DNA of 64,000 bases, taken from Mesorhizobium sp. M3A.F.Ca.ET.080.04.2.1 (GTDB taxonomy: Bacteria; Pseudomonadota; Alphaproteobacteria; Rhizobiales; Rhizobiaceae). Location of the stretch: NCBI RefSeq assembly GCF_003952525.1, contig NZ_CP034451.1, positions 5,308,501 through 5,372,500 of the forward strand, given 5' to 3'. The notes beneath the pieces are model-generated. The model had not been told where the DNA came from and ran no database searches. It saw nothing but the letters and a program-made list of their open reading frames with translations. Positions 1-64,000 of this stretch are shown one piece after another. The stretch's first letter is position 1. Each line of letters starts with the position of its first letter. The translations under genes and the position numbers were made by a program.

Positions 1-487
1 CCTGCTTTTCCTCGCACCGGGCTATATAGCCCTTGGCAAAGTCCAGATAGCTCAGGATGGCGCCGGCATCGGTCCATTGCCGGAAGAGATAGTTGTTCTT
101 GAAGAAGTGATTGTGGCCGAGCGCCGCGTGGGCCGTCACCAGGGCCTGCAGGGCCATGGTGTTTTCCTCCATCAGGTAGACGATGCAGGGGTCGGAGTTG
201 ATGACCAGCTCATAGGCGAGGCCGCGACCGCCCTTGCGGTACAGCAATTCCTGGTAGAGGAAATGCTTGCCGAACGACCAGTGGCGGTACATCAGCGGCA
301 TACCGGTGGACGAATAGGCATCGAGCATCTGCTCGGACGAGATGATCTCCATCTGCACCGGATAGATGTCGAGGCCGAGCTCTTCGATGCCGAGCGCCTC
401 GATAGCGTCGTAAGCCCGCGACAAGGTCTGGAAATTCCAGTCGGATCCGGAAAACAGCAAACCGGAACTGGGAGCGAGCCTTGGCAT
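1..487 (-). CDS. spoVR: SpoVR family protein (N-terminal part; runs off the left edge)
   Basis: The 162 visible codons begin MPRLAPSSGLLFSGSDWNF and contain MYRHWSFGKHF and YELVINSDPCIVYLMEENT, hallmarks of the SpoVR/YcgB family. The C-terminal part lies outside the window. The start at 487 is supported by GAAGGAG about 6 nt upstream, which overlaps the stop of yeaH, so the two are translationally linked. SpoVR proteins are almost always the third member of a prkA-yeaH-spoVR operon expressed under starvation or general stress; the biochemical role is not settled. The family assignment is secure, the function is not. Confidence 0.93.
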   Translation of the reverse strand, partial: MPRLAPSSGLLFSGSDWNFQTLSRAYDAIEALGIEELGLDIYPVQMEIISSEQMLDAYSSTGMPLMYRHWSFGKHFLYQELLYRKGGRGLAYELVINSDPCIVYLMEENTMALQALVTAHAALGHNHFFKNNYLFRQWTDAGAILSYLDFAKGYIARCEEKQ

Positions 488-497
488 CCGTGCTCCT

Positions 498-1808
498 TCA
501 GCCGCCTCCACGCTGCGGCTTCTCCTTAGTGAAGAGCTGTCGAAAGACCGGGTAGATGTCGGAGGCCTTGGCGATCCGCGTCATCTGGAAGTTCGGCCAG
601 CCTTTCTTGACCTCCTGATAGGCGTGCCAAAGCGATGTTCCGTTCTCGGTCGAGCCGAAGATGTGCGTCTCTCGCTCATCGATGATTTCGACATAGGCGA
701 AATACTGGCACAAGCGCATGAGTTCACCATCGAGGAGCGCAATGCAGCGATCGGAATCGGTGGGGAAATTGTCGCCGTCGGACGCCTGGGCAGCATAGAT
801 GTTCCAGTCGCGACTCGGGTAGCGCTTCCTGATGATGCGGTGCATCTCCTCCAACGCGGTGGAAACGACGGTGCCGCCGCTTTGCGTGCTGTAGAAGAAT
901 GTGTCCTCATCGACTTCCTGAGCCTCATGCGTATGGCGGATGAAGACGATTTCGGTGCGGTCGTAGCGCCGTTTCAAAAAAAGGTGCAGCAGCACGAAGA
1001 AGCGCTTGGCAAGATCCTTCTCGCGTTCGCCCATCGAACCCGAAACATCCATCAGGCAGAACATCACGGCGTTGGCGTTCGGCTGCGGCTGCGCGTCGAA
1101 GCGGTTGAAGCGAATATCGACCGGATCGACATAGGCGATCACCCTGCGGCGGCGCTTGAGACGATCGAGTTCCTCCTGCAACGCCACGATGCGTTGACGC
1201 GCCGCGGGATCGGGTGGGCCCGATTGGAGCGCTGCCAACTCCAGGGTTATCGCATCGAGCGCCTCCTGCTTGGGACGCTTCAGCGCTATGCGACGGCCAT
1301 GGCTGTTGCGCATCGTGCGAGCAATGTTGATGTTGGTAGGCGAGCCGGTCGCAGCGAATCCGGCGCGCCGCGGCCGGTAGGCGACGATCTCCTTGAGATT
1401 GAGCTTGACCATGTCGGGAAGCTCGAGATCCTCGAAGAAGAGGTCCAGCACCTCCTCGCGGCTGAGGACGAAGCGGAAGTCGTCTTCCGATTCCTTCATC
1501 GACGGCGAGGATCCAACATTGCCGCCTTCACCCGGCTTCGGCATCCGATCGCCGGGAGCGAACTGCTTGTTGCCCGGCAGGACATGACGGCGCGTGCCGC
1601 TGTCCCTTGCGTCGGTGAATTGTGGCTCGCTGGTTCCGTTTGCCGGCATCGAAACGGCATGCTCGCCATCCACATCGGCGATTTTGCCGGCCCGGATCCG
1701 TTCGCGGATTGTCTGCTTCAGCTCCGCGCGGGCACGGCGCAGGAAGCGCTGGCGATTGCCGAGGCTCTTGTCCTTCGGGTTCAGTCGGCGGTCGATGAAG
1801 ATGGTCAT
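498..1808 (-). CDS. yeaH: YeaH/YhbH family protein (UPF0229)
   Basis: A 436-residue protein beginning MTIFIDRRLNPKDKSLGNRQ, the typical N-terminus of the YeaH/YhbH family. I chose the ATG at 1808 over an upstream in-frame start at 1859 because of this family N-terminus and because the longer form overlaps prkA. The C-terminal half carries a von Willebrand A-like metal site, CLMDVSGSMGEREK (DxSxS). The start lies 20 nt after the prkA stop and the stop overlaps the spoVR ribosome-binding site, so the three genes form one operon. Family members act with the PrkA kinase in stationary-phase and stress physiology; the molecular mechanism is unknown. Confidence 0.94.
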   Translation of the reverse strand: MTIFIDRRLNPKDKSLGNRQRFLRRARAELKQTIRERIRAGKIADVDGEHAVSMPANGTSEPQFTDARDSGTRRHVLPGNKQFAPGDRMPKPGEGGNVGSSPSMKESEDDFRFVLSREEVLDLFFEDLELPDMVKLNLKEIVAYRPRRAGFAATGSPTNINIARTMRNSHGRRIALKRPKQEALDAITLELAALQSGPPDPAARQRIVALQEELDRLKRRRRVIAYVDPVDIRFNRFDAQPQPNANAVMFCLMDVSGSMGEREKDLAKRFFVLLHLFLKRRYDRTEIVFIRHTHEAQEVDEDTFFYSTQSGGTVVSTALEEMHRIIRKRYPSRDWNIYAAQASDGDNFPTDSDRCIALLDGELMRLCQYFAYVEIIDERETHIFGSTENGTSLWHAYQEVKKGWPNFQMTRIAKASDIYPVFRQLFTKEKPQRGGG

Positions 1809-1828
1809 CGGAACTTCCGGGGTTGGTT

Positions 1829-3778
1829 TCAGCCCGCCTTGTTCACGCGCATATACCAATCCACCAGCCGGCGGACCTGACGCTTAGTATAGCCGCGTTC
1901 GACCATCCTTTGCACGAATTCGGTGTGCCTCTTCTCAGTCACGCTGTCCTGCTTCGAGCCGAAGCTGATCACCGGTAGCAGATCCTCGACCTGCCCGAAC
2001 ATCCGCTTCTCGATGACTTCCCGCAGCTTTTCATAGCTCGTCCAAGAGGGGTTGCGGCCGTGGTTCCTGGCGCGGGCGCGCAGGGTGAACTTCACGACCT
2101 CGTTGCGGAAGTCCTTGGGGTTGGCGATGCCGGCCGGCTTTTCGATCTGCGACAGTTCGTTGTCGAGGACCTCGCGGTTCAGAATCTGGCCGGTGTCGGG
2201 ATCCTTGTAGTCCTGATCCTCGATCCAGGCGTCGGCATAGGCGATATAGCGGTCGAACAGGTTCTGGCCGTATTCGCTGTAGGATTCGAGGTAGGCTTTC
2301 TGGATCTCGTGGCCGATGAACTCGGCGTAGCGAGCGGCAAGCTCTGTCTTGATGAAATCGAGATAGGCGGTTTCTGTTTCCTTCGGGAATTGCTCGCGCT
2401 TGATCGCCGCTTCCAGAATGTACATCAGATGCACAGGATCGGCGGCCACTTCCTTGGTGTCGAAGTTGAAGGTCTGCGACAGGATCTTGAAGGCGAAGCG
2501 CGTGCTCACCCCGGTCATGCCTTCGTCGACACCCGCGGCATCGCGATATTCCTGAATGGATTTTGCCTTCGGGTCGCTCTCCTTCAGGTTTTCCCCGTTA
2601 TAAACCCGCATCTTCGTATAGAGCGGCGAATTGTCGTGCTCGGCCAGGCGCGTCGACACGGTGAACCGGCTGAGCAGGTCGAGAACCTCCGGCGCGCACG
2701 GGGCTTCGGCCAGTTCGCTCTCGCGCAGCAGCTTCTCGTAGATCTGTCTTTCTTCGGTGACGCGCAGGCAATAGGGCACCTTGACGACCAGGATGCGGTC
2801 GAGGAATGCCTCGTTGTTCTTGTTGCTCTTGAATTGCAGCCATTCCGATTCGTTGGAGTGCGCAACGATGATGCCCTGGTAGGGGAAGGCGCCGAAATTC
2901 TCCGTGCCGTTGTAGTTGCCCTCCTGGGTGGCCGTCAGCAAAGGATGGAGAACCTTGATGGGCGCCTTGAACATCTCGACGAATTCGAGAAGTCCTTGCG
3001 TCGTCCGGTTCAACCCGCCGCTGTAGGAATAAGCATCGGGATCGGACTGGCTGAAATTTTCGAGCTGGCGGATGTCCACCTTGCCGACCAGCGACGAAAC
3101 GTCCTGGTTGTTCTCGTCGCCTGGCTCGGTCTTGGCGATGCAGATCTGGCGCAGGCGCGAAGGCATCAGCTTGACCACGCTGAACTTGGAGATGTCGCCC
3201 GACAGTTCGTCCAGCCGCTTCGACGCCCAGGGGGAGATCAGGCCGTTGAGCCGCCGCCGGGCGATGCCATACTTGTCCTCGAGAAGGTCACCCATGCGGT
3301 CAGGATGGAAAAGGCCGAGCGGCGATTCGAAAACCGGGCTGATCCTGTCGCCAATTTTCAAAGTATAGATGGGCCGCTCTTCCATCAGCTTCTTGAGACG
3401 CTCGGCAAGGGAGGACTTGCCGCCGCCGACGGGCCCGAGCAGGTAGAGGATCTGCTTGCGTTCCTCGAGCCCTTGCGATGCATAGCGGAAATAGCCGGCG
3501 ATGCGCTCGATCGTGTCTTCCATTCCGTAGAAGTCGGCGAAAGACGGATAAATCTTGATCGTCCTGTTGGCGAATATCCGGCCAAGCCGTTCGTCGCCGC
3601 TGGTATCGAAGAAAGTCGGCTCGCCGATCGCGGTCACCATGCGCTCGGCCGCAGAGGCGTACATCGATTTGTCCTCGCGGCAGGCTAGGAGATATTGCTG
3701 GAGGCTCATCTCCTCCTGTGCTGCGTTGGAGTAGATCTCCGAGAATAAGTCGAAGATGTCGCTTTTTTTCTCAATCAT
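1829..3778 (-). CDS. prkA: PrkA family serine protein kinase (YeaG-like)
   Basis: A 649-residue protein of normal family length. It has an AAA-type ATPase module with a P-loop GPVGGGKSS at about residues 115-123, followed by the PrkA C-terminal domain. PrkA/YeaG proteins are cytoplasmic serine kinases with an AAA+ fold, induced by nutrient or general stress. It is the first gene of prkA-yeaH-spoVR. A general-stress promoter candidate (GGAAC-N18-GTT) sits 51 nt upstream of the start on the same strand. That fits the known dependence of this operon on a stress sigma factor in other bacteria. Assignment from motifs and gene order is firm; regulation is inferred. Confidence 0.96.
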   Translation of the reverse strand: MIEKKSDIFDLFSEIYSNAAQEEMSLQQYLLACREDKSMYASAAERMVTAIGEPTFFDTSGDERLGRIFANRTIKIYPSFADFYGMEDTIERIAGYFRYASQGLEERKQILYLLGPVGGGKSSLAERLKKLMEERPIYTLKIGDRISPVFESPLGLFHPDRMGDLLEDKYGIARRRLNGLISPWASKRLDELSGDISKFSVVKLMPSRLRQICIAKTEPGDENNQDVSSLVGKVDIRQLENFSQSDPDAYSYSGGLNRTTQGLLEFVEMFKAPIKVLHPLLTATQEGNYNGTENFGAFPYQGIIVAHSNESEWLQFKSNKNNEAFLDRILVVKVPYCLRVTEERQIYEKLLRESELAEAPCAPEVLDLLSRFTVSTRLAEHDNSPLYTKMRVYNGENLKESDPKAKSIQEYRDAAGVDEGMTGVSTRFAFKILSQTFNFDTKEVAADPVHLMYILEAAIKREQFPKETETAYLDFIKTELAARYAEFIGHEIQKAYLESYSEYGQNLFDRYIAYADAWIEDQDYKDPDTGQILNREVLDNELSQIEKPAGIANPKDFRNEVVKFTLRARARNHGRNPSWTSYEKLREVIEKRMFGQVEDLLPVISFGSKQDSVTEKRHTEFVQRMVERGYTKRQVRRLVDWYMRVNKAG

Positions 3779-3828
3779 GGCAGCCTCGCAAGGGGGGCGG
3801 GTCGAGGGGTAGCCGCACCCAGCATTTC

Positions 3829-3854
3829 AACTGTCGGAAGGTCATTGTGGTTCC
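3829..3854 (-). promoter_or_regulatory. EcfG/RpoE2-type promoter candidate for prkA-yeaH-spoVR
   Basis: On the minus strand GGAAC (3854-3850) is followed after 18 nt by GTT (3831-3829), 51 nt before the prkA start. GGAAC with a TT-containing -10 element 18-19 nt away is the published rhizobial general-stress sigma consensus. The 18-nt spacer is one longer than in most other copies here. Confidence 0.6.
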
Positions 3855-4156
3855 TTCACAGGCACGAGATTACGCTCATAAGAGCAGGCGGCAATACTGA
3901 AGACGATGGATGGTTATCACCTTCGGCCCTTTGCGCCCCTCCGAGGCTCAGGCTGGGAACGCCACCACTGGGCGTCATGTCGTGCTCCAACTGGCGATTT
4001 GCGCAGCCGGAGCTGTTCTCATCTCTGCGAGCCAAGGCATGACAGCGCCGCGGCCGCGAATTGCGCACGGGAAGGGCTGGGACGATCGCCGCCGGGGCAC
4101 CTGGACGATTTTCGCTTCCATCCTCGAGAGAGCCAGCCCGTACCGTTCCATTTGAT

Positions 4157-4182
4157 GGAACCGGGCCGATGGCGGTCCGGTT
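4157..4182 (+). promoter_or_regulatory. EcfG/RpoE2-type promoter candidate for the 4219 receiver gene
   Basis: GGAAC (4157-4161), 18-nt spacer, GTT (4180-4182), 36 nt before the ATG at 4219. Same spacing variant as the prkA copy. Confidence 0.55.
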
Positions 4183-4218
4183 AAGCCGGCAGGAACAGTT
4201 GAAGCTGAGGAGGCCGGT

Positions 4219-4571
4219 ATGAGGGCGCCCTTGGCACAAGACGAGTATCTGATCGCCTCCGACGTGGCGAATGGCTTAGCGGCAAGAGGATTCGAAGTTG
4301 CCTGCGCCGGCTCCGAACGGGCAGCAGGAAGCTGGTTGGACGACAACCGACCCGATGTGGCCATCATAGATATCCAACTGCTCGATGGACAACGCGGGAT
4401 CGCTGCCAGCCGCCTCAAGGACCTTGGCGTGCCCTTCATCGTGCATTCAGGCTACGATCCTGCGTTCCAGGCCAGGTGTTCCGCGGCGCGCCATACTTTT
4501 CGAAGCCCGCGGCAATCGAGGATATCGTCGAGATGGCAAGCCGGATGGTCGAGGATCGCGGCGCCTCGTAG
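4219..4571 (+). pseudogene. Single-domain response regulator, frameshifted
   Basis: The first part reads as a receiver domain: DEYLIASDVANGLAARGFEV, then AIIDIQLLDGQRG with the phospho-acceptor Asp, then IVHSGYD. After about 4475 the open frame loses all similarity. The next frame carries the expected end, FRGAPYFSKPAAIEDIVEM with the conserved SKP lysine, and stops at 4571. A single missing base (or two extra) near 4465-4478 explains this. A good RBS (GAGGAGG) precedes the start at 4219, and a stress promoter candidate lies just upstream. Such stand-alone receivers commonly partner HWE kinases, one of which lies next door. It could be a real pseudogene or a sequencing error. Confidence 0.75.
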
Positions 4572-4600
4572 CCGCACGAAAGATCTGAGCAAGGGCGATC

Positions 4601-4987
4601 TCAGCCAGGGGCGGCGCTTTTGCGGAACCGCGCCACCGCGTCGATCAACACTTTGTGGTCGACCGGTTTCGAGAGCCTCGGCGCGTCCCGGAACTGATCG
4701 GGAAAGACAGTCACGCTGTCATAGCCGGTGAGGAAGAGAAACGGGACGCCGCAGGCGGAGAGATGCTCGGCGAGCGGGAAGCTGCGTTCGCCACGCAGAT
4801 TGACGTCGAGGACCGCTCCATCGAGGGTGACGCCCTCGATCTTCTCGAACGCCTGTTTGTTAGTGGGCGCCGGACCGATCACGGCGCATCCTGCCGCGGC
4901 CAGCTGATCGGCGAGATCGCGCGCGAGCAGGAAAGTGTCCTCGACGACGAGGACCTTAAGGCCGGTCAGAAGCGCGTCCGTATTCAT
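4601..4987 (-). CDS. Single-domain response regulator (receiver only)
   Basis: A 128-residue receiver domain beginning MNTDALLTGLKVLVVEDTF. It has the acidic pair, phospho-acceptor Asp in AVLDVNLRGE, switch Thr in FLTGYD and Lys in RLSKPV. No output domain follows. The start at 4987 is chosen because its ATG overlaps the stop of the upstream kinase gene as ATGA, a sign of translational coupling; a longer in-frame start at 5044 lies inside the kinase gene. It is therefore the likely phospho-acceptor of the adjacent HWE kinase, acting as a diffusible receiver or phosphate sink. Its downstream target is not visible. Confidence 0.92.
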   Translation of the reverse strand: MNTDALLTGLKVLVVEDTFLLARDLADQLAAAGCAVIGPAPTNKQAFEKIEGVTLDGAVLDVNLRGERSFPLAEHLSACGVPFLFLTGYDSVTVFPDQFRDAPRLSKPVDHKVLIDAVARFRKSAAPG

Positions 4988-7900
4988 TCCTTGCCGGGCA
5001 GCGAAGGACCTGCATTCGTGGACAACGGTATTTCCAGATCGCATTCCAATCCGGAAGGTTCGAACCGCAGGTCCACCTTGCCACCCAATTCATACTCCAA
5101 ACTTTGCTGGATGAAGCTTGTTCCGAAATTCCGCCGCGGCGGCTCCTTGACACGCGGTCCGCCGATTTCCTTCCAGCGGATCGACAACTTCCCGGGTTTA
5201 TCGGCATTCCAGGTGACTTCGACGCGGCCGCTCTCGGTGGACAGCGCGCCGTATTTGGCGGCGTTGCTGGCCAGCTCGAAGAAGACCATGCCGAGCGTCG
5301 CAGCGGCGCTTGCGCTCAGATGCAACGGTTTGCCCTGGATTATTATGTTCTGCCGCTCCTTGCTGCCGTATGGGGTAAGTGTCCCCCTGAGCAACTGCTC
5401 GAGGTCGGCATCGCCCCAATTGTAAGACGACAGCACCTCGTGCGTTCGTGCCATGGCGTGCAACCGCTCCTGGAACGAGGTCGAGAAATCGCCGATCGAG
5501 GTCGAAGAGCGGATCATGCGCGACGTCAGCGCCGTGATCGTGGCCAGGATGTTCTTCACGCGATGCTGCAACTCGTGCAACAGCCTCTCCTGGCTGCGCT
5601 CCGCCTCCTTGTGGTTCGAGATGTCGACCAGCGCCGCGATCGCGCCGCGAACCCTGCCGGACTCATCGAACAGCGGGTTGGCCGACATCATCACGTCGAG
5701 GCTGCTGCCGTCCTGCCGCGCGATCCGCGCCTCATAGCTGGGGACAGCCTTGCCCGTCCGCATCGCCTTCTGCAAAGGCTGGTCGTCGGGTTTCAACGCG
5801 GAGCCGTTGATCATCAGCGGCAGTTCGGCCGGCACGGTCGTCAGTTTGCCGTCCGTGGCTCGCCGGCCGGCGAGTTCCACCGCATAGCGGTTGCCGCGGA
5901 TCGCCTCGCCATCGCCGTCCTCGGCGATGAAGATGCCCACCGGCACCAGGTCCAGCAGCGTTTCCAGGCTGTCGAGGCGGTTGCGCAGGTCATGAGTGAG
6001 CGCGCCGATCTTTTCCTCCGCCCGCGCGATCTGGGTGACGTCGACGAAGGTGACGACGACGCCGGCGATGACGTTGTCGACCGTTCGGTACGGCAGCACG
6101 CGCATGATGTAGCGCCTGCCGCTCTCTGCGCCTTCGATCTGCCGCTCGATCGTGCCGAGGCGGCGCAGCACCTGCTCCATGTCGGTCTGAAGTCCGTCGG
6201 CGGGAAAGCGGGGTCGGACATGCGCGAGCGGCCGGCCGACATCGCTTTCGACCAGCCGGAACAGGTCGCGCGCCGTCGGCGTGAAGCTTTTGATGCAGAG
6301 GTCGCGATCGAGGAACACGGTCGCGATCTGCGTGCTTTCGAGCAGGTTCGCCATGTCGTTGTTGGCGCGGCTGAGCTCGTCGACGCGGATGTTGAGCTCG
6401 GCATTGACGGTCTGGAGCTCCTCGTTGATCGACTGCAGCTCTTCCTTGGAGGTTTCCAGTTCCTCGTTGGACGATTGCAACTCCTCGTTGATGGAGGACA
6501 ACTCCTCGTTCGAGGACTTCAGCTCCTCGTTGGAGGATTCAAGCTCCTCCGTCGTGATCTGCAGCCGCTCCCGGGTTTCCCTCAGCTCCTTTTCGAGCTG
6601 GTTGACATTGGCGCTTTCGACATCGTCGGTGGTGTGGACGGGCTCGTCATCGGCCTCAGGCTTGATGCCGCCGACATCCCTGAAGACCAACATGTACAGA
6701 GGGTCCGCCGAGCCGTCGGAGGGCAGCGGCTGCACGGCCAGGCTGATCGTCTGGCGTCCGCCGTTGGTGCCGATGTTGATCTTGTTCTGGACCGCCACCT
6801 GCCCGGTGCTGACGGTCTTGTGAAGCGCTGCCCGCAAATCCATGCGCAGGCCGCGCCTCGCCATGGAAAAGACGTTGTGATCGGGTGCGCCGGCGGCAAG
6901 CTCGAGATATTTGCCCGTGCCGCCGGAGCTGTGCACCAACTCGCCGCCGGCATTGATCACCACGTAGGCCGGCGAGTAGCGCTCGACCAGCAGGCGTTCG
7001 GCAATTTCCTGCAAGGTTCCGGTCGTCGTCCGCTGGCGAGCATGCGGGGCGGCCTGCCTGGTCGCGGCCGCGAGCGGGAATTCCGGCAACCGCTGCGTGG
7101 CGACCCCGCCGCGCTTCTGGAAGATGCGGCTCGTCTTGTCGACGGTCGAGAACAGGCGCGCGTGACGGGTGACGTTCTCTGACGAGCCGAGGAAGAGATA
7201 GCCGTTGTTGCGCAACGCATAGTGGAAGATCGGGACGATCTTTTCCTGCAGTTCCGGGCCCATATAGATCAAGAGGTTCCGGCAGGCGATCAGGTCGAGC
7301 TTGGAAAAGGGCGGATCGCGCAACAGATTGTGCGCCGAGAACAGGCACACCTCCCGCAACTCGGCGGCGACGCGGTAGGTGCCGTCCTCGCGCGAGAAGA
7401 ACTCCTTGAGGCGCTTCGGCGTGACATCGGTCGCAATCGTTGCCGGGTAGCGGCCGGCTCGGGCCACTTCCAGCGCCCGCTCATCGATATCGGTGGCGAA
7501 TATCTGCAGGCTGGGCGAGGCGGCACCCCGGGGCGCGTTCTCCTTGAGCAGCATGGCAATCGAATAGGCTTCCTCGCCTGTCGCGCAGCCAGGCACCCAT
7601 ACCCGGATCGTCTCGTCCGGCTTGCGGTTCTCGAACAACTGGGGAATGACCATGCGTTCGAGCACGTCGAAGGCCTGCGGGTCGCGGAAGAAGCTGGTCA
7701 CGCCGATGAGCAGGTCCTGGAACAAAAGATCGACCTGCTGCGGCTCGTCGCGCAGCCGCTCGTAGAAGACGGTGGGATCATCGATCTGCAGCACCTGCAT
7801 GCGCCGCTGGATGCGCCTCAAGATGGTGTTGTCCTTGTAGCCGCTGAAGTCGTGGCCGGTGCGCACGCGAAGCAGTGCCGCGATGCGCGAAAGCTGTTCG

Positions 7901-8574
7901 GCCACGTCGCGCTTGCGGCGGTCGCGCTCGCTTTCGGTGCGCTTGGCGTGGCTGAAATAGCCGACCAGTTTCGCGGCCATTTCTTCCGCGGGAAGCACCA
8001 TGTCGATCATGCCGCTCTGCACGGCGCTGCGCATCATGCCGTCATATTCTGCGCTTTCCTGCGCAAGCGTCAGCCCGCCGCGCTCCTTGATCGCCCTGAG
8101 CCCGATGGTGCCGTCGCTGCCCGTCCCGGACAGGATGACCCCGGCGGCATTCTCCGACTGCTCCTGAGCCAGCGAGGTGAAAAAATCGTCGATCGGCGTC
8201 CGTTTGGCCCGCGTCGCAGCCATCTTGGCCACGTGAAAACGGCGGTTCGCGATCGTGACAGAGGCGCCCGGCGGAATAACGTAGATATTGTCCGGCTCGA
8301 TCGGGACACCCTCGGCCGCGGTCTGCGTTTCGATCGCGGTGCAGCGCTGGATGATGCTGGCAAGCACACTCTCGTGCTCGGCATCGAGATGCTGGATGAC
8401 CACATAGGCAAAGCCGCTATCGGCCGGCACTTCCGGAAAGAATTTCTGCAGCGCGCCGATGCCGCCTGCCGACGCGCCAATGCCGATGATGGGGAAGACC
8501 GCGGGCTCTAGCGCCGGCTCGCGGGAACTAGTCCGTGGCTTCGTTGCCGTTGCCTTCCTCGCCGACTGCGCCAT
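4984..8574 (-). CDS. CheB-CheR-PAS-HWE hybrid sensor histidine kinase
   Basis: A 1196-residue multidomain protein. In order: CheB methylesterase-like domain (about 25-215; GASAGG Ser, VIQHLD His, GSDGT Asp); CheR methyltransferase (about 228-490; GCATGEEAYS SAM motif); a glutamate-rich coiled coil of repeated SSNEEL-type heptads (about 655-740); two PAS-like regions; and an HWE kinase (about 1000-1196) with His in HELQHRVKN and the WxE motif as RWKE. No transmembrane segment is seen, so it is probably cytoplasmic. The start overlaps the preceding cheB by 47 nt, and the stop overlaps the downstream receiver. HWE kinases feed the PhyR-NepR-EcfG stress pathway in alphaproteobacteria; the ligand is unknown. 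Confidence 0.93.
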   Translation of the reverse strand: MAQSARKATATKPRTSSREPALEPAVFPIIGIGASAGGIGALQKFFPEVPADSGFAYVVIQHLDAEHESVLASIIQRCTAIETQTAAEGVPIEPDNIYVIPPGASVTIANRRFHVAKMAATRAKRTPIDDFFTSLAQEQSENAAGVILSGTGSDGTIGLRAIKERGGLTLAQESAEYDGMMRSAVQSGMIDMVLPAEEMAAKLVGYFSHAKRTESERDRRKRDVAEQLSRIAALLRVRTGHDFSGYKDNTILRRIQRRMQVLQIDDPTVFYERLRDEPQQVDLLFQDLLIGVTSFFRDPQAFDVLERMVIPQLFENRKPDETIRVWVPGCATGEEAYSIAMLLKENAPRGAASPSLQIFATDIDERALEVARAGRYPATIATDVTPKRLKEFFSREDGTYRVAAELREVCLFSAHNLLRDPPFSKLDLIACRNLLIYMGPELQEKIVPIFHYALRNNGYLFLGSSENVTRHARLFSTVDKTSRIFQKRGGVATQRLPEFPLAAATRQAAPHARQRTTTGTLQEIAERLLVERYSPAYVVINAGGELVHSSGGTGKYLELAAGAPDHNVFSMARRGLRMDLRAALHKTVSTGQVAVQNKINIGTNGGRQTISLAVQPLPSDGSADPLYMLVFRDVGGIKPEADDEPVHTTDDVESANVNQLEKELRETRERLQITTEELESSNEELKSSNEELSSINEELQSSNEELETSKEELQSINEELQTVNAELNIRVDELSRANNDMANLLESTQIATVFLDRDLCIKSFTPTARDLFRLVESDVGRPLAHVRPRFPADGLQTDMEQVLRRLGTIERQIEGAESGRRYIMRVLPYRTVDNVIAGVVVTFVDVTQIARAEEKIGALTHDLRNRLDSLETLLDLVPVGIFIAEDGDGEAIRGNRYAVELAGRRATDGKLTTVPAELPLMINGSALKPDDQPLQKAMRTGKAVPSYEARIARQDGSSLDVMMSANPLFDESGRVRGAIAALVDISNHKEAERSQERLLHELQHRVKNILATITALTSRMIRSSTSIGDFSTSFQERLHAMARTHEVLSSYNWGDADLEQLLRGTLTPYGSKERQNIIIQGKPLHLSASAAATLGMVFFELASNAAKYGALSTESGRVEVTWNADKPGKLSIRWKEIGGPRVKEPPRRNFGTSFIQQSLEYELGGKVDLRFEPSGLECDLEIPLSTNAGPSLPGKE

Positions 8575-9643
8575 CGTCTGGTACCTGTACCCGCCTGCTT
8601 TCGAGGATGCGCTCGATCACGGCTGCATCCGCCTCATATTCCCTGGCCCGCTGGCCGAACTCTCTCGCGAGCGCGGATCGATCCCGTGTCCGCTCCCGCT
8701 CGGCCATGCGCCGGGCAAACGCGGCCCGCTGCTGATGTGCCCGCAGCAGACTCCACAAGATCTCGTCCGCCTCGATCGCCTGCGCCTCCATCACCGCGTC
8801 GGCCGTGAAGGCATGCCCGGTATGGCACCGATAGCGGAGCATGTCACCGTCTTCGATCTCCCACAGCGGTCCGTGGCATTCGGGACATGTAAACACCGAC
8901 AGTTCGCCAAGTCGATCTTCATCTTTCATGGTCGAGTGCTCCTGTGCGGCGATTGCCGCTTCCAGCCTCACACCCGGCGGGGCGGCAAAGGTTTCGCCGG
9001 CTGGTTCGGACGCCAGTTGTCCCAGCAGACCGCCGAGCTCCGCCGCCGGCAGGCAGTGGTCGATCTCGGCATAGTGCAGCGCATTTTCCACCATGGCCGG
9101 CACGAGAGCGTCCTTCGGGTGCTGGACCACGGCGAGGCCGCCCACGGCCTTGATGGCCCTCAGACCAGCCGTGCCGTCGGAAAGCGCGCCCGAAAGCAGC
9201 ACACCGACGACGCTTGCGCCGTGGCTGAGCGCTGCCGAACGAAACAGCGGGTCTATCGCCGGCCTGGCGAGGTTCTCGCGCGGCCCGCGCCGCAGCATCA
9301 TGTGATCGCCATGGAGCAGCAGGTGAAAACCTGGTGGCGCCACGTAAATATTGCCGGTCTGGGCGGTCGCGCCATTCTTGGCCACCGAGGCCTTCAACGC
9401 TCCCGCCCGATCGAGGATTTCCGGCAGGTAGCTGACCTGGCCGATATGGACCACGACGAAAACCGCTGCCGGCAGATCCGGCGGCAAGTCGCTGACGATC
9501 CGCTTCAGCGGCTCGATCCCGCCGGCGGAGGCGCCGATGACGATGGTGTGATGCCCGCGAGAAGCGCGGCGAAGAGACCGCTCGGATCCAGCGGCCGGCT
9601 TGCGACGATGGTCGGAGGCAGGCTGCGGCCGCGGTCTGTTCAT
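8528..9643 (-). CDS. CheB-type methylesterase with C-terminal zinc ribbon
   Basis: A 371-residue protein with a CheB catalytic domain without a receiver domain: GASAGGIEPL (Ser), VVHIGQ (His), SGALSDGT (Asp). A short C-terminal CPEC...CHTGH zinc-ribbon-like module follows, then a charged helical tail. I chose the ATG at 9643, which has AGGA 5-6 nt upstream; GTG at 9661 and ATG at 9658 are alternatives. The gene overlaps the kinase gene by 47 nt, so both are likely in one operon with the receiver. A stress promoter candidate lies 50 nt upstream. Without a chemotaxis receptor nearby, it more likely tunes the kinase complex than flagellar chemotaxis. Confidence 0.9.
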   Translation of the reverse strand: MNRPRPQPASDHRRKPAAGSERSLRRASRGHHTIVIGASAGGIEPLKRIVSDLPPDLPAAVFVVVHIGQVSYLPEILDRAGALKASVAKNGATAQTGNIYVAPPGFHLLLHGDHMMLRRGPRENLARPAIDPLFRSAALSHGASVVGVLLSGALSDGTAGLRAIKAVGGLAVVQHPKDALVPAMVENALHYAEIDHCLPAAELGGLLGQLASEPAGETFAAPPGVRLEAAIAAQEHSTMKDEDRLGELSVFTCPECHGPLWEIEDGDMLRYRCHTGHAFTADAVMEAQAIEADEILWSLLRAHQQRAAFARRMAERERTRDRSALAREFGQRAREYEADAAVIERILESRRVQVPDDGAVGEEGNGNEATD

Positions 9644-9692
9644 GTTTTCCTGCAACATCACGCCCAGTTCAGATTGAGGGCAGCTTTCCGTT

Positions 9693-9717
9693 AACGACGG
9701 GGGTCAGGGGATGTTCC
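9693..9717 (-). promoter_or_regulatory. EcfG/RpoE2-type promoter candidate for the cheB-kinase-receiver operon
   Basis: Minus-strand GGAAC (9717-9713), 17-nt spacer, GTT (9695-9693). The start codon lies 50 nt downstream (32 nt for the alternative GTG). The divergent promoter candidate at 9742 is only 24 nt away. Confidence 0.65.
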
Positions 9718-9741
9718 GTGGTCAATTTCGATGGGGCGCGC

Positions 9742-9766
9742 GGAACATTGGAATTGGCTGCCAGTT
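9742..9766 (+). promoter_or_regulatory. EcfG/RpoE2-type promoter candidate for the 9907 gene
   Basis: GGAAC (9742-9746), 17-nt spacer, GTT (9764-9766). The next start is 140 nt away, a longer leader than for the other copies. Confidence 0.55.
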
Positions 9767-9906
9767 TGGTGTCGCTGCAAGCGCCGCTGCTTGGCGCCTG
9801 CTGAGATCGGTGGGCAACACTGATCGGCCCGCGGCCTTGCACACCTCGGACGCGGGCTCCCAAGGTCGGTCACAGCCGGTCAGACGACGATGAACAGGAG
9901 CCAGTC

Positions 9907-10338
9907 ATGAAGCACCAGACGCTCGACCAATTGCAAGCTGTCGCGGAGGTCAATCCGCTTGCGCCGGCGCTGCTCGAAACAAGAAACCAGCGGTTGGAGC
10001 GGTGGGCGCAGCTGCTCGACCAGAACCCGCTGCGGTGCCTTTCGGCGCTCACCGGTACCGAGCATCTCTATCCCTCAGTCCGACAGGAAGCGCGGGCACC
10101 GGGATCGCCGATCACCGTGGCGTTCGACGATCCGCTGCTGCGCGCCTCCGGTCTGGCTTCGGACACGTATGGCGAGGCGAGACGCTTCTTCGAGCTCTCC
10201 GATTGGGAATTGCATGAAGTCGTCTGCAGCTGCCACGCCGGCTCCACCATGCGCGCGAGCTGGGCTGCGGCGCGGGTTCGCAGGATCATGGGGGGCAATC
10301 GGCTCTTAGCCTGGCTGAGGAGTCGGTTCGTGCATTGA
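9907..10338 (+). CDS. Hypothetical protein, 143 aa, stress-island member
   Basis: Begins MKHQTLDQLQAVAEVNPLAP after a good AGGAG ribosome-binding site, so I regard it as a real gene. The protein is soluble, without a signal peptide or membrane segment, rich in Arg, Leu and Ala, and its C-terminal region has two cysteines (VVCSCHAG). I do not recognise the family. It converges with the receiver/sigma-like gene on the other strand, 44 nt away, and is preceded at distance by a general-stress promoter candidate, which suggests stress induction only. Confidence 0.75.
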   Translation: MKHQTLDQLQAVAEVNPLAPALLETRNQRLERWAQLLDQNPLRCLSALTGTEHLYPSVRQEARAPGSPITVAFDDPLLRASGLASDTYGEARRFFELSDWELHEVVCSCHAGSTMRASWAAARVRRIMGGNRLLAWLRSRFVH

Positions 10339-10382
10339 AAGACGCTCGCCTGACGACCTGCGGCGGTTCGGCTGCCCAGGCG

Positions 10383-10970
10383 TCAGTGCAGCAGGCTTGC
10401 TCCGCGCGCTCGCGCCAACCTGCGCATGATTGCGTTCAACCAGTCGGCGATGGTCGATCCCTCCGGCCGGCTGTCGATTTCGTCGAGGGCTTGTTGAAGC
10501 GTGTGCTCGACAAGCCGATCGGAGGCATTGACGTCGCCGAGCAAAAGACGCGCCGTAAGCCGTAATTTGGGCAGCAGCGAGAACACGTCGTCGTCTGGCC
10601 GGTCGGTCGCAGGCCGGGACTGGTCTGGGGGGAAAAGGGCATCCGCCACAGTGACGCCGCTGGAGGATTTGCTGAGGCTGCTTGCGAATCTCAGGTGTTC
10701 CGGCACAGCGATATCCTCGTAGCCGCTGAAGAAAACGAAAGGCACGTTTCGCCGCATCAATTCATCGGCAATCGGAAACACGCGCCGGCCCTGGAGATCG
10801 ATGTCGAGTATGGCGGCTTCCGCCGCCTCGGTGTGTCGGGCGGCTTGCTCCACGGTCGCGACGGGGCCGAGTATGACGGCGCCCATGTCGGTGAAAAACT
10901 GGGCCAGATCGCTGGCGAGGAGCCACTCGTCCTCCACGATCAGTATGTGAAGCCCTCGCAGATCGCGCAC
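10383..10970 (-). CDS. Response regulator: N-terminal receiver plus C-terminal sigma-region-2-like domain
   Basis: A 195-residue protein. Residues 1-105 are a receiver: acidic residues in VEDEW, phospho-acceptor Asp56 in AILDIDLQG, switch Ser82 in FFSGYE and Lys101 in LSK. Residues about 127-190 (SLLPKLRLTARLLLGD then ADWLNAIMRRLARARG) resemble ECF sigma region 2; no region 4 follows. PhyR, the anti-anti-sigma regulator of this pathway, has the reverse order: sigma-like domain first, receiver last. GTG start with AAGGAAG upstream, 3 nt after the stop of a NepR-like gene. Likely role (inference): a phosphorylation-controlled sigma mimic or decoy for the NepR-like partner. The receiver call is firm; the sigma-like call is moderate. 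Confidence 0.85.
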   Translation of the reverse strand: MRDLRGLHILIVEDEWLLASDLAQFFTDMGAVILGPVATVEQAARHTEAAEAAILDIDLQGRRVFPIADELMRRNVPFVFFSGYEDIAVPEHLRFASSLSKSSSGVTVADALFPPDQSRPATDRPDDDVFSLLPKLRLTARLLLGDVNASDRLVEHTLQQALDEIDSRPEGSTIADWLNAIMRRLARARGASLLH

Positions 10971-10973
10971 GTT

Positions 10974-11156
10974 TCATGCTTCCTTGTTAGGGCCCGCCTT
11001 GCCGTCAGCACCGGCGTTCCCAGGCCGCTGGCGCAGGGCCTTGGCCAGGCGCCTGGCCAAGTCGAGCATGCGAGGCGGCACATCCTCGCTGAAAATCGGC
11101 TGCCGGGACCGTCGATCTTGCGGCACCGGTTTCGTTTCGGGCGGACGCTTGGACAT
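10974..11156 (-). CDS. NepR-like small anti-sigma factor candidate
   Basis: A 60-residue charged protein, MSKRPPETKPVPQDRRSRQ at the N-terminus, with a core SEDVPPRMLDLARRLAKALR. That core resembles the NepR motif (P-x-PDR-hydrophobic-x-DLL-x-L) with a basic variation. NepR binds and silences EcfG until phosphorylated PhyR removes it. I chose the ATG at 11156; an upstream in-frame start at 11285 would add 43 low-quality residues and cross the promoter. The gene has its own EcfG-type promoter candidate 28 nt upstream and is followed after 3 nt by a receiver/sigma-like gene, mirroring a regulator-antiregulator pair. No ecfG gene is in the window. The assignment rests on a short motif plus context. 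Confidence 0.65.
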   Translation of the reverse strand: MSKRPPETKPVPQDRRSRQPIFSEDVPPRMLDLARRLAKALRQRPGNAGADGKAGPNKEA

Positions 11157-11183
11157 AGCAATCACCAGGGAAGTCGTTCCTAG

Positions 11184-11208
11184 AACGCGGTGCGGATGGA
11201 GTCGTTCC
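11184..11208 (-). promoter_or_regulatory. EcfG/RpoE2-type promoter candidate for the nepR-like operon
   Basis: Minus-strand GGAAC (11208-11204), 17-nt spacer, GTT (11186-11184), 28 nt before the nepR-like ATG. This would place the pair under the sigma factor it may control. Confidence 0.65.
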
Positions 11209-11480
11209 GGCGCGCTATGCTTTTGCCGGTGGGCCAGGCCTTGCGGCGGAACCATTTGTCCGGCCGCTTCGAAACCGGGAAACACCTGCTGTTGCCGCTG
11301 GCCTATGCCGCAATGGCAGTGACCGGGACCCTGCCGGTCGACTTGCTGTCGTATCAGAGGCGTTCTTCAGGGGCTTGCGAGCCAACGCTGCCCGCCGCCG
11401 CAGACCAGGCTGCAGACCCGGTGAGGCCGCAAGTCGCTGATACTGGAAGGCGTGCTGCAGGCGCTGGCTGACATTTCGCC
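11209..11480. other. Gene-poor spacer
   Basis: Between the nepR-like promoter and the next gene I see no convincing ORF. The 93-codon rightward ORF at 11190-11471 overlaps the promoter and shows no recognisable motif. Confidence 0.5.
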
Positions 11481-11633
11481 TCAGCCGTTCTGGTCGATGG
11501 CATGGGGCGCCGGCTGCTGAGCCCCGCCGCCTGGGCCTTCCGGTTCCCGCTCCACCCAGGTCCAGACAACGATCAGCACGATGATCAGGATGGCAATCAA
11601 AGCAATGATACGTGGCACTCGAAGTCTCTCCAT
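11481..11633 (-). CDS. Small single-span membrane protein, 50 aa
   Basis: Begins MERLRVPRIIALIAILIIVL, with a hydrophobic helix at residues 9-24 preceded by basic residues, then a Pro/Gly/Gln-rich tail ending DQNG. This is the layout of a tiny inner-membrane protein. It lies 40 nt downstream of the DUF2934 gene on the same strand and may share its stress promoter. The ribosome-binding site is weak, and a 6-bp inverted repeat (CCAGGC/GCCTGG) sits in the gap. No family is recognised. A similar small membrane gene occurs at 16046-16258. Confidence 0.6.
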   Translation of the reverse strand: MERLRVPRIIALIAILIIVLIVVWTWVEREPEGPGGGAQQPAPHAIDQNG

Positions 11634-11673
11634 TGACGCCCAGGCCAGACGATTCTGCCTGGCTGCGCAGGGC

Positions 11674-11877
11674 TCAACCTCCCGGTCGGTTGGTGTTTGG
11701 ATCGGAGCCTGCGCCCACTGTCGGGTCGGGCGCTACCGGCCCGCGTTCGGCCTCGGAGCCCTCCGCCTCGATTTCCTGCACCGCTTGATCCCAATGTTCC
11801 TGCTGCCGCCCTTCCGGCCGGCCCTCCCGCTCCCAGATCTCATGAGCGCGGCGTCTGATGCGTTCTTCCCGGTCCAT
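11674..11877 (-). CDS. DUF2934 domain protein
   Basis: A 67-residue hydrophilic protein. RIRRRAHEIWEREGRPEG and EHWDQAVQEIEAE match the DUF2934 signature of rhizobial and other bacterial small stress proteins, whose function is unknown. GGAGGT is well placed before the ATG at 11877. A promoter candidate of EcfG type with an ATT instead of GTT element lies 39 nt upstream. The following 50-residue membrane gene is probably co-transcribed. Confidence 0.85.
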   Translation of the reverse strand: MDREERIRRRAHEIWEREGRPEGRQQEHWDQAVQEIEAEGSEAERGPVAPDPTVGAGSDPNTNRPGG

Positions 11878-11915
11878 GCTTACCTCCGGGGCGCCGGATC
11901 TGGCGCGCGCAGCCT

Positions 11916-11940
11916 AATCGGATGCGAGGTGGTTTGTTCC
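11916..11940 (-). promoter_or_regulatory. EcfG/RpoE2-type promoter candidate (ATT variant) for the DUF2934 gene
   Basis: Minus-strand GGAAC (11940-11936), 17-nt spacer, ATT (11918-11916), which keeps the TT of the rhizobial consensus. The start codon is 39 nt downstream. Confidence 0.5.
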
Positions 11941-11980
11941 ATGGCCGCGAAAGCCGGAGGTAACCAGGCCGCACCCTATG

Positions 11981-12005
11981 GGAACGCTCCCCCCGCAGCC
12001 GTGTT
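11981..12005 (+). promoter_or_regulatory. EcfG/RpoE2-type promoter candidate for the 12033 gene
   Basis: GGAAC (11981-11985), 17-nt spacer, GTT (12003-12005), 28 nt before the ATG. It is divergent from the candidate at 11916-11940. Confidence 0.65.
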
Positions 12006-12032
12006 ATCCAACAGGCCAACCGGAGATCAGCC

Positions 12033-12347
12033 ATGAACGAGCGTGAGAACCGCCGCGAGACCGGCGCCAGGAAATACCCGGCCAATACCGATCCAGATCC
12101 GTCCGATCAATTTTCGCAAGCCGCGGCCAACAACGAAAAGCCGCACGATGCTATCGGTCTCACACGCAAGCGTGGCGAGGTGGAAGACAAGACCCACCAA
12201 TCCGATGGCCAGAACCCTCCAGGCTCTGCAACGCCCCGCGCGGCGACGCAAAAGAGCTTTGGGGCCGGCCGCTCGAGTGGGCAACACTCCAAGGACGCGA
12301 AAGCCTCAAAGAGTGGACGCCAACCCGGCGATTACGCGAAGGACTGA
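12033..12347 (+). CDS. Hypothetical hydrophilic stress protein, 104 aa
   Basis: Begins MNERENRRETGARKYPANTD, then GLTRKRGEVEDKTHQSDGQ; very rich in charged residues, Asn, Gly and Ser with almost no hydrophobic stretch, so probably intrinsically disordered. CGGAGA precedes the ATG. A GGAAC-N17-GTT promoter lies 28 nt upstream and a strong terminator follows, so it is probably a single-gene stress transcript. The family is not identified; hydrophilin-like protection is only a guess. Confidence 0.8.
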   Translation: MNERENRRETGARKYPANTDPDPSDQFSQAAANNEKPHDAIGLTRKRGEVEDKTHQSDGQNPPGSATPRAATQKSFGAGRSSGQHSKDAKASKSGRQPGDYAKD

Positions 12348-12403
12348 ACCAAAGAGCGGCGTGCGGACATTGCTGGCTGGGCCTTTCTGAGCGACACGTG
12401 TGG

Positions 12404-12428
12404 AAAGCCCGCCTGGCAGGCGGGCTTT
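12404..12428. terminator. Bidirectional hairpin terminator
   Basis: A perfect 11-bp stem (AAAGCCCGCCT / AGGCGGGCTTT) with a 3-nt loop, giving A-rich and T-rich flanks on both strands. It lies between convergent genes ending at 12347 and 12464. Confidence 0.85.
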
Positions 12429-12463
12429 GCTCAATGGCGCAAGGGGGGAATTGTGCGTCGCTG

Positions 12464-12751
12464 CTACTTGTTGCAGTTCTGCATATCCGAGGTCGTGTTG
12501 CCGGTCGCGGTGTTGTTGTCGACGTCGTTGCCCGCCGCGTCCTTGCAGCGATCGTTCATGCCATTGGATCCGGTCGAGTTTGTGCTGTTGGTGGTGTTCG
12601 GATCAGTCGTGACGGCACCGCCGTTGGTGCCTGTCACCGTGCCGGTGCCGGTGCCGTTGTTGTCGGTTCCGGTGCCGGAGCCGCTGGTTTGCGCCATGGC
12701 CGACGTGGCCAAACCAACAGCAAGAATAGATGCCGATACAAGTTTGATCAT
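12464..12751 (-). CDS. Small secreted Thr/Gly/Asn-rich protein
   Basis: A 95-residue precursor starting MIKLVSASILAVGLATSAMA, a clear Sec signal peptide cleaved near AMA-Q. The mature part is low-complexity Thr-Gly-Asn-Ser repeats, then a short C-terminal part with two cysteines (DRCKD and MQNCN). I chose the ATG at 12751 over 12766 because AGGAGA between the two is its ribosome-binding site. A GGAAC-N17-GTT promoter lies 42 nt upstream. The function is unknown; exported or periplasmic in stress is inferred. Confidence 0.8.
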   Translation of the reverse strand: MIKLVSASILAVGLATSAMAQTSGSGTGTDNNGTGTGTVTGTNGGAVTTDPNTTNSTNSTGSNGMNDRCKDAAGNDVDNNTATGNTTSDMQNCNK

Positions 12752-12792
12752 GGGAAATCTCCTCATTTATCGCCTGATTGCGATATGAGAAC

Positions 12793-12817
12793 AACACCGG
12801 TCTATTGCCCCTGTTCC
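12793..12817 (-). promoter_or_regulatory. EcfG/RpoE2-type promoter candidate for the secreted-protein gene
   Basis: Minus-strand GGAAC (12817-12813), 17-nt spacer, GTT (12795-12793), 42 nt before the ATG at 12751. Confidence 0.65.
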
Positions 12818-12977
12818 GCAGGATAGAATTCGTGATCAAGGCATGGACGAAGTCTTTATCTCGCCTGCATTGAGACTTTGTTCATCGCTTGATGAATTGT
12901 TCTATGTTCATCAAGTAGGTGACCGATGCAGGTTGGATGTGCTCAAACTTAAGCGCTACACTCACGGTCCTTCGGCT

Positions 12978-13181
12978 TCATTTGTTCGTTCGCAATTTCT
13001 GCCGCGGATCGATCCCGCCGGCGGCGGTGGTGTCGTTCTCGACATCGCCTTCGATCGTATTCTCGCCCCGCTCCAACTCGTCACCTTCCTTGAAAGTGCC
13101 TTTGGACGTGCCGATGCCAGGATCGCTGCCGATGTCGGCATCGCTGGGCTTTCTCGATTTCGTGTGTCGGTTTCCGCTCAT
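12978..13181 (-). CDS. Hypothetical hydrophilic protein, 67 aa
   Basis: Begins MSGNRHTKSRKPSDADIGSD and is rich in Gly, Asp, Glu and Lys with no hydrophobic core, so probably disordered. GAGGAAAG precedes the ATG. A GGAAC-N17-GTT promoter lies 28 nt upstream, at the same distance as for the 12033 gene, which supports it being real and stress-induced. No family is recognised. Confidence 0.75.
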   Translation of the reverse strand: MSGNRHTKSRKPSDADIGSDPGIGTSKGTFKEGDELERGENTIEGDVENDTTAAGGIDPRQKLRTNK

Positions 13182-13208
13182 AGCCTTTCCTCACTGCTTT
13201 GGTCTCCC

Positions 13209-13233
13209 AACAGCGAGACGCGCCCGATGTTCC
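13209..13233 (-). promoter_or_regulatory. EcfG/RpoE2-type promoter candidate for the 67-aa gene
   Basis: Minus-strand GGAAC (13233-13229), 17-nt spacer, GTT (13211-13209), 28 nt before the ATG at 13181. Confidence 0.65.
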
Positions 13234-13275
13234 AGCCACGGAAAAAGTCGATCAGCGGCTGTCCGGCTTGCGGCC

Positions 13276-15267
13276 CTAGAGTCCGAACGGGTAGGTTTCC
13301 GGCAGCCCGCTCGCCGCGTGCTCTGGCCCGAGAGGCGTCACTGCGCGGGTCTCGTCGAACCAGACGAACGCGTCGAATTGGCGGGCCAGCGAGGCGTCGG
13401 CATAGTGGCTGTGCAATTCGCTTTCCGGCCGATAGATCACGCCGATGAATCGCTCGAGCCGACGCTCGGTCAGTCGATCGAAAAGGCTCACGTCGCGTCC
13501 GAGATCGAGCAGGAAACGCGGGACGGCGGCGTCGTGGCAAAGCCGCTCGTAGCTGTCGTCCCGGGACGGGCGTACCGACATCACATCCATGTCGCCATCC
13601 CAATCCTTCGCGGCGGCGACAGTCCCGGTATGCGTCCCGAAGCCGATCAGCGCGGCGGCGCTGCCGAAGCGTTCGCGGCAAAGCTGGCCGATGTTCACTT
13701 CGTCGCGCGAAATGCCCATTTCGGTGTAGCGCGCATCGCCAATGTGGGAATTGTGCGCCCATACCACGGCTTTCGCCTCCGGCCCATGCGCTTCCAGGAT
13801 GTGTTCCAGGGTCTCGAACATATGCGTGTCGCGCAGATTCCAGGATTGCGAACCGCCATAATACATGGCGCGATAGTAACGCTCGGCGGAAGCGACGAGC
13901 CGCGCGTTCTGTGCGGCGTCGAACAGCTCGGCGCCATCCATGCCGGCATCGTCGAGTTGTCTCGCCAGCATATCCCGGCATTGCTGCAGCACCGCCTCTT
14001 CGCATTGACGGTAGCCTCTGGTGAGCGCTGCGCGGCCATAGGTCGAAGGTTCCGTCTGCCACGGGGTCAAGCAGCCATAACGCTCCCGCGCGATCCTTGC
14101 CGCCTCGGGGTCGACGCGATCGAGATAGTCGAGGACGGCGGCGATGGAGCCGCTCATGTTGTAGATGTCAAGCCCGTAGAAACCTGCCTGGCGCGTCGGG
14201 GTCCCGACCGTTTCGTTGTGCCCGCGCAGCCAGGCCACGAAGGCCGCGACGTCGGTGTTGCGCCACATCCAAGTCGGGAACCGCTGGAAGGGCCGGCCGG
14301 CGGTTGGCGAAGGCGGCCGGTGGCGCACATAGCGGTCGACCGCCGCTGCGTCCGGCCAATCGGCCTCGGCGGCCACGATGGTGAAGCCGTGCTTCTCGAT
14401 CAGCCTGCTGGTGATCGCCGCGCGAGCCCGGTAGAATTCCGAGGTGCCGTGGCTGGCTTCACCGAGCAGGACGATCCTGCGTTCGGCGAAGCGGTCGAAC
14501 GGCTCCGCAAAGGCAGGATCGTCGAAGTCCGGCAGCGGTTCGGCCGCCGCGGCGATCATCTCGGGCAGGCTGCGGGTTCGCGGATGCGGGGCAACCCGGC
14601 TGGCGCCTTTTACGCGGTCCTCCCGCCAGCCTTGCTCGCCGATCAGAGGAACAAAGCGTACCGCGCCGAAATCCTCCTCGCTGTAGGTGGAGGCGCCTGT
14701 GCGGGTGACCTTGAGCAGGCGCTGCTCGTAGGGGTCGTCGCCGACGGGGATGACCAGCCTGCCGCCGACGTCGAGCTGCTGCTGCAGCGCCAGCGGCGCC
14801 CCCGGCCCGCTGGCGGCAACGATGATGGCATCGAAAGGGGCAGCCTCGGGCCAGCCCTTGGTGCCATCGCCGGTCCGCACTTCGATGTTGCGGTAGCCAA
14901 GTTTCTGGAAGCGCTGCGTGGCGGATTCGGCAAGACCGGCGTGGCGTTCGATCGTGTAGACGTGGTCGACAATCCGGCTCATCACGGCGGCCGCGTAGCC
15001 GGATCCTGTGCCGACTTCGAGAACCTGATCGCCGGGACCGACTGCTGCCATCTCCAGCATGAAGGCGACGATGTAAGGTTGTGATATCGTTTGCCCGTTG
15101 GCGATCGGCAACGGGCCATCCTCGTAGGCGAATTCCTCGAAACCTGGGTCGACGAAGGCCTCGCGTGGAACCTCCCGCATTGCCTGCAGGATCTCGCGGT
15201 CGTGAATGCCACGACGGCTGAGATGGATATCGACCATTCGACGGCGTTCGCGGGTGAGATCGAGCAT
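13276..15267 (-). CDS. Protein-L-isoaspartate O-methyltransferase fused to an erythromycin esterase-like domain
   Basis: A 663-residue two-domain protein. Residues about 1-215 are a Pcm-type SAM methyltransferase: NGQTISQPYIVAFML and the SAM loop VLEVGTGSGYAAAV. Residues about 240-655 are an erythromycin esterase-like domain: LLGEASHGTSEFYRAR and VVWAHNSHIGDARYTEMG. GAGGAGA precedes the ATG. A stress promoter candidate lies 87 nt upstream. Pcm repairs isomerised aspartates in aged proteins; the second domain is a hydrolase-like fold whose physiological substrate in soil bacteria is unknown, and actual macrolide resistance should not be assumed. Both domains look complete, so this is a true fusion, not a frameshift. 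Confidence 0.92.
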   Translation of the reverse strand: MLDLTRERRRMVDIHLSRRGIHDREILQAMREVPREAFVDPGFEEFAYEDGPLPIANGQTISQPYIVAFMLEMAAVGPGDQVLEVGTGSGYAAAVMSRIVDHVYTIERHAGLAESATQRFQKLGYRNIEVRTGDGTKGWPEAAPFDAIIVAASGPGAPLALQQQLDVGGRLVIPVGDDPYEQRLLKVTRTGASTYSEEDFGAVRFVPLIGEQGWREDRVKGASRVAPHPRTRSLPEMIAAAAEPLPDFDDPAFAEPFDRFAERRIVLLGEASHGTSEFYRARAAITSRLIEKHGFTIVAAEADWPDAAAVDRYVRHRPPSPTAGRPFQRFPTWMWRNTDVAAFVAWLRGHNETVGTPTRQAGFYGLDIYNMSGSIAAVLDYLDRVDPEAARIARERYGCLTPWQTEPSTYGRAALTRGYRQCEEAVLQQCRDMLARQLDDAGMDGAELFDAAQNARLVASAERYYRAMYYGGSQSWNLRDTHMFETLEHILEAHGPEAKAVVWAHNSHIGDARYTEMGISRDEVNIGQLCRERFGSAAALIGFGTHTGTVAAAKDWDGDMDVMSVRPSRDDSYERLCHDAAVPRFLLDLGRDVSLFDRLTERRLERFIGVIYRPESELHSHYADASLARQFDAFVWFDETRAVTPLGPEHAASGLPETYPFGL

Positions 15268-15353
15268 GTGGGTCTCCTCGGCCGCGCGGTAGGGCGAAAA
15301 TCCGCCGGCGCGCTGTATTCGCTGGCCTGCATCATCGCCTTGGATACTTGCTG

Positions 15354-15378
15354 AACCAGCAGACGCGCGGTTGGTTCC
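15354..15378 (-). promoter_or_regulatory. EcfG/RpoE2-type promoter candidate for the methyltransferase-esterase gene
   Basis: Minus-strand GGAAC (15378-15374), 17-nt spacer, GTT (15356-15354), 87 nt before the ATG. Confidence 0.6.
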
Positions 15379-15582
15379 TTGCCGCAGTTTTTCCCGGAAC
15401 TTTCCGACCGCAGTTCAGTTCGGTAGCAGATCGCTTTTCCCTCCAGCGATCCGGGGTCCCATCCGAGCCCCGCCGTGGGCCCGTTGCCAATCATGGCGAC
15501 GGGCCCTTGTCACCCATGCTGTCCCAGCACTGTTCGTGTGTGATTTGGATCGAGCCGGTCTTCGAGAAAGCCGACGCATACG

Positions 15583-15608
15583 GGAACGATCGAGCCTGGG
15601 TGCGGGTT
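15583..15608 (+). promoter_or_regulatory. EcfG/RpoE2-type promoter candidate for the 15643 gene
   Basis: GGAAC (15583-15587), 18-nt spacer, GTT (15606-15608), 35 nt before the chosen ATG. Confidence 0.6.
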
Positions 15609-15642
15609 CTTCTTGGCGTATCAACGGGCCATGGAGACCACG

Positions 15643-15906
15643 ATGAGCGAGGCTATGAAGACCACAAATCACGAGGTGATCCGGGCGTGGATCGAAGCGC
15701 GCGGAGGCAGGCCCGCCGTTCTCAGCACATCAGGAAAAGGCGCGATCCTGCGGGTCGATTTCGGCGAAGCGGAAGAGGCTCTGCAGCCGATAGAATGGGA
15801 CGACTTCTTCCGGATACTCGACGACAACAACCTTGCCTTCCTGCATCAGGACATGACTGCAGACGGCGCCACCAGCCGTTTCAACGAATTTGTCGAGCGC
15901 GAATGA
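15643..15906 (+). CDS. Small conserved stress-type protein, 87 aa
   Basis: Begins MSEAMKTTNHEVIRAWIEAR, then EWDDFFRILDDNNLAFLHQD and TADGATSRFNEFV. This pattern recalls a small bacterial family with a conserved DxTADG-x-SRFN ending, sometimes mislabelled as 1,4-alpha-glucan branching enzyme (from memory). GGAG lies 6 nt before the ATG at 15643; a TTG at 15613 and an ATG at 15631 are weaker alternatives. A GGAAC-type promoter lies 35 nt upstream. No enzymatic motif is present, so a catalytic role is unlikely. Function unknown. Confidence 0.8.
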   Translation: MSEAMKTTNHEVIRAWIEARGGRPAVLSTSGKGAILRVDFGEAEEALQPIEWDDFFRILDDNNLAFLHQDMTADGATSRFNEFVERE

Positions 15907-16045
15907 CGAGACCGTCAGTGAACCGCGCGCTGAAACGGATTCAAGCTGCCTTCTTAAGTCCTTGTCTGCACATCTCCTTTCAGCGTTGCACGGTTTCAGC
16001 GCCCTACGTTTGGCGTCACCGCGAACGGGTTCGTCCAGGACCCGC

Positions 16046-16258
16046 TTACTGGGCACCCGGCATCTTGCTGGCATCCTGGGGGTTCTTCTTCACGCCGGCC
16101 GCCGGAGACGTATCCTGCGGCGCATTCCCGCCCTGGTTCTGTTCCGGCGCCCGCTTCACGGGCGCCGTGGGCCAGCTCGTGCCGACATACACGAAGGCCC
16201 AGTAACAGATCAGCACAACCGCCGCAGTCAGTATCAGCGGCAACAGCACTCGTCTCAT
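16046..16258 (-). CDS. Small single-span membrane protein, 70 aa
   Basis: Begins MRRVLLPLILTAAVVLICYW, a membrane helix at about residues 4-25, then a Pro/Gln/Asn/Lys-rich hydrophilic tail ending SKMPGAQ. I chose the ATG at 16258, with AAGGAA upstream, over an in-frame start at 16312 that adds non-membrane residues. It lies 60 nt downstream of the GSP17M-like gene and is probably the last gene of the DUF4142 stress operon. Family unknown. Confidence 0.7.
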   Translation of the reverse strand: MRRVLLPLILTAAVVLICYWAFVYVGTSWPTAPVKRAPEQNQGGNAPQDTSPAAGVKKNPQDASKMPGAQ

Positions 16259-16318
16259 GCCGGGTTCCTTCCTGGCTCGTCGAGGGAGCCGGCCGACCAT
16301 GTCAGCCGGCAACGAAGG

Positions 16319-16918
16319 TCATGCACGGCGCCGACGCGCTGCCTCGCGCTCGATTTCTTCGGCGGAATAGGTGCCGGCCGCAGGATCGAAGACGGCCCAT
16401 CCGCCTGCTTCGTACTCGCCGCGACGTTCGGCGACGTCCACCGCATTGGGACTGTGAAGTATCTCCTGGGCTTTGGAAGCAAGCTCCTCGTCGACGCGCG
16501 CAGTCACCAGCGCGCCGCCACGGCGGACACCCTCGGCATAGACATGGGCATCGTCCTCGCGCACGCCGGCGTCGGTCAGGCCGCCGATGATGCCGCCGGC
16601 TGCTCCGCCAACGACCGCGCCGGCGACCGCACCGGCGGCGGTCGCCGCCAGCCAGCCAGCCGCAACCACCGGGCCGAGCCCGGGGATAGCCATGGCGCCG
16701 AGACCGGTCATCAAGCCACCGGCGCCGCCGACGACGGCGCCGATGCCGGCGCCGCCGGCCGCGTCTTCGGCGGCCGAGGAGGGTGCATCCTTGTACCAGC
16801 CGGCGGAGTTGTTCGCGACGATGCTGATGTTGGACGCCGGCACGCCCATGGACTCCAATTCGCCTACGGCGTCGGAGGCATCGTCATAGTCGTCGAATAG
16901 CGCGGTGATCGTTTGCAT
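16319..16918 (-). CDS. General stress protein 17M-like protein with Gly/Ala-rich hydrophobic core
   Basis: A 199-residue protein. The N-terminus MQTITALFDDYDDASDAVGE resembles the GSP17M-like ferredoxin-type fold. Residues about 55-115 are a Gly/Ala-rich hydrophobic region with repeated GAVVGG-like segments that could insert in or lie on a membrane. DDAHVYAEGVRRGGALVTAR closes the conserved part, and a basic tail follows. AAGGGAG precedes the ATG. It starts 21 nt after the DUF4142 gene, so it likely shares that gene's stress promoter. Its biochemical role is unknown. Confidence 0.85.
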   Translation of the reverse strand: MQTITALFDDYDDASDAVGELESMGVPASNISIVANNSAGWYKDAPSSAAEDAAGGAGIGAVVGGAGGLMTGLGAMAIPGLGPVVAAGWLAATAAGAVAGAVVGGAAGGIIGGLTDAGVREDDAHVYAEGVRRGGALVTARVDEELASKAQEILHSPNAVDVAERRGEYEAGGWAVFDPAAGTYSAEEIEREAARRRRA

Positions 16919-16939
16919 CTGGTTGACTCCCTTCGTGGT

Positions 16940-17665
16940 CTACTGCTGGCCGGCAAAGACGTTGCCTTGATAGTCGAGCGCAACGGCGATGCTCTTGCCG
17001 TCCTTCCTGGCCTGACCGCGCCAGACGCCCTGGTCATCCTTGGCGAGCGCAGAGACATCGCTGTAGCCGGCGTCCTGGATGCGGTTCCTGGCCTGGGTCT
17101 CGGTGAAGCTGTTGGCCCCGGGGACCGGGGCGGCGGGTTTCGGTGTCGACGCTGACTTGACGGCCGGCATGCCTGCGGCGGCGGCGATCCTCTCGATCAT
17201 GTCCTGGTGCATCCTGAGCGTCGGCAGGGTTTCGGCGGCGAAGGCCTTCAGGCTCGAATTGTCACCGTCCCTGGCATAGAATTCGAAGAGACTGACCGCG
17301 TCGGCGTGGGCCTTGCGCTGCATCGCGACATAGGGCTGGTCCACGCCCTCGTTGCTGTTCCGCAGCTTTTCCAAGTCGCTCTTGTGCGCCGCGTCGGGCT
17401 CGGCCGGCACCTTCAGCTTCTGCTCGCCGGCGATCCTTTGCAGCTTCTCGTTTGCCGCCCCGTGGTCGGCGATCATCTTCTTGGCGAAATCCTTGACCTG
17501 CTGGTCCTTCGCCTTGTCTTGCGCGATCTTGCTCGAATCCACTTCGAACATGCCGCCGTTAGCGGCCTTGTCGACGAAGCTCTGCGCGTCATCGGCCGCG
17601 AAAGCGGGAAAGGCAAACGCCACCGCAACGATCGCCAACGGGGCGAGGATTCTAGGCGTGGTCAT
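16940..17665 (-). CDS. Exported DUF4142 family protein
   Basis: A 241-residue precursor with a signal peptide (MTTPRILAPLAIVAVAFAF, cleavage near AFA-AD). A four-helix DUF4142 domain follows (FVDKAANGGMFEVDSSKIAQ, FAKKMIADHGAANEKLQ, then LPTLRMHQDMIERIA). A short PepSY-like C-terminal segment ends DYQGNVFAGQQ. I chose the ATG at 17665, with AAAGGAG upstream; 17731 would extend past the promoter candidate. DUF4142 proteins have ferritin-like helical bundles and are often stress-induced and periplasmic, but no metal-ligand set is obvious. It heads an operon of three genes. Confidence 0.9.
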   Translation of the reverse strand: MTTPRILAPLAIVAVAFAFPAFAADDAQSFVDKAANGGMFEVDSSKIAQDKAKDQQVKDFAKKMIADHGAANEKLQRIAGEQKLKVPAEPDAAHKSDLEKLRNSNEGVDQPYVAMQRKAHADAVSLFEFYARDGDNSSLKAFAAETLPTLRMHQDMIERIAAAAGMPAVKSASTPKPAAPVPGANSFTETQARNRIQDAGYSDVSALAKDDQGVWRGQARKDGKSIAVALDYQGNVFAGQQ

Positions 17666-17699
17666 GGTCCCAAGCTCCTTTGCTTTACGGGTGGAGCCG

Positions 17700-17724
17700 A
17701 ACAATCGTGCTTCGGCTTTGTTCC
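17700..17724 (-). promoter_or_regulatory. EcfG/RpoE2-type promoter candidate for the DUF4142 operon
   Basis: Minus-strand GGAAC (17724-17720), 17-nt spacer, GTT (17702-17700), 35 nt before the ATG at 17665. The rest of the 307-nt gap up to 17972 contains the palindromic repeat at 17886-17965 and nothing else I recognise. Confidence 0.65.
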
Positions 17725-17886
17725 CAGCCAAACGCGGCGGTGCAATCTCATGAGCGCGTGGATCGTCCCCCGCTCGTCAGCTCGGGAATTCCGGTGCGGT
17801 GGCTGAGGGATGGGCTGCGACGTTCAAGCGCTCGAGAGCAGCTTCCCCGGCGGCCAAAGGGATGTGTCGCAGCATCTAAGGCGCGC

Positions 17887-17965
17887 CGCTCAGAAGTGTG
17901 CAGGCGTTCTGAGACAACGACATGCATCAAGACAAAAACTAAAGCGCGCTGCACACTTCTGGGCG
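17887..17965. repeat. Mesorhizobium-type intergenic palindromic element
   Basis: Arms CAGAAGTGTGCAG (17891-17903) and CTGCACACTTCTG (17949-17961) are perfect 13-bp complements. They extend to 17 bp with one mismatch, around a 45-nt loop containing GACAACGACATGCATCAA. From memory this resembles an element scattered through Mesorhizobium intergenic regions. It lies just downstream of the DUF982 gene and may act as its terminator. Confidence 0.6.
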
Positions 17966-17972
17966 ACAGCAT

Positions 17973-18227
17973 CTAGCCTGGATCGCGCAGCAGGATTCTT
18001 GCATCCTTGGCTGCAGTAACGAAAGCCTGCCGTGCTATCCGTGGTGGTTTCTGATCGCGCAGCACGGCGAGGCAGGCCTCGAGCGCACGCCGTCTCATCG
18101 GGGAATGCGGCCTCGGCCACTCGTGCAGCAGCACGTCAGCCGCATCGAACACCGAAGCAACCACGCGATCGCGATCGATGCGCCCTGGCTGCACCACCAC
18201 TGGTTTTCGGAACCGTTTCGACCGCAT
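17973..18227 (-). CDS. DUF982 family protein, 84 aa
   Basis: Begins MRSKRFRKPVVVQPGRIDRD, then ADVLLHEWPRPHSPMRRRAL and ACLAVLRDQKPPRIARQAF, ending in AAKDARILLRDPG. The spaced W-P, R-RALEACL and R-AF motifs fit the DUF982 family, which is strongly expanded in rhizobia and has no known function. I chose the ATG at 18227, since the 31 residues added by an upstream start at 18320 do not resemble the family. No stress promoter candidate precedes it. It may be a solitary transcript. Confidence 0.75.
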   Translation of the reverse strand: MRSKRFRKPVVVQPGRIDRDRVVASVFDAADVLLHEWPRPHSPMRRRALEACLAVLRDQKPPRIARQAFVTAAKDARILLRDPG

Positions 18228-18356
18228 GTCGCTGATCCGTCCAGCTTTGCCAGAGAGGACGCCGACAAAAGACGGTTCGCAACAACGTATGTTAGGGCCT
18301 TGCGAGCGCCGCGGGTGCAATGTTGGATCGCTGCCGGTCGGTCGAGCCGGAGCATG

Positions 18357-18403
18357 GCCCGACCTGCGGATCCTGTGTCACGAACGAGACAAGCAGGTCG
18401 GGC
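18357..18403 (-). terminator. Hairpin downstream of the ectoine-locus dehydrogenase
   Basis: GCCCGACCTG (18357-18366) and CAGGTCGGGC (18394-18403) form a 10-bp stem with a 27-nt loop, starting 14 nt after the stop of the minus-strand dehydrogenase gene. There is no U-tract, so it may be a processing hairpin or Rho-assisted terminator. Confidence 0.45.
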
Positions 18404-18417
18404 TATGGAGCCGCTGG

Positions 18418-19545
18418 CTAGGGCTGTACGTTCCACATTGAATCGGGCACGACCACCAGCTTGCCGACGAAGTCCTTGCCCATGAAATCCGTCTGGGCGC
18501 GGTGGAAATCCCAGAGCTTGTAGACGCCGCCGACCAGAGGCCGGATCTTCTTTTCCTCGATGTAGCGCACGATGCGGCGGAAATCCGCCCGCGTGCCCTG
18601 GCTCGAACCGTGCAATTGCAACTGCTTCAGATACATGGTGCGGAGATCGAGCTGCACCACCGGCCCGGCGATGGCGCCGGCCGTCGTGTAGCGGCCTTCC
18701 GGCCGCAGGATGCGCAGCAGGTCGTTGAAGACGGCGCCCCCGACAAGATCGGCGACCACGTCGATCGGTTTGCCACCCGTCGCCTGGTTGACCGCTGCAG
18801 GCAAGTCGGCCACGCCGCGTGTGATCACCTTCTCGGCGCCGATGTCCAGCACCGCCTGCTCCTTGCCCTTGCCGGCGACCGCATATGGAATGGCGCCCCG
18901 CGCTCGCGCCAGTTGCACGATGCCGGAACCGACGCCACCCGATGCCCCGGTGACCAGCACACGCTCGCCGGCCTTCAAGCCCGCGCGCTCCAGCATCTGC
19001 TCGCCGGTGAGATAGGCGCAGCAGAAGGTGGCGAGTTCGACATCGCTCAGCTCGGTGTCGACGACATGCGCATTCTCTGCCGGCAGGGTCTGGTATTCGG
19101 CATAACCGCCGTCGCGGCCGTGACCCATATAGTCGATGTCGGCAAGCGAATCGTCGTCGCGGTTGTAGATGGAGAAGTCGACCATGACGCGCTCGCCGAT
19201 GCGAGCGGCAGGCACGCCGTCGCCGACGGCGACGACAATGCCCACGGTGTCGGCGCCTTGGATGCGCGGGAAGGTCAACGTGTTGCCCTGCCGGCGCCAG
19301 CTCGAGACGGCCCCCGCGTCCTCTTCCGTGCCGTAGGCGCCCTGGCGCACCCAGACATCGGTGTTGTTCATGCCGCAGGCGCTGACCTTGATCAGCACTT
19401 CGCCGGCAGCGGGCGAGGGCACCTTCACGTCGGTGCGGTAGACGAGCTTCTCCAAGCCGCCATGGCCCGTGAGCAGCATGGCGGCCATTGTTGCTGGTAC
19501 GGTTCCGGTCATGGCATTCACGTCGCTCTGTCCCTTTTCTTTCAC
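18418..19545 (-). CDS. Zinc-type MDR alcohol dehydrogenase / quinone oxidoreductase
   Basis: A 375-residue medium-chain dehydrogenase/reductase. N-terminal GroES-like domain (GEVLIKVSACGMNNTDVWVR, GADTVGIVVAVGDGV), then a Rossmann domain with VLVTGASGGVGSGIVQLARA. Start choice: GTG at 19545 or ATG at 19512 (MTGTVPATMAAML); neither has a strong ribosome-binding site. It lies 28 nt downstream of the aminotransferase gene and is likely the last gene of the asnC-side ectoine operon. A role in reducing a semialdehyde intermediate is possible, but the substrate cannot be read from sequence. Confidence 0.88.
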   Translation of the reverse strand: MKEKGQSDVNAMTGTVPATMAAMLLTGHGGLEKLVYRTDVKVPSPAAGEVLIKVSACGMNNTDVWVRQGAYGTEEDAGAVSSWRRQGNTLTFPRIQGADTVGIVVAVGDGVPAARIGERVMVDFSIYNRDDDSLADIDYMGHGRDGGYAEYQTLPAENAHVVDTELSDVELATFCCAYLTGEQMLERAGLKAGERVLVTGASGGVGSGIVQLARARGAIPYAVAGKGKEQAVLDIGAEKVITRGVADLPAAVNQATGGKPIDVVADLVGGAVFNDLLRILRPEGRYTTAGAIAGPVVQLDLRTMYLKQLQLHGSSQGTRADFRRIVRYIEEKKIRPLVGGVYKLWDFHRAQTDFMGKDFVGKLVVVPDSMWNVQP

Positions 19546-19573
19546 GCAGTTCCGGACGCAAAACCGTTTCGCT

Positions 19574-20953
19574 TCAGATGCCGGCCAATACGCTGTTTAC
19601 CGCGTCGGCGGTCTTGGCCACGATCGTGTCAGCCTCCTCGCGCGTCAGGCAGAGCGGCGGCGCGAAGCCGAGGATGTCGCCCTGCGGCATGGCGCGGCCG
19701 ATGACGCCGCTTGCGGCGAGCGCCGTGGCGATCTGCGGCCCCACCTTCAGCGCCGGATCGAAGAAGACGCGGTTGTCGCGATCCTTCACGAATTCGACTG
19801 CGGCCATCATGCCGTCGCCGCGCACCTCGCCGACATTTCTGTGGCTGCCAACGGCCTTGGCAAGCTCGGCGCGGAAATAGGCGCCGGTGTCGCCGGCGTT
19901 CCTGACCAGATCCATCTCATCGATCAGCTCGAGATTGGCAACGCCTGCGGCAACGCAGATCGGATGCGCCGAATAGGTCCAGCCATGGCCGAGCGAACCC
20001 AGTCTGTCGGAACCCTTGACCAGCACTTGCCAGACCTTGTCGGAGACGATGACCCCGGACAGCGGAGCATAGGCCGAGGTGAGGCCCTTGGCGATGGTGA
20101 TCAGATCGGGCTTGATGCCGTAGTGGTCGGAGCCGAACATGGTGCCGAGACGTCCGAATCCGGTCACCACCTCGTCGGCTACCAGCAGCACGTCGTATTT
20201 CTTCAACACGGCCTGGATCTTTTCCCAATAGCCGGCCGGCGGCGGCACGATGCCGCCGGTGCCGAGGATCGGCTCGCCGATGAAGGCGGCGATCGTGTCC
20301 GGGCCTTCGGCGAGGATCATCTCCTCCAGCTTGTCGGCGCAATATTGCGAGAACTGCTCCTCGCTCTGCGAGCGGTCGGCACGGCGGAAATAATAGGGCG
20401 CCTCCGTGTGCATGATCGGTGCGCGCGGCAGGTCGAAAGCGTTGTGGAACAGCTCCAGCCCGGTCAGCGAGCCCGTCATCACGCCGGAGCCATGATAACC
20501 GCGCCAGCGCGAGATGATCTTCTTCTTCTCAGGCCGGCCGAGAACGTTGTTGTAGTACCAGATCAGCTTGATGTTGGTCTCGTTGGCGTCGGACCCGGAA
20601 AGACCGAAATAGACCCTCGACATGCCCTTCGGCGCGCGGTCGACGATCATCTTGGCGAGCGTGATCGAGGCCTCGGTGCCGTGCCCGACATAGGCATGAT
20701 AGTAGGCGAGGTTCTTCGCTTGGCTAGCGATGGCATCGGCGATCTTCTGGCGGCCATAGCCGACATTGACGCAATAGAGGCCGGCAAAGGCGTCGATGCT
20801 CTTCTTGCCGGTGTTGTCCCAGATGGTGACGCCTTCGCCGCCGGCCATGACGCGAGCCGCCGATTCGCCGCGCGCATGGGTGCCCATATGCGTCGAGGGA
20901 TGGAAGAAGTGGTCGCGGTCCCAGGCTGACAGTTCGTTGGATTGTTCGAGCAT
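19574..20953 (-). CDS. Class III PLP-dependent aminotransferase of the ectoine catabolic locus
   Basis: 459 residues, typical of omega-aminotransferases. FGLSGSDANETNIKLIWYY (PLP phosphate loop), VADEVVTGFGRLG (Asp contacting the PLP ring nitrogen) and ITIAKGLTSAY (Schiff-base Lys) are all present. It resembles GABA/putrescine:pyruvate aminotransferases. Its gene lies 30 nt after the semialdehyde dehydrogenase gene. In marine ectoine degraders an equivalent aminotransferase (atf / doeD) follows ssd near asnC and converts 2,4-diaminobutyrate to aspartate semialdehyde. I infer that role here from gene order; another amine substrate cannot be excluded. Confidence 0.92.
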   Translation of the reverse strand: MLEQSNELSAWDRDHFFHPSTHMGTHARGESAARVMAGGEGVTIWDNTGKKSIDAFAGLYCVNVGYGRQKIADAIASQAKNLAYYHAYVGHGTEASITLAKMIVDRAPKGMSRVYFGLSGSDANETNIKLIWYYNNVLGRPEKKKIISRWRGYHGSGVMTGSLTGLELFHNAFDLPRAPIMHTEAPYYFRRADRSQSEEQFSQYCADKLEEMILAEGPDTIAAFIGEPILGTGGIVPPPAGYWEKIQAVLKKYDVLLVADEVVTGFGRLGTMFGSDHYGIKPDLITIAKGLTSAYAPLSGVIVSDKVWQVLVKGSDRLGSLGHGWTYSAHPICVAAGVANLELIDEMDLVRNAGDTGAYFRAELAKAVGSHRNVGEVRGDGMMAAVEFVKDRDNRVFFDPALKVGPQIATALAASGVIGRAMPQGDILGFAPPLCLTREEADTIVAKTADAVNSVLAGI

Positions 20954-20983
20954 TTTTGAGACTCCTGAAATTCCGGGGGTGGC

Positions 20984-22477
20984 TTAGGCGACATCCAGGC
21001 AAAGGTATTTGAGGTCGGTGAAGGCTTCCAGGCCGTGGCGCGAGCCTTCGCGGCCGATGCCGGACTGCTTGACGCCGCCGAACGGGATCGGCGCGCCGGT
21101 GATCTTGACCCGGTTGATTGCAACCATGCCGTAGTCCAGCGCACGGCCCAGGCGCGCCTGCCGCGCGCCGTTTTCGGTCACGACATAGGCGACGAGGCCA
21201 TATTCGGTGGCATTGGCGCGGGCAACGACCTCCGCCTCATCCTCGAATGGCGTCACAGCGGCGACCGGACCAAAGGTTTCCTCCCGCATGATCAGCGCTT
21301 CGTCCGGCACATCGACCAGCAGCGTCGGCTGATAGAACAGCGGCCCGGCCGCATGGCGCTTGCCGCCGGCCAGGCAACGCGCGCCATGGGCGAGGGCATC
21401 GGCGACCTGCTCTTCCACCTTTTTGACTGCGCGCTCATGCATCAGCGGTCCGATATCGGTCTCGCCGGACAGCCCGTTGCCGGTGCGGAGCTGCTCGATG
21501 CGACGGGCGAAAGCGGCGCAGAACCGGCCATAGATTCCCCGCTGCACATAGATGCGGTTGGCAGCAAGGCAATCCTGGCCGGAGGTGGCGAATTTGGCGT
21601 CGAGGGCGATCGTCACGGCCTTGTCGATGTCGGCATCGTCGAAGACGATCAGCGGCGCGTGGCCACCGAGCTCCATGACCAGCCGCTTCATCGTCGGCGC
21701 GCTCTGGGCGGCGATCAGCCGGCCGACTTCGGTCGAGCCGGTGAAGCTCATGGCGCGAACCCTGGCATCAGCGCACATCGTAGCGACAATCGTGCGGGCA
21801 TCGCCGGTGACGACATTGAAGACGCCGGCCGGCAGCCCGGCGCGCTCGCCAAGCTCGGCCAGCGCCAGTGCCGACAGCGGCGTTTCTGAGGATGGATGCG
21901 CCACAATCGTGCAGCCGGCGGCGAGCGCCGCTGCCGCCTTGCGGGTGAGCATGGCCGAAGGAAAATTCCACGGCGTGACGACGCCGACAACCCCGAGCGG
22001 CTCGCGCCGCACCATCATCTCGGCATTGCGAAGGTGGCTGGTGACGCTTTCGGCGTTGAGGCGTTTTGCCTCCTCGGCATACCACTCGACGAAAGAGGCG
22101 GCGTAGTCGATCTCGCCCAGCGATTCCTTCAGCGGCTTGCCTTGTTCGAGCGTCATCAGCAGCGCCAGGTCGTCCTTGGCGGCGACGATCAGCTCGAACC
22201 ATTTTCTTAGAGTTGCCGAACGCTCCTGCGGCAAGGCCGAGCGCCAGGCCCGCAAGGCCCGGGCAGCAGCGTCGATTGCCTTCGTCGTCTGCTTTGCATC
22301 GAGTGCGGCAACGAAGGCCACAGTGGCGCCGGTCGCCGGATCCGTGACCTCAAAACTTTCCGCCGCCTCGCTTGCGGTCCAATGGCCATCGACGTAGGCC
22401 AGCGCGCGCAGCAGCCGGCGATCGGCAAGGCGATCGAGCGCTTCATGATGGTTCGTGCGGGCAAAATGCGCGGACAT
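20984..22477 (-). CDS. NAD(P)-dependent (semi)aldehyde dehydrogenase of the ectoine locus
   Basis: 497 residues from the ATG at 22477, which has GGGAG with a 6-nt spacer; an ATG at 22483 sits too close to it. Motifs: VVGVVTPWNFPSAMLTRKAA (cofactor region), FTGSTEVGRL, ELGGHAPLIVF (catalytic Glu) and SGQDCLAANR (catalytic Cys). It is closest in style to succinate-semialdehyde dehydrogenases. In ectoine-catabolic clusters this gene (ssd / doeC) sits beside asnC and oxidises aspartate semialdehyde to aspartate. The aminotransferase gene follows on the same strand. Substrate inferred from context. Confidence 0.93.
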   Translation of the reverse strand: MSAHFARTNHHEALDRLADRRLLRALAYVDGHWTASEAAESFEVTDPATGATVAFVAALDAKQTTKAIDAAARALRAWRSALPQERSATLRKWFELIVAAKDDLALLMTLEQGKPLKESLGEIDYAASFVEWYAEEAKRLNAESVTSHLRNAEMMVRREPLGVVGVVTPWNFPSAMLTRKAAAALAAGCTIVAHPSSETPLSALALAELGERAGLPAGVFNVVTGDARTIVATMCADARVRAMSFTGSTEVGRLIAAQSAPTMKRLVMELGGHAPLIVFDDADIDKAVTIALDAKFATSGQDCLAANRIYVQRGIYGRFCAAFARRIEQLRTGNGLSGETDIGPLMHERAVKKVEEQVADALAHGARCLAGGKRHAAGPLFYQPTLLVDVPDEALIMREETFGPVAAVTPFEDEAEVVARANATEYGLVAYVVTENGARQARLGRALDYGMVAINRVKITGAPIPFGGVKQSGIGREGSRHGLEAFTDLKYLCLDVA

Positions 22478-22548
22478 GGACATCTCCCTTGGATGTCCAA
22501 GCATCGATCGGGCCGGGCAAAAAAGGAGACTGTTTCAGTGTCCGTCCG

Positions 22549-22565
22549 TAGAGAGATTGTCTCTA
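22549..22565. promoter_or_regulatory. Inverted repeat, candidate regulator-binding site upstream of the dehydrogenase gene
   Basis: TAGAGA-GATTG-TCTCTA is a perfect 6-bp inverted repeat with 5-nt centre, in the 183-nt gap between asnC and the dehydrogenase gene. A second half-site-like CTCTCTATAG occurs at about 22588-22596. It could bind the AsnC-type regulator encoded just upstream. Confidence 0.35.
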
Positions 22566-22660
22566 TTGGCCCGCGGAAGCAGATGATCTCTCTATAGCTC
22601 GACCGGCGGCTGATGACGCCAAACCGTGAAATTGGCCCAGCCTCCGCGACGTCTTATTGC

Positions 22661-23143
22661 TCACGGCAACAGGTCGGCGACCGGCAGCACGGTTTCATCC
22701 TTGACCGTCTTGGTGACGATGTAGGTGAAATAACGATCGATGCCGATCTCGCGTTCGAGCAAGGAATCGACCAGCCGCTGATAGGCGTCGATATCGCGCG
22801 CCATGACCTTCAGCACATAGTCGACGCCGCCGCCCACCGACCAGCAGGCGACGATCTCGGGAATGTCGCGTACGGCGCGCTCGAAACGGTCGAAATCGGC
22901 CTGGCGGTGATTGGCGAGCGTCACCTCCATCAGCACTGTCGCCACGGGCGCGATGATGCGCATGGCGATCGTTGCGTGGTAACCGGAGACGATGCCGGCT
23001 TTCTCCAACTTGCGCAGCCGCATCCAGGCCGGCGTCGGCGACAGCCCGACCTTCTCGGCCAGCGCCAGCTTGGTGATGCGCCCGTCGCGCTGGATGGCGT
23101 CCAGGATCCTGAGGTCGATCGGGTCGAGTTTCGCTGCCGCCAT
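22661..23143 (-). CDS. asnC: Lrp/AsnC family transcriptional regulator of ectoine catabolism
   Basis: 160 residues from the ATG at 23143 (MAAAKLDPIDLRILDAIQRD), with GAAGG upstream; the longer start at 23173 lacks one. The N-terminal winged helix (GRITKLALAEKVGLSPTPAW) is followed by the ligand-binding domain (VACWSVGGGVDYVLKVMARD). It is divergent from enuR and precedes the dehydrogenase and aminotransferase genes. In ectoine degraders AsnC/DoeX responds to the intermediates alpha-acetyl-diaminobutyrate and diaminobutyrate and activates catabolic genes. That role is inferred from position; the protein family is certain. Confidence 0.92.
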   Translation of the reverse strand: MAAAKLDPIDLRILDAIQRDGRITKLALAEKVGLSPTPAWMRLRKLEKAGIVSGYHATIAMRIIAPVATVLMEVTLANHRQADFDRFERAVRDIPEIVACWSVGGGVDYVLKVMARDIDAYQRLVDSLLEREIGIDRYFTYIVTKTVKDETVLPVADLLP

Positions 23144-23223
23144 GCCGCCTTCGCCTTTTGTCCGGGACACCATGACGATGCATTATTTCGATTGTCAATT
23201 GCACTGATTTCGATCTCTAATAA

Positions 23224-23236
23224 GTCATGACATTAT
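23224..23236 (+). promoter_or_regulatory. Shared 13-mer over the enuR start, candidate operator
   Basis: GTCATGACATTAT overlaps the enuR start codon. A 12/13 match, GTCATGATATTAT, lies upstream of ehuA at 24663. Occurrence at both control regions of the locus suggests binding by EnuR or AsnC. Confidence 0.4.
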
Positions 23237-24612
23237 GGCGGCCAGATCCTGCTCTCATCCGTCGGCCGGCCTATCTCTCGCTGGCCGATCAAATTGCGCG
23301 CGCGATCCATGACGGGCGGCTTGCCAATGGCGCGCGGCTGCCGACGCATCGGCGCCTTGCCGATGATCTGCAGCTTTCGGTGCAGACGGTCAGCCGCGCC
23401 TATGAGGAACTGATCCGGCGTGGGCTGATTTCCGGCGAGGTCGGACGCGGCAGCTTCGTCCAGACGCAGCGCCGCGAGCCGGAGCCGCCCTACATTCCGG
23501 AGCGGTTGGGCGAGGTCATCGACCTTTCCATCCTGAAGCCGGTCTGCGAGCCGATGCACTTGGAGAAGCTGAAGCAGGCGCTGGGTTGGCTGGCCGAGAA
23601 CCTGCCGTCGAGTTCGGCGCTGTCGTTCCGGCCGAACATGGTGTTTCCGCGTCATCGCGCCGTCGCGGTGGAATGGCTGAAGCTCTGCGGCCTTGAAGCC
23701 TCGCCGCAGAACATCAGCCTCACCAATGGCGCGACGGCCGGCATGACGGTGGCGCTGATGAGCGTGGCCCCCCCGGGCTCGACGGTTGCCACCGAGGCGA
23801 TCGGCCACCACACGCTGGTGCCGCTTTCCCGCTATCTCGGCTTCAACCTGGAAGGCCTGCCGATCGACGGCAACGGCTTGATCCCCGAGGCGCTCGACGA
23901 GGCGTGCCGGCTCTCCGACATCCGCGCCGTCTTTATCCAGCCGTCGGTGATCAACCCGACGGCGACCTTGATGGACGCCACAAGGCGCGAGCAGATCGCG
24001 GCGGTCGCCCGCAAGCACGACATCGCCATCATCGAGAACGATGTGCTTGGGCCTCTGGTCGAAGGGCGGCCGCCGGCCGTCGCTGCTTTCGCGGCGGAAC
24101 GGACGCTCTACGTCACCTCCTTCACCAAGATCACGGTGCCCGGCCTGCGCATCGGCTATCTCGCCGTGCCGGACCGCTATGTCGCGGCGGTTGCCAACCG
24201 GCATCTGGTGTCGAACTGGATGGCGACGCCGATGGTGGCGGAGATCGCGACGCGGTGGGTCAATGACGGCACGGCGATGGAATTGGTGACCTGGCAGCGG
24301 GGGGCACTCAGACGGCGCCAGGAGATAGTTGCGGAAATGTTGGCGGGCGTCGACTATCGGTGCCATCGCGACGGGTTGCATCTCTGGCTCGAACTGCCGG
24401 GAGACCGCGCCGAGGAGAGTTTTGTCGCACAGGCGCGGCTGCGCGGCGTGGCTATTGCGCCGGGCGCTTCGTTCCGCATCGCCGACACGCCCTGGCAGCC
24501 CGCCGTGCGAATCTCGCTGGGTTCCACCACCGAGGGGGAACTGCGCGCGGGCTTGAGCGTTGTCGCCAAGCTTCTGCTTGGCGACCCGGAGCATCTCCTG
24601 CTCGCCATTTGA
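23227..24612 (+). CDS. enuR: MocR-type PLP-dependent regulator of ectoine genes (EnuR-like)
   Basis: 461 residues. An N-terminal GntR-type winged helix (LPTHRRLADDLQLSVQTVSR) is joined to a fold-type I aminotransferase domain with PLP Lys in TSFTKITVPGLRIGY and IIENDVLGPL near the cofactor. EnuR represses ectoine uptake and use until its PLP reacts with alpha-acetyl-diaminobutyrate or diaminobutyrate. It lies directly before ehuABCD-eutABCDE and is divergent from asnC, which supports the call. There is no visible ribosome-binding site before the ATG, so translation may be leaderless or inefficient. GC-rich and typical in codon use. Confidence 0.9.
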   Translation: MTLWRPDPALIRRPAYLSLADQIARAIHDGRLANGARLPTHRRLADDLQLSVQTVSRAYEELIRRGLISGEVGRGSFVQTQRREPEPPYIPERLGEVIDLSILKPVCEPMHLEKLKQALGWLAENLPSSSALSFRPNMVFPRHRAVAVEWLKLCGLEASPQNISLTNGATAGMTVALMSVAPPGSTVATEAIGHHTLVPLSRYLGFNLEGLPIDGNGLIPEALDEACRLSDIRAVFIQPSVINPTATLMDATRREQIAAVARKHDIAIIENDVLGPLVEGRPPAVAAFAAERTLYVTSFTKITVPGLRIGYLAVPDRYVAAVANRHLVSNWMATPMVAEIATRWVNDGTAMELVTWQRGALRRRQEIVAEMLAGVDYRCHRDGLHLWLELPGDRAEESFVAQARLRGVAIAPGASFRIADTPWQPAVRISLGSTTEGELRAGLSVVAKLLLGDPEHLLLAI

Positions 24613-24662
24613 TGCACAAGGGAGCGCACATTGCCCTGGAATTGTGCCGCGCTGGAAATATT

Positions 24663-24675
24663 GTCATGATATTAT
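24663..24675 (+). promoter_or_regulatory. Candidate EnuR/AsnC operator upstream of ehuA
   Basis: GTCATGATATTAT matches 12 of 13 positions of the motif at the enuR start. A further related TTGACATGAT follows within 22 nt, in an AT-rich stretch 70-90 nt before ehuA. Confidence 0.4.
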
Positions 24676-24747
24676 TTTCCTAATTGACATGATTTGACGC
24701 GTTTCGCATCGTTAAGGGCATAGGCTTCTCCAGAACGGGGAAATTGA

Positions 24748-25533
24748 TTGCCCGCGCCCATCATCAAGGTCGATGCAATTTCGAAGAGCTTCGGCGCCTT
24801 CAAGGTGCTGGACGGCCTGTCGATGCAGGTCATGCCCGGCGAGAAACTGGCGCTGATCGGCCCGTCAGGATCCGGCAAGACGACGATCCTGCGCATCCTG
24901 ATGACGCTGGAGAAGATCGACGGTGGCCATATCCAGATCGAGGGCGAGCAGCTTTACCACATGGAGCGCAACGGCCAGCTGATGCCGGCCGACGAGCGGC
25001 ACCTCGCCAAAATGCGCCAGAAGATCGGCATGGTGTTCCAGCTGTTCAACCTGTTTCCGCACAAATGCGTCATGGACAACGTGACACTGGCGCCGATGCT
25101 GACCAAGGGCGTCGCCCGTAGCGCGGCCGAAAAGCGGGCCATGGAATTGCTCGACATGGTCGGGCTGGCCGACAAGGCCAAGGCCATGCCGGCGCAGCTT
25201 TCCGGCGGCCAGAAGCAGCGCGTGGCGATCGCCCGTGCGCTGGCGCTGTCGCCCAGGATCATGCTGTTCGACGAGGTCACCTCGGCACTCGACCCGGAAC
25301 TGGTCGAGGAGGTGCTCAACGTCATGCGCAAGCTGGCGGCCGAGACCGACATGACGATGCTGCTCGTCACCCATGAAATGGGCTTCGCCCACGACTTCGC
25401 CGACCGCGTGCTGTTCTTCGACCGCGGCAGGATCGTGGAGGAAGGCAAGCCCGATGAGATTTTCCGCCATCCCAAACAGGAAAGAACGCAGAGCTTCCTG
25501 AAGAAGATCATCGCGGCCGGACATCGCGTCTGA
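24748..25533 (+). CDS. ehuA: Ectoine/hydroxyectoine ABC transporter ATP-binding protein EhuA
   Basis: 261 residues with Walker [10 protein letters not shown], signature [15 protein letters not shown] and Walker [12 protein letters not shown], of the polar amino-acid (GlnQ/HisP) subclass. The start is TTG at 24748 with GGGG about 8 nt upstream. It is the first gene of ehuABCD, followed by the binding protein and two permeases, then the eut catabolic genes. EhuA powers import of ectoine and 5-hydroxyectoine at the cytoplasmic face. Substrate is taken from the eut neighbours; the ATPase itself carries no substrate information. Confidence 0.93.
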
Positions 25534-25620
25534 CCGCTATGCAGCGGGCGACGAAGTCGTCCCGAGGCGGCAAGATCGCCGCTAGTGAGCAAACCAGAAG
25601 AGAAACAGGAGTAGGGAACG

Positions 25621-26472
25621 ATGAAGAAACTTGGCATTCTGGCTGGCGTCGCCGGCCTCGCAGTGAGCACGATGCTGCTTGCCTCCGGTGCGCGCTCGGC
25701 GGATGACGCCAAGCTCGAGGAGCTCAAGGCGCAAGGCTTTGCCCGCGTCGCCATCGCCAACGAGCCGCCCTACACGGCGGTGGCCGCCGACGGCAAGGTC
25801 TCGGGCGCCGCCCCCGACGTGGCACGCGAGATCTTCAAGCGGCTCGGCGTCAACGACATCGTCGCCTCGATCTCCGAATACGGCGCCATGATCCCTGGCC
25901 TGCAGGCCGGACGCTTCGACGTCGTCACCGCGGGGCTGTTCATGAAGCCGGAGCGTTGCGCGGCGGTTGCCTATTCCGAGCCGGTGCTGTGCGATGCCGA
26001 GGCGATGCTGGTGAAGAAGGGCAATCCGAAAGGCTTCAAGAGCTATGAGGACATCGCCAAGGACGCCTCCGCCACCATCGGTGCGCCGGGCGGCGGCACC
26101 GAGGAAAAACTCGCGCTCAACGCCGGCGTGCCGCGCGACCGCGTCATCGTCGTTCCGGACGGCCAGAGCGGGCTGAAGATGGTGCAGGATGGCCGCATCG
26201 ACGCCTATTCGCTGCCGGTCCTTTCGATCAACGACCTGATCAAGAAGGCCAATGATCCGAACCTCGAAGTGATCGCCCCGGTGCAGGGCGCCCCGGTCTA
26301 TTGCGACGGCGCCGCCTTCAAGAAGGGCGACGAGGCGCTGCGCGATGCCTATGACGTCGAGCTCGCCAAGATGAAGAAGTCGGGCGAGTTCGCCAAGATC
26401 ATCGAGCCCTACGGCTTCTCGGCCAAGGCGGCGATGTCGACGACGCGCGAGAAGCTCTGCGCGGCGAAGTAG
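25621..26472 (+). CDS. ehuB: Ectoine/hydroxyectoine ABC transporter substrate-binding protein EhuB
   Basis: 283 residues. The signal peptide (MKKLGILAGVAGLAVSTMLL, cleavage near ARS-AD) is followed by a family 3 (polar amino acid) binding fold with FARVAIANEPPYTAVAADGK near the N-terminus, and two cysteines in the middle (RCAAVAYSEPVLCD). The periplasmic protein delivers ectoines to EhuCD. A good AGGAG site precedes the ATG. A hairpin repeat follows before ehuC and may let ehuB be made in excess of the permeases. Ectoine specificity rests on linkage to eutABCDE. Confidence 0.92.
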   Translation: MKKLGILAGVAGLAVSTMLLASGARSADDAKLEELKAQGFARVAIANEPPYTAVAADGKVSGAAPDVAREIFKRLGVNDIVASISEYGAMIPGLQAGRFDVVTAGLFMKPERCAAVAYSEPVLCDAEAMLVKKGNPKGFKSYEDIAKDASATIGAPGGGTEEKLALNAGVPRDRVIVVPDGQSGLKMVQDGRIDAYSLPVLSINDLIKKANDPNLEVIAPVQGAPVYCDGAAFKKGDEALRDAYDVELAKMKKSGEFAKIIEPYGFSAKAAMSTTREKLCAAK

Positions 26473-26484
26473 CGGATGCTTCTT

Positions 26485-26583
26485 CCTTCTCCCCGTTCCA
26501 CGGGGAGAAGGTGTCACGAAGTGACGGATGAGGGGCAGCGCGAAGTTCTGCGAGGCTGGCTCCGCCCCTCATCTGCTGTCACC
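26485..26583. repeat. REP-like palindromic element between ehuB and ehuC
   Basis: A perfect 12-bp stem CCTTCTCCCCGT/ACGGGGAGAAGG with a 3-nt loop (26485-26511), then a second inverted repeat GATGAGGGGC (26527-26536) and GCCCCTCATC (26574-26583). From memory this composite element is frequent between Mesorhizobium genes. Inside an ABC operon it could stabilise the upstream ehuAB mRNA. Confidence 0.65.
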
Positions 26584-26627
26584 GCCGCCTCGCACAAACG
26601 CAAACGATTGGAAATTTTGAAACGCAA

Positions 26628-27287
26628 ATGACCCAGTGGTCCGGCTATCTCGGCCTGATATTGCAGGGAGCGCTCGTCACCATCGAGCTGACGCTGATGG
26701 GATCGGTGCTTGCTCTGATCATGGCCTTCCTCGCCGGCCTGGGGCGCGTGTCGCGCTTCTTCCTCGTGCGGATGCTGGCCACGATCTACATAGAGTTCTT
26801 CCGCGGCACCTCGATCTTCGTGCAGCTGTTCTGGGCCTATTTCGTGCTGCCTTTCGCCGGGCTGTCGCTGACGCCGCTGCAGGCCGGCGTGCTGGCGCTT
26901 GGCTTGAATGTCGGCGCCTATGGCGCGGAAGTGGTGCGCGGCGCGATATTGTCGATCGGCCGCGAGCAATACGAGGCCTGCACGGCGCTCAATCTCGGCC
27001 GCTGGCAAGGCATGCGCCATGTCATCCTGCCGCAGGCGCTGCTCATCATGCTGCCGACCTTCGGCAACAACGCGATCGAACTGCTCAAGGCGACCTCCGT
27101 CGTGTCGCTGATCTCGCTCGCCGATCTCACCTTCCAGGCGCAGGTGGTGCGCTCGCAGACGGGCAGCACGCTGATGCCGTTCGTTTCCGTGTTGGTGATC
27201 TATTTCGCGCTCGCGCTGATCATCTCCTGGGGCGTGCGCTCGCTGGAGCGCCGCATGGCGCGCGGTCTCGACGGAGTGCGTGTCTGA
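26628..27287 (+). CDS. ehuC: Ectoine/hydroxyectoine ABC transporter permease EhuC
   Basis: 219 residues with several membrane helices and the HisM/GlnP-type permease signature, including YIEFFRGTSIFVQLFWAYF and the EAA-like loop EACTALNLGRWQGMRHVILP. It is an inner-membrane partner of EhuD and receives ectoines from EhuB. The stop lies 16 nt before the chosen ehuD start. A 155-nt gap with a REP-like element separates it from ehuB. Firm as a polar amino-acid type permease; substrate inferred from context. Confidence 0.92.
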   Translation: MTQWSGYLGLILQGALVTIELTLMGSVLALIMAFLAGLGRVSRFFLVRMLATIYIEFFRGTSIFVQLFWAYFVLPFAGLSLTPLQAGVLALGLNVGAYGAEVVRGAILSIGREQYEACTALNLGRWQGMRHVILPQALLIMLPTFGNNAIELLKATSVVSLISLADLTFQAQVVRSQTGSTLMPFVSVLVIYFALALIISWGVRSLERRMARGLDGVRV

Positions 27288-27303
27288 TGGAATGGGCCCA
27301 CTA

Positions 27304-27963
27304 ATGGAATGGGATTGGAATTTCGTCCGCGAGATCATGCCGACTCTGATCCAGGGCGTGAAGATCACCATCCTGGCGACGGTGCTCGGCTCGATCCTGG
27401 CGGCGATCGTCGGGCTGGCAATCGCGCTGGCGCGGCGTTCGCCGAACCGGCTGGTGGCGCGCAGCGTCGGCTGGTTCGCCGAGTTCATCCGCGGCACGCC
27501 GCTGCTGGTGCAGCTCTATTTCATCTTCTACGTGCTGCCCGACATCGGCATCCTGCTGCCGCCGCTGGTGGCGGGTGTCATCGGGCTCGGCCTGCATTAC
27601 GGCACCTACACGGCCGAAGTCTATCGCGCCGGCATCGAGAATGTGCCGCGCGGCCAGTGGGAGGCCGCCAAGGCCTGCAATCTGAGCGGCCGCAATACCT
27701 GGACGCACATCATCCTGCCGCAGGCGATCCCGCCGATGATCCCGGCCTTGGCCAACTACTTCATCGCCATGTTCAAGGAGACGCCGCTGCTCTCGGCGAT
27801 CACGGTGCTCGAACTGATGAACCAGGCCAAGAGCGTCGCCAACAGCTACTATCGCTACATCGAGCCGATGACGCTGGTCGGCGCGTTCTTCCTAGTCATC
27901 AGCCTCTGCTCCGTCGTGCTCCTGCGCTGGCTGGAGCATCGTTACGGCAGGATCGAGAGATGA
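27304..27963 (+). CDS. ehuD: Ectoine/hydroxyectoine ABC transporter permease EhuD
   Basis: 219 residues, hydrophobic, with WFAEFIRGTPLLVQLYFIFY and the EAA-like loop EAAKACNLSGRNTWTHIILP. It pairs with EhuC. I chose the ATG at 27304 (MEWDWNFVREIM); a GTG at 27280 overlapping ehuC and an ATG at 27292 are alternatives. The sequence ATGGAATGGG is duplicated just here, so start choice is uncertain by up to eight residues. Its stop overlaps the eutA start as ATGA, which indicates coupling of transport and catabolism. Confidence 0.92.
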   Translation: MEWDWNFVREIMPTLIQGVKITILATVLGSILAAIVGLAIALARRSPNRLVARSVGWFAEFIRGTPLLVQLYFIFYVLPDIGILLPPLVAGVIGLGLHYGTYTAEVYRAGIENVPRGQWEAAKACNLSGRNTWTHIILPQAIPPMIPALANYFIAMFKETPLLSAITVLELMNQAKSVANSYYRYIEPMTLVGAFFLVISLCSVVLLRWLEHRYGRIER

Positions 27964-28745
27964 AAACCATGAAACCGCTGCCCGAAATCCGGCTGGCATC
28001 GACCCGGCCCGCCCTTGATCCGCGTCCGCTGGAAAAGCGTGTCGGGCTGATCGCCTTGGCCACCGACCACACCAGCGAGGTGGATTTCCGCCGCATGGTG
28101 GCGAGCGAGCGGATCGGGGTCTATGTCGCGCGCATTCCCTATGCCAATCCGACGACACCGGAAAACCTGCGCAAGATGCAGCCGTCGCTTTCGGCTGGCG
28201 CGGCGCTCATCCTCCCGGACGAGCCGCTCGACGCCATCTGCTACTCCTGCACATCGGCTTCCGTCGTGATCGGCGACGCCGAGATCGAGGCCGCGATCCA
28301 GGCGGCCAAGCCCGGCGTTGCCGTGGTCACGCCGCCCATGGCCGGCATGCGCGGCCTGAGCGCGTTGGGCGTGAAGCGGATCAGCATTCTTACGCCCTAT
28401 ACCGTCGAGACGAGCCGGCCGATGGCGGCTTATTTCGCAGCGCACGGTTTCGACGTCGTCCGCTTCACCTGCCTCGGCTTCGAGGATGACCGCGAGATGG
28501 CGCGGATCAAGCCGGCCTCGCTCGTTGGCCTGGCGCGCAAGAGCACGCATGCCCAGGCCGATGCGCTGTTCGTCTCCTGTACGGCACTGCGCGCAGCGCT
28601 TGCCGTTCCCGGCATGGAAGAAGCGATCGGGCGCCCGGTCGTCACCAGCAATCAGGCCAGCGCCTGGAACTGCCTGCGGCTCTGCGGCGATGAGACAGCG
28701 CGTCCGGAATTCGGCCGCCTGATGACCAAGCCCTTGGCCAAGTGA
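27960..28745 (+). CDS. eutA: Hydroxyectoine utilisation protein EutA (Asp/Glu racemase-like)
   Basis: 261 residues beginning MKTMKPLPEIRLASTRPALD. It has the Asp/Glu racemase/maleate isomerase fold with the two catalytic-type cysteines, ICYSCTSASVVIGD and LFVSCTALRAA. In ectoine clusters EutA sits with EutB and EutC and is needed for converting 5-hydroxyectoine to ectoine; a racemisation step is proposed for it. Its ATG overlaps the ehuD stop. The family is clear; the exact reaction in this pathway is not experimentally settled as far as I know. Confidence 0.9.
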   Translation: MKTMKPLPEIRLASTRPALDPRPLEKRVGLIALATDHTSEVDFRRMVASERIGVYVARIPYANPTTPENLRKMQPSLSAGAALILPDEPLDAICYSCTSASVVIGDAEIEAAIQAAKPGVAVVTPPMAGMRGLSALGVKRISILTPYTVETSRPMAAYFAAHGFDVVRFTCLGFEDDREMARIKPASLVGLARKSTHAQADALFVSCTALRAALAVPGMEEAIGRPVVTSNQASAWNCLRLCGDETARPEFGRLMTKPLAK

Positions 28746-28750
28746 TCCAC

Positions 28751-29740
28751 ATGGAAGTCACGCTTCAGCATATTCGCGCTGCCCGCGACCGGATTGCCGA
28801 CAAGGTCGAGCGGACGCCGACCGTCTTGTCGCGAAGCCTCTCAGACCAGGTTGGTTATCCCGTCCACCTTAAACTGGAGCACCATCAGGCCACCGGCGCT
28901 TTCAAGCTGCGCGGCGCCTCCAATGCGATCGCGGCGTTGAGCCCTGACCTGAGATCACGCGGTGTTGTCGCCGCTTCGACCGGCAATCACGGTCTGGCGC
29001 TGGCGCATGCGGCAAAGCTCGAAGGCATCCGCGCCGTGATCTGCATGTCGCGGCTGGTGCCGGAAAACAAGGTCGATGCCATCCGCCACCTTGGCGCGGA
29101 GATCCGCATCGTCGGCAACAGCCAGGACGATGCCCAGCACGAGGTCGACAGGCTGGCGGCGCAGGAGGGGCTCGTCATGCTGCCGCCCTTCGACCATCCC
29201 GACATCGTCGCCGGGCAAGGCACGCTCGGCCTGGAGATCATGGAGCAGGTGCCGGACGCAGCAAGCGTGCTTGTGCCGCTCTCCGGCGGTGGGCTGGCGG
29301 CGGGTGTTGCCGCGGCGGTGAAGGGCGTGAGTGCGAGCTGCAAAGTCATCGGGGTTTCGATGGTGCGCGGTGCGGCGATGAAGGCGAGCCTCGATGCCGG
29401 CCGGCCCGTGCAGGTCGAGGAACTCCCGACGCTGGCGGACTCGCTCGGCGGCGGCATCGGCCTCGACAACCGGCTGACCTTTGCCATGTGCCGCCGCCTG
29501 CTCGACGATGTCATCCTGCTTTCCGAAGACGAGATCGCCGCCGGTATTCGCCATGCCTATGAACAGGAGCGCGAGATCGTCGAAGGCGCCGGTGCTGTCG
29601 GCATCGGCGCGCTGCTTTCCGGCAAGGTGAGCACCAGCGGCCAGACGGTGCTGATCCTTTCCGGCCGCAACATCGACATGGGCCTGCATCGCCGCATTGT
29701 CTGCGGCGAGGCGGCCACAGCAACGGAGCGCGCCGCATGA
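28751..29740 (+). CDS. eutB: Hydroxyectoine utilisation dehydratase EutB (threonine dehydratase-like)
   Basis: 329 residues of the fold-type II PLP family: PLP Lys in TGAFKLRGASNAI, STGNHGLALAHAAKL near the cofactor, and the Gly-rich phosphate loop LSGGGLAAGVAAA. It resembles biosynthetic threonine dehydratase without the regulatory domain. EutB is proposed to dehydrate the hydroxylated intermediate from 5-hydroxyectoine. I chose the ATG at 28751; GTG at 28742 overlapping the eutA stop is an alternative. Its stop overlaps the eutC start as ATGA. Confidence 0.92.
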   Translation: MEVTLQHIRAARDRIADKVERTPTVLSRSLSDQVGYPVHLKLEHHQATGAFKLRGASNAIAALSPDLRSRGVVAASTGNHGLALAHAAKLEGIRAVICMSRLVPENKVDAIRHLGAEIRIVGNSQDDAQHEVDRLAAQEGLVMLPPFDHPDIVAGQGTLGLEIMEQVPDAASVLVPLSGGGLAAGVAAAVKGVSASCKVIGVSMVRGAAMKASLDAGRPVQVEELPTLADSLGGGIGLDNRLTFAMCRRLLDDVILLSEDEIAAGIRHAYEQEREIVEGAGAVGIGALLSGKVSTSGQTVLILSGRNIDMGLHRRIVCGEAATATERAA

Positions 29741-30729
29741 GCCGCATGACCATCCTCACCGAAGCGGAGCTACGCAAGGTCGTGACGCTCGATCTCGATG
29801 CCGTCGCCTGCGTCGAGACTGCTTTCCGCGCTTTGGCCACGCTGCCGGTGGCGATGCCGCCGATCCTGCGGCTCGACATTCCCGAGAACCATGGCGAGGT
29901 CGATGTAAAGTCGGCCTATGTGCCGGGCATTGACGGATTTGCGGTCAAGATCAGCTCCGGCTTCTTCGACAATCCGAAGCTCGGCCTGCCCAGCGGTGGC
30001 GGCATGATGGTGCTGCTTTCGGCGAAGACGGGTACGGTCGAGGCGCTGCTGCTCGACAATGGCTATCTCACCGACATCCGCACCGCCGCTGCCGGCGCAG
30101 TCGCAGCCAAGTATTTGTCGCGCGAAGACTCCTCGGTCGCGGCCATTTTCGGCGCCGGCCTGCAGGCCGATCTGCAACTGGAGGCCCTGCGCCTCGTCAG
30201 GCCGATCGAAGAAGCGCGCATCTGGGCACGCGATGCGGCCAAGGCCGAGGCTATCGCCGCCCGCCTGCGCGAAAAGCTGGGCATCGTGGTGCGGGCTGAG
30301 CCGGATGCGGCGAATGCGGCGGCCGGCGCCGACATCATCGTCACCACGACGCCTTCTACCGAGCCGCTGATCAAGGCCGGTTTCGTCTCCGCCGGACAGC
30401 ACATCACCGCCATGGGCTCGGATGCAGAGCACAAGAACGAGATCGCACCCGCAATCCTGCGCATGGCCGACCTCTACGTCGCCGACAGCGCCAGGCAGAC
30501 GCGGCGTCTCGGCGAGCTTCATCATGCCATCGATGCAGGCGTGATGGCGGCCGACGCCCAAGTCACCGAACTGGGCCAGATCATCGCCGGCGCCAGGCAC
30601 GGCAGGCGTTCAGCCAGCGACGTCACGATCGCCGACCTCACCGGCACCGGGGTCCAGGACACCGCGATCGCCACGTTGGCCCGCGACCGCGCACGGGCGA
30701 CGAACGCCGGAACCATTTTCGAAAGCTGA
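29737..30729 (+). CDS. eutC: Ectoine utilisation protein EutC (ornithine cyclodeaminase/mu-crystallin family)
   Basis: 330 residues. AVKISSGFFDNPKLGLPSGG and TAAAGAVAAKYLSRED, then the NAD-binding AAIFGAGLQADLQLEALRLV, place it in the ornithine cyclodeaminase / mu-crystallin family, with a Rossmann fold in the second half. EutC works after EutB, probably as an NAD(H)-dependent reductase or dehydrogenase in turning hydroxyectoine into an ectoine-level intermediate. Translational overlap with eutB supports one pathway. The reaction is inferred from the cluster rather than read from residues. Confidence 0.92.
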   Translation: MSRMTILTEAELRKVVTLDLDAVACVETAFRALATLPVAMPPILRLDIPENHGEVDVKSAYVPGIDGFAVKISSGFFDNPKLGLPSGGGMMVLLSAKTGTVEALLLDNGYLTDIRTAAAGAVAAKYLSREDSSVAAIFGAGLQADLQLEALRLVRPIEEARIWARDAAKAEAIAARLREKLGIVVRAEPDAANAAAGADIIVTTTPSTEPLIKAGFVSAGQHITAMGSDAEHKNEIAPAILRMADLYVADSARQTRRLGELHHAIDAGVMAADAQVTELGQIIAGARHGRRSASDVTIADLTGTGVQDTAIATLARDRARATNAGTIFES

Positions 30730-30745
30730 TGCCTGGCCACAGCGC

Positions 30746-30780
30746 GATCCGGAAACTGAGAACCGGTTTCCGAGAAGATC
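30746..30780. repeat. Rhizobial palindromic element (copy 1) between eutC and eutD
   Basis: GATCCGGAAAC then GGTTTCCGAGAAGATC form an imperfect palindrome with GGAAAC/GTTTCC arms. A related copy lies at 52917-52949. From memory such elements are common between rhizobial genes. Confidence 0.55.
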
Positions 30781-30855
30781 GGCTCAGACAAAAGACGAGC
30801 CGCATTCAACGAGGTTGAAACAGGCTCCAGGCCCAACAAACGAGGACCAAGAACG

Positions 30856-32034
30856 ATGCAGCCAAACCTGAAATTCTCGCGGAGCGAATTTGCCGATCGC
30901 CTCGCCAAAACGCGGAAAGCCATGGAGGCCAAGGGGGTCGACCTGCTGATCGTCAGCGATCCCTCGAACATGGCCTGGCTGACCGGCTATGACGGCTGGT
31001 CCTTCTATGTGCATCAGGCCGTCATCGTGCCGCCGTCGGGTGAGCCGGTCTGGTATGGCCGCGGCCAGGATGCCAACGGTGCCAAGCGCACCGCCTACCT
31101 CGCGCATGACAACATCATCGGCTACGCCGATCACTATGTGCAGTCGAGCGAGCGGCACCCGATGGACTATCTCGCCAGCGTGCTGGCGGAGCGCGGCTGG
31201 GACAAGCTGACCATCGGTGTCGAGATGGACAATTACTGGTTCTCGGCTGCCGCCTTCGCCTCGCTGCAGAAGCATATGCCTAACGCCCGCTTCGTCGACG
31301 CCACCGCACTGGTGAACTGGCAGCGCGCCGTGAAGAGCCCGACCGAGATCGAGTACATGCGCAAGGCCGCCCGCATCGTGGAAGCCATGCATCAGCGCAT
31401 CGTCGACAAGATCGAGGTCGGCATGCGCAAATGCGATCTGGTTGCCGAGATCTACGACGCCGGCACGCGCGGCGTCGACGGTATCGGCGGCGACTACCCG
31501 GCGATCGTCCCGCTGCTGCCGTCGGGCGCCGACGCCTCGGCGCCGCATCTCACCTGGGACGACAAGCCGATGAAGGCGGGCGAGGGCACATTCTTCGAGA
31601 TCGCCGGTTGCTTCAACCGTTATCATTGTCCGCTGTCGCGCACCGTCTTCCTCGGCAAGCCGACGCAAGCTTTCCTCGACGCCGAGAAGGCGACGCTCGA
31701 AGGCATGGAGGCGGGCCTTGCCGCGGCAAAGCCGGGGAATAGCTGCGAGGATATCGCCAATGCCTTCTTCGCCGTCTTGAAGAAGTACGGCATCGTCAAG
31801 GATAACCGCACCGGCTATCCGATCGGCATTTCCTATCCGCCGGATTGGGGCGAGCGCACGATGAGCCTGCGCCCCGGCGACCGCACCGAACTCAAGCCCG
31901 GCATGACCTTCCATTTCATGACCGGCCTGTGGCTGGAAACCATGGGATTGGAGATCACCGAGTCGATCCTGATCACCGAGACCGGCGTCGAATGCCTGGC
32001 GAACGTGCCGCGCAAGCTGTTCGTGAAGGGCTGA
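30856..32034 (+). CDS. eutD: Ectoine hydrolase EutD (DoeA), M24 peptidase-like
   Basis: 392 residues with the creatinase/aminopeptidase P architecture: an N-terminal creatinase-type domain (SDPSNMAWLTGYDGWSFYVH) and a pita-bread C-terminal domain (HLTWDDKPMKAGEGTFFEIA, ISYPPDWGERTMSLRPGDRT). DoeA/EutD opens the ectoine ring to give N-alpha-acetyl-L-2,4-diaminobutyrate. The classic M24 metal ligands are not all evident, as expected for this creatinase-like branch. It follows eutABC after a 126-nt gap with a repeat, and precedes eutE by 5 nt. Confidence 0.93.
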   Translation: MQPNLKFSRSEFADRLAKTRKAMEAKGVDLLIVSDPSNMAWLTGYDGWSFYVHQAVIVPPSGEPVWYGRGQDANGAKRTAYLAHDNIIGYADHYVQSSERHPMDYLASVLAERGWDKLTIGVEMDNYWFSAAAFASLQKHMPNARFVDATALVNWQRAVKSPTEIEYMRKAARIVEAMHQRIVDKIEVGMRKCDLVAEIYDAGTRGVDGIGGDYPAIVPLLPSGADASAPHLTWDDKPMKAGEGTFFEIAGCFNRYHCPLSRTVFLGKPTQAFLDAEKATLEGMEAGLAAAKPGNSCEDIANAFFAVLKKYGIVKDNRTGYPIGISYPPDWGERTMSLRPGDRTELKPGMTFHFMTGLWLETMGLEITESILITETGVECLANVPRKLFVKG

Positions 32035-32039
32035 GGCCG

Positions 32040-33044
32040 ATGTCAGCTCTGCGTCCATCGCCGATCGCCGCGACCGTCGACTTCGAGCGCGACGGCGTTC
32101 AGCACGGTTTCTTGCGCCTGCCCTACAGCCGCGACGATTCCGCCTGGGGCTCGGTGACCATCCCGATCTGTGTCGTCCGCAACGGCAAGGGGCCAACGGC
32201 GCTGCTCACCGGCGGCAATCACGGCGACGAATATGAGGGGCCGCTGGCGCTTTACGAGCTCGCCCGCACGCTCGATCCCCAGCATGTCTCCGGCACGGTG
32301 ATCATCGTGCCGGCGATGAACTATCCGGCGTTCCGGGCCGGCAGCCGGACCTCGCCGATCGACAAAGGCAATATGAACCGCAGCTTCCCCGGCCGGCCGG
32401 ACGGCACGGTGACGGAGAAGATCGCCGACTATTTCCAGCGCGAATTGCTGCCGCGCGCGGACATCGTGTTCGACTTCCATTCCGGCGGAAAGACGCTGGA
32501 CTTTGTGCCGTTCTGCGCCGCGCACACGCTGCCGGACAAGGTGCAGGAAGCCAAGGCCTTTGCCGCGGTGGAGGCTTTTTCGGCACCCTTCTCGATGCGC
32601 ATGGCCGAGATCGACACCGTCGGCATGTATGACACGGCGGCCGAGGAAATGGGCAAGGTCTTCGTCACCACCGAACTCGGCGGCGGGGGCACGTCCCGGG
32701 CCGAGACGGTGCGCATCGCCCGCCGCGGCATCCTCAACGTGCTTCGCCATGCCGGCATTGTCGATGGCGCGGTCGAGAAGAGCAGAACCCAGTGGCTCGA
32801 CATGCCTTCGGGCGATTGCTTCGCCTTCGCCGAGGATGACGGCATGATCGAGACAATGGTCGATCTCGGCGAGACGGTGGAAGAGGGCCAGGTCGTGGCG
32901 CGCATCCATTCGATCGGGCGCACCGGCGTCGCGCCTCAGGAGATCAGAGCCAGAATGTCCGGCTTGCTGGCCGCGCGACATTTTCCTGGGCTGGTCAAGG
33001 CCGGCGACTGCGTTTCAGTATTGGCCGTCGAGGTTCTCGGCTGA
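32040..33044 (+). CDS. eutE: N-alpha-acetyl-L-2,4-diaminobutyrate deacetylase EutE (DoeB)
   Basis: 334 residues from the ATG at 32040 (MSALRPSPIAATVDFERDG); an in-frame upstream extension lies inside eutD and is rejected. It has the succinylglutamate desuccinylase / aspartoacylase fold: zinc ligands in GGNHGDEYEG (His, Glu) and the later DFHSGG (His), and NMNRSFPGRPDGT. DoeB removes the acetyl group to yield 2,4-diaminobutyrate, which the aminotransferase and dehydrogenase on the other strand can take to aspartate. It ends 14 nt from a convergent oxidoreductase gene. Confidence 0.93.
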   Translation: MSALRPSPIAATVDFERDGVQHGFLRLPYSRDDSAWGSVTIPICVVRNGKGPTALLTGGNHGDEYEGPLALYELARTLDPQHVSGTVIIVPAMNYPAFRAGSRTSPIDKGNMNRSFPGRPDGTVTEKIADYFQRELLPRADIVFDFHSGGKTLDFVPFCAAHTLPDKVQEAKAFAAVEAFSAPFSMRMAEIDTVGMYDTAAEEMGKVFVTTELGGGGTSRAETVRIARRGILNVLRHAGIVDGAVEKSRTQWLDMPSGDCFAFAEDDGMIETMVDLGETVEEGQVVARIHSIGRTGVAPQEIRARMSGLLAARHFPGLVKAGDCVSVLAVEVLG

Positions 33045-33058
33045 CTCTTGGCAATCCG

Positions 33059-34186
33059 TCAGGCTCGGCGCGAGTCAGGCATCAGGATGCGCGCCACATG
33101 CTCTGCGACCGCCAGGCTGGACGTCAGCCCGGGACTTTCGATGCCGAACAGATTGACCAGACCCGCAACGCCGTGGGTCGGTGCGTCCTGGATGACGAAA
33201 TCACTGTTGGCTTCGCCCGGGCCGGAAAGCTTGGGCCTGATGCCGCTGTAGGCGGGCTGCAGGCTTTCGTCGGCGAGTTCCGGCCAGTATTTGCGGATTT
33301 CAGCATAGAAGCGCTCACCGCGCGATGGATCGACCCCATAGTCAAGCCTATCGGTCCATTCGACATCGGGGCCGAAGCGGGCGGTGCCGCCAAGGTCCAG
33401 CGTCAGGTGGACGCCGAGCCCGCCAGGCTCGGGCACCGGATAGACCAGCCGGGAGAAGGGCGCCCGGCCGGCCACCGAGAAGTAGTTGCCCTTGGCGTAG
33501 CGGAGCGTGGGCAGGAACTGCCGGTCGAATCCATCAAGCGAGCCAGCGAGCGCGACCGCGCCGAGGCCGGCGGCGTTGACGAGACGCGAAGTGGCTATCT
33601 CGAAGCTTTCACCGGTGGTCGCATTGGTCGTCTGGAGAACAATGCGGCCGGCTTCGATGCGGCCCGAAACGATGCGGGTGTTGAGCGACAGCATCGCGCC
33701 ACCTTCCTCGGCGTCGCCGAGCAGCGTCAGCATAAGCGTGTGGCTGTCGACGATTCCGGTCGACGGCGAAAGCAGCGCCTTGGTGCAATACAGCGCCGGC
33801 TCAAGGGTCAGCGCTTCCGCGGCGGCGAGGAGACGCAGATCGCCGACACCGCAGGCTGCGGCATTGGCGTGGATGGTGGCCAACACTGGCTCCTGGGCTT
33901 CATCCGTCGCCACGATCAGCTTGCCGCAGCGCCGATGTGGAACCGCGCGCTCCGCGCAGTAGCGATAGAGCATCTCTCGTCCAGCAAGACAGAACTCGGC
34001 CTTCAGCGACCCTCGAGGATAGTAGATCCCGGCATGGATGACCTCGGAATTGCGTGAACTTGTCTCGGTGCCGATGGCGTCGGCCGCCTCGAGGATAAGC
34101 GTATCGAGGCCTTTCGCGGCCAGGCTGCGCGCAATCGCGAGTCCGATCACGCCGGCGCCGGCAACTACGCAGTCAACCTGTTCCAT
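33059..34186 (-). CDS. FAD-dependent oxidoreductase (L-2-hydroxyglutarate oxidase-like)
   Basis: 375 residues. The N-terminus is an FAD-binding Rossmann motif ([20 protein letters not shown]), then [20 protein letters not shown], very similar to L-2-hydroxyglutarate dehydrogenase/oxidase (LhgO), and [16 protein letters not shown] near the C-terminus. It is cytoplasmic or membrane-associated; a 2-hydroxyacid substrate is likely, but an amino acid or amine cannot be excluded. It is convergent with eutE and lies alone on its strand, divergent from the aminotransferase gene at 34359. Confidence 0.88.
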
Positions 34187-34358
34187 GCATGTCCCTTCGC
34201 TTGCGCATGCGCTGCGCCGCAGCCCTTAGCAGGGACTATACCGTCTCTGTCGGTCTTGAAAATCTCATGGCGCTATCGATCCTGCCACAGCGGCTCTTGC
34301 GGCCGCATCCCGCCATGATGCATCAAGCAGGCCGCCGCGAATGCAGACAGGAGCCATC

Positions 34359-35735
34359 ATGGACGACAGACCGAATTCCCCTGAAGCCCGCGATATCCGC
34401 TATCATCTGCATGCCTACACCAATGCGCGCAAGCATCAGGAAGCGGGTCCGCTCGTCATCGAAAAGGGCGACGGCATCTATGTCGAGGACATCGCCGGCA
34501 ACCGCTATATCGAGGCGATGGCGGGCCTGTGGAGCGTCGCCCTCGGCTTTTCGGAAAAGCGGCTGGTCGAGGCAGCGACCCGGCAGATGTCGAAGCTGCC
34601 CTTCTATCACGATTTCGGATCCAAGGCGCATGTCCCGCTGATCGACCTGGCAGAGAAGCTGGTGCAGATGGCGCCGGTGCCGATGAGCAAGGCCTATTTC
34701 ACCAATTCCGGTTCCGAGGCCAACGACACGGCGATCAAGATGATCTGGTACCGGTCGAACGCGCTCGGCCAGCCGGCGCGCAAGAAGATCATCAGCCGCA
34801 AGCGCGGCTATCACGGCGTCACCATCGCCTCCGCCAGCCTGACCGGCCTACCGAACAATCATCTTTCCTTCGACCTGCCGATCGCCAACGTGCTGCACAC
34901 GTCGACGCCGCATCACTGGCGCGATGCCGAACCCGGCGAAAGCGAGGAGCAATTCTCCAGCCGGTTGGCCGACGACCTCGAGAAACTGATCCTGGCAGAG
35001 GGGGCGGACACGATCGCCGCCTTTATCGGCGAGCCGATCATGGGCGCCGGCGGCGTCATCGTTCCGCCGGCCGGCTATTGGGAAAAGATCCAGGCGGTGC
35101 TGTCGAAATACGGCATCCTGCTGGTGGCCGACGAGGTGATCTGCGGCTTCGGCCGCACCGGCGAGATGTTCGGCTCGACGACCTTCGGCATCAAGCCCGA
35201 CATCATGGTGCTGTCGAAACAGATTTCCTCCTCCTATCTGCCGATCTCGGCGCTGCTGATCAATGATAAGGTGTTCGATCCGATCGCCGACGAGAGCGAC
35301 CGGATCGGCACCTTCGGCCACGGCTTCACCGGCGGCGGCCATCCGGTCGCCGCGGCCGTGGCGCTGGAAAACATCAAGCTGATCGAGGAACGCGACCTCG
35401 TCGGCAATGCACGCAAGGCCGGCGCGCATCTGCAGGCGCGGCTGCGCAAGCTCGCCGCGCATCCGCTGGTCGGAGAAGTGCGCGGCGTTGGCCTCATAGC
35501 CGCTGTCGAACTGGTCGCCGAAAGGGCGAGCAAGGCGCCGTGGGGCAAGCCGGCCGCGCTCGGCGCGCTGGTCAACGGCTTGCTGCAGCAGAACGGCGTC
35601 ATCTCGCGCAATATGGGCGACGCCATCGCTTTCTGCCCGCCGCTGATCATCACTGAGGCGCAGGTCGATGCCGTGGTCGACGCGTTCGAGCGGTCGCTCG
35701 ATGCGGCCCTGCCGCAGGTTCATCCGAACCGATGA
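34359..35735 (+). CDS. Class III PLP-dependent aminotransferase
   Basis: 458 residues from the ATG at 34359, which has AGGAG upstream. FTNSGSEANDTAIKMIWYR, LVADEVICGFGRTGEMFGS and MVLSKQISSSYLPI (PLP Lys) are the family signatures. It is about as long as, and clearly paralogous to, the ectoine-locus aminotransferase at 19574-20953, sharing stretches such as PPAGYWEKIQAVL. The substrate is unknown; GABA, putrescine or beta-alanine types all belong here. The adjacent ROK repressor is not obviously linked to it. Confidence 0.92.
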   Translation: MDDRPNSPEARDIRYHLHAYTNARKHQEAGPLVIEKGDGIYVEDIAGNRYIEAMAGLWSVALGFSEKRLVEAATRQMSKLPFYHDFGSKAHVPLIDLAEKLVQMAPVPMSKAYFTNSGSEANDTAIKMIWYRSNALGQPARKKIISRKRGYHGVTIASASLTGLPNNHLSFDLPIANVLHTSTPHHWRDAEPGESEEQFSSRLADDLEKLILAEGADTIAAFIGEPIMGAGGVIVPPAGYWEKIQAVLSKYGILLVADEVICGFGRTGEMFGSTTFGIKPDIMVLSKQISSSYLPISALLINDKVFDPIADESDRIGTFGHGFTGGGHPVAAAVALENIKLIEERDLVGNARKAGAHLQARLRKLAAHPLVGEVRGVGLIAAVELVAERASKAPWGKPAALGALVNGLLQQNGVISRNMGDAIAFCPPLIITEAQVDAVVDAFERSLDAALPQVHPNR

Positions 35736-35824
35736 AACGGCCGAGGCTCGCCGGCGATCGGCCAGCCAGCGCAAGTCTTGCTCGCTTCAGCGCGCCACAA
35801 TGTTGATGCCGTTCTTATGGCTGA

Positions 35825-37030
35825 TCAGCCGACCGGCTTCTGCAGCACGTCGAACTGCGGGTTGGTCTCCGAAAAGATCGGCAACGCGGCGGCGCCGAGA
35901 ACGGAAGTGTCCTTGCCGGCGGCGCCGACCAGCACCCGCGGCGTCACCCGCGCGCTGGTCGAGCTGACCGAGAGATGCAGTGGCTCGAGCCGGCTGACGA
36001 GGGCCTCGATGACCGGCAGCGGCATGAAGCCGCCCAGCACCACCGTCTCCGGGTCGAGCGCCATCTCGACCACGTCGATCGCCTGTCGCAGCGGATCGAC
36101 CGCTTCCTGGATCCAATCATCGAGCCGGCTGTCGCCATTTGCCAGCAGCTCTTCGAGCACTTCCGGCGATGCGTGGTCCGGATCGGGCAGATCCAGTCTC
36201 TCGTAAGCCGCGCGCAGGGAGACGTAGCGCTCGAGACAGCCGCGCTTGCCGCAGCCGCAGGGCAGGCCGTCCGGCTTGACGATGATATGACCGATCTCGC
36301 CGGCATTGTGCCGGCTGCCCTTGTAGAGATGGCCGTCGAGAAAGAGGCCGGCGCCGAGCCCGGTTCCAAGGAACAGGTAGACGAAGCTGTCGAGGTTGCG
36401 CGCCACGCCATAGAGCCGTTCGCCAATGGCGGCCGCCGTGGCATCGTTTTCGACAGTCACCGCAATGCCCGTCAGCCGTTCCAGTTCTTCCGCCATCGGA
36501 AAGTCGTGCCAGCCGGGCAGGGCGGTCGGACCGACCGAGGTCATGCCTTCGACGCCGAACGGCCCGGGCATCGCCATGCCGATCCCCAGTAGCCGCGTCC
36601 GGTCCAGGCGCGTGAGGTCGATCAGCTCGCGGGCGATCTCAGCCAGGAGCGGCATTGCTTCGGCCGGCGTCGGACGGTCGACGCTCTTCTCGACGCGCCC
36701 GCGCACCGTGCCGGAGAGGTCGGTTACGACCCCGACGGCGAGCTGATGGTCGAGTTGCAGCCCAATCGAATAGCCGCCATCTGGATTGATGGAATAGGGA
36801 ACAGCCGGCTGGCCGCGGGCACCTCTCAGCGTCGCTTCCGGCCGCAGCAGCTCGGCCTTCTCCAACTCCTCGACAATGTTGGAGATGGTCTGGGACGACA
36901 ACGCGGTCAATCGCGCGATCGCCGCCCGAGACAGAGCGCCGTTGGTACGGATCGCTTCGATCACGACACGCCTGTTGTGAGACTTCGCCTGTTCGAGATT
37001 GGTGCCGGAGATGGCTTTCTTGAGCGTCAT
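35825..37030 (-). CDS. ROK family transcriptional repressor
   Basis: 401 residues from the ATG at 37030 (MTLKKAISGTNLEQAKSHNR). The N-terminal winged helix (NGALSRAAIARLTALSSQTI) is followed by a ROK sugar-kinase fold with GIGMAMPGPFGVEG, VENDATAAAIGERLYG and the zinc motif PCGCGKRGCLERY. An upstream in-frame start at 37252 would cross the intergenic region and is rejected. It is divergent from the glycosyltransferase operon. Repressors of this type respond to sugars or sugar phosphates; regulation of the neighbouring glucan genes is plausible. No clear ribosome-binding site precedes the start. Confidence 0.9.
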   Translation of the reverse strand: MTLKKAISGTNLEQAKSHNRRVVIEAIRTNGALSRAAIARLTALSSQTISNIVEELEKAELLRPEATLRGARGQPAVPYSINPDGGYSIGLQLDHQLAVGVVTDLSGTVRGRVEKSVDRPTPAEAMPLLAEIARELIDLTRLDRTRLLGIGMAMPGPFGVEGMTSVGPTALPGWHDFPMAEELERLTGIAVTVENDATAAAIGERLYGVARNLDSFVYLFLGTGLGAGLFLDGHLYKGSRHNAGEIGHIIVKPDGLPCGCGKRGCLERYVSLRAAYERLDLPDPDHASPEVLEELLANGDSRLDDWIQEAVDPLRQAIDVVEMALDPETVVLGGFMPLPVIEALVSRLEPLHLSVSSTSARVTPRVLVGAAGKDTSVLGAAALPIFSETNPQFDVLQKPVG

Positions 37031-37051
37031 GAGATAGGTACCAGTCAAGGC

Positions 37052-37069
37052 AAGTGTATGATACCACTT
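37052..37069. promoter_or_regulatory. Short inverted repeat upstream of the ROK gene
   Basis: AAGTG-N8-CACTT, 22 nt before the ROK start in an AT-rich stretch. It is a possible autoregulatory operator; arms are only 5 bp, so the evidence is weak. Confidence 0.3.
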
Positions 37070-37189
37070 AAGAAAATCAAGTTGATTTAATTGAGAGCTT
37101 TGAGGGTTGAGGATTGTCGGTCCGGTCCTTTGAGATGGACCCGCGACCCAACATCGATCCGGCTCTACGGCACTGCGGCCAATCGCGCA

Positions 37190-37214
37190 GGAACGATATG
37201 GCGGCTGACGCATT
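37190..37214 (+). promoter_or_regulatory. EcfG/RpoE2-type promoter candidate (ATT variant) for the glucan operon
   Basis: GGAAC (37190-37194), 17-nt spacer, ATT (37212-37214), 31 nt before the glycosyltransferase ATG. Same ATT variant as at 11916-11940. Confidence 0.5.
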
Positions 37215-37244
37215 TTGCTTCCCATCAACAGTTTGAGGGAAGCA

Positions 37245-38303
37245 ATGCGCATCGCCCATGTCGCGCCGCTCTATGAATCCGTTCCTCCGAGACTTTATGG
37301 CGGCACCGAGCGCATCGTCTCGTATCTCACCGAAGCGCTGGTGGAACTCGGGCATGATGTGACGCTGTTCGCGAGCGGCGACAGCGAAACGTCGGCGCGC
37401 CTGGTGCCGGGACGCGATCAGGCCATACGCCTCGATCCAAGACCGAAGAAATCGGAGATCGCCGCGCATCTCGCCATGCTTTCGGACGTCCGTGCGCGGG
37501 CCGGCGAGTTCGACGTCATCCACTTTCACTTGAGTCATTTTCAGCATTTCTCGTTCTTCGAGCACATTGCAGAACGGACGGTGACAACACCGCATGGCAG
37601 GCTCGACTATGTCGATCTCGCGCCGGCCTATCGACGCTTCCCGCGCTTTCCGATGATCTCCATCTCGCACAGCCAGAAGCGGGGATTGCCCGAGGCCAAT
37701 TGGATCGCGACGATCCATCACGGCATCCCGATCGACGCCTACCAGCCCAACTATGACGCACCAGCCGAAGAGCCGTATCTGGCCTTTCTCGGCCGTCTTT
37801 CGCGCGACAAGCGGCCGGATCGGGCGATCGAGATCGCGCGGCGTTCCGGCTTGAAGCTGAAGCTGGCGGCCAAGATCGGCGACGACGACCGCGCCTATTT
37901 CCATGATGAGATCGAAGCGCTCATTGACGGCGATCGGATCGACTATGTCGGTGAGATCGCGGAAGATGAGAAGGCGGAATTTCTCGGCAATGCCGCCGGG
38001 CTCGTCTTTCCGATCGACTGGCCGGAGCCGTTCGGTCTTGCGGCGATCGAGGCGATGGCGTGCGGCACGCCGGTGATCGCCTGGAATTGCGGGGCTCTGC
38101 CTGAGATCATCGATCAAAGCGTGACCGGCTTCGTGGTGGACTCCGCGGACGACGCAGTCGCGATGGTTCCCTCCCTTTTAAGGCTCGAACGGCGACAGGT
38201 GAGGGCGGTCTTTGAAAAGCGGTTTTCGTCGACCAGAATGGCGCGGGACTACCTCACCGCCTATATGCGGTTGAGCGGCGCCCAGGAGGCAAGAGCCTCC
38301 TGA
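37245..38303 (+). CDS. GT4-type glycosyltransferase
   Basis: 352 residues from the ATG at 37245, which has GAGGGA upstream. MRIAHVAPLYESVPPRLYGG has the GT-B N-terminal look, and EPFGLAAIEAMACGTPVIAW carries the Glu-x7-Glu donor-binding motif of GT4. It is probably cytoplasmic and uses a nucleotide sugar, but the acceptor is unknown. It heads a run with an amylo-alpha-1,6-glucosidase-like gene and otsAB, so alpha-glucan or trehalose metabolism under stress is likely. An EcfG-type promoter candidate lies 31 nt upstream. Confidence 0.88.
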   Translation: MRIAHVAPLYESVPPRLYGGTERIVSYLTEALVELGHDVTLFASGDSETSARLVPGRDQAIRLDPRPKKSEIAAHLAMLSDVRARAGEFDVIHFHLSHFQHFSFFEHIAERTVTTPHGRLDYVDLAPAYRRFPRFPMISISHSQKRGLPEANWIATIHHGIPIDAYQPNYDAPAEEPYLAFLGRLSRDKRPDRAIEIARRSGLKLKLAAKIGDDDRAYFHDEIEALIDGDRIDYVGEIAEDEKAEFLGNAAGLVFPIDWPEPFGLAAIEAMACGTPVIAWNCGALPEIIDQSVTGFVVDSADDAVAMVPSLLRLERRQVRAVFEKRFSSTRMARDYLTAYMRLSGAQEARAS

Positions 38304-38341
38304 CCTTCACTGCTTCGGGCGGGAACACGAAGAGGTGATAA

Positions 38342-40504
38342 ATGATGGAGCTCGACGAGCGAAAGCTCGATCCCGCTGTGGCCCTTGCCTCACTCGACGA
38401 AACGGCGCCACGGGAGCCGCACCGGCTGTTCGCTCTCAAGCAGGGTGATTGTTTTGCGGTCGCCGACGCCTATGGCGACATCAGGGGCGCCGGCGACGGC
38501 TTCTTCCGCGATGACACCCGTGTGCTTTCCGAATTCCGGCTGACCGTCGGCGGCAGGCAGATGTCGCTGCTCGGCGCCTCGCTCAGCCAGGACAATGTGC
38601 TGTTCACCAGCAACCTGACCAATCTGCCGATCCAGAGCGCCGCCGGGCGCGATATTCCGCAAGGCGCGATCCATATCGAACGCGTCAGGCTGCTCTGGCA
38701 GGACAGGCTGTTCGAGCGCATCACGCTGTCCAACTACAGCCGCGAGCATTCGACCATCATGGTCTCGCTGCACTTCGCCGCCGATTTCCGCGACATGTTC
38801 GAGGTGCGCGGGTCGACGCGGCCGAAGCGCGGCACGGCGCATGTCGCCAAGACCGAGAAGGAGTCCGTCATGCTCGGCTATGACGGTCTTGACGGACTGC
38901 CGCGGCTGTCGGCGATCTCCTTCTCGCAGGCGCCTGACAAATTGGGGGACAATCGTGCTGACTTCCTGATCGCGGTGACCAAGCGCAGCAAGAAGCTGCT
39001 TTATATCGAAGTCGGGCCGGAAGCTTCCGAGGCTCCCAACCGCGACCGCTTCCGCGCCGCCGCCGCGCGTGCCCGCTTCGGCATGCGCGCCAAGCGCCGG
39101 CACGGCGCCACCATCCGCAGTTCCGGCCGCGTCTTCAATGACTGGGTCGAGCGCGCCCGCGCCGACGTCGCGCTGCTCACCACCGAACTCCCGACCGGGC
39201 CTTATCCTTACGCCGGCATTCCCTGGTTCTCGACAGCCTTCGGGCGTGATGGCGTGATCTCGAGCCTGCAGATGCTCTGGCTCAATCCCGGACTGGCGCG
39301 CGGCGTGCTGGCATTCCTGGCCGAGCACCAGGCGACCGAGACGTCGCCCTTCAGCGACTCCCAACCCGGCAAGATCATGCATGAGACGCGCAAGGGCGAG
39401 ATGGCGGCGCTGCGCGAGCTTCCTTTCGGCCGCTACTATGGCGGCGTCGACACCACCCCTCTCTACATCCATCTCGCCGCCGCCTATGCCGACCGCACCG
39501 GCGACATGGCCTTCATCGACAAGCTCTGGGGATCGCTCAAGGCGGCTGCCGAATGGACGGAAGAGGCCAGCCGCGCCACAGGTTTCGTCACTTATCAGCG
39601 CGCCGCCGAGTCCGGTCTCGCCAACCAGGGCTGGAAGGACAGCTTCGATTCCGTCTTCCATGCCGACGGGCGCATCCCCAAGGGGCCGATCGCGCTGGTC
39701 GAGGTGCAAGGCTATGTGTTTGCCGCCTTCCGAGGGCTTGCGGCACTCGCACGCCGCCGCGGCGAGTTTGCGGATGCCGAGCATTGGGAAAACCGCGCCG
39801 AGGAGATGCGGCTGGCCGTCGAGCGCGACTTCTGGATGGACGATCTCAACTTCTACGCTCTTGCCATCGACGGCGATGGCGAGCCCTGCAAGGTGCGGAC
39901 CTCCAATGCCGGGCATCTGCTCTTTGTCGGCCTGCCGCAGCCGGAGCGCGCCAAGACCGTCGCCGAGCAATTGCTGTCGGCCTCCTTCCATTCCGGCTGG
40001 GGACTGAGGACGCTCGCCGATGACGCCATCTTCTTCAATCCGATGTCGTATCACAACGGCTCGATCTGGCCGCATGACACGGCGCTCTGCGGCGTCGGCC
40101 TGGCCCGCTATGGCGAACGCGAGAGCGTGGTGCGGCTGATGAGCGGCACGTTCGAGTCGGCCGTGCATTTCAACATGAGGCTGCCGGAACTGTTCTGCGG
40201 CTTCACCCGGGCGCCCGGCGAGGCGCCGATAGCCTATCCTGTCGCCTGTTTGCCGCAGGCGTGGTCGGCGGGCTCCGCCTTCATGCTGATGCAGGCCTGC
40301 CTCGGCCTGGAAATCGACGGCTGGAAGGGCGAATTGCGGGTCACGCGTCCGAGGCTGCCGATCGGCATCGACACGCTTACGCTCCGGCATTTGAGCGTCG
40401 GCGACAAAGCGGTGGATCTCACCTTCCAGCGGGTCGGCGACCGCGTGGTTGCTTTCCTGTCCGACCGCCATGAGGGCCAGGTGCCGCTCATCGTAAGAAC
40501 CTAG
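38342..40504 (+). CDS. Amylo-alpha-1,6-glucosidase-like protein (glycogen debranching type)
   Basis: 720 residues. The N-terminal domain (GDGFFRDDTRVLSEFRLTVG) is the bacterial glycogen-debranching N-terminal type; the C-terminal (alpha/alpha)6-barrel-like region includes PWFSTAFGRDGVISSLQMLW, LPFGRYYGGVDTTPLYIHLA, NQGWKDSFDSVFHADG and NPMSYHNGSIWPHDTALC. Such proteins hydrolyse or process alpha-glucans or related sugars. Codons ATGATG at 38342 follow GAGGTGATA. The gene lies 38 nt after the glycosyltransferase and before otsA, which suggests turnover of glucan or recycling of glucose in a stress-sugar pathway. Confidence 0.9.
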   Translation: MMELDERKLDPAVALASLDETAPREPHRLFALKQGDCFAVADAYGDIRGAGDGFFRDDTRVLSEFRLTVGGRQMSLLGASLSQDNVLFTSNLTNLPIQSAAGRDIPQGAIHIERVRLLWQDRLFERITLSNYSREHSTIMVSLHFAADFRDMFEVRGSTRPKRGTAHVAKTEKESVMLGYDGLDGLPRLSAISFSQAPDKLGDNRADFLIAVTKRSKKLLYIEVGPEASEAPNRDRFRAAAARARFGMRAKRRHGATIRSSGRVFNDWVERARADVALLTTELPTGPYPYAGIPWFSTAFGRDGVISSLQMLWLNPGLARGVLAFLAEHQATETSPFSDSQPGKIMHETRKGEMAALRELPFGRYYGGVDTTPLYIHLAAAYADRTGDMAFIDKLWGSLKAAAEWTEEASRATGFVTYQRAAESGLANQGWKDSFDSVFHADGRIPKGPIALVEVQGYVFAAFRGLAALARRRGEFADAEHWENRAEEMRLAVERDFWMDDLNFYALAIDGDGEPCKVRTSNAGHLLFVGLPQPERAKTVAEQLLSASFHSGWGLRTLADDAIFFNPMSYHNGSIWPHDTALCGVGLARYGERESVVRLMSGTFESAVHFNMRLPELFCGFTRAPGEAPIAYPVACLPQAWSAGSAFMLMQACLGLEIDGWKGELRVTRPRLPIGIDTLTLRHLSVGDKAVDLTFQRVGDRVVAFLSDRHEGQVPLIVRT

Positions 40505-40545
40505 AACAAGACTTCCCAAGGCACATCCGGCAATCGAAAAATGTC

Positions 40546-40570
40546 GGAACCGATACCCGTGCCGTGCGTT
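40546..40570 (+). promoter_or_regulatory. EcfG/RpoE2-type promoter candidate for otsAB
   Basis: GGAAC (40546-40550), 17-nt spacer ending in C, GTT (40568-40570), 80 nt before the otsA ATG. It fits GGAAC-N16-CGTT fully. Confidence 0.65.
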
Positions 40571-40649
40571 TGCCAACTTAGACCGGTCTCCCGGTAGCCG
40601 GCAAAAACGAAAACAAAGAGCGGACAGCCGGAGGCAACCTGGCACTTCA

Positions 40650-42443
40650 ATGACACAGTATGGCGTCGACCTTTTGTGGGTCCTTATCCTTGCAAGTCTC
40701 GGACTCTCCGCTTTCGCGATCTTTCTTTCAATATCCAGGCACCATCGTCAGCATTCAAAGGCGGCGACCATACTTGCCTCGGGTGACGATGTCGCTTCGG
40801 AAGCCGCGCGCAAGGTGTTGCGCGAATTCGAGAAGAACGGCCAGTCCGTCGACGCAGCACTCGTTACCTGGTCACCGGAAACGCTGCGCAAGATCCTCGC
40901 AGAGGACTTGCCGGACGCGCAGGTGATCGTCGTCTCCAACCGCGAGCCTTATATCCACAACGAGAACAACGATGGCGGTGTGGAACTGGTGGTTCCGGCG
41001 AGCGGACTGGTCTCCGCGCTCGAGCCGATCACGCGCGCCTGTGCCGGCACCTGGATCGCCTATGGCGGCGGCAGCGCCGACCATGTCGTCGTCGACAGGC
41101 ACGATCGCGTGCAGGTGCCGCCGGACGATCCTTCCTACACGCTGCGCCGGGTCTGGCTGACGGACGACCAATATCAGGGCTATTACCTCGGCTTTGCCAA
41201 TGAAGGCTTGTGGCCGCTGTGCCATATCGCCTTCACCCGCCCGATCTTCCGCGCCTCCGATTGGGAAGCATATGAAGCCGTCAATCGGAAATTTGCCGAC
41301 ACGGTGGTGGCCGAGGCGACCAACGAACGGCCGATCGTGCTGGTCCAGGACTATCACTTCGCACTGTTGCCGCGCATGATCCGCGAGCGCCTGCCGGAGG
41401 CGATCGTCATCACCTTCTGGCACATTCCCTGGCCGAATTCGGAAGTCTTCAGCATCTGCCCGTGGCGCGAGCGTATTCTCGACGGGCTGCTGGGCAGTTC
41501 GATCATCGGCTTCCACACCCAGTTCCACGCCAACAACTTCACCGAGAGCGTCGACCGCTTCATGGAGAGCCGGATCGAACGCGCCGATGCCGCCGTGTCC
41601 TATGGCGGCCAGACGACGCTGGTGCATGCCTATCCGATCTCGATCGAATGGCCTGTCGCGCTACTGAAAAACCTGCCGTCGGTCGAGGAGTCCCGAGAGC
41701 ACGTCCGCGAGCGGTTCGGCATTCCGGCCGATGCCAAGCTCTGCGTCGGGGTCGAGCGTCTCGACTATACCAAGGGCATCCTCGACCGCTTCCATGCGCT
41801 GGAAGAGCTGTTCATCCGACACCCGGAAACGATCGGCAAGGTGGTGTTCCTGCAGATCGCGGCGCCCAGCCGCGGCACACTGCCGGCCTACAAGCAGTTG
41901 TATGAGGAATGCCTGCGCCTCGCCGATGAACTCAACGAGCGCTATGGCAACGAGACCTACCGCCCCGTCGTCATGGTGGCCGAGCATCATTCCCAAAAGG
42001 GTGTCTACGAAATCTACCGCGCGGCCGATATCTGCCTGGTGACCAGCCTGCATGACGGCATGAATCTGGTGGCCAAGGAGTTCGTCTCGGCGCGCGACGA
42101 CGAGCAGGGCGTTCTTCTGCTCAGCACCTTCGCCGGTGCGTCGCGCGAGCTGCTGGAGGCGCTCATCGTCAACCCTTACGACGCGGCGACGATGAGCGAG
42201 ACTATGCTGCAGGCGCTGACCATGGGGCCGGACGAACAGCGCGAGCGCATGCGGCGCATGCGCGAGATCGTGCGCGACAACAATGTCTATCGCTGGGCCG
42301 GCAGCATGCTGCTCGACGCGGCACGACTGCGAAAGCGCAGCGAGCTCGACCGGGTCACGGCCTTGTCCGACCGGTTGGCGAACCCCAACGACGACAATGT
42401 CGTCTCCATCTTCGAACGCAGACAGGCAGCCGGTTACCGATGA
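40650..42443 (+). CDS. otsA: Trehalose-6-phosphate synthase with N-terminal membrane anchor
   Basis: 597 residues. Residues about 8-29 form a hydrophobic helix ([20 protein letters not shown]), followed by a 60-residue linker, and then a GT20 synthase domain from [12 protein letters not shown], with [48 protein letters not shown] and [13 protein letters not shown]. Common OtsA enzymes of about 470 residues lack this anchor. It makes trehalose 6-phosphate from UDP-glucose and glucose 6-phosphate. Its stop overlaps otsB as ATGA. A strong stress promoter candidate precedes it. A GGAGG lies rather far (15 nt) before the ATG. Confidence 0.94.
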
Positions 42444-43222
42444 ATATTCAAACAGACCTGACGCCGGCCCTTCCCGAAGGCCGGTGGGCGCTCTTCCTTG
42501 ATATCGACGGGACCTTGCTGGAGCACGCCGCGCATCCGGATAGTGTGTCCGTCAGCGCAGAGCTTCGTCTGCTTCTGCAAACGATCGAGCGCCAGCTGGA
42601 CGGTGCGCTCGCCTTCATCACCGGCCGCTCGATTGCGGCCGTCGACCACCTTTTCAAGCCCTTGAAACTGCGCATCGCCGGCCTCTACGGGCTGGAGCAC
42701 AGGCTGACGCCGGACGGGCAGATCGAGGCCGCCGACGAGCCGGCGGACATGGCCGCACTTGCCGACGAGATCGAACTGGAACTGGCGAGCAAGGCCGTCT
42801 ATGTCGAGCGCAAGGGCCCGGTGCTTGCTATCCATACAAGGGCGGCGCCGCATCTCCTGGCTCGCGCGACGGAACTGGTCGAGACGGCGCTTGCCCGATT
42901 GCCGCAAGGATATCGCGTCATTGCCGGCAATGCCGGCGTCGAGCTGATGCCGCTCGAAGCGGCCAAGGGCGCGGCAATCCGGCGCTTCATGCAACTCGAT
43001 CCCTTCACCGGCCGGCGCCCGGTTTTCCTCGGCGACGACACATCGGATGAAAACGGCTTCGACACGGTCAATGCCGCCGGCGGGGTGTCGATCCGGGTGA
43101 AGCCGCAGGGCGAGACGGCGGCACGCTTCGTTCTTGAGGACGTCACAGGTGCGATCGCTTGGCTCGAGGCCAATTTCGGCGATCCGGCCAAACAGGCAGG
43201 CCGCAGCGGTCTGGTTGCATAG
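42440..43222 (+). CDS. otsB: Trehalose-6-phosphate phosphatase
   Basis: 260 residues of the HAD superfamily: FLDIDGTLLE (nucleophile Asp and acid Asp), FITGRSIAAVDHLF and LGDDTSDENGFDTV (metal-binding acids). It dephosphorylates trehalose 6-phosphate from OtsA to trehalose, an osmoprotectant. It is translationally coupled to otsA and ends only 5 nt from the convergent ABC transporter operon. Expression is expected to follow the stress promoter before otsA. Confidence 0.94.
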   Translation: MNIQTDLTPALPEGRWALFLDIDGTLLEHAAHPDSVSVSAELRLLLQTIERQLDGALAFITGRSIAAVDHLFKPLKLRIAGLYGLEHRLTPDGQIEAADEPADMAALADEIELELASKAVYVERKGPVLAIHTRAAPHLLARATELVETALARLPQGYRVIAGNAGVELMPLEAAKGAAIRRFMQLDPFTGRRPVFLGDDTSDENGFDTVNAAGGVSIRVKPQGETAARFVLEDVTGAIAWLEANFGDPAKQAGRSGLVA

Positions 43223-43227
43223 CGCTG

Positions 43228-44304
43228 CTAAGCGGGAAACAGGAAGGCACTGCCCGGATCGAAAAACACCTGCCGCCGGCCGGGCGATGCATCATGCGTT
43301 GTCGCGGCCGATGATGTCGGCCTGATGTCGATTTCCTGTCCGGCGTCCGTGCGCGCGACGATGCGTCGACGCTCGCCGTAGAAGGCGACATCGACGATCT
43401 CGACGGAAAGCTCGGCGTTGTTCACATCGCGTTCGAGACGAAACGCCTCCGGCCTGATCATCAGTCTGGTTTTCTGACCCCGCTCGAAGCTGCCATTTGC
43501 GTTGATGCCGGAGACAAGCGAGCCGTCGCCGAGGCGGATGGTGGAGGCCCCGCCTACGGTTTCCAGATGCTCGGCGGCGAGAAAATTCGAATTGCCGATG
43601 AAGCCGGCGACGAAATCGGTGGCCGGCCTGAGATAGAGGTCTTCGCCCGTGCCGATCTGCTCGATGCGGCCCTCCTTGAACAGCGCGATGCGGTCCGACA
43701 GATGCAACGCTTCTTCCTGGTCGTGGGTGACGTAAAGGATGGTGACGCCGGTCTCGCGGTGGATGCGGCGGATTTCGGCCTGGATCTCCTCGCGCAGTTT
43801 CTTGTCGAGCGCCGAGAGCGGCTCGTCCATCAGCAGGATCGGCGGATCGTAAGCCAGCGCGCGGGCGAGCGCGACGCGCTGCTGCTGGCCGCCCGAGAGC
43901 GCGGCCGGCAGCCGCTGGGCGAAGCTTTCGAGACGCACCAGGGCGAGCATGTCGGCCACCTTGCGCTTGACCTCGACGTCAGGCCGACGGCGAACGCGGA
44001 GCGGGAAGGCGACGTTCTCGGCGACGCTCAGATGCGGGAAAAGGGTGTAGCGCTGAAACACCATGCCGATATTACGCTTGTGCGAGGGCACTGAAAGCAG
44101 CGACTTCCCTTGCAGCAGCACGTCGCCCGCGGTCGGATCCTGGAAGCCGGCGATGGCATAGAGCGTCGTCGACTTGCCCGACCCCGACGGTCCGAGAAAG
44201 GTCAGGAATTGGCCCTTCGGAATGTCCAGCGTCACGTCATGAACGGCCGTGAAGGCACCGAATGCCTTGCGCAATTTGCGGATCGAGAGGAAGGGCTGGG
44301 TCAT
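43228..44304 (-). CDS. PotA-type ABC transporter ATP-binding protein
   Basis: 358 residues: Walker A GPSGSGKSTTLYAIA, signature LSGGQQQRVALARALAY, Walker B PILLMDEPLSAL, and a C-terminal TOBE-like domain (RLMIRPEAFRLERDV). It belongs to the spermidine/putrescine-ferric iron subclass. It overlaps the upstream permease by 4 nt and is the last gene of the eight-gene operon led by the DUF1185 gene. The imported compound is probably the substrate of the monooxygenase and dehydrogenase encoded upstream; identity unknown. Confidence 0.92.
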   Translation of the reverse strand: MTQPFLSIRKLRKAFGAFTAVHDVTLDIPKGQFLTFLGPSGSGKSTTLYAIAGFQDPTAGDVLLQGKSLLSVPSHKRNIGMVFQRYTLFPHLSVAENVAFPLRVRRRPDVEVKRKVADMLALVRLESFAQRLPAALSGGQQQRVALARALAYDPPILLMDEPLSALDKKLREEIQAEIRRIHRETGVTILYVTHDQEEALHLSDRIALFKEGRIEQIGTGEDLYLRPATDFVAGFIGNSNFLAAEHLETVGGASTIRLGDGSLVSGINANGSFERGQKTRLMIRPEAFRLERDVNNAELSVEIVDVAFYGERRRIVARTDAGQEIDIRPTSSAATTHDASPGRRQVFFDPGSAFLFPA

Positions 44305-45101
44305 GTCTGCAGCTTCCGGCGCAAGAGTGCCGTCGCGACCATCAGGGCGAGCGTCAGAGCGACCAGCAGGCTGGAGGCGGCGGCGATGACGGGTGTGAGG
44401 TCGGACCTCAGGCTGCCCCAGATCTTGACCGGCAAGGTCTGCAAGGTGGGGCTGGCCATGAAGATCGCCACGACCACTTCGTCCCAGGAGGCGAGGAAGG
44501 AAAAGATCGCAGCGGAGAAGATGCCGATGCGAATCGACGGCAGAGTGATCCTAAGCTTGGCCTGCATAGGGCTCGCACCGCAGACGATGGCCGCGTCCTC
44601 TATCGACTTGTCGAAACCTTCAAGCGCCGTCGCGATCGGGATGATGGCGAAGGGAAGCGCAAGCACGGTGTGGGCGATGACGAATCCGACCGTGGTTCCG
44701 CCGAGCCCCAGACGCAGGAAGAAAGCGTAGATGGCGATGGCGAAGACGACGACCGGCAGCACCATCGGCGTCAGCAGCAGACCGCGCAGGATCTCGCGCC
44801 CACCGAAATTGCCGCGAACCAGCGCGAAAGAAGCGAGCATCCCGATGCCCACCGCGAGCACCGCCGTCATCGCCGCGATACGGGCGCTGGTGAGCGCCGC
44901 CTCGATCCAAGACGGATCGGCGAACAGCTCCTGATACCATTTCAGCGTCCAGCCGGGCGGCGGAAAGGCCAGCCACCGCGACGAGCCGAAGGAAAGCAGC
45001 ACGATGAAGATCACGGGCAGCAGCAGGAAGGCCGCGACCAGCATGGTGAAGGCGAGCAGTGCAGGTTTCAGCCAGCCGAGGCGGTCATAGTCGAGCAGCA
45101 T
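44301..45101 (-). CDS. PotC-type ABC transporter permease
   Basis: 266 residues from the ATG at 45101 (MLLDYDRLGWLKPALLAFTM); an upstream in-frame start at 45155 overlaps the previous gene. Six hydrophobic segments, with the EAA-type loop DAAIVCGASPMQAKLRITLP. It is an inner-membrane subunit with the adjacent PotB-like permease. One nucleotide separates its start from the previous stop, so the two are co-translated. Substrate unknown. Confidence 0.9.
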   Translation of the reverse strand: MLLDYDRLGWLKPALLAFTMLVAAFLLLPVIFIVLLSFGSSRWLAFPPPGWTLKWYQELFADPSWIEAALTSARIAAMTAVLAVGIGMLASFALVRGNFGGREILRGLLLTPMVLPVVVFAIAIYAFFLRLGLGGTTVGFVIAHTVLALPFAIIPIATALEGFDKSIEDAAIVCGASPMQAKLRITLPSIRIGIFSAAIFSFLASWDEVVVAIFMASPTLQTLPVKIWGSLRSDLTPVIAAASSLLVALTLALMVATALLRRKLQT

Positions 45102-45102
45102 T

Positions 45103-45963
45103 TCAGACGCCTCCCGCCGTGCGCTTGGCGCCAACGAGGCGCAATTGCAGCGCATAGAGCGCCATGGTGACGATGAGCAGGATGAAAGCGGCGGCGCTGC
45201 CCAGCCCCCAGTTGAGCAGAGACTGGATCATCTGCGCGATCATTTCGGCGAGCATCATATTCGAGGTGCCGCCGAGCAGCGCCGGCGTGACGAAGTAGCC
45301 GAGCGACATGACGAACACCATCAGGCCGCCGGCGGCGATGCCGGGAAGCGAGAGCGGCAGCAGGATGCGCCGGAAGGCGGCGAGCGGGCTCGCGCCGCAA
45401 AGCGCGGCCGCGCGCAGCGTCATCGGGTCGATCGCCCGCAAGCTGCCGACCAGCGGCAGGATCATGAAGGGCAGCATGATGTAGACCATGCCGATGGTGA
45501 CGCCAGTGAGATTGTTGATGAGCGGCAGCGGCTGGTCGATGATGCCCACGGCCATCAGCGCCCGGTTGATGACGCCGGTGCGCTGCAGCAGCACCATCCA
45601 GGCATAGGTTCGCGTCAACAGGTTGGTCCACATCGACAGGATGATGATGCCGAACAGGATCGAGGCGAGCGCCGGCGGCATGATCGCCAGCATCCAGGCG
45701 ACCGGAAACGCGACGAGCACCGTGACGATCGTGACGACCAAGGCGACCAGGAAGGTGTTGAAGAACACCCGTGCGTAAGTGCCGTCGCCCAGCAGCGCCG
45801 CATAATTCTGCAGGCCGGGCGCGGGATCGGTGACGCTGCGCAGCAGCAGCGCCAGAACTGGGACGACGAAGAACAGGCCGATCAGGGCCAGCGCCGGCAC
45901 CAGGCCGCCGAGGCCCGCCGGTACTCGCGTGATCGCGATGCCTTGCCGTGCTTCCACCGACAT
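45103..45963 (-). CDS. PotB-type ABC transporter permease
   Basis: 286 residues with a long N-terminal membrane segment (LVPALALIGLFFVVPVLALL), TRTYAWMVLLQRTGVINRAL and the EAA-type loop AAALCGASPLAAFRRILLPL. It is the first permease of the PotABCD-like importer. An 84-nt gap with a perfect 26-nt palindrome separates it from the binding-protein gene, a usual arrangement for producing more binding protein than membrane subunits. Confidence 0.9.
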   Translation of the reverse strand: MSVEARQGIAITRVPAGLGGLVPALALIGLFFVVPVLALLLRSVTDPAPGLQNYAALLGDGTYARVFFNTFLVALVVTIVTVLVAFPVAWMLAIMPPALASILFGIIILSMWTNLLTRTYAWMVLLQRTGVINRALMAVGIIDQPLPLINNLTGVTIGMVYIMLPFMILPLVGSLRAIDPMTLRAAALCGASPLAAFRRILLPLSLPGIAAGGLMVFVMSLGYFVTPALLGGTSNMMLAEMIAQMIQSLLNWGLGSAAAFILLIVTMALYALQLRLVGAKRTAGGV

Positions 45964-46001
45964 GTCGGTATTCCCAAGTTGTGGGCGCTATCCCGAGTTG
46001 G

Positions 46002-46027
46002 GGATCGGGACGGCGCCGTCCCGATCC
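46002..46027. repeat. Perfect 26-nt palindrome between binding-protein and permease genes
   Basis: GGATCGGGACGGC followed directly by its reverse complement GCCGTCCCGATCC. As RNA this gives an 11-bp stem with a 4-nt loop. It lies 20 nt after the binding-protein stop, so it likely protects or attenuates the operon mRNA. No U-tract is present. Confidence 0.65.
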
Positions 46028-46047
46028 TTGTCAGAAATGCGCGGACG

Positions 46048-47052
46048 TCACTTCGCCTGCCATGCGTACCAGCGCGTGGCGATCTCGTCGCGATGCTCGG
46101 CCCAGTAGTTCATGTCGAGGTTGATCTGGCCGTCGACATGGGCGTCGGGCAGACCCTTGACCACGTCGGCGGGCATCTCGGCCTTGGCCTTGGTGTTGAT
46201 CGGCGCGTAGCCGCTCGCCTCGGCGAATTTCGCCTGGCCGGTCGGGCTGGCCGCTGCGGCGAGGAACTTCATGGCAGCGTCCTTGTTCTTGGCGCCCTTC
46301 GGCACCACGAGAACGTCCGCGGCGGTCAGGTTCTGGTTCCAAGAGACGCCGACATCGGCGCCCTCCTTCTCCAGCGCGAAGACGCGACCGTTCCAGAGCT
46401 GGCCGAAGGCGGCTTCGCCGGAGGCGATCAATTGCTGCGATTCGGCGCCACCGCCCCACCAGACGATGTCCGACTTGATGGTATCGAGCTTCTTGAAGGC
46501 GCGCTCAAGGTCAAGCGGATAGAGCTTGTCGGCCGGCACGCCGTCGGCGAGCAGCGCGATCTCGATCACGCCCGGCGCCGACCATTTGTAGAAGGTGCGC
46601 TTGCCGGGGAACTTCTTGGTGTCGAACATGTCGGCCCAGCTTGCCGGCTCACCGGAAACGGCGCCCTTGTTCCAGGCCAAAACGAAGGAATAGTAGAAGC
46701 TGCCGACGGCATGCTCGTTGCTGAAGCGGGGGTCGAGGTCGGCCTTGGGCACGACGGCGAAGTCGATCGGCTCGAGCAGGCCGTCCTTGGCCGCCTTGAT
46801 GGCGAAGTCCATCTCGACGTCGACGACGTCCCAGGTCACGTTCTTGGCGTCGACCATGGCCTTCAGCTTGCCGTAGTCGGTCGGACCGTCCTGCAGAACC
46901 TTGATGCCGGACGAGGCCGCGAAGGGTTCTGCCCAGGACTTCGTCTGGGCTTCCTGGGTCGTTCCGCCCCAGCTGGTGAACACCATTTCGTCGGCCTTTG
47001 CGGCCGTGGTCGCCATCAGCCCGGCAAGGATGCCGGCGAAAATCAGCTTCAT
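46048..47052 (-). CDS. PotD-type ABC transporter substrate-binding protein
   Basis: 334 residues. The signal peptide (MKLIFAGILAGLMATTAAKA, cleavage before DE) is followed by VFTSWGGTTQEAQTKSWAEP, typical of spermidine/putrescine-type (family 1/6) periplasmic binding proteins. YDKLKA-like YGKLKAMVDAKNVTWDVVD also fits. It captures an unknown, perhaps cationic or amino-acid-like, compound for the PotBC-like permeases. It is preceded by the aldehyde dehydrogenase gene by 63 nt. Confidence 0.92.
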   Translation of the reverse strand: MKLIFAGILAGLMATTAAKADEMVFTSWGGTTQEAQTKSWAEPFAASSGIKVLQDGPTDYGKLKAMVDAKNVTWDVVDVEMDFAIKAAKDGLLEPIDFAVVPKADLDPRFSNEHAVGSFYYSFVLAWNKGAVSGEPASWADMFDTKKFPGKRTFYKWSAPGVIEIALLADGVPADKLYPLDLERAFKKLDTIKSDIVWWGGGAESQQLIASGEAAFGQLWNGRVFALEKEGADVGVSWNQNLTAADVLVVPKGAKNKDAAMKFLAAAASPTGQAKFAEASGYAPINTKAKAEMPADVVKGLPDAHVDGQINLDMNYWAEHRDEIATRWYAWQAK

Positions 47053-47115
47053 GTCATTCTCCTCTGATTGGTCTGTTCCGTTTGTTGTTCTTCAGTGCAC
47101 CGTCGCCTTGGCGCC

Positions 47116-48591
47116 TCAGCGCATGACGAAGGGATCGGGGATCGGATCGTCGGAGGTGCGGATCCACACCGACTTCGAGCGCGTGTAATCGCGGATGGCA
47201 TCGAGGCCGCCTTCGCGGCCAAGCCCTGAAAGGCCGTAGCCGCCGAACGGGACCAGGGGCGACACGGCGCGGTAGGTGTTGACCCAGACCACGCCGGCAT
47301 GGATGCCGCGCGCCACGCGATGCGCCTTGGCGAGATTGCTGGTGAAGACGCCGGAAGCGAGCCCGAAGGGCGTGTCGTTGGCGAGCGCCAGCGCTTGCGC
47401 CTCGGTGTCGAAGGCGAGCACGCTGAGCACCGGGCCGAACAACTCCTCGCGCACGCAGGCGAGTGCCTGATCCGGCGCCTCGACGATCGTTGGCGCGTAG
47501 TAGAAGCCAACAGAGTTGCCCTCGGGCCGGCCGCCGCCGGTGACCAGCCGGCCGCCACCGGCCACGCTTTGCGCGACGATCGCTTCGATACGTTCGCGTT
47601 GGCGCGAGGTGGCGAGCGGCCCCATCTCGGTGGCGGGATCCTGCGGGTCGCCGATGGCGATGGCTTCGGCCTTCTGTTTCAGTCGCGCAAGGAAGTCGTC
47701 CTTTGCCGAGCGCTCGACAAGAAGCCGCGAGCCGGCGACGCAGCTCTGCCCCGTTGCCGCGAAGATGCCGGCCACGACAGCGTTGGCGGCACTGTCGAGA
47801 TCGGCGTCGGCGAAGACGACGACCGGGCTCTTGCCGCCGAGCTCGAGCGTCGTGTAGGCGAGGTTCTCGGCCGTGTTGGCGACAATGCGCCTGGCAGTCG
47901 CGGGGCCGCCGGTGAAGGCGACGCGGGCGACCAGCGGATGGCTGGTCAGGCGATGCCCGCAATCATGCCCGAAGCCGGTCAGGATGTTGACGCTTCCGGC
48001 CGGAAATCCAGCTTCGTGCACGAGCTCGGCGAAGGCGAGGAGGGGCGCCGGGCCATCCTCGGAAGCCTTGAGGACGACGGTGCAGCCGGCAGCCAGCGCC
48101 GGGCCGAGCTTGACCGCAGACAGGAAGAGCTGTGAGTTCCAGGGCACGATCGCCGCGACAACGCCTATCGGCTCGGGCCGCACGGTGACCTCCATGTCGG
48201 CCTTGTCGATCGGGATGAAGGCGCCTTCGTGCTTGTCGGCCAGCCCGCCATAGTAGCGGTAGTAGTCGCCGACATAGGCGATCTGCGCGCGCGTCTCGTG
48301 GATGATCTTGCCGGTGTCGCGTGTCTCCAACTCGGCCAGCCGGCCGGCATTGGCGGCGACGAGATCGCCGAGCCTGACCAAAAGCTTGCCGCGCGCGGTC
48401 GCCGTCATCGCCGCCCAGGGACCGGAGCGCAACGCCCGGTGCGCGGCCTCCACAGCGCGGTCGACATCGGCAATGGTCGCGGCCGGCATCGTCGCCCAGG
48501 GCATGCCCGTTGAGGGATCGATGCTGTCGAAGGTGGAGGACGCTTCGGCGAACTGGCCGTCTATGTAGTTCCTGAAGGCGGTGCTGCTCAT
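47116..48591 (-). CDS. Aldehyde dehydrogenase family protein
   Basis: 491 residues: VVAAIVPWNSQLFLSAVKLG (cofactor binding), FTGGPATARRIV, LELGGKSPVVVFADAD (catalytic Glu), ATGQSCVAGSRLLVE (catalytic Cys) and a normal C-terminus. It oxidises an aldehyde to an acid with NAD(P). Its start overlaps the LLM oxidoreductase stop by 4 nt, so it probably acts on the product of that enzyme or of the hydrolase encoded upstream. It is paralogous in fold, but not closely, to the ectoine-locus dehydrogenase. Confidence 0.93.
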   Translation of the reverse strand: MSSTAFRNYIDGQFAEASSTFDSIDPSTGMPWATMPAATIADVDRAVEAAHRALRSGPWAAMTATARGKLLVRLGDLVAANAGRLAELETRDTGKIIHETRAQIAYVGDYYRYYGGLADKHEGAFIPIDKADMEVTVRPEPIGVVAAIVPWNSQLFLSAVKLGPALAAGCTVVLKASEDGPAPLLAFAELVHEAGFPAGSVNILTGFGHDCGHRLTSHPLVARVAFTGGPATARRIVANTAENLAYTTLELGGKSPVVVFADADLDSAANAVVAGIFAATGQSCVAGSRLLVERSAKDDFLARLKQKAEAIAIGDPQDPATEMGPLATSRQRERIEAIVAQSVAGGGRLVTGGGRPEGNSVGFYYAPTIVEAPDQALACVREELFGPVLSVLAFDTEAQALALANDTPFGLASGVFTSNLAKAHRVARGIHAGVVWVNTYRAVSPLVPFGGYGLSGLGREGGLDAIRDYTRSKSVWIRTSDDPIPDPFVMR

Positions 48592-49646
48592 GGCGACCTC
48601 GCTTCAGCCGTCCGGAAGGCCGGCATCACCCTGTCGATGAAGAGCTGCAGCGATTTCTTCTTGCGCTGATGCGAGAGGCCGCTGTCGATCCAGATCGAAT
48701 ACTGGTCGTAGCCCTGCGCCTCATAGGTCTTGAGCCTGGCGATCACCTCGACGGCTTCGCCGATGACCAGGTTCTGGTGCATCTTGTCCGGGGCATATTG
48801 CGGCATGGCCGCAGTCTCATCGGCAGTGAGCGGCGCCAATATGCCTTGATGCACCGGCTTCTTGTTCTGGAACCAGGCGCCGAACTGGCAATAGAAGGTC
48901 GACAGGTCGTGGCTAAGCCGGTCGGCATCGGCCGCATCCTCGGCGACGAAAGTGTGCATCAAGAGCATGATCTCCGGCCGTGCGATCTGCGGATGGGCGG
49001 CGCAGGCAGTGTTGAAGCGATCCATGAGGCTCGCCACCTCGCCGTCGCCGGAGGCAAGCGGCGTGACCTGCACATTGCATTGGTTGGCGACGGCAAAGTC
49101 ATGCGAATTCGGGTCCCGGGCGGCGACCCAGATCGGCGGGTAGGGCTTTTGCAAGGGCTTGGGGGAGGATGTGGTTGGCGGGAACTGCCAGAACTCGCCG
49201 GAATGCTCGTAGTCGCCGTCCCAGAGGCCGCGGATCGCCGGTATCATTTCGCGCATGCGCTGACCGGCGCCCCAGGCGTCCAGCCCCGGGAAGACGCGCT
49301 GGTATTCATAGCTGTAGGCGCCGCGCGCGATGCCCAGATCCAGCCTGCCACCGGCGATGACGTCGGTCATCGCCGCCTCGCCGGCAAGTTTGATCGGGTG
49401 CCAGAAGGGCGCGATGATGGTTCCGGTGCCGAGGCGGATGGTTTTCGCTTTCGCGGCGAGATAGGCGATGTTGATGAACGGATTGGGCGAGATGGTGAAC
49501 TCCATCCCGTGATGCTCGCCGATCCAGGCTGTTTCGAAGCCCGCCTGTTCTGCGAGCAGGACGAGTTCTTCCAGTTCCGTCAGCAGCTCGGAATGCGGCT
49601 TGGCGAGGTCCGAGCGCTCCATATGGACAAAAAGCGAAAACTTCAT
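48588..49646 (-). CDS. LLM class flavin-dependent oxidoreductase (monooxygenase component)
   Basis: 352 residues from the ATG at 49646 (MKFSLFVHMERSDLAKPHSE), with GGTGAG upstream. It is a luciferase-like TIM barrel: AWIGEHHGMEFTISPNPFIN, TIRLGTGTIIAPFWHPIKLA and GRLDLGIARGAYSYEYQRVF. Such enzymes use reduced flavin supplied by a separate reductase; the adjacent upstream gene encodes a flavin reductase domain, so they form a two-component monooxygenase. The organic substrate is not identifiable. Confidence 0.91.
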   Translation of the reverse strand: MKFSLFVHMERSDLAKPHSELLTELEELVLLAEQAGFETAWIGEHHGMEFTISPNPFINIAYLAAKAKTIRLGTGTIIAPFWHPIKLAGEAAMTDVIAGGRLDLGIARGAYSYEYQRVFPGLDAWGAGQRMREMIPAIRGLWDGDYEHSGEFWQFPPTTSSPKPLQKPYPPIWVAARDPNSHDFAVANQCNVQVTPLASGDGEVASLMDRFNTACAAHPQIARPEIMLLMHTFVAEDAADADRLSHDLSTFYCQFGAWFQNKKPVHQGILAPLTADETAAMPQYAPDKMHQNLVIGEAVEVIARLKTYEAQGYDQYSIWIDSGLSHQRKKKSLQLFIDRVMPAFRTAEARSP

Positions 49647-49651
49647 CGGTC

Positions 49652-51442
49652 TCACCCGTGGCTGGTATGGATTGTCGCTGACAGCGCTGGCTTGGCGAGC
49701 GGCCGGACCTCGCCTTCGACCTCGTTGCCGATATAGACGCCGAACTGATCCTCGGTGCGTTCGCGCGCATAGCGGGCGAGCATCGAGCGGACAGCCGGGT
49801 CGGCGATCTTCAAATCGGCAAGCCGCTCGATATCGACAAGGCGGAGTTGGCCGTCATCGGGGAGCGGAGCCTGTACCGTGCCGCGATAATAGACATGCGT
49901 GCGGGCGGCGTCCTTGGCATCGTCCCATACAGCGAAGAGAAAGCCGAGTTCGGCATCGATGGCCTTGGCGGCGAGCCGTCCCTTGAGGCTGCGAGCGTCG
50001 CTGGCGGTGCCAAGGCCAAGTCCGGACGGCAGTTGATAAGAACCGTCGGCGGTTTCGAAGAACAGCACGCGGCCTTCGCTTTCCAGGATGGCGCCGACCT
50101 CGGTTCCGGGCGGTGCGGCGGCAAGGGCCTCCTGGCTGAGCCCCGGCGCGACATAGGCGCCCCGGCAATAGCCGAGAGGCTGGGCGCCACTATGGGTGAA
50201 AGCCTGGACGCGGCCGATGAGGATCGAATGGTCGCCGGCGTCGACCAACTTTTCCATGCCGCAGTCGAACACCGCGACCGACCCATCGATCAGAGGATTT
50301 CCGGTTTGTCCGGGCTGCCAAACCACGGAGGCGAATTTGTCCGCGGCCTTTGAGGCGAAGATGCCGGACGCAGACTTCTGGGCCTCCGACAGGATGTTGA
50401 CGGCAAAGCCCCTGGAAGTCGAGAAGGCCTGGTGCCCGAGAGCCTTCTTGGCGATGCAGACAAGCACGAGCGGCGGTTCGAGCGAGACCGAGGTGAAGGA
50501 GTTGGCAGTGAAGCCGCGCGGGTCGCCAGCCTCGTCGATGGTTGTCACGATGGTGACGCCGGTCAGGAAGGAGCCGAGCGCACGCCGGAACTCGACGACG
50601 TCGAATACGGGGCCGACGTCAACGCTTGTCGAAACGTCCGCCACTTGGTCAAGAAATGCAGTGATGTGCTGAGTCACTTTTGCCGGCGAAGCGATTGTCA
50701 TCATGTGTTTTTCGCCATTGAGCACAAGGCATTGCCCCGCCGGCGCGAGCCGCGCCATCGCGGCAGACATTGCGGGGGTCGAGTTGCGGTCTTCGGACCC
50801 GGTCATGAAAAGAGCCGGCGCGGCAAGAGCGGCCAGGTGATCGGCATGCGCCGTGTCGGCGCATGCAAAGAGCCGATAAGTTCGTGCATAGCCTTCCGCA
50901 TCGACGCTTTCGAGCGCTGCGCGGGCCGTCGCGGCCGCGTCTTCCAGAGCGGGCGGGACAGGATTGCCGAACCAGCGGGCGATCGTCGCGGCTATGGCTG
51001 ACGGATCGCCGGGGCCGCCGAGCGCGGCCGCTCGATCTCGCACCGCCTGTGCGAGTTCGGGCGGTCGGCGGAACACGGCATTGAGGCAGACGAGTGAACT
51101 GACGCGCGAGGGGGAACGAAGGGCGATCTCCTGCGCGACCAGCGCGCCCATGGAGTGGCCGATGACCGCGACGCGCTTGAGGCCGAGACGATCGAGCAGC
51201 CGGATAGCCTGCTCGGCGAAGTCGGACAGACCGGCATTTTCCGGGGGCAGGGGGGAGACGCCATGGCCGAGCATGTCGATGGCGATGAGGTCGAACCGGT
51301 CCTGCATCGAGGCGATCTGCGGCTGCCAGATCGAAGCATCCATGCCGACGCCGTGGATGAGAAGGACAGGCGCGCCGGAACCGGCCCGGATAAAGCCGGT
51401 GCCATCGGGAGCCGTGCTCCGGATCATCGCGGCGTCAGCCAT
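49652..51442 (-). CDS. Alpha/beta hydrolase fused to flavin reductase
   Basis: 596 residues in three parts. About 1-255 is an alpha/beta hydrolase: LLIHGVGMDASIWQPQIASM and the nucleophile elbow GHSMGA. About 270-430 is a flavin reductase-like FMN-binding domain: FLTGVTIVTTIDEAGDPRGF and TANSFTSVSLEPPLVLVCIA. About 430-596 is a further region (RVLFFETADGSYQLPSGLGL) reminiscent of the extra C-terminal domain of some flavin reductases. It likely feeds reduced FMN to the LLM enzyme encoded 5 nt downstream and hydrolyses a pathway ester, amide or lactone. No frameshift is visible at the junction. Confidence 0.9.
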   Translation of the reverse strand: MADAAMIRSTAPDGTGFIRAGSGAPVLLIHGVGMDASIWQPQIASMQDRFDLIAIDMLGHGVSPLPPENAGLSDFAEQAIRLLDRLGLKRVAVIGHSMGALVAQEIALRSPSRVSSLVCLNAVFRRPPELAQAVRDRAAALGGPGDPSAIAATIARWFGNPVPPALEDAAATARAALESVDAEGYARTYRLFACADTAHADHLAALAAPALFMTGSEDRNSTPAMSAAMARLAPAGQCLVLNGEKHMMTIASPAKVTQHITAFLDQVADVSTSVDVGPVFDVVEFRRALGSFLTGVTIVTTIDEAGDPRGFTANSFTSVSLEPPLVLVCIAKKALGHQAFSTSRGFAVNILSEAQKSASGIFASKAADKFASVVWQPGQTGNPLIDGSVAVFDCGMEKLVDAGDHSILIGRVQAFTHSGAQPLGYCRGAYVAPGLSQEALAAAPPGTEVGAILESEGRVLFFETADGSYQLPSGLGLGTASDARSLKGRLAAKAIDAELGFLFAVWDDAKDAARTHVYYRGTVQAPLPDDGQLRLVDIERLADLKIADPAVRSMLARYARERTEDQFGVYIGNEVEGEVRPLAKPALSATIHTSHG

Positions 51443-52022
51443 GCAGATCCCCGAGTTCCTTCAGGTCCTGGTAGCGGTCGCCGATGCGGTGGTGCGGGCG
51501 TCCGCCGATGGACGCGCCGAGCGCAACCACCAGCTCGTCGGGGGCGGGGGCGTCGCCGATCTGGAAATGCACCGTGAGATAGTGGGAGCGGCGGCCCTCG
51601 TCGTTCTTGTCCATCAGCGGGATCATGATCGGCGTGTTCGGGCCGCCGCGCAGATTGGTGAAGGCGAGATAGGTCTTGGCCCCGACGGCGCGCCGATAGT
51701 GATTGCCGAAATGCAGCGTGTGGATCAGCGCCGACGCATGCTCGACTTCGCCCGACGTGCCGCAGATGGCAGCCTTGCCATAGCCTTCGATCGCTTCGCC
51801 CGAGCCCGCGACGGCGATGATTTCATGCGTCAGCGTTTCACCGAGCACGGGGGCAAAGGCGCGGACCTCCGGCGATAGATCCTCGGTGAAACCGCGACCC
51901 GCCCAGGGATTGGTGAGAACAGCGGCGACGCCGATCAGGCGCAGCGGCTGCGGCGCTGCCTTGCCGCCCTCGATCAGCGTGTTCTCGACATACGTCACGA
52001 TCTTGCGGATGGCCGGCTTCAC
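51435..52022 (-). CDS. DUF1185 / amino acid synthesis family protein
   Basis: 195 residues. I chose the GTG at 52022 (MKPAIRKIVTYVENTLIEGG), with GGAGGA 6 nt upstream; an ATT-region start at 52043 is less likely. VAAVLTNPWAGRGFTEDLSP and GKAAICGTSGEVEHASALIH fit the family commonly labelled amino acid synthesis protein (DUF1185), found in operons with LLM monooxygenases and hydrolases; no reaction is established to my knowledge. It is the first gene of the operon and overlaps the hydrolase-reductase gene by 8 nt. Confidence 0.85.
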   Translation of the reverse strand: MKPAIRKIVTYVENTLIEGGKAAPQPLRLIGVAAVLTNPWAGRGFTEDLSPEVRAFAPVLGETLTHEIIAVAGSGEAIEGYGKAAICGTSGEVEHASALIHTLHFGNHYRRAVGAKTYLAFTNLRGGPNTPIMIPLMDKNDEGRRSHYLTVHFQIGDAPAPDELVVALGASIGGRPHHRIGDRYQDLKELGDLHG

Positions 52023-52078
52023 TGAAGTTCCTCCGATAATCACCGCGTCGCGGGTCGCATCGATTTTGACATCATCTT

Positions 52079-52090
52079 ATGGTATACCAT
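52079..52090. promoter_or_regulatory. Candidate GntR (FadR-type) operator
   Basis: ATGGTATACCAT is a perfect 12-nt palindrome in the 142-nt gap between the divergent DUF1185 operon and gntR. It matches the TnGTnnnACnA shape of FadR-subfamily operators, within 60 nt of the DUF1185 start. Confidence 0.6.
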
Positions 52091-52164
52091 ACTACGGAAC
52101 GTCGCGTACCTTGTCAACGGGCCATGGAATCTGTTCTGTTGAGCGACGTAAGAGGCCGAAGAGA

Positions 52165-52842
52165 ATGACTGAGGACACGCTGCGGATCGATCGCTCGGCA
52201 AAGACGCTGAGAACACTGGCGCTGGAGCGCATGCGCGAGGCGATCATGGACTTCCACTTCCAGCCCGGCGAAAGGCTGGTCGAGCGGCCGCTTTGCGACC
52301 AGCTTGGGGTCAGCCGTTCGGTGGTGCGCGAAGTGTTGCGGCAGCTCGAAGCCGAGGGCCTGGTGCAAATGGTCCCGGGCCATGGCCCTGCCGTGGCCAA
52401 GCCAGATCTCGGCCGCACCGACGAGATCTACGAATTGCGCGCCTTGCTCGAAGGGCTGGCCGCGAAGGCGTGCGCGGCGGCGGCGACGCGCGAGCAGATC
52501 GCCTTGCTCGATGCGGCGCTGGAAAAGCTGGTCGAGGCCTGGGCATCGGGTGCGCCGGTCGAGGTGATGCGCGCGACGGCAAGATTCTATGAGGTTTTGT
52601 TCGAAGCCGCCGACAAACCCATGGCCTGGGAAATCGTCAACGGGCTCAACATGCGCATCAATCAGTTGCGCTCCATGACCATCGCATCCCCCAATCGCCG
52701 CGAGCCGGCCATTGCCGAGATGAACGCGATCATGGACGCGATCCGCGCACGCAAGCCGGAGGAGGCCGAAGCGGCGGCACGGCGGCATGTCGAAACCGCC
52801 TGGCGAATCGCCCGCAATGCGCTTCGGCGAGGCGCCGTGTAG
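52165..52842 (+). CDS. GntR family transcriptional regulator (FadR subfamily)
   Basis: 225 residues from the ATG at 52165 (MTEDTLRIDRSAKTLRTLAL). The winged helix (DQLGVSRSVVREVLRQLEAE) is followed by an all-helical FCD-type ligand domain with EIYELRALLEGLAA, plus Arg/His residues suited to carboxylate binding. A long in-frame upstream extension (to 51817) crosses the divergent gene and is rejected. It is divergent from the DUF1185-hydrolase-monooxygenase-importer operon, with a palindromic operator candidate between; it probably represses that operon. Confidence 0.92.
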   Translation: MTEDTLRIDRSAKTLRTLALERMREAIMDFHFQPGERLVERPLCDQLGVSRSVVREVLRQLEAEGLVQMVPGHGPAVAKPDLGRTDEIYELRALLEGLAAKACAAAATREQIALLDAALEKLVEAWASGAPVEVMRATARFYEVLFEAADKPMAWEIVNGLNMRINQLRSMTIASPNRREPAIAEMNAIMDAIRARKPEEAEAAARRHVETAWRIARNALRRGAV

Positions 52843-52916
52843 GCTACACGCTATCTTGCATTTCGAAGTCACCGCCGCTCGGGCGGCTGCGGCGGTTCAG
52901 CTTCGATACGATTGCC

Positions 52917-52949
52917 GATCCGGAAAACCGCTGCGCAATTTCCGAGAAG
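52917..52949. repeat. Rhizobial palindromic element (copy 2, degenerate)
   Basis: GATCCGGAAA (52917-52926) and TTTCCGAGAAG (52939-52949) repeat the ends of the element at 30746-30780, with a diverged centre. It lies between convergent gntR and the hydroxyacid dehydrogenase gene. Confidence 0.45.
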
Positions 52950-52958
52950 TGCTCTTCA

Positions 52959-53990
52959 TCAATTCCTGTCGACCGGCTTGGAGCGCATTCGCGAAACGGT
53001 CTCGCGCTCGGCGCGCTTGGAGCGCATCGGCGGCAGCCCGCGGTCAAGGAGGTCCATATCCTCCAGCACCATGTCGCCCATGCGCTTGAAGGCAATATCG
53101 AGCGCGCCGGCGCGGTGCGCCGAGCGCAGGAAGCCGGGCAGGGTGCGCACCGGATGTTTCTTGGCCAGGGGCTCCTCTGGAAAAACGTCGCTGGCGGCAA
53201 CGATATGGCCACTCTTCACCGCTGCCATCAGTGCCGGAAAATCGACGACGCCGGCGCGGCTGAGCAGGATGAAGGCTGCCCCTTTCCGCATCTTCGCGAA
53301 GGCGTCGGCTCCAAGGAAGCCCTGGTTCTCGCTGGTCACGGAGGCGACGACGAAGACGAAATCGCTTTCCGAGAGAACCTTGTCGAGCTTGGCCGGCTCG
53401 ACGCCATGCTCGACGAGCACCGATGGCGGCAGCCATGGATCGTAGACCCTGGTTCGTGTGCGAAAACCGGAGAGCAGCCGATTGAGCGCCCGGCCGAGGT
53501 CGCCGAAGCCGATGATGCCCACCTCGGCGCCGGAGAGCAGCCGGGCGGTCTGGTTGCCGTCGCCGCCCCACAGTTCCTTGCCCTGCCGGAAGGCGAGATC
53601 GGCATCGACGATGCCGCGCGCCAGGTTGAGCGCCATGGCAAGACCGAGCTCCGCCACCGGCTCGGCGAAGACAAGGCCGGTGGTCACGACGTGGATGCCG
53701 CGGGCAAACAGCGTCTCATAAGGCATGTTGTTGACGAGATTGGTCTCGACGTTGAAGATGCAGCGCAGCGCCTGCAACTTCTCCAGAGTCTCCGGCGCGA
53801 TGGGTGGCTGACCGACGATATAGCGTGCCTCGGCCAGTATATCCGTCGGCAACTCGGACAGGCCTTCTGGCGTTGTTTCGACGATGCGATATTTCCTGCG
53901 GAAAAGCGCGAGCTGCGGGGGTGTGAAGATGAGGTCGAGTGTGCGCGGTTCGGGCGCGCTGATCACCAGCGGCAAGGCCTTGTCGGGCAT
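52959..53990 (-). CDS. D-2-hydroxyacid dehydrogenase
   Basis: 343 residues. It has the NAD-binding signature GAEVGIIGFGDLGRALNRLL, TTGLVFAEPVAELGLAMALN, and a GALDIAFKRMGDMVL C-terminal segment. The Arg of the usual catalytic triad appears in ILLSRAGVVDFPAL and the acid in ASDVFPEEPLAKKHPV. It probably reduces a 2-ketoacid or oxidises a 2-hydroxyacid. It lies divergent from the LacI gene, so it may belong to that sugar regulon; the substrate is unknown. Confidence 0.9.
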   Translation of the reverse strand: MPDKALPLVISAPEPRTLDLIFTPPQLALFRRKYRIVETTPEGLSELPTDILAEARYIVGQPPIAPETLEKLQALRCIFNVETNLVNNMPYETLFARGIHVVTTGLVFAEPVAELGLAMALNLARGIVDADLAFRQGKELWGGDGNQTARLLSGAEVGIIGFGDLGRALNRLLSGFRTRTRVYDPWLPPSVLVEHGVEPAKLDKVLSESDFVFVVASVTSENQGFLGADAFAKMRKGAAFILLSRAGVVDFPALMAAVKSGHIVAASDVFPEEPLAKKHPVRTLPGFLRSAHRAGALDIAFKRMGDMVLEDMDLLDRGLPPMRSKRAERETVSRMRSKPVDRN

Positions 53991-54063
53991 GGTTCATCCT
54001 CCCGGCGCGATTGGATCATCTTATCGGTGTTTTACTCCTGATGAAACGATTTACAATACCAAA

Positions 54064-54073
54064 AAATCGATTT
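54064..54073. promoter_or_regulatory. Candidate LacI-family operator upstream of the sugar regulon
   Basis: AAATCGATTT, a 10-nt palindrome in the AT-rich gap between the divergent dehydrogenase and lacI genes, with related ACGATTT (54046-54052) and ATCGATTAG nearby. The same core recurs at 55297. Confidence 0.5.
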
Positions 54074-54127
54074 ATCGATTAGATTAGGCAAAGGTTGGAG
54101 TGGCCGCCCGCCGCGGGAGGAGATCAA

Positions 54128-55219
54128 ATGTCGCAACAGGAGGCCCAGCAGCGGCGGCCGTCGATCCACGACGTGGCCAGCCATGCCGGCGTGTCCGCGG
54201 CCACCGTCTCCAAGGTCCTGGCCGGCGTCACCACGGTGAAGCCGGAAAACGCGCAACGCGTTTTCGATGCCGTCGAACTGCTCGGCTACCGAGTCGATCC
54301 GCTCGCCTCCGACATGCGGCGGGCCAAGCGCCGCATCATCGGCGCCATCATGCCCGAGTTCGAGAGCGAATTCTTCGGCCAGATGGTCACTCAATTGGAA
54401 AGCCTGGCGGAGCAGCGCGGCTACACGCTGGTCGCCGCCTCCAGCCGCGAATCGGAAGCGCGCGAGAAGGAGATTCTGGCCCGCATGCACGACTGGCGTG
54501 TCGCCGGCGTCGTGCTGGCGCCGGTGCGCAACGAGCATGGACCGGCGGCCGACTTCATGAAGGCGAACGGCATGACCGGCGTGCTCATCGACCGCGTGCT
54601 TGCCGACGATGCCTTCGATACCGTCTCGGCCGACAGCGCAGCGGCAAGCGCGGAGGTGGCGCGCGCGCTTGTCGGCAAAGGGCACCGCCACATCCTGGTC
54701 GTCGGTCTTGGCCAGCAGGCGGCGACGGTGCGCGCTCGTCTTGAAGGATTTCGCAGCACGGCGCTGCAACTGGCGCCGGACATTCGTATCGACGTGGTGG
54801 TTTCCGAAAGCGAGGTCGAGCCGCTGCGGGCGCTGCTGCGCGACTATTTCACAAAGGGCGTCGACAAGGGCGAGCGGCCGACCGCGGTCTATTCGCTGTT
54901 CCTCAAGGGCACGCTGGTGGCGCTCTCCGAATTTCGGCGGCGCGGCTGGCACTGCCCGGACGACATTTCGCTGGTCGGCTTCGACGACGCCGAATGGATG
55001 CAGGTGACATGGCCGGCAATTGCAGCCGTGGTGCAGCCGGTGCACGAGATCGCCAGCAATGCGATGGAGGTTCTGTTTCGCAGGATCGAAGGGCAGGGCG
55101 GCCCACCAAGGGCGCGGCTCGAACCCTGCAAGGTGTTGATGCGGGAATCCGTTGGCTCGCCAGGCAGCGGCCCGCATTCGGGGGAGGTGACCGACAATAG
55201 CCCCATTGTCGACAACTGA
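54128..55219 (+). CDS. LacI family transcriptional regulator
   Basis: 363 residues from the ATG at 54128, with GGAGGAG upstream. The N-terminal helix-turn-helix and hinge (RPSIHDVASHAGVSAATVSK) is followed by a periplasmic-binding-like ligand domain (IIGAIMPEFESEFFGQMVTQ). It is followed after 55 nt by the sugar-binding protein gene and divergent from the hydroxyacid dehydrogenase gene. AT-rich palindromes with a TCGA centre lie upstream of it and at the start of the next gene and are likely binding sites. The effector is probably a sugar. Confidence 0.93.
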   Translation: MSQQEAQQRRPSIHDVASHAGVSAATVSKVLAGVTTVKPENAQRVFDAVELLGYRVDPLASDMRRAKRRIIGAIMPEFESEFFGQMVTQLESLAEQRGYTLVAASSRESEAREKEILARMHDWRVAGVVLAPVRNEHGPAADFMKANGMTGVLIDRVLADDAFDTVSADSAAASAEVARALVGKGHRHILVVGLGQQAATVRARLEGFRSTALQLAPDIRIDVVVSESEVEPLRALLRDYFTKGVDKGERPTAVYSLFLKGTLVALSEFRRRGWHCPDDISLVGFDDAEWMQVTWPAIAAVVQPVHEIASNAMEVLFRRIEGQGGPPRARLEPCKVLMRESVGSPGSGPHSGEVTDNSPIVDN

Positions 55220-55274
55220 GTGGCGCCGCACCTGGCTCTGGCTTGCGGCGCGTGACATCAACAGGGAGGAAAAC

Positions 55275-56264
55275 ATGACAGCATTCATGCCTAAGATAAA
55301 TCGATTTACGCTTGCCTTTGGCGTCGCTTTGGCAATGTCGGCCATCGGTGCTGCGAAGGCCGAGGACGGCGAATATGGCGTGCTGATGAAGACGCTCGCC
55401 AATCCGTTCTGGGGCGCTATGGCCCAGGGCGTGGCCGACGGCGCCAAGGAAGCCGGCGTGAAATACTTCCAGCAGGCGGCCGAAAGCGACCAGGCGGCCG
55501 AGCCGCAGCTCAACCTCTGCAACACCATGCTGGAACGCAAGCCGGTGGCGATGATCACGGCTGCCATCAACTCGACCAACCTCCTGCCTTGCCTGAAGTC
55601 GGCGCAGGACGCCGGCATCAAGATCGTCGACCTCGACAACAATCTCGACCAGGCGGTCCTCGACAAGGAAGGCGTCAAGGTCACCTTCCATATCGGTTCC
55701 GACAATGTGGCTGCGGGCGCGCAAGGGGCCGAATACCTCGTCTCCAAGCTCGGCAAGGATGCCAAGGGTCCGGTGCTGGTGATCGAAGGCCTGTCGGGCA
55801 ACATCACCGGCGAGAAGCGCGCCAAGGGCTTTGCCGACAAGCTCAAGGAGCTGGCGCCCGGGTTGCAGATCGTCGCTTCGCTGCCGGGTGATTGGGATCG
55901 CAACAAGTCGGCCTCGATCGCCACCGACACGCTGACGGCGCATCCCGATCTCGTTGCCATTTTCTGCGCCAATGACACCATGGCGCTGGGCGCCGTGGAG
56001 TCGATCTATGCTGGTGGCAAGGGTGAGCAAGTGACGATCATCGGCGTCGACGGCAATGTCGATGCGGTGAAGTCGATCAAGGAAGGCCGCCTCAACGCCT
56101 CCGTTGCGCAGCTTCCCTATCTGGTCGGCAAGCAGGCGGTCGAGAACGTCAAGAAGGCACTGGCCGGCGAGAAGGTCGAGGAGAGCGTCGCCGTGCCAAC
56201 CCTGGTGCTGACCAAGGACCTGATCGACGCCGGCAAGGAGCCGATGCTGCAGTATGTGAAGTGA
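55275..56264 (+). CDS. Sugar ABC transporter substrate-binding protein (RbsB family)
   Basis: 329 residues from the ATG at 55275, with GGGAGGAAAAC upstream. Signal peptide MTAFMPKINRFTLAFGVALA to about residue 29 (AKA-ED). Ribose-binding-protein fold: LMKTLANPFWGAMAQGVADG, VVDLDNN-like IVDLDNNLDQAVL and ANDTMALGAVESIYAGGKG. It binds an unidentified sugar for the permease and ATPase downstream. A palindrome within codons 8-11 may be a LacI site. A direct-repeat-rich hairpin follows the stop. Confidence 0.92.
   Translation: MTAFMPKINRFTLAFGVALAMSAIGAAKAEDGEYGVLMKTLANPFWGAMAQGVADGAKEAGVKYFQQAAESDQAAEPQLNLCNTMLERKPVAMITAAINSTNLLPCLKSAQDAGIKIVDLDNNLDQAVLDKEGVKVTFHIGSDNVAAGAQGAEYLVSKLGKDAKGPVLVIEGLSGNITGEKRAKGFADKLKELAPGLQIVASLPGDWDRNKSASIATDTLTAHPDLVAIFCANDTMALGAVESIYAGGKGEQVTIIGVDGNVDAVKSIKEGRLNASVAQLPYLVGKQAVENVKKALAGEKVEESVAVPTLVLTKDLIDAGKEPMLQYVK
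55297..55308. promoter_or_regulatory. Candidate LacI-family operator in the 5' coding region of the binding-protein gene
   Basis: TAAATCGATTTA is a perfect 12-nt palindrome 22 nt after the ATG; it shares AAATCGATTT with the site at 54064. As an intragenic operator it could act as a roadblock. Confidence 0.5.
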
Positions 56265-56272
56265 GGAAGAGA

Positions 56273-56404
56273 GGGAGTAAGGGAGTAAGGGAGTAAGGGA
56301 GTAAGGGAATAGGGGAGTAGGTGGGGCGATAGTTTGCGCTTCTCCGATTGGGTCCCGAGCTACCGCATTTCCCTACTCCCCTACTGACCTACTCCCCTAT
56401 TCCC
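56273..56404. repeat. Octanucleotide tandem repeat with 18-bp inverted arms
   Basis: Four perfect copies of GGGAGTAA (56273-56304) run into two degenerate units. The segment 56305-56322 (GGGAATAGGGGAGTAGGT) is perfectly complementary to 56387-56404, with a 64-nt loop. It lies between the binding-protein and permease genes of the sugar importer, where it may form an mRNA-stabilising or attenuating stem; the short tandem repeat could vary in length between strains. Confidence 0.75.
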
Positions 56405-56424
56405 CTACCCGAAGGGTGAAACAC

Positions 56425-57417
56425 ATGTCTTCCGAAACGGCGCAGCCCGGTTTCTGGGCTCGGGTGCAGCGCACATCCGTCGAACGGCTCCACATCAGGC
56501 TGGAGTCGCTGCTGGTGCTGCTGGGGTTGAGCGCGGCGATGGCTTTGCTGTCGCCTTTCTTCCTGTCGCTCAGCAATTTCCTCAACATCCTTTTGGCGAC
56601 CTCGACGATTGGGGTTCTGGCAATCGCCGCCACCTTCGTCATCGGCTCGGGCGGGCTCGATCTATCGCTCGGCTCGGTGATGGGGCTCGCCGGCGTGATG
56701 GGAGCCTTCGTCGTCGTCAATCTCGGCTGGCCGTCAGTCTTCTTGGTGATTGTCTGCATCCTTGCAGGCGGCATCGCCGGCTACATCAACGGACAACTCG
56801 TCACCCGCGCCTTTGTGCCGGCCTTCATCGTCACGCTCGGAATGCTCGGCCTGGCGCGCGGGTTGGCGCTCGTCATCTCGCAGGGCAGGGCGATCTATGG
56901 CTTGCCGCCCGAGATCGTCTATATCGGGCAAGGGAGGCCCTTTGGCATTCCGATGCCGGTGATCATCTTCGTGCTCACCGCGATCGTCGCGCACGCGGTG
57001 CTCGCCTATACGCGCTTCGGCCGGCACACGCTGGCGCTTGGCGACAGCGAGGGTGCGGCGCGCGCTGCCGGCATCCGGGTCGAACATCACCGCCGCATCA
57101 TCTACACGCTGTCCGGCGCGCTCGCCGGTCTTGCCGGCCTGCTCTTCACCGCCCGGGTCAACGCCGGCGACCCGACCGCCGGCATCAACTATGAGCTTAC
57201 CGCGATCACCGCCGCGATCATCGGCGGCACCAACCTGTTCGGCGGCCGCGCCTCGATCCTCGGCACGATGATCGGCGCGCTGATCATGGGGGTGCTGCAG
57301 AACGGGCTGACGCTGCTTGCGGTGCAGTCCTATTACCAACAGATGGCGATCGGCGCGGTGCTGATCCTCGCCGTCTTCATCGACCAGTATCAGGTCAGGA
57401 AGGAGTCGCGCGTATGA
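56425..57417 (+). CDS. Sugar ABC transporter permease (RbsC family)
   Basis: 330 residues from the ATG at 56425; GTG at 56416 is an in-frame alternative. Multiple membrane segments: LLGLSAAMALLSPFFLSLSN, GSGGLDLSLGSVMGLAGVMG, and the conserved GRHTLALGDSEGAARAAGIR loop of the carbohydrate permease CUT2 subfamily. The inner-membrane subunit works with the adjacent ATPase (ATG overlapping its stop). Substrate unknown. Confidence 0.93.
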   Translation: MSSETAQPGFWARVQRTSVERLHIRLESLLVLLGLSAAMALLSPFFLSLSNFLNILLATSTIGVLAIAATFVIGSGGLDLSLGSVMGLAGVMGAFVVVNLGWPSVFLVIVCILAGGIAGYINGQLVTRAFVPAFIVTLGMLGLARGLALVISQGRAIYGLPPEIVYIGQGRPFGIPMPVIIFVLTAIVAHAVLAYTRFGRHTLALGDSEGAARAAGIRVEHHRRIIYTLSGALAGLAGLLFTARVNAGDPTAGINYELTAITAAIIGGTNLFGGRASILGTMIGALIMGVLQNGLTLLAVQSYYQQMAIGAVLILAVFIDQYQVRKESRV

Positions 57418-58190
57418 CCCTTCTCTCGCTCCACGGCATTCGGAAGAGCTTCGGCGCGGTCGATGTGCTGCACGGCGTCGACCTGGCGGTCGCGGCCGGC
57501 GAAGTGGTCGGGCTGGTCGGCGACAATGGCGCCGGCAAATCGACGCTGATGAAGACCATCACCGGCATCTACCGCGCCGACACCGGATCGATCGAGTTCG
57601 ACGGCAAGGACATCCTTGCGCTCGATCCCGGTCAGCGGCGGCGACTTGGCATCGAGATGATCTATCAGGATCTTTCGCTCGCCAAACAACAGGACGTCGC
57701 CTCCAACATCTTTCTCGGCCGCGAGCCGACGAAGCGGCTGTTCGGCCTTTTCCCCGGCTTCGTCGACAAGGCCTCGATGGATCGCGAGGCAGCGCGGATG
57801 GTCGCGCGGCTGGGGGCGCATCTGCCCTCGATCAACCGCTCGGTCGGTTCGTTCTCGGGCGGCCAGCAGCAGACGGTGGCGATCGCCCGTGCTCTCACTT
57901 TCAATCCGAAGCTCGTCATCATGGACGAGCCGACGGCGGCGCTTGCCGTGCGCGAAGTGCAGAGCGTGCTCGACCTGATCCGCCGACTGAAGTCGGAAGG
58001 CATCGCTGTGATCCTGATCTCGCACCGGCTGAACGACGTGCTGTCGGTCACGGACCGCATCGTCGTGCTCCGCCACGGCCGCGCGGACGCTGACTTGGTC
58101 ACCGCCAAGACGAATATGAATGAAGTCGTCAGCCGCATCGTCGGCGGCGGCGACACGGCCGCCGCGGCGGCGCATGAACAACGAGGCTGA
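57414..58190 (+). CDS. Sugar ABC transporter ATP-binding protein (CUT2, single ATPase domain)
   Basis: 258 residues: Walker A GDNGAGKSTLMKTITG, signature SFSGGQQQTVAIARAL, Walker B LVIMDEPTAAL, and LISHRLNDVLSVTDRIVVLR. Typical CUT2 ATPases such as RbsA have two fused ATPase halves (about 500 residues), whereas this has one, as in the FrcA-type rhizobial sugar importers. It overlaps the permease gene by 4 nt and precedes the epimerase by 4 nt. Confidence 0.92.
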   Translation: MTLLSLHGIRKSFGAVDVLHGVDLAVAAGEVVGLVGDNGAGKSTLMKTITGIYRADTGSIEFDGKDILALDPGQRRRLGIEMIYQDLSLAKQQDVASNIFLGREPTKRLFGLFPGFVDKASMDREAARMVARLGAHLPSINRSVGSFSGGQQQTVAIARALTFNPKLVIMDEPTAALAVREVQSVLDLIRRLKSEGIAVILISHRLNDVLSVTDRIVVLRHGRADADLVTAKTNMNEVVSRIVGGGDTAAAAAHEQRG

Positions 58191-58194
58191 GCTT

Positions 58195-59049
58195 ATGAAC
58201 ACCTTTGGACTGCACACTTTCGCCATCGCACCGGTCTGGGACCTTGCCCGCATCGAGCCGCAGATGGACAGGCTGAAGGAGCTCGGCATCGGCCTGATGG
58301 AAATCCCGCTGCTCAGACCCGAGGAGATCGACACCAAGCGCACCCGCGGCTTCGCCAGTCACTACGGCGTCCAGCTCATTCCGTCGCTCGGGCTACCGCG
58401 CGCGCTCGACGTGGTCGAGCGCCCGGAAGAGGCGCTCGATTTCCTGCAACCGGCCTTCAAGGTGTGCAACGAGGTCGGCAGCGAGGCGCTGGGCGGCGTC
58501 ACCTATGGCACGATCGGCAAGACCACTGGCCGGGCGCCGACGCAAAGAGAGATCGACGGCATGTGCCGCTTCCTCGAACGTGCCGCGAAGTCGGCGAAGT
58601 CGCGCAGCCTGAAGCTCGGTGTCGAACCCTGCAATCGCTACGAGACGCATCTCATGAACCGCGGCATCGATGCGGCGCGCATCATCGAGCGCATCGGCGC
58701 CGACAACATCTTCATCCATCTCGACACTTACCACATGCATATCGAGGAAGAGAGCTTTGCCGCGGGCTTCGAGGCGGCAGCACCCTTCCTCGGCTATGTT
58801 CATGTGTCGGAGGCCAATCGCGGCGTGCCGGGGCGCGGCATGCTGAACTGGGCGGCCTGCATGAAGGCGATCGCCGACATCGGCTATCAAGGGCCGATCA
58901 CGCTCGAAAGCATGAACCATGTCGATGTCGATATCGCCGGTGGGCTCGCCGTCTGGCGGCCGGTGGCGGAAGATCCGCGCGACGTCATCGAGGTCGGCTT
59001 GCCCTTCCTGCGCGAGGAAGCGAGGAAGGCTGGGCTGACTTTGGGCTAA
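58195..59049 (+). CDS. Sugar phosphate isomerase/epimerase (D-tagatose 3-epimerase type)
   Basis: 284 residues from the ATG at 58195 (MNTFGLHTFAIAPVWDLARI), with GAGG 8 nt upstream; an in-frame ATG at 58174 overlaps the ATPase gene. TIM-barrel with metal ligands in GVEPCNRYETHLMN (Glu), FIHLDTYHMHIEEE (Asp, His) and TLESMNHVDVD (Glu), and the HVSEANRGVPGRG loop of the DTE/D-psicose epimerase group. It probably epimerises the ketose taken up by the importer encoded just upstream. It is the last gene of the LacI-controlled sugar operon. Confidence 0.9.
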   Translation: MNTFGLHTFAIAPVWDLARIEPQMDRLKELGIGLMEIPLLRPEEIDTKRTRGFASHYGVQLIPSLGLPRALDVVERPEEALDFLQPAFKVCNEVGSEALGGVTYGTIGKTTGRAPTQREIDGMCRFLERAAKSAKSRSLKLGVEPCNRYETHLMNRGIDAARIIERIGADNIFIHLDTYHMHIEEESFAAGFEAAAPFLGYVHVSEANRGVPGRGMLNWAACMKAIADIGYQGPITLESMNHVDVDIAGGLAVWRPVAEDPRDVIEVGLPFLREEARKAGLTLG

Positions 59050-59149
59050 GCAGCCGAACTCCTGGTAAACGGCGGCGCGATCAATTCCGGACGGTTTGGA
59101 TTTACCGATGCAACAAGCTCGTGCAATGTGAGCTTGGAGGATCGAACTC

Positions 59150-59962
59150 GTGCCATTCGTCAGCATCGGCGGCGTCACGCTGCACCACCGCTATGTCGAA
59201 GCGGCGGCTAGCGCGCGGCCAATCATCTTCATCAACTCGCTCGGCACCGACTTCCGCATCTGGGACGAGATCGTCGCACGGCTTGCCGGCGAAATGCCGT
59301 TGCTGCTCTACGACAAGCGCGGCCATGGGCTGTCGGATCTGGGCGAGGGCGTGCGTTCGATCGACGACCACGTCGACGATCTCAGCGCCCTGATCGACCA
59401 CTTCAGCTTCGACAAGGTCGTGCTCTGTGGCCTGTCGGTCGGCGGCATGGTGGCGCAGCGGTTCTATGCGCGACGGCCGGGATGCGTCGAGGCGCTGATC
59501 CTCAGCGATACAGCGCACAAGATCGGAACAGACGAAAGCTGGAACAGCCGCATCGCAACCATCGAGCGCGACGGCATCGAGGCGATCGCCGACGGTGTCA
59601 TGAAAGTGTGGTTCACGCCGGAGTTTCATGCGGGGCGCAGCGCCGAACTTGCCGGCTGCCGCAACATGCTGACCAGGCAGGCCTTGGCTGGCTATGTCGG
59701 CACCTGCATCGCGGTCCGCGATACCGACTTCACCGACAGCGCGCGCCGCATCGCGGTGCCGACGCTCTGCATCGTCGGCGACCAGGATGGTTCCACTCCG
59801 CCCGACCTTGTCCGCTCATTGGCCGGTCTGATCCCGGGCGCGCGCTTCGAGGTGATCCGTGATGCCGGGCACATTACCTGCATAGAGCAGCCCGACGCGC
59901 TCGCCACCTTGGTCCGCGGCTTCGTCGCCTCGCTCGGCAAGGAAAGGCGGGCCCATGAATGA
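59150..59962 (+). CDS. pcaD: 3-oxoadipate enol-lactonase PcaD
   Basis: 270 residues from the GTG at 59150, with GGAGG upstream. Alpha/beta hydrolase: FINSLGTDFRIWDEI, YDKRGHGLSDLGEG, nucleophile elbow LCGLSVGGMVAQRF, acid near VGDQDGSTPPDL and His in DAGHITCIEQPDAL. These match PcaD. It hydrolyses beta-ketoadipate enol-lactone to 3-oxoadipate. It is first of the pcaDCHGB arrangement, but the following pcaC, pcaH and pcaG are damaged or absent. It overlaps the pcaC remnant by 8 nt. Confidence 0.92.
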   Translation: MPFVSIGGVTLHHRYVEAAASARPIIFINSLGTDFRIWDEIVARLAGEMPLLLYDKRGHGLSDLGEGVRSIDDHVDDLSALIDHFSFDKVVLCGLSVGGMVAQRFYARRPGCVEALILSDTAHKIGTDESWNSRIATIERDGIEAIADGVMKVWFTPEFHAGRSAELAGCRNMLTRQALAGYVGTCIAVRDTDFTDSARRIAVPTLCIVGDQDGSTPPDLVRSLAGLIPGARFEVIRDAGHITCIEQPDALATLVRGFVASLGKERRAHE

Positions 59963-60053
59963 TGTCTCGAAGAGGGCCGCCCGGTACGAGGCCGGGCTCG
60001 AGGTGCGCCGGTCCGTGCTCGGCGATGCGCACGTAAACTGTGCCGAGGACACG
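59955..60053 (+). pseudogene. pcaC: pcaC N-terminal remnant (4-carboxymuconolactone decarboxylase)
   Basis: The 33 codons read MNDVSKRAARYEAGLEVRRS then VLGDAHVNCAED, a typical PcaC N-terminus. After GAG-GAC the frame turns into unrelated sequence. The next part of PcaC is found on the opposite strand immediately after, so an inversion ends this fragment. The ATG overlaps the pcaD stop as in an intact pca operon, showing that the start is original. Confidence 0.8.
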
Positions 60054-60168
60054 CCAGGGTCACGATCGAGCGCTCGCGCTTCGACAGGCCGGGCCGTGCC
60101 CACACCGTCCCACAGGCGGACTCGGTGATCAGTTGCTGGAACGGCCGGTCGAAATCGGTCGCGCTGCC
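60052..60168 (-). pseudogene. pcaC: Inverted middle fragment of pcaC
   Basis: On the minus strand the frame encodes SATDFDRPFQQLITESACG and TVWARPGLSKRERSIVTLA, the segment that normally follows the PcaC N-terminus and holds the Trp-Arg-Pro-Gly-Leu motif. It is inverted relative to the flanking pcaC and pcaG fragments, about 117 nt long. No start codon or ribosome-binding site belongs to it. Confidence 0.8.
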
Positions 60169-60276
60169 GCCATCGCGCATCGCCTGCCCACCCTGATCGC
60201 CGAGCGCCAGGGCGATACCTATATCTTCGATGTTCATCTGCAAGGCGAGAAGGAGACGGTCTTCTTCGACAGCTGA
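60169..60276 (+). pseudogene. pcaG: pcaG C-terminal remnant (protocatechuate 3,4-dioxygenase alpha subunit)
   Basis: The last 35 codons read RLPTLIAERQGDTYIFDVHL then QGEKETVFFDS and stop, which is the standard end of PcaG. The rest of pcaG, all of pcaH and the end of pcaC are missing. It is followed by pcaB after 11 nt, as in intact pcaDCHGB operons. No iron-ligand residues remain, so no dioxygenase is made here. Confidence 0.8.
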
Positions 60277-60287
60277 CCGTAGGCCAA

Positions 60288-61340
60288 ATGACCGTATCGC
60301 CCTTCGATCATCCGCTGCTTTCCGGCCTGCTCGGCGACGAAGAGGCGGCGCGGCATTTTTCCGTAGAAGCCGACATTGCGGCGATGCTCGCCTTCGAGCG
60401 GGCGCTGGCCGAAGCCGAGGCTGAATGCGGCGTGATCCCGAATGATGCGGAGGCGGCGATCCTCCAGGCACTGGCTGCGTTCCGGCCGGACACGGCGAAG
60501 CTGCGCGCCGGGGTCGTTCATGACGGTATCGTGGTGCCGGAACTGGTGCGCCAGGTCAGGGCGGCCGTCGGTGAGCCATACGCGCAATTTGTCCACTTCG
60601 GCGCGACCAGCCAGGACGTCGTCGACACTTCCCTGGTGCTGCGCCTGACCTCGGCGGTCGAGCATATCGGCCTGCTGCTCAGCGAAAATATCGTGCGGCT
60701 TACCAATCTCGAAGAGGAGTTCGGGAGTAGGGCGCTGATGGCGGTGACGCGCATGCAGCCGGCAATTCCGATCACCGTGGCAGACCGAATAAGCTGCTGG
60801 CGGGCGCCGCTCGAGCGACACCAGCAACGCTTCCAGGAACAGGCGGGCCGGCTGCTCGTGGTGCAGTTCGGCGGCGCGGCCGGCACGCTCGACAAACTTG
60901 GCAACAAAGCGCCCGCCGTCCGCGCGGCCCTCGCTGCCAGGCTCGGGCTGGCCGACGGGCCGCAATGGCATAGCCAGCGCGATGCGCTCGCCGAGTTCGC
61001 CGCCTGGATGTCGCTGGTTACCGGCAGCCTGGGCAAGTTCGGCCAGGACATCGCGCTGATGGCGCTGACCGGCGCCGACATCGAACTGTCCGGCGGCGGC
61101 GGCTCGTCGGCCATGCCGCAAAGGCACAACCCGGTGAAGGCCGAAGCGCTGGTCGCGATCGCGCGTTTCAATGCCACGCAACTTGCCGGAACGCACCAAG
61201 CGCTCGTGCATGAGCAGGAGCGCTCAGGCTCCGCCTGGACGCTGGAATGGCTCATCCTGCCGCAGATGGTGGTGGCGACGGCTGCCGCGCTCAGGCTCGC
61301 GGCCGAGCTTGCCGCGCAAATCGAAAGTCTCGGACACTAA
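60288..61340 (+). CDS. pcaB: 3-carboxy-cis,cis-muconate cycloisomerase PcaB
   Basis: 350 residues of the fumarase/aspartase superfamily with the signature GGSSAMPQRHNPVKAEAL and HFGATSQDVVDTSLVLRL, and the length of rhizobial PcaB. It converts 3-carboxymuconate to 4-carboxymuconolactone. It is intact, although the enzymes that should make and use its substrate next to it (PcaHG and PcaC) are broken. It ends 71 nt from the convergent pcaF. Confidence 0.93.
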   Translation: MTVSPFDHPLLSGLLGDEEAARHFSVEADIAAMLAFERALAEAEAECGVIPNDAEAAILQALAAFRPDTAKLRAGVVHDGIVVPELVRQVRAAVGEPYAQFVHFGATSQDVVDTSLVLRLTSAVEHIGLLLSENIVRLTNLEEEFGSRALMAVTRMQPAIPITVADRISCWRAPLERHQQRFQEQAGRLLVVQFGGAAGTLDKLGNKAPAVRAALAARLGLADGPQWHSQRDALAEFAAWMSLVTGSLGKFGQDIALMALTGADIELSGGGGSSAMPQRHNPVKAEALVAIARFNATQLAGTHQALVHEQERSGSAWTLEWLILPQMVVATAAALRLAAELAAQIESLGH

Positions 61341-61411
61341 CGCATGTCGGCCAAGGGTGCGCGGCACGTCGCCTTTCATCAGCTACGACAAGGACAACGT
61401 CAACAAGGCGG

Positions 61412-62617
61412 TCAAACCCGTTCCAGCGCGACCGCGATGCCTTGGCCGACGCCGATGCACATGGTGGCCAAAGCGTAGCGGCCGCCGCGTTCGCGCAACT
61501 CCAGCGCCGCCGTGCCGGTGATGCGGGCGCCCGACATGCCGAGCGGGTGGCCGAGCGCAATTGCACCGCCATTGGGATTGATGTGCGGAGCGTCCTCGGC
61601 AAGACCGAGTTCACGCAGGACGGCAATGGCTTGCGAGGCGAAGGCCTCATTGAGCTCGACCGTGTCGAACTGGTGCGGCGTCAGGCCGAGGCGGGCGCAA
61701 AGCTTCTTCGTGGCTGGTGCCGGGCCGATGCCCATGATGCGCGGGGCTACACCTGCGACGGCACCGCCGAGGATGCGGGCAAGCGGCGTCAGGCCATGCT
61801 TCTTGGCCGCCGCTTCCGAGGCGACGATGAGAGCCGCCGCGCCGTCATTGACGCCCGAGGCATTGCCGGCGGTCACCGTACCGCCTCGGCGGAACGGCGT
61901 CGGCAATTTTGCCAGTGCTTCGATGGTCGTTCCCGCGCGCGGATGCTCGTCCTTGGACACAAGGACTGGTTGGCCCTTTCTCTGCGGGATCGTCACGAGC
62001 ACGATCTCCTTCGCCAGCCGGCCGTTGGCCTGCGCGGCCATCGCCTTGTCCTGGCTGCGCAGGGCGAAGGCGTCCTGGTCGGCTCTGCTGACCGAGAAAT
62101 CCTCGGCGACGTTCTCGCCGGTCTCGGGCATGGAATCGATGCCGTACTGCTGCTTCATCAGCGGGTTGATGAAGCGCCAGCCGATGGTTGTGTCGTAGAT
62201 TTCGGCGTTGCGCGAGAAGGCGGCGTCGGCTTTCGGCATGACGAAGGGTGCGCGGGTCATCGATTCGACTCCGCCGGCGACCATCAACTCGGCTTCGTCC
62301 GCCTTGATGGCGCGGGCGGCGATGGTGATTGCATCCATGCCGGAACCGCACAGGCGGTTGACGGTGGAACCCGGAATCTCCTGCGGCAGCCGGGCGAGCA
62401 GCAGCGCCATGCGCGCCACGTTGCGATTGTCCTCGCCGGCCTGGTTGGCGCAGCCATAGATGACGTCGTCGACTGCGCCCCAGTCGAGGCCGGCATTGCG
62501 ATCCATGAGGGCCTTCAGCGGCATGGCGGCGAGATCGTCCGCGCGTACCGAGGACAGCGCACCGCCGAAGCGGCCGATCGGCGTGCGGATGTAATCGCAG
62601 ATGAATGCTTCGGCCAT
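61412..62617 (-). CDS. pcaF: 3-oxoadipyl-CoA thiolase PcaF
   Basis: 401 residues from the ATG at 62617 (MAEAFICDYIRTPIGRFGG); a longer start at 62650 lies within pcaJ. Thiolase motifs: VNRLCGSGMDAI (nucleophilic Cys), GGVESMTRAPFVMP, GGAIALGHPLGMSGARITG (His) and ATMCIGVGQGIAV (Cys). It cleaves 3-oxoadipyl-CoA to acetyl-CoA and succinyl-CoA. The name follows linkage to pcaI/pcaJ and the pca operon; other thiolases share the motifs. It is the last gene of the pcaIJF run. Confidence 0.93.
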   Translation of the reverse strand: MAEAFICDYIRTPIGRFGGALSSVRADDLAAMPLKALMDRNAGLDWGAVDDVIYGCANQAGEDNRNVARMALLLARLPQEIPGSTVNRLCGSGMDAITIAARAIKADEAELMVAGGVESMTRAPFVMPKADAAFSRNAEIYDTTIGWRFINPLMKQQYGIDSMPETGENVAEDFSVSRADQDAFALRSQDKAMAAQANGRLAKEIVLVTIPQRKGQPVLVSKDEHPRAGTTIEALAKLPTPFRRGGTVTAGNASGVNDGAAALIVASEAAAKKHGLTPLARILGGAVAGVAPRIMGIGPAPATKKLCARLGLTPHQFDTVELNEAFASQAIAVLRELGLAEDAPHINPNGGAIALGHPLGMSGARITGTAALELRERGGRYALATMCIGVGQGIAVALERV

Positions 62618-62618
62618 T

Positions 62619-63422
62619 CTATGCCGCTTTCCCTTTGCCGGTTGCTGCATGTGCGGCCCTGGTGCGGGCCTGCAGGTCGCGCAACGTCTTCAGTTCGAGT
62701 TCCGTCGGCGCCGGCGTCTCGTCGAGGGTCCCGGCGAACTTGACCGTCCAGCCACAGGTCACCTGCACCTGTTCGCGGCTGACACCCGGATGCAGGGAGA
62801 CGACCGCAAATTCCTTTGTAACGGGGTCCGGCCTCCAGATGGCAAGATCGGTGATCAAGAGCGTTGGGCCGGCGGTGTCGATGCCGAGGCGCTTGCGGTG
62901 ATCGCCGCCCTGGCCATGGCCGAAAGAGGTGAAGAAGTCGATCTTCTCGACCATGCCGCGCTTCGACTGTGCCATGGTGATGTAGACCTGCCGCGACGAG
63001 GTCGCGATCTCCGGCGCGCCGCCGCCGCCGGGCAGCCGCGTCTTGGGACGAGCGTAGTCGCCGATAACGGTGGTGTTGATGTTGCCGAACTTGTCGAGCT
63101 GGGCGGCTCCCAGAAAGCCGATCGAAATGCGGCCGCCCTGCAGCCAGTAGCGGAACATCTCCGGCACCGTGACGGTGGTGACGGCGGTCTCGCACAATTC
63201 GCCGTCGCCGATCGACAGCGGCAGGACATTGGGCGCGGTCCCGATGGTGCCGCTCTCGTATATCAGCGTGATGTCGGGCGCGTGCGTCAGGCGTGCAACG
63301 TTGCAGGCGGCAGACGGCGCGCCGATGCCGACGAAGCAGACATCATCATTCGTCAGCGCACGGCTGGCCGCAATCGTCATCATCTCGTTGGGCGTGAAGC
63401 CCAGTTCCTTCCCGTCGCTCAT
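62619..63422 (-). CDS. pcaJ: 3-oxoadipate CoA-transferase subunit B (PcaJ/CatJ type)
   Basis: 267 residues: FVGIGAPSAACNVARLTHAP, IYESGTIGTAPNVLPLSIGD (catalytic-type Glu) and QLDKFGNINTTVIGDYARPK. This is the glutaconate CoA-transferase-like beta type seen in CatJ/PcaJ proteins. With subunit A it moves CoA from succinyl-CoA to 3-oxoadipate. It overlaps pcaI by 4 nt and ends 1 nt before pcaF. The substrate follows from the gene neighbours. Confidence 0.9.
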   Translation of the reverse strand: MSDGKELGFTPNEMMTIAASRALTNDDVCFVGIGAPSAACNVARLTHAPDITLIYESGTIGTAPNVLPLSIGDGELCETAVTTVTVPEMFRYWLQGGRISIGFLGAAQLDKFGNINTTVIGDYARPKTRLPGGGGAPEIATSSRQVYITMAQSKRGMVEKIDFFTSFGHGQGGDHRKRLGIDTAGPTLLITDLAIWRPDPVTKEFAVVSLHPGVSREQVQVTCGWTVKFAGTLDETPAPTELELKTLRDLQARTRAAHAATGKGKAA

Positions 63423-64000
63423 GCGGCCTTCCTCAGATGCTCGACGCGGGCGGCAAAGTCATCCGCGCTGCTCTCGATGACGTTGTTCCGCATCCAGGCC
63501 TGGAAACGGTCGCGGTCGGCAGCGATCTCGTCCCATTCGAGATAGGCGGCGTTGTCGCGCTCGTAATAGCCATGCGTGTAGGAGGGATGCGAGCCGCCCG
63601 GTACGACCGAAATCGCTGCGATCGTCCAACTCGGCAGCACTGTGAGGTTGGGGTGCAAGTCGTTGAAATTGTCGACTACTTCCTCCACCGTCGCCACGGC
63701 GCGCTTGGCGGCGAGCACTGCCTCCTTGTGGATGCCGACGATGCCTTCGACCAGGACATTGCCTTTGCGGTCGGCCTTCTGGGCATGGATGAAGGTGACG
63801 TCGGGCCTGAGCGCCGGAACGGCGGCAAGCAGCTCGCCGGTGAAAGGGCAGGCGATGGTCCTGATGTTGGGATTGACCTCGGCAAGCCCGGCGCCGCGAT
63901 AGCCCCGAAACACCGCGCAGGGGAGGCCGGCCGCGCCCGCCTCATAGGCATTGGCCATGCCGGCGTGGCTGTGCTCCTCGACCTCGACTTCGCGCGGGTA
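63419..64000 (-). CDS. pcaI: 3-oxoadipate CoA-transferase subunit A (PcaI/CatI type), partial
   Basis: The 193 visible codons cover the C-terminal part of subunit A; the N-terminus lies beyond the right edge. AGLPCAVFRGYRGAGLAEVN, VTFIHAQKADRKGNVLVEGI and GGSHPSYTHGYYERDNAAYL are typical of the GctA/CatI-type alpha subunit. It overlaps pcaJ by 4 nt. The two subunits work as a heteromer before PcaF. Confidence 0.88.
   Translation of the reverse strand, partial: YPREVEVEEHSHAGMANAYEAGAAGLPCAVFRGYRGAGLAEVNPNIRTIACPFTGELLAAVPALRPDVTFIHAQKADRKGNVLVEGIVGIHKEAVLAAKRAVATVEEVVDNFNDLHPNLTVLPSWTIAAISVVPGGSHPSYTHGYYERDNAAYLEWDEIAADRDRFQAWMRNNVIESSADDFAARVEHLRKAA

What the first reader, a model, noticed from the sequence alone, without database searches (positions are those of the whole stretch)
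10383..11208. NepR-like gene paired with a receiver-sigma2 hybrid: a possible PhyR with reversed domain order
A 60-aa NepR-like protein (core DVPPRMLDLARRL) is followed after 3 nt by a protein with an N-terminal receiver (Asp56, Ser82, Lys101) and a C-terminal stretch, LLPKLRLTARLLLGD to ADWLNAIMRRL, that looks like ECF sigma region 2 without region 4. PhyR has the sigma-like domain first and the receiver last. The pair has its own GGAAC-N17-GTT promoter. It could be a second partner-switch that tunes EcfG, with the sigma2-only domain as mimic or decoy.
Basis: partly seen in the sequence, partly recalled or inferred. Interest (0 to 1): 0.85.

Follow-up and report, generated by a model that had tools for sequence, protein, structure and literature searches.

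The report
Reversed half-PhyR stress switch module
Soil bacteria of the Mesorhizobium kind carry a signalling protein that looks like their well-known stress switch PhyR turned back to front and cut in half, paired with an equally shortened NepR-like partner, and this set travels with a second stress sigma factor whose control has been an open question.

Summary
Window 10383-10970 (-) encodes a receiver followed by a lone sigma region 2 domain. Three nucleotides upstream, a 60-aa ORF shares NepR's second conserved block but lacks its first helix; an EcfG-type promoter motif precedes both. A profile built from small ORFs outside the window and outside the 23 genome-contig loci finds the window's ORF at E 6e-8. 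The sigma2 domain, folded alone, matches the EcfG:NepR co-crystal first, though weakly (E 0.035). The set recurs in Shinella, Martelella, Sinorhizobium, Ensifer and unnamed Alphaproteobacteria, in 14 of 18 loci beside an HWE-type kinase. In 146 genomes of the genus, 52 of 54 with this gene also carry a second EcfG-like (RpoE5-type) sigma; 47 of 55 copies lie within 35 kb of it. That sigma has a NepR-like neighbour in all five genus members inspected. The reversed-domain partner-switch idea is therefore supported, but the likelier client is the second sigma factor, not EcfG. The receiver resembles SdrG more than PhyR, so independent fusion is as possible as permutation. Binding and phosphorylation are inferred, not shown. 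Neither protein is a PhyR or NepR by defining features: a new variant of that kind.

The parts
10383..10970 (-). receiver-sigma2 response regulator (REC-s2), 195 aa
10635..10949 (-). receiver domain, residues 8-112: E13, D14, D56, S82, K101; nearest solved relative by profile SdrG
10392..10592 (-). sigma region 2-like domain, residues 127-193, three helices; conserved LPKLRLxARLLL and ADRLVExTLExA; region 2.3/2.4 diverged
10974..11156 (-). 60-aa NepR-like small protein ('half-NepR')
11025..11087 (-). NepR second-block motif, residues 24-44 (EDVPPRMLDLARRLAKALRQR)
11184..11208 (-). EcfG-type promoter motif GGAAC-N16-CGTT upstream of the pair
4984..8574 (-). CheB-CheR-PAS-HWE histidine kinase, candidate phosphodonor
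   Evidence: Pfam; a relative is linked to REC-s2 in 8 of 18 loci incl. the window
8528..9661 (-). CheB-methylesterase-like protein upstream of the kinase
9693..9717 (-). second EcfG-type motif, upstream of the CheB-like/kinase genes
4601..5044 (-). single-domain receiver (SdrG-like, PRK13435 type) next to the kinase

Best explanation
The window holds part of a second partner switch that works like PhyR-NepR-EcfG but is rebuilt. The HWE kinase (probably the CheB-CheR-PAS-HWE kinase next door, perhaps through the single-domain receiver) phosphorylates D56 of REC-s2. This frees its sigma2 domain, a mimic of region 2 of a second EcfG-like (RpoE5/EcfG2-type) sigma factor. The freed domain captures a short NepR-like anti-sigma, and the second sigma factor is released. 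Because the pair and the kinase carry EcfG-type promoters, the main stress response would arm this second branch. Shown: gene content, domain identities, conserved active-site residues, promoter motif, linkage and co-occurrence with the second sigma and its NepR-like neighbour. Inferred: phosphorylation, sigma2 exposure, binding, release and the direction of the switch.
For: sigma2 domain: Pfam PhyR_sigma2, ECF sigma models. Alone it folds at pLDDT 84.5; its first two Foldseek matches are the sigma chains of 5uxx, EcfG-type RpoE with NepR, and 42 of the first 45 rows are from entries titled for a sigma factor or PhyR, all at E 0.035 or worse. NepR link: hhalign P 1.5e-6 to NepR for 18 small ORFs, P 5.8e-8 over 30 columns for 12 sigma-adjacent ones. 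Linkage in 18 loci incl. the window: small ORF within 5 kb in 14 (three of these were training rows), an HWE-type kinase in 14, EcfG-like sigma in 4. Adjacent sigma/small ORF/REC-s2 in L046=L087 and Shinella L140. Genus profile: REC-s2 54, second sigma 67, both 52 of 146 genomes; 47 of 55 REC-s2 genes within 35 kb of it. Own genome: second sigma 841682-842212 beside a NepR-like ORF.
Confidence: 0.55

Rival explanations
1. REC-s2 acts on the canonical system: it competes with PhyR for NepR and so tunes EcfG directly; the small protein is a side regulator.
For: EcfG-type promoters before the pair; canonical PhyR/NepR/EcfG present in the same genome; the sigma2 of REC-s2 scores higher against an EcfG than a PhyR profile in 20 of 21 rows.
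Against: Linkage and co-occurrence are with the second sigma and its NepR-like neighbour. NepR is thought to wrap sigma2 and sigma4, since PhyR-NepR superimposes on CnrH-CnrY (review PMC4598750, passages), and REC-s2 has no sigma4.
Confidence: 0.18
2. Negative feedback: the small protein next to REC-s2 is a NepR2-like antagonist that blocks REC-s2 or PhyR rather than a sigma factor (an anti-anti-anti-sigma).
For: NepR2 of S. melonis and two NepR homologues of M. extorquens co-precipitate PhyR; the M. extorquens ones did not bind any EcfG in two-hybrid tests, the NepR2-EcfG test was inconclusive, and one M. extorquens homologue is itself a target of the stress response (PMC6599016, PMC4814048, passages). 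Several genomes hold two NepR-like ORFs, one by the sigma and one by REC-s2; the latter lacks the first helix.
Against: In Shinella L140 and L046/L087 a single small ORF sits between sigma and REC-s2 and no second one was found in those stretches, so there it is the only anti-sigma candidate.
Confidence: 0.17
3. The sigma2 domain still docks on RNA polymerase, so that phosphorylated REC-s2 competes with sigma factors or takes part in promoter recognition itself.
For: The region 2.2 helix keeps ADRLVExTLExA, close to the ECF consensus.
Against: The Q of the ECF LVQ motif is E in 18 of 21 rows and A in 3, and region 2.3/2.4 (WLFTILRNEFYSQ in EcfG) is not kept; there is no sigma4.
Confidence: 0.05

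Closest known systems
PhyR (RsiB) - NepR (RsiA) - EcfG (RpoE2/SigT) partner switch of Alphaproteobacteria
   Same: receiver plus sigma-mimic in one protein, NepR-like small protein, EcfG-type sigma, HWE kinase and GGAAC-N16/17-CGTT promoters
   Different: receiver first and mimic last; sigma2 only; NepR reduced to its second block; receiver of SdrG type; the linked sigma is the second, RpoE5-type one
S. meliloti RpoE5 with the unannotated RsiA-like ORF opposite SMb21687 (PMC6180224, passages)
   Same: the second EcfG-type sigma with a NepR-like ORF on the opposite strand; the same arrangement is in L142 (pSymB, strain R14), L145 and L148; that L142 is RpoE5 is inferred from replicon and arrangement
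   Different: no REC-s2 in the passages read; the paper says little is known about how RpoE5 activity is regulated
SdrG / MrrA / PRK13435 single-domain response regulators
   Same: closest receiver family by PDB profile search (5ieb, 74.5 bits); PRK13435 models match it
   Different: those are single-domain; here a sigma2 domain follows
NepR2 of Sphingomonas melonis and the NepR homologues of M. extorquens
   Same: extra NepR-like proteins in the stress network
   Different: NepR2 keeps the first-helix residues (L31, F35); not paired with a receiver-sigma2 protein in the passages read

Membership tests
PhyR | N-terminal sigma-like domain, C-terminal receiver | tested here: not met
   receiver at 9-89, PhyR_sigma2 at 132-182; canonical PhyR of the same genome has the usual order
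PhyR | both sigma2- and sigma4-like subdomains | tested here: not met
   PhyR_sigma-like PF22233 and Sigma70_r4 models do not match the window protein at E<=10 but PF22233 matches canonical PhyR
PhyR | phosphorylatable receiver (acidic pair, Asp, Ser/Thr, Lys) | tested here: met
   E13, D14, K101 invariant, D56 >=90% in 60 rows; phosphorylation itself not tested
PhyR | phosphorylation-dependent binding of NepR | not testable with these tools
   no interaction assay
NepR (PF18557) | match above the curated cut-off | tested here: not met
   no match; of six sigma-adjacent relatives three reach 14.8-18.9 bits against a cut-off of 25.7 and three none
NepR (PF18557) | second conserved block VPDRFxxLLxxLxxA | tested here: met
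   hhalign P 1.5e-6, 18 columns; window ORF 11.0 bits against best of 1800 shuffles 10.1
NepR (PF18557) | first helix with LRxxY | tested here: not met
   alignments; residues from PMC6599016 passages
NepR (PF18557) | binds and inhibits an EcfG-type sigma | not testable with these tools
   -
SdrG-type single-domain response regulator | single receiver domain only | tested here: not met
   C-terminal sigma2 domain
EcfG regulon | GGAAC-N16/17-CGTT upstream | tested here: met
   dependence on EcfG itself not tested

The most novel reading that the evidence does not exclude
A minimal partner switch was assembled independently of PhyR: an SdrG-type receiver fused to the region 2 of an EcfG-like sigma mimics a second sigma factor and is matched by a NepR pared down to the single helix that suffices to bind it. 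It provides a missing activation route for extra, non-canonical EcfG copies of many Rhizobiales.
Probability: 0.3. Interest if true: 0.87.

Novelty: new variant of a known kind. Interest (0 to 1): 0.72.

Why it matters
About half of the alphaproteobacterial genomes complete by 2013 carried extra EcfG-type sigma factors, whose occurrence 'has not satisfactorily been explained' (PMC3892343, abstract and passages), and little is known about control of S. meliloti RpoE5 (PMC6180224, passages). A linked kinase, receiver-mimic and short NepR-like protein make that control directly testable. It would also show that sigma-factor mimicry does not need the PhyR architecture, or both sigma domains.

Tried and rejected
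Rhizobium etli: I looked for a short NepR-like ORF or REC-s2 near the plasmid-borne EcfG-like sigma of CFN42; neither was found in 30 kb of p42f (that this sigma is the EcfG2 of PMC3892343 was not checked). Of eight further plasmid loci of the second sigma, chosen by me from the 60 listed of 508 records, five lacked the NepR-like ORF (A. fabrum, R. tropici, Chelatococcus, Roseinatronobacter, Tistrella) and three had it.

Descent from PhyR by permutation: the receiver tree sets PhyR (with one single-domain row, SD_L012) apart from REC-s2 and the other single-domain receivers (98/89), on long branches, but a REC-s2 plus PhyR clade is not rejected (p-AU 0.18; SD_L009 dropped beforehand). The sigma2 tree (62 columns) sets REC-s2 plus PhyR against the sigma factors at 96/85, while profile scores favour EcfG over PhyR in 20 of 21 rows. 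Left open. One search had badly cut PhyR rows and is superseded; the sigma2 extraction failed for most canonical rows and is superseded (Ec_L092 not extracted). For the NepR profile four of 26 extracted rows were dropped as wrong or truncated, leaving 22.

Docking by fusion: an alignment of the read-through small ORF plus REC-s2 with both families was made, but MAFFT misplaced the small rows, so it was not folded; no complex was predicted. In the full-length model many VIA alignments run to residues 143-152, as if the first sigma2 helix stood in for receiver helix 5; stretch 103-126 has low confidence and this is not used as evidence. Foldseek with the full model was dominated by receiver domains (50 of 1542 rows shown), so the sigma2 part was tested alone.

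L088 was dropped from the 18 fetched loci because its receiver ORF stops at 132 aa; the window replaces it in '18 loci', except in the motif count (L071-L088). Many hits in the tallies match the receiver only and were not counted as REC-s2. G253, one of three genus members without REC-s2, does have a second-sigma match (70% identity).

Novelty searches covered only the held open-licence library; no paper on a receiver-sigma2 or reversed PhyR was seen in their listings. Two wanted papers were not held.

Full report
What is there. On the minus strand, ORF 11156-10974 (60 aa) is followed after 3 nt by ORF 10970-10383 (195 aa, GTG), with GGAAC-N16-CGTT at 11208-11184. The 195-aa protein is a receiver (Response_reg E 6e-4, sub-threshold) followed by a PhyR_sigma2 match at residues 132-182 (E 1.5e-5, 25.4 bits against a cut-off of 27; 27.0 for the C-terminal piece); ECF sigma models also match it, PRK12540 at E 3e-8. 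No sigma-4 model matches at E<=10. The small ORF matches no NepR model.

The small protein. In 15 of 23 genome-contig loci (L016-L038) a homologous ORF lies directly upstream, and in three more (L023, L027, L036) elsewhere in the fetched stretch. An 11-sequence profile found unseen relatives near the gene in other genera, for example L081 (E 2.4e-8), L076 (5e-6), L080 (9e-6). A profile of 17 sequences that excluded L016-L038 and the window, but held other Mesorhizobium ORFs including the window genome's second copy, returned 21 of 2526 ORFs at E<=0.01, among them the window ORF at 6.3e-8; dN is below dS in all 24 pairs compared (not independent). Against 22 canonical NepRs, hhalign aligns 18 columns, the second block EPVPDRFLxLLeqLdxA, at P 1.5e-6, probability 90. 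A NepR profile gives the window ORF 11.0 bits against a best of 10.1 and a second best of 5.5 in 1800 shuffles; 14 of 18 small ORFs beat 5.5, four beat 10.1 and four fall below 5.5. The NepR first helix (LRxxY) is absent.

Neighbourhood. Of 18 loci with a full-length gene (17 of the 18 fetched, plus the window), 14 have the small ORF within 5 kb, 8 a relative of the window's CheB-CheR-PAS-HWE kinase and 6 another HWE-type kinase (by BLAST; Pfam HWE_HK confirmed for the window, L087, L079 and L082), and 4 an EcfG-like sigma factor (L081, L085, L086, L087). In L087 (=L046) the order is sigma, small ORF, receiver-sigma2, kinase, single-domain receiver. In Shinella zoogloeoides (L140) sigma, small ORF (convergent, overlapping) and receiver-sigma2 are contiguous; Martelella (L138), S. 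chiapasense (L139) and E. canadensis (L141) carry all three within about 7 kb (the E. canadensis sigma is cut by the end of the stretch).

The second sigma factor. Searching 19 genomes with a small-ORF profile found a second copy in the window's own genome (E 1e-6) beside a second EcfG-like sigma (45% identical to EcfG), and such a pair, convergent or neighbouring, in G375, G073 (sigma cut by the contig end), G355, G284, G278 and G105. The three Mesorhizobium genomes without receiver-sigma2 in that set had no small-ORF match below E 0.1, though one of them, G253, has a second-sigma match. In 146 genus members, receiver-sigma2 (E<=1e-30, a few partial) is in 54, the second sigma (E<=1e-60) in 67, both in 52, neither in 77; Fisher P 2.6e-23, uncorrected for descent. 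The two exceptions are G073, where the sigma is cut, and G938. Forty-seven of 55 receiver-sigma2 genes lie within 35 kb of the second sigma on one contig; six are on other contigs or without it, and in the window's genome the two are far apart. The sigma-adjacent small ORFs carry a short first helix as well and align to NepR over 30 columns (P 5.8e-8); 11 of 12 beat the best of 1800 shuffles. This ties the family to NepR. In S. meliloti pSymB the same arrangement (L142) very probably is RpoE5 with the unannotated RsiA-like ORF already noticed opposite SMb21687 (PMC6180224, passages).

Regulation. The GGAAC-N16/17-CGTT motif stands within 450 nt upstream of receiver-sigma2 in 17 of 23 (L016-L038) and 9 of 18 (L071-L088) loci and in the window, against 0.28% of shuffled upstream stretches; L078 and all of L081-L088 lack it there. 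A second such motif (9717-9693) precedes the window's CheB-like and kinase genes.

Mechanism. The simplest reading is a second partner switch: kinase, receiver-sigma2 as anti-anti-sigma, short NepR-like protein as anti-sigma, RpoE5-type sigma as output, armed by EcfG. Everything beyond gene content and linkage is inference. Whether the small protein beside receiver-sigma2 is itself the anti-sigma, or a NepR2-like brake as in S. melonis and M. extorquens (passages), is open. Canonical NepR as target is less likely because NepR is thought to wrap both sigma subdomains.

Kinship. By order of domains, lack of sigma4 and lack of the NepR first helix neither protein is a PhyR or NepR. The receiver is SdrG-like; trees are inconclusive. 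So it works like PhyR-NepR-EcfG, as far as sequence can tell, but is a distinct variant, possibly an independent invention.

Noticed in passing
window 9693-9717 (-): Second GGAAC-N16/17-CGTT motif, upstream of the CheB-like gene and the CheB-CheR-PAS-HWE kinase, so the kinase may also be stress-induced.
   Followed up: partly
window 9907-10338 (+): 143-aa ORF convergent with the pair, conserved beside receiver-sigma2 in L072-L074 (68-71% identity); only a weak NCBIfam match to an adenosine deaminase model.
   Followed up: no
L142 4507-4665 (-): S. meliloti pSymB protein annotated hypothetical (WKL28874.1) is the NepR-like ORF convergent with the RpoE5-type sigma.
   Followed up: yes
L137 22127-29888: R. 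etli p42f carries a receiver-HTH protein, two single-domain receivers, CheB, a kinase like the window's and another receiver about 17 kb from its second EcfG-like sigma, but no NepR-like ORF in the stretch.
   Followed up: partly
L079 and L080 4992-5582 (oriented): Receiver-sigma2 proteins whose third sigma2 helix is almost unrecognisable while the first two match EcfG well.
   Followed up: no
window 24537 (+) and 40546 (+): Two further EcfG-type motifs elsewhere in the window, downstream genes not examined.
   Followed up: no
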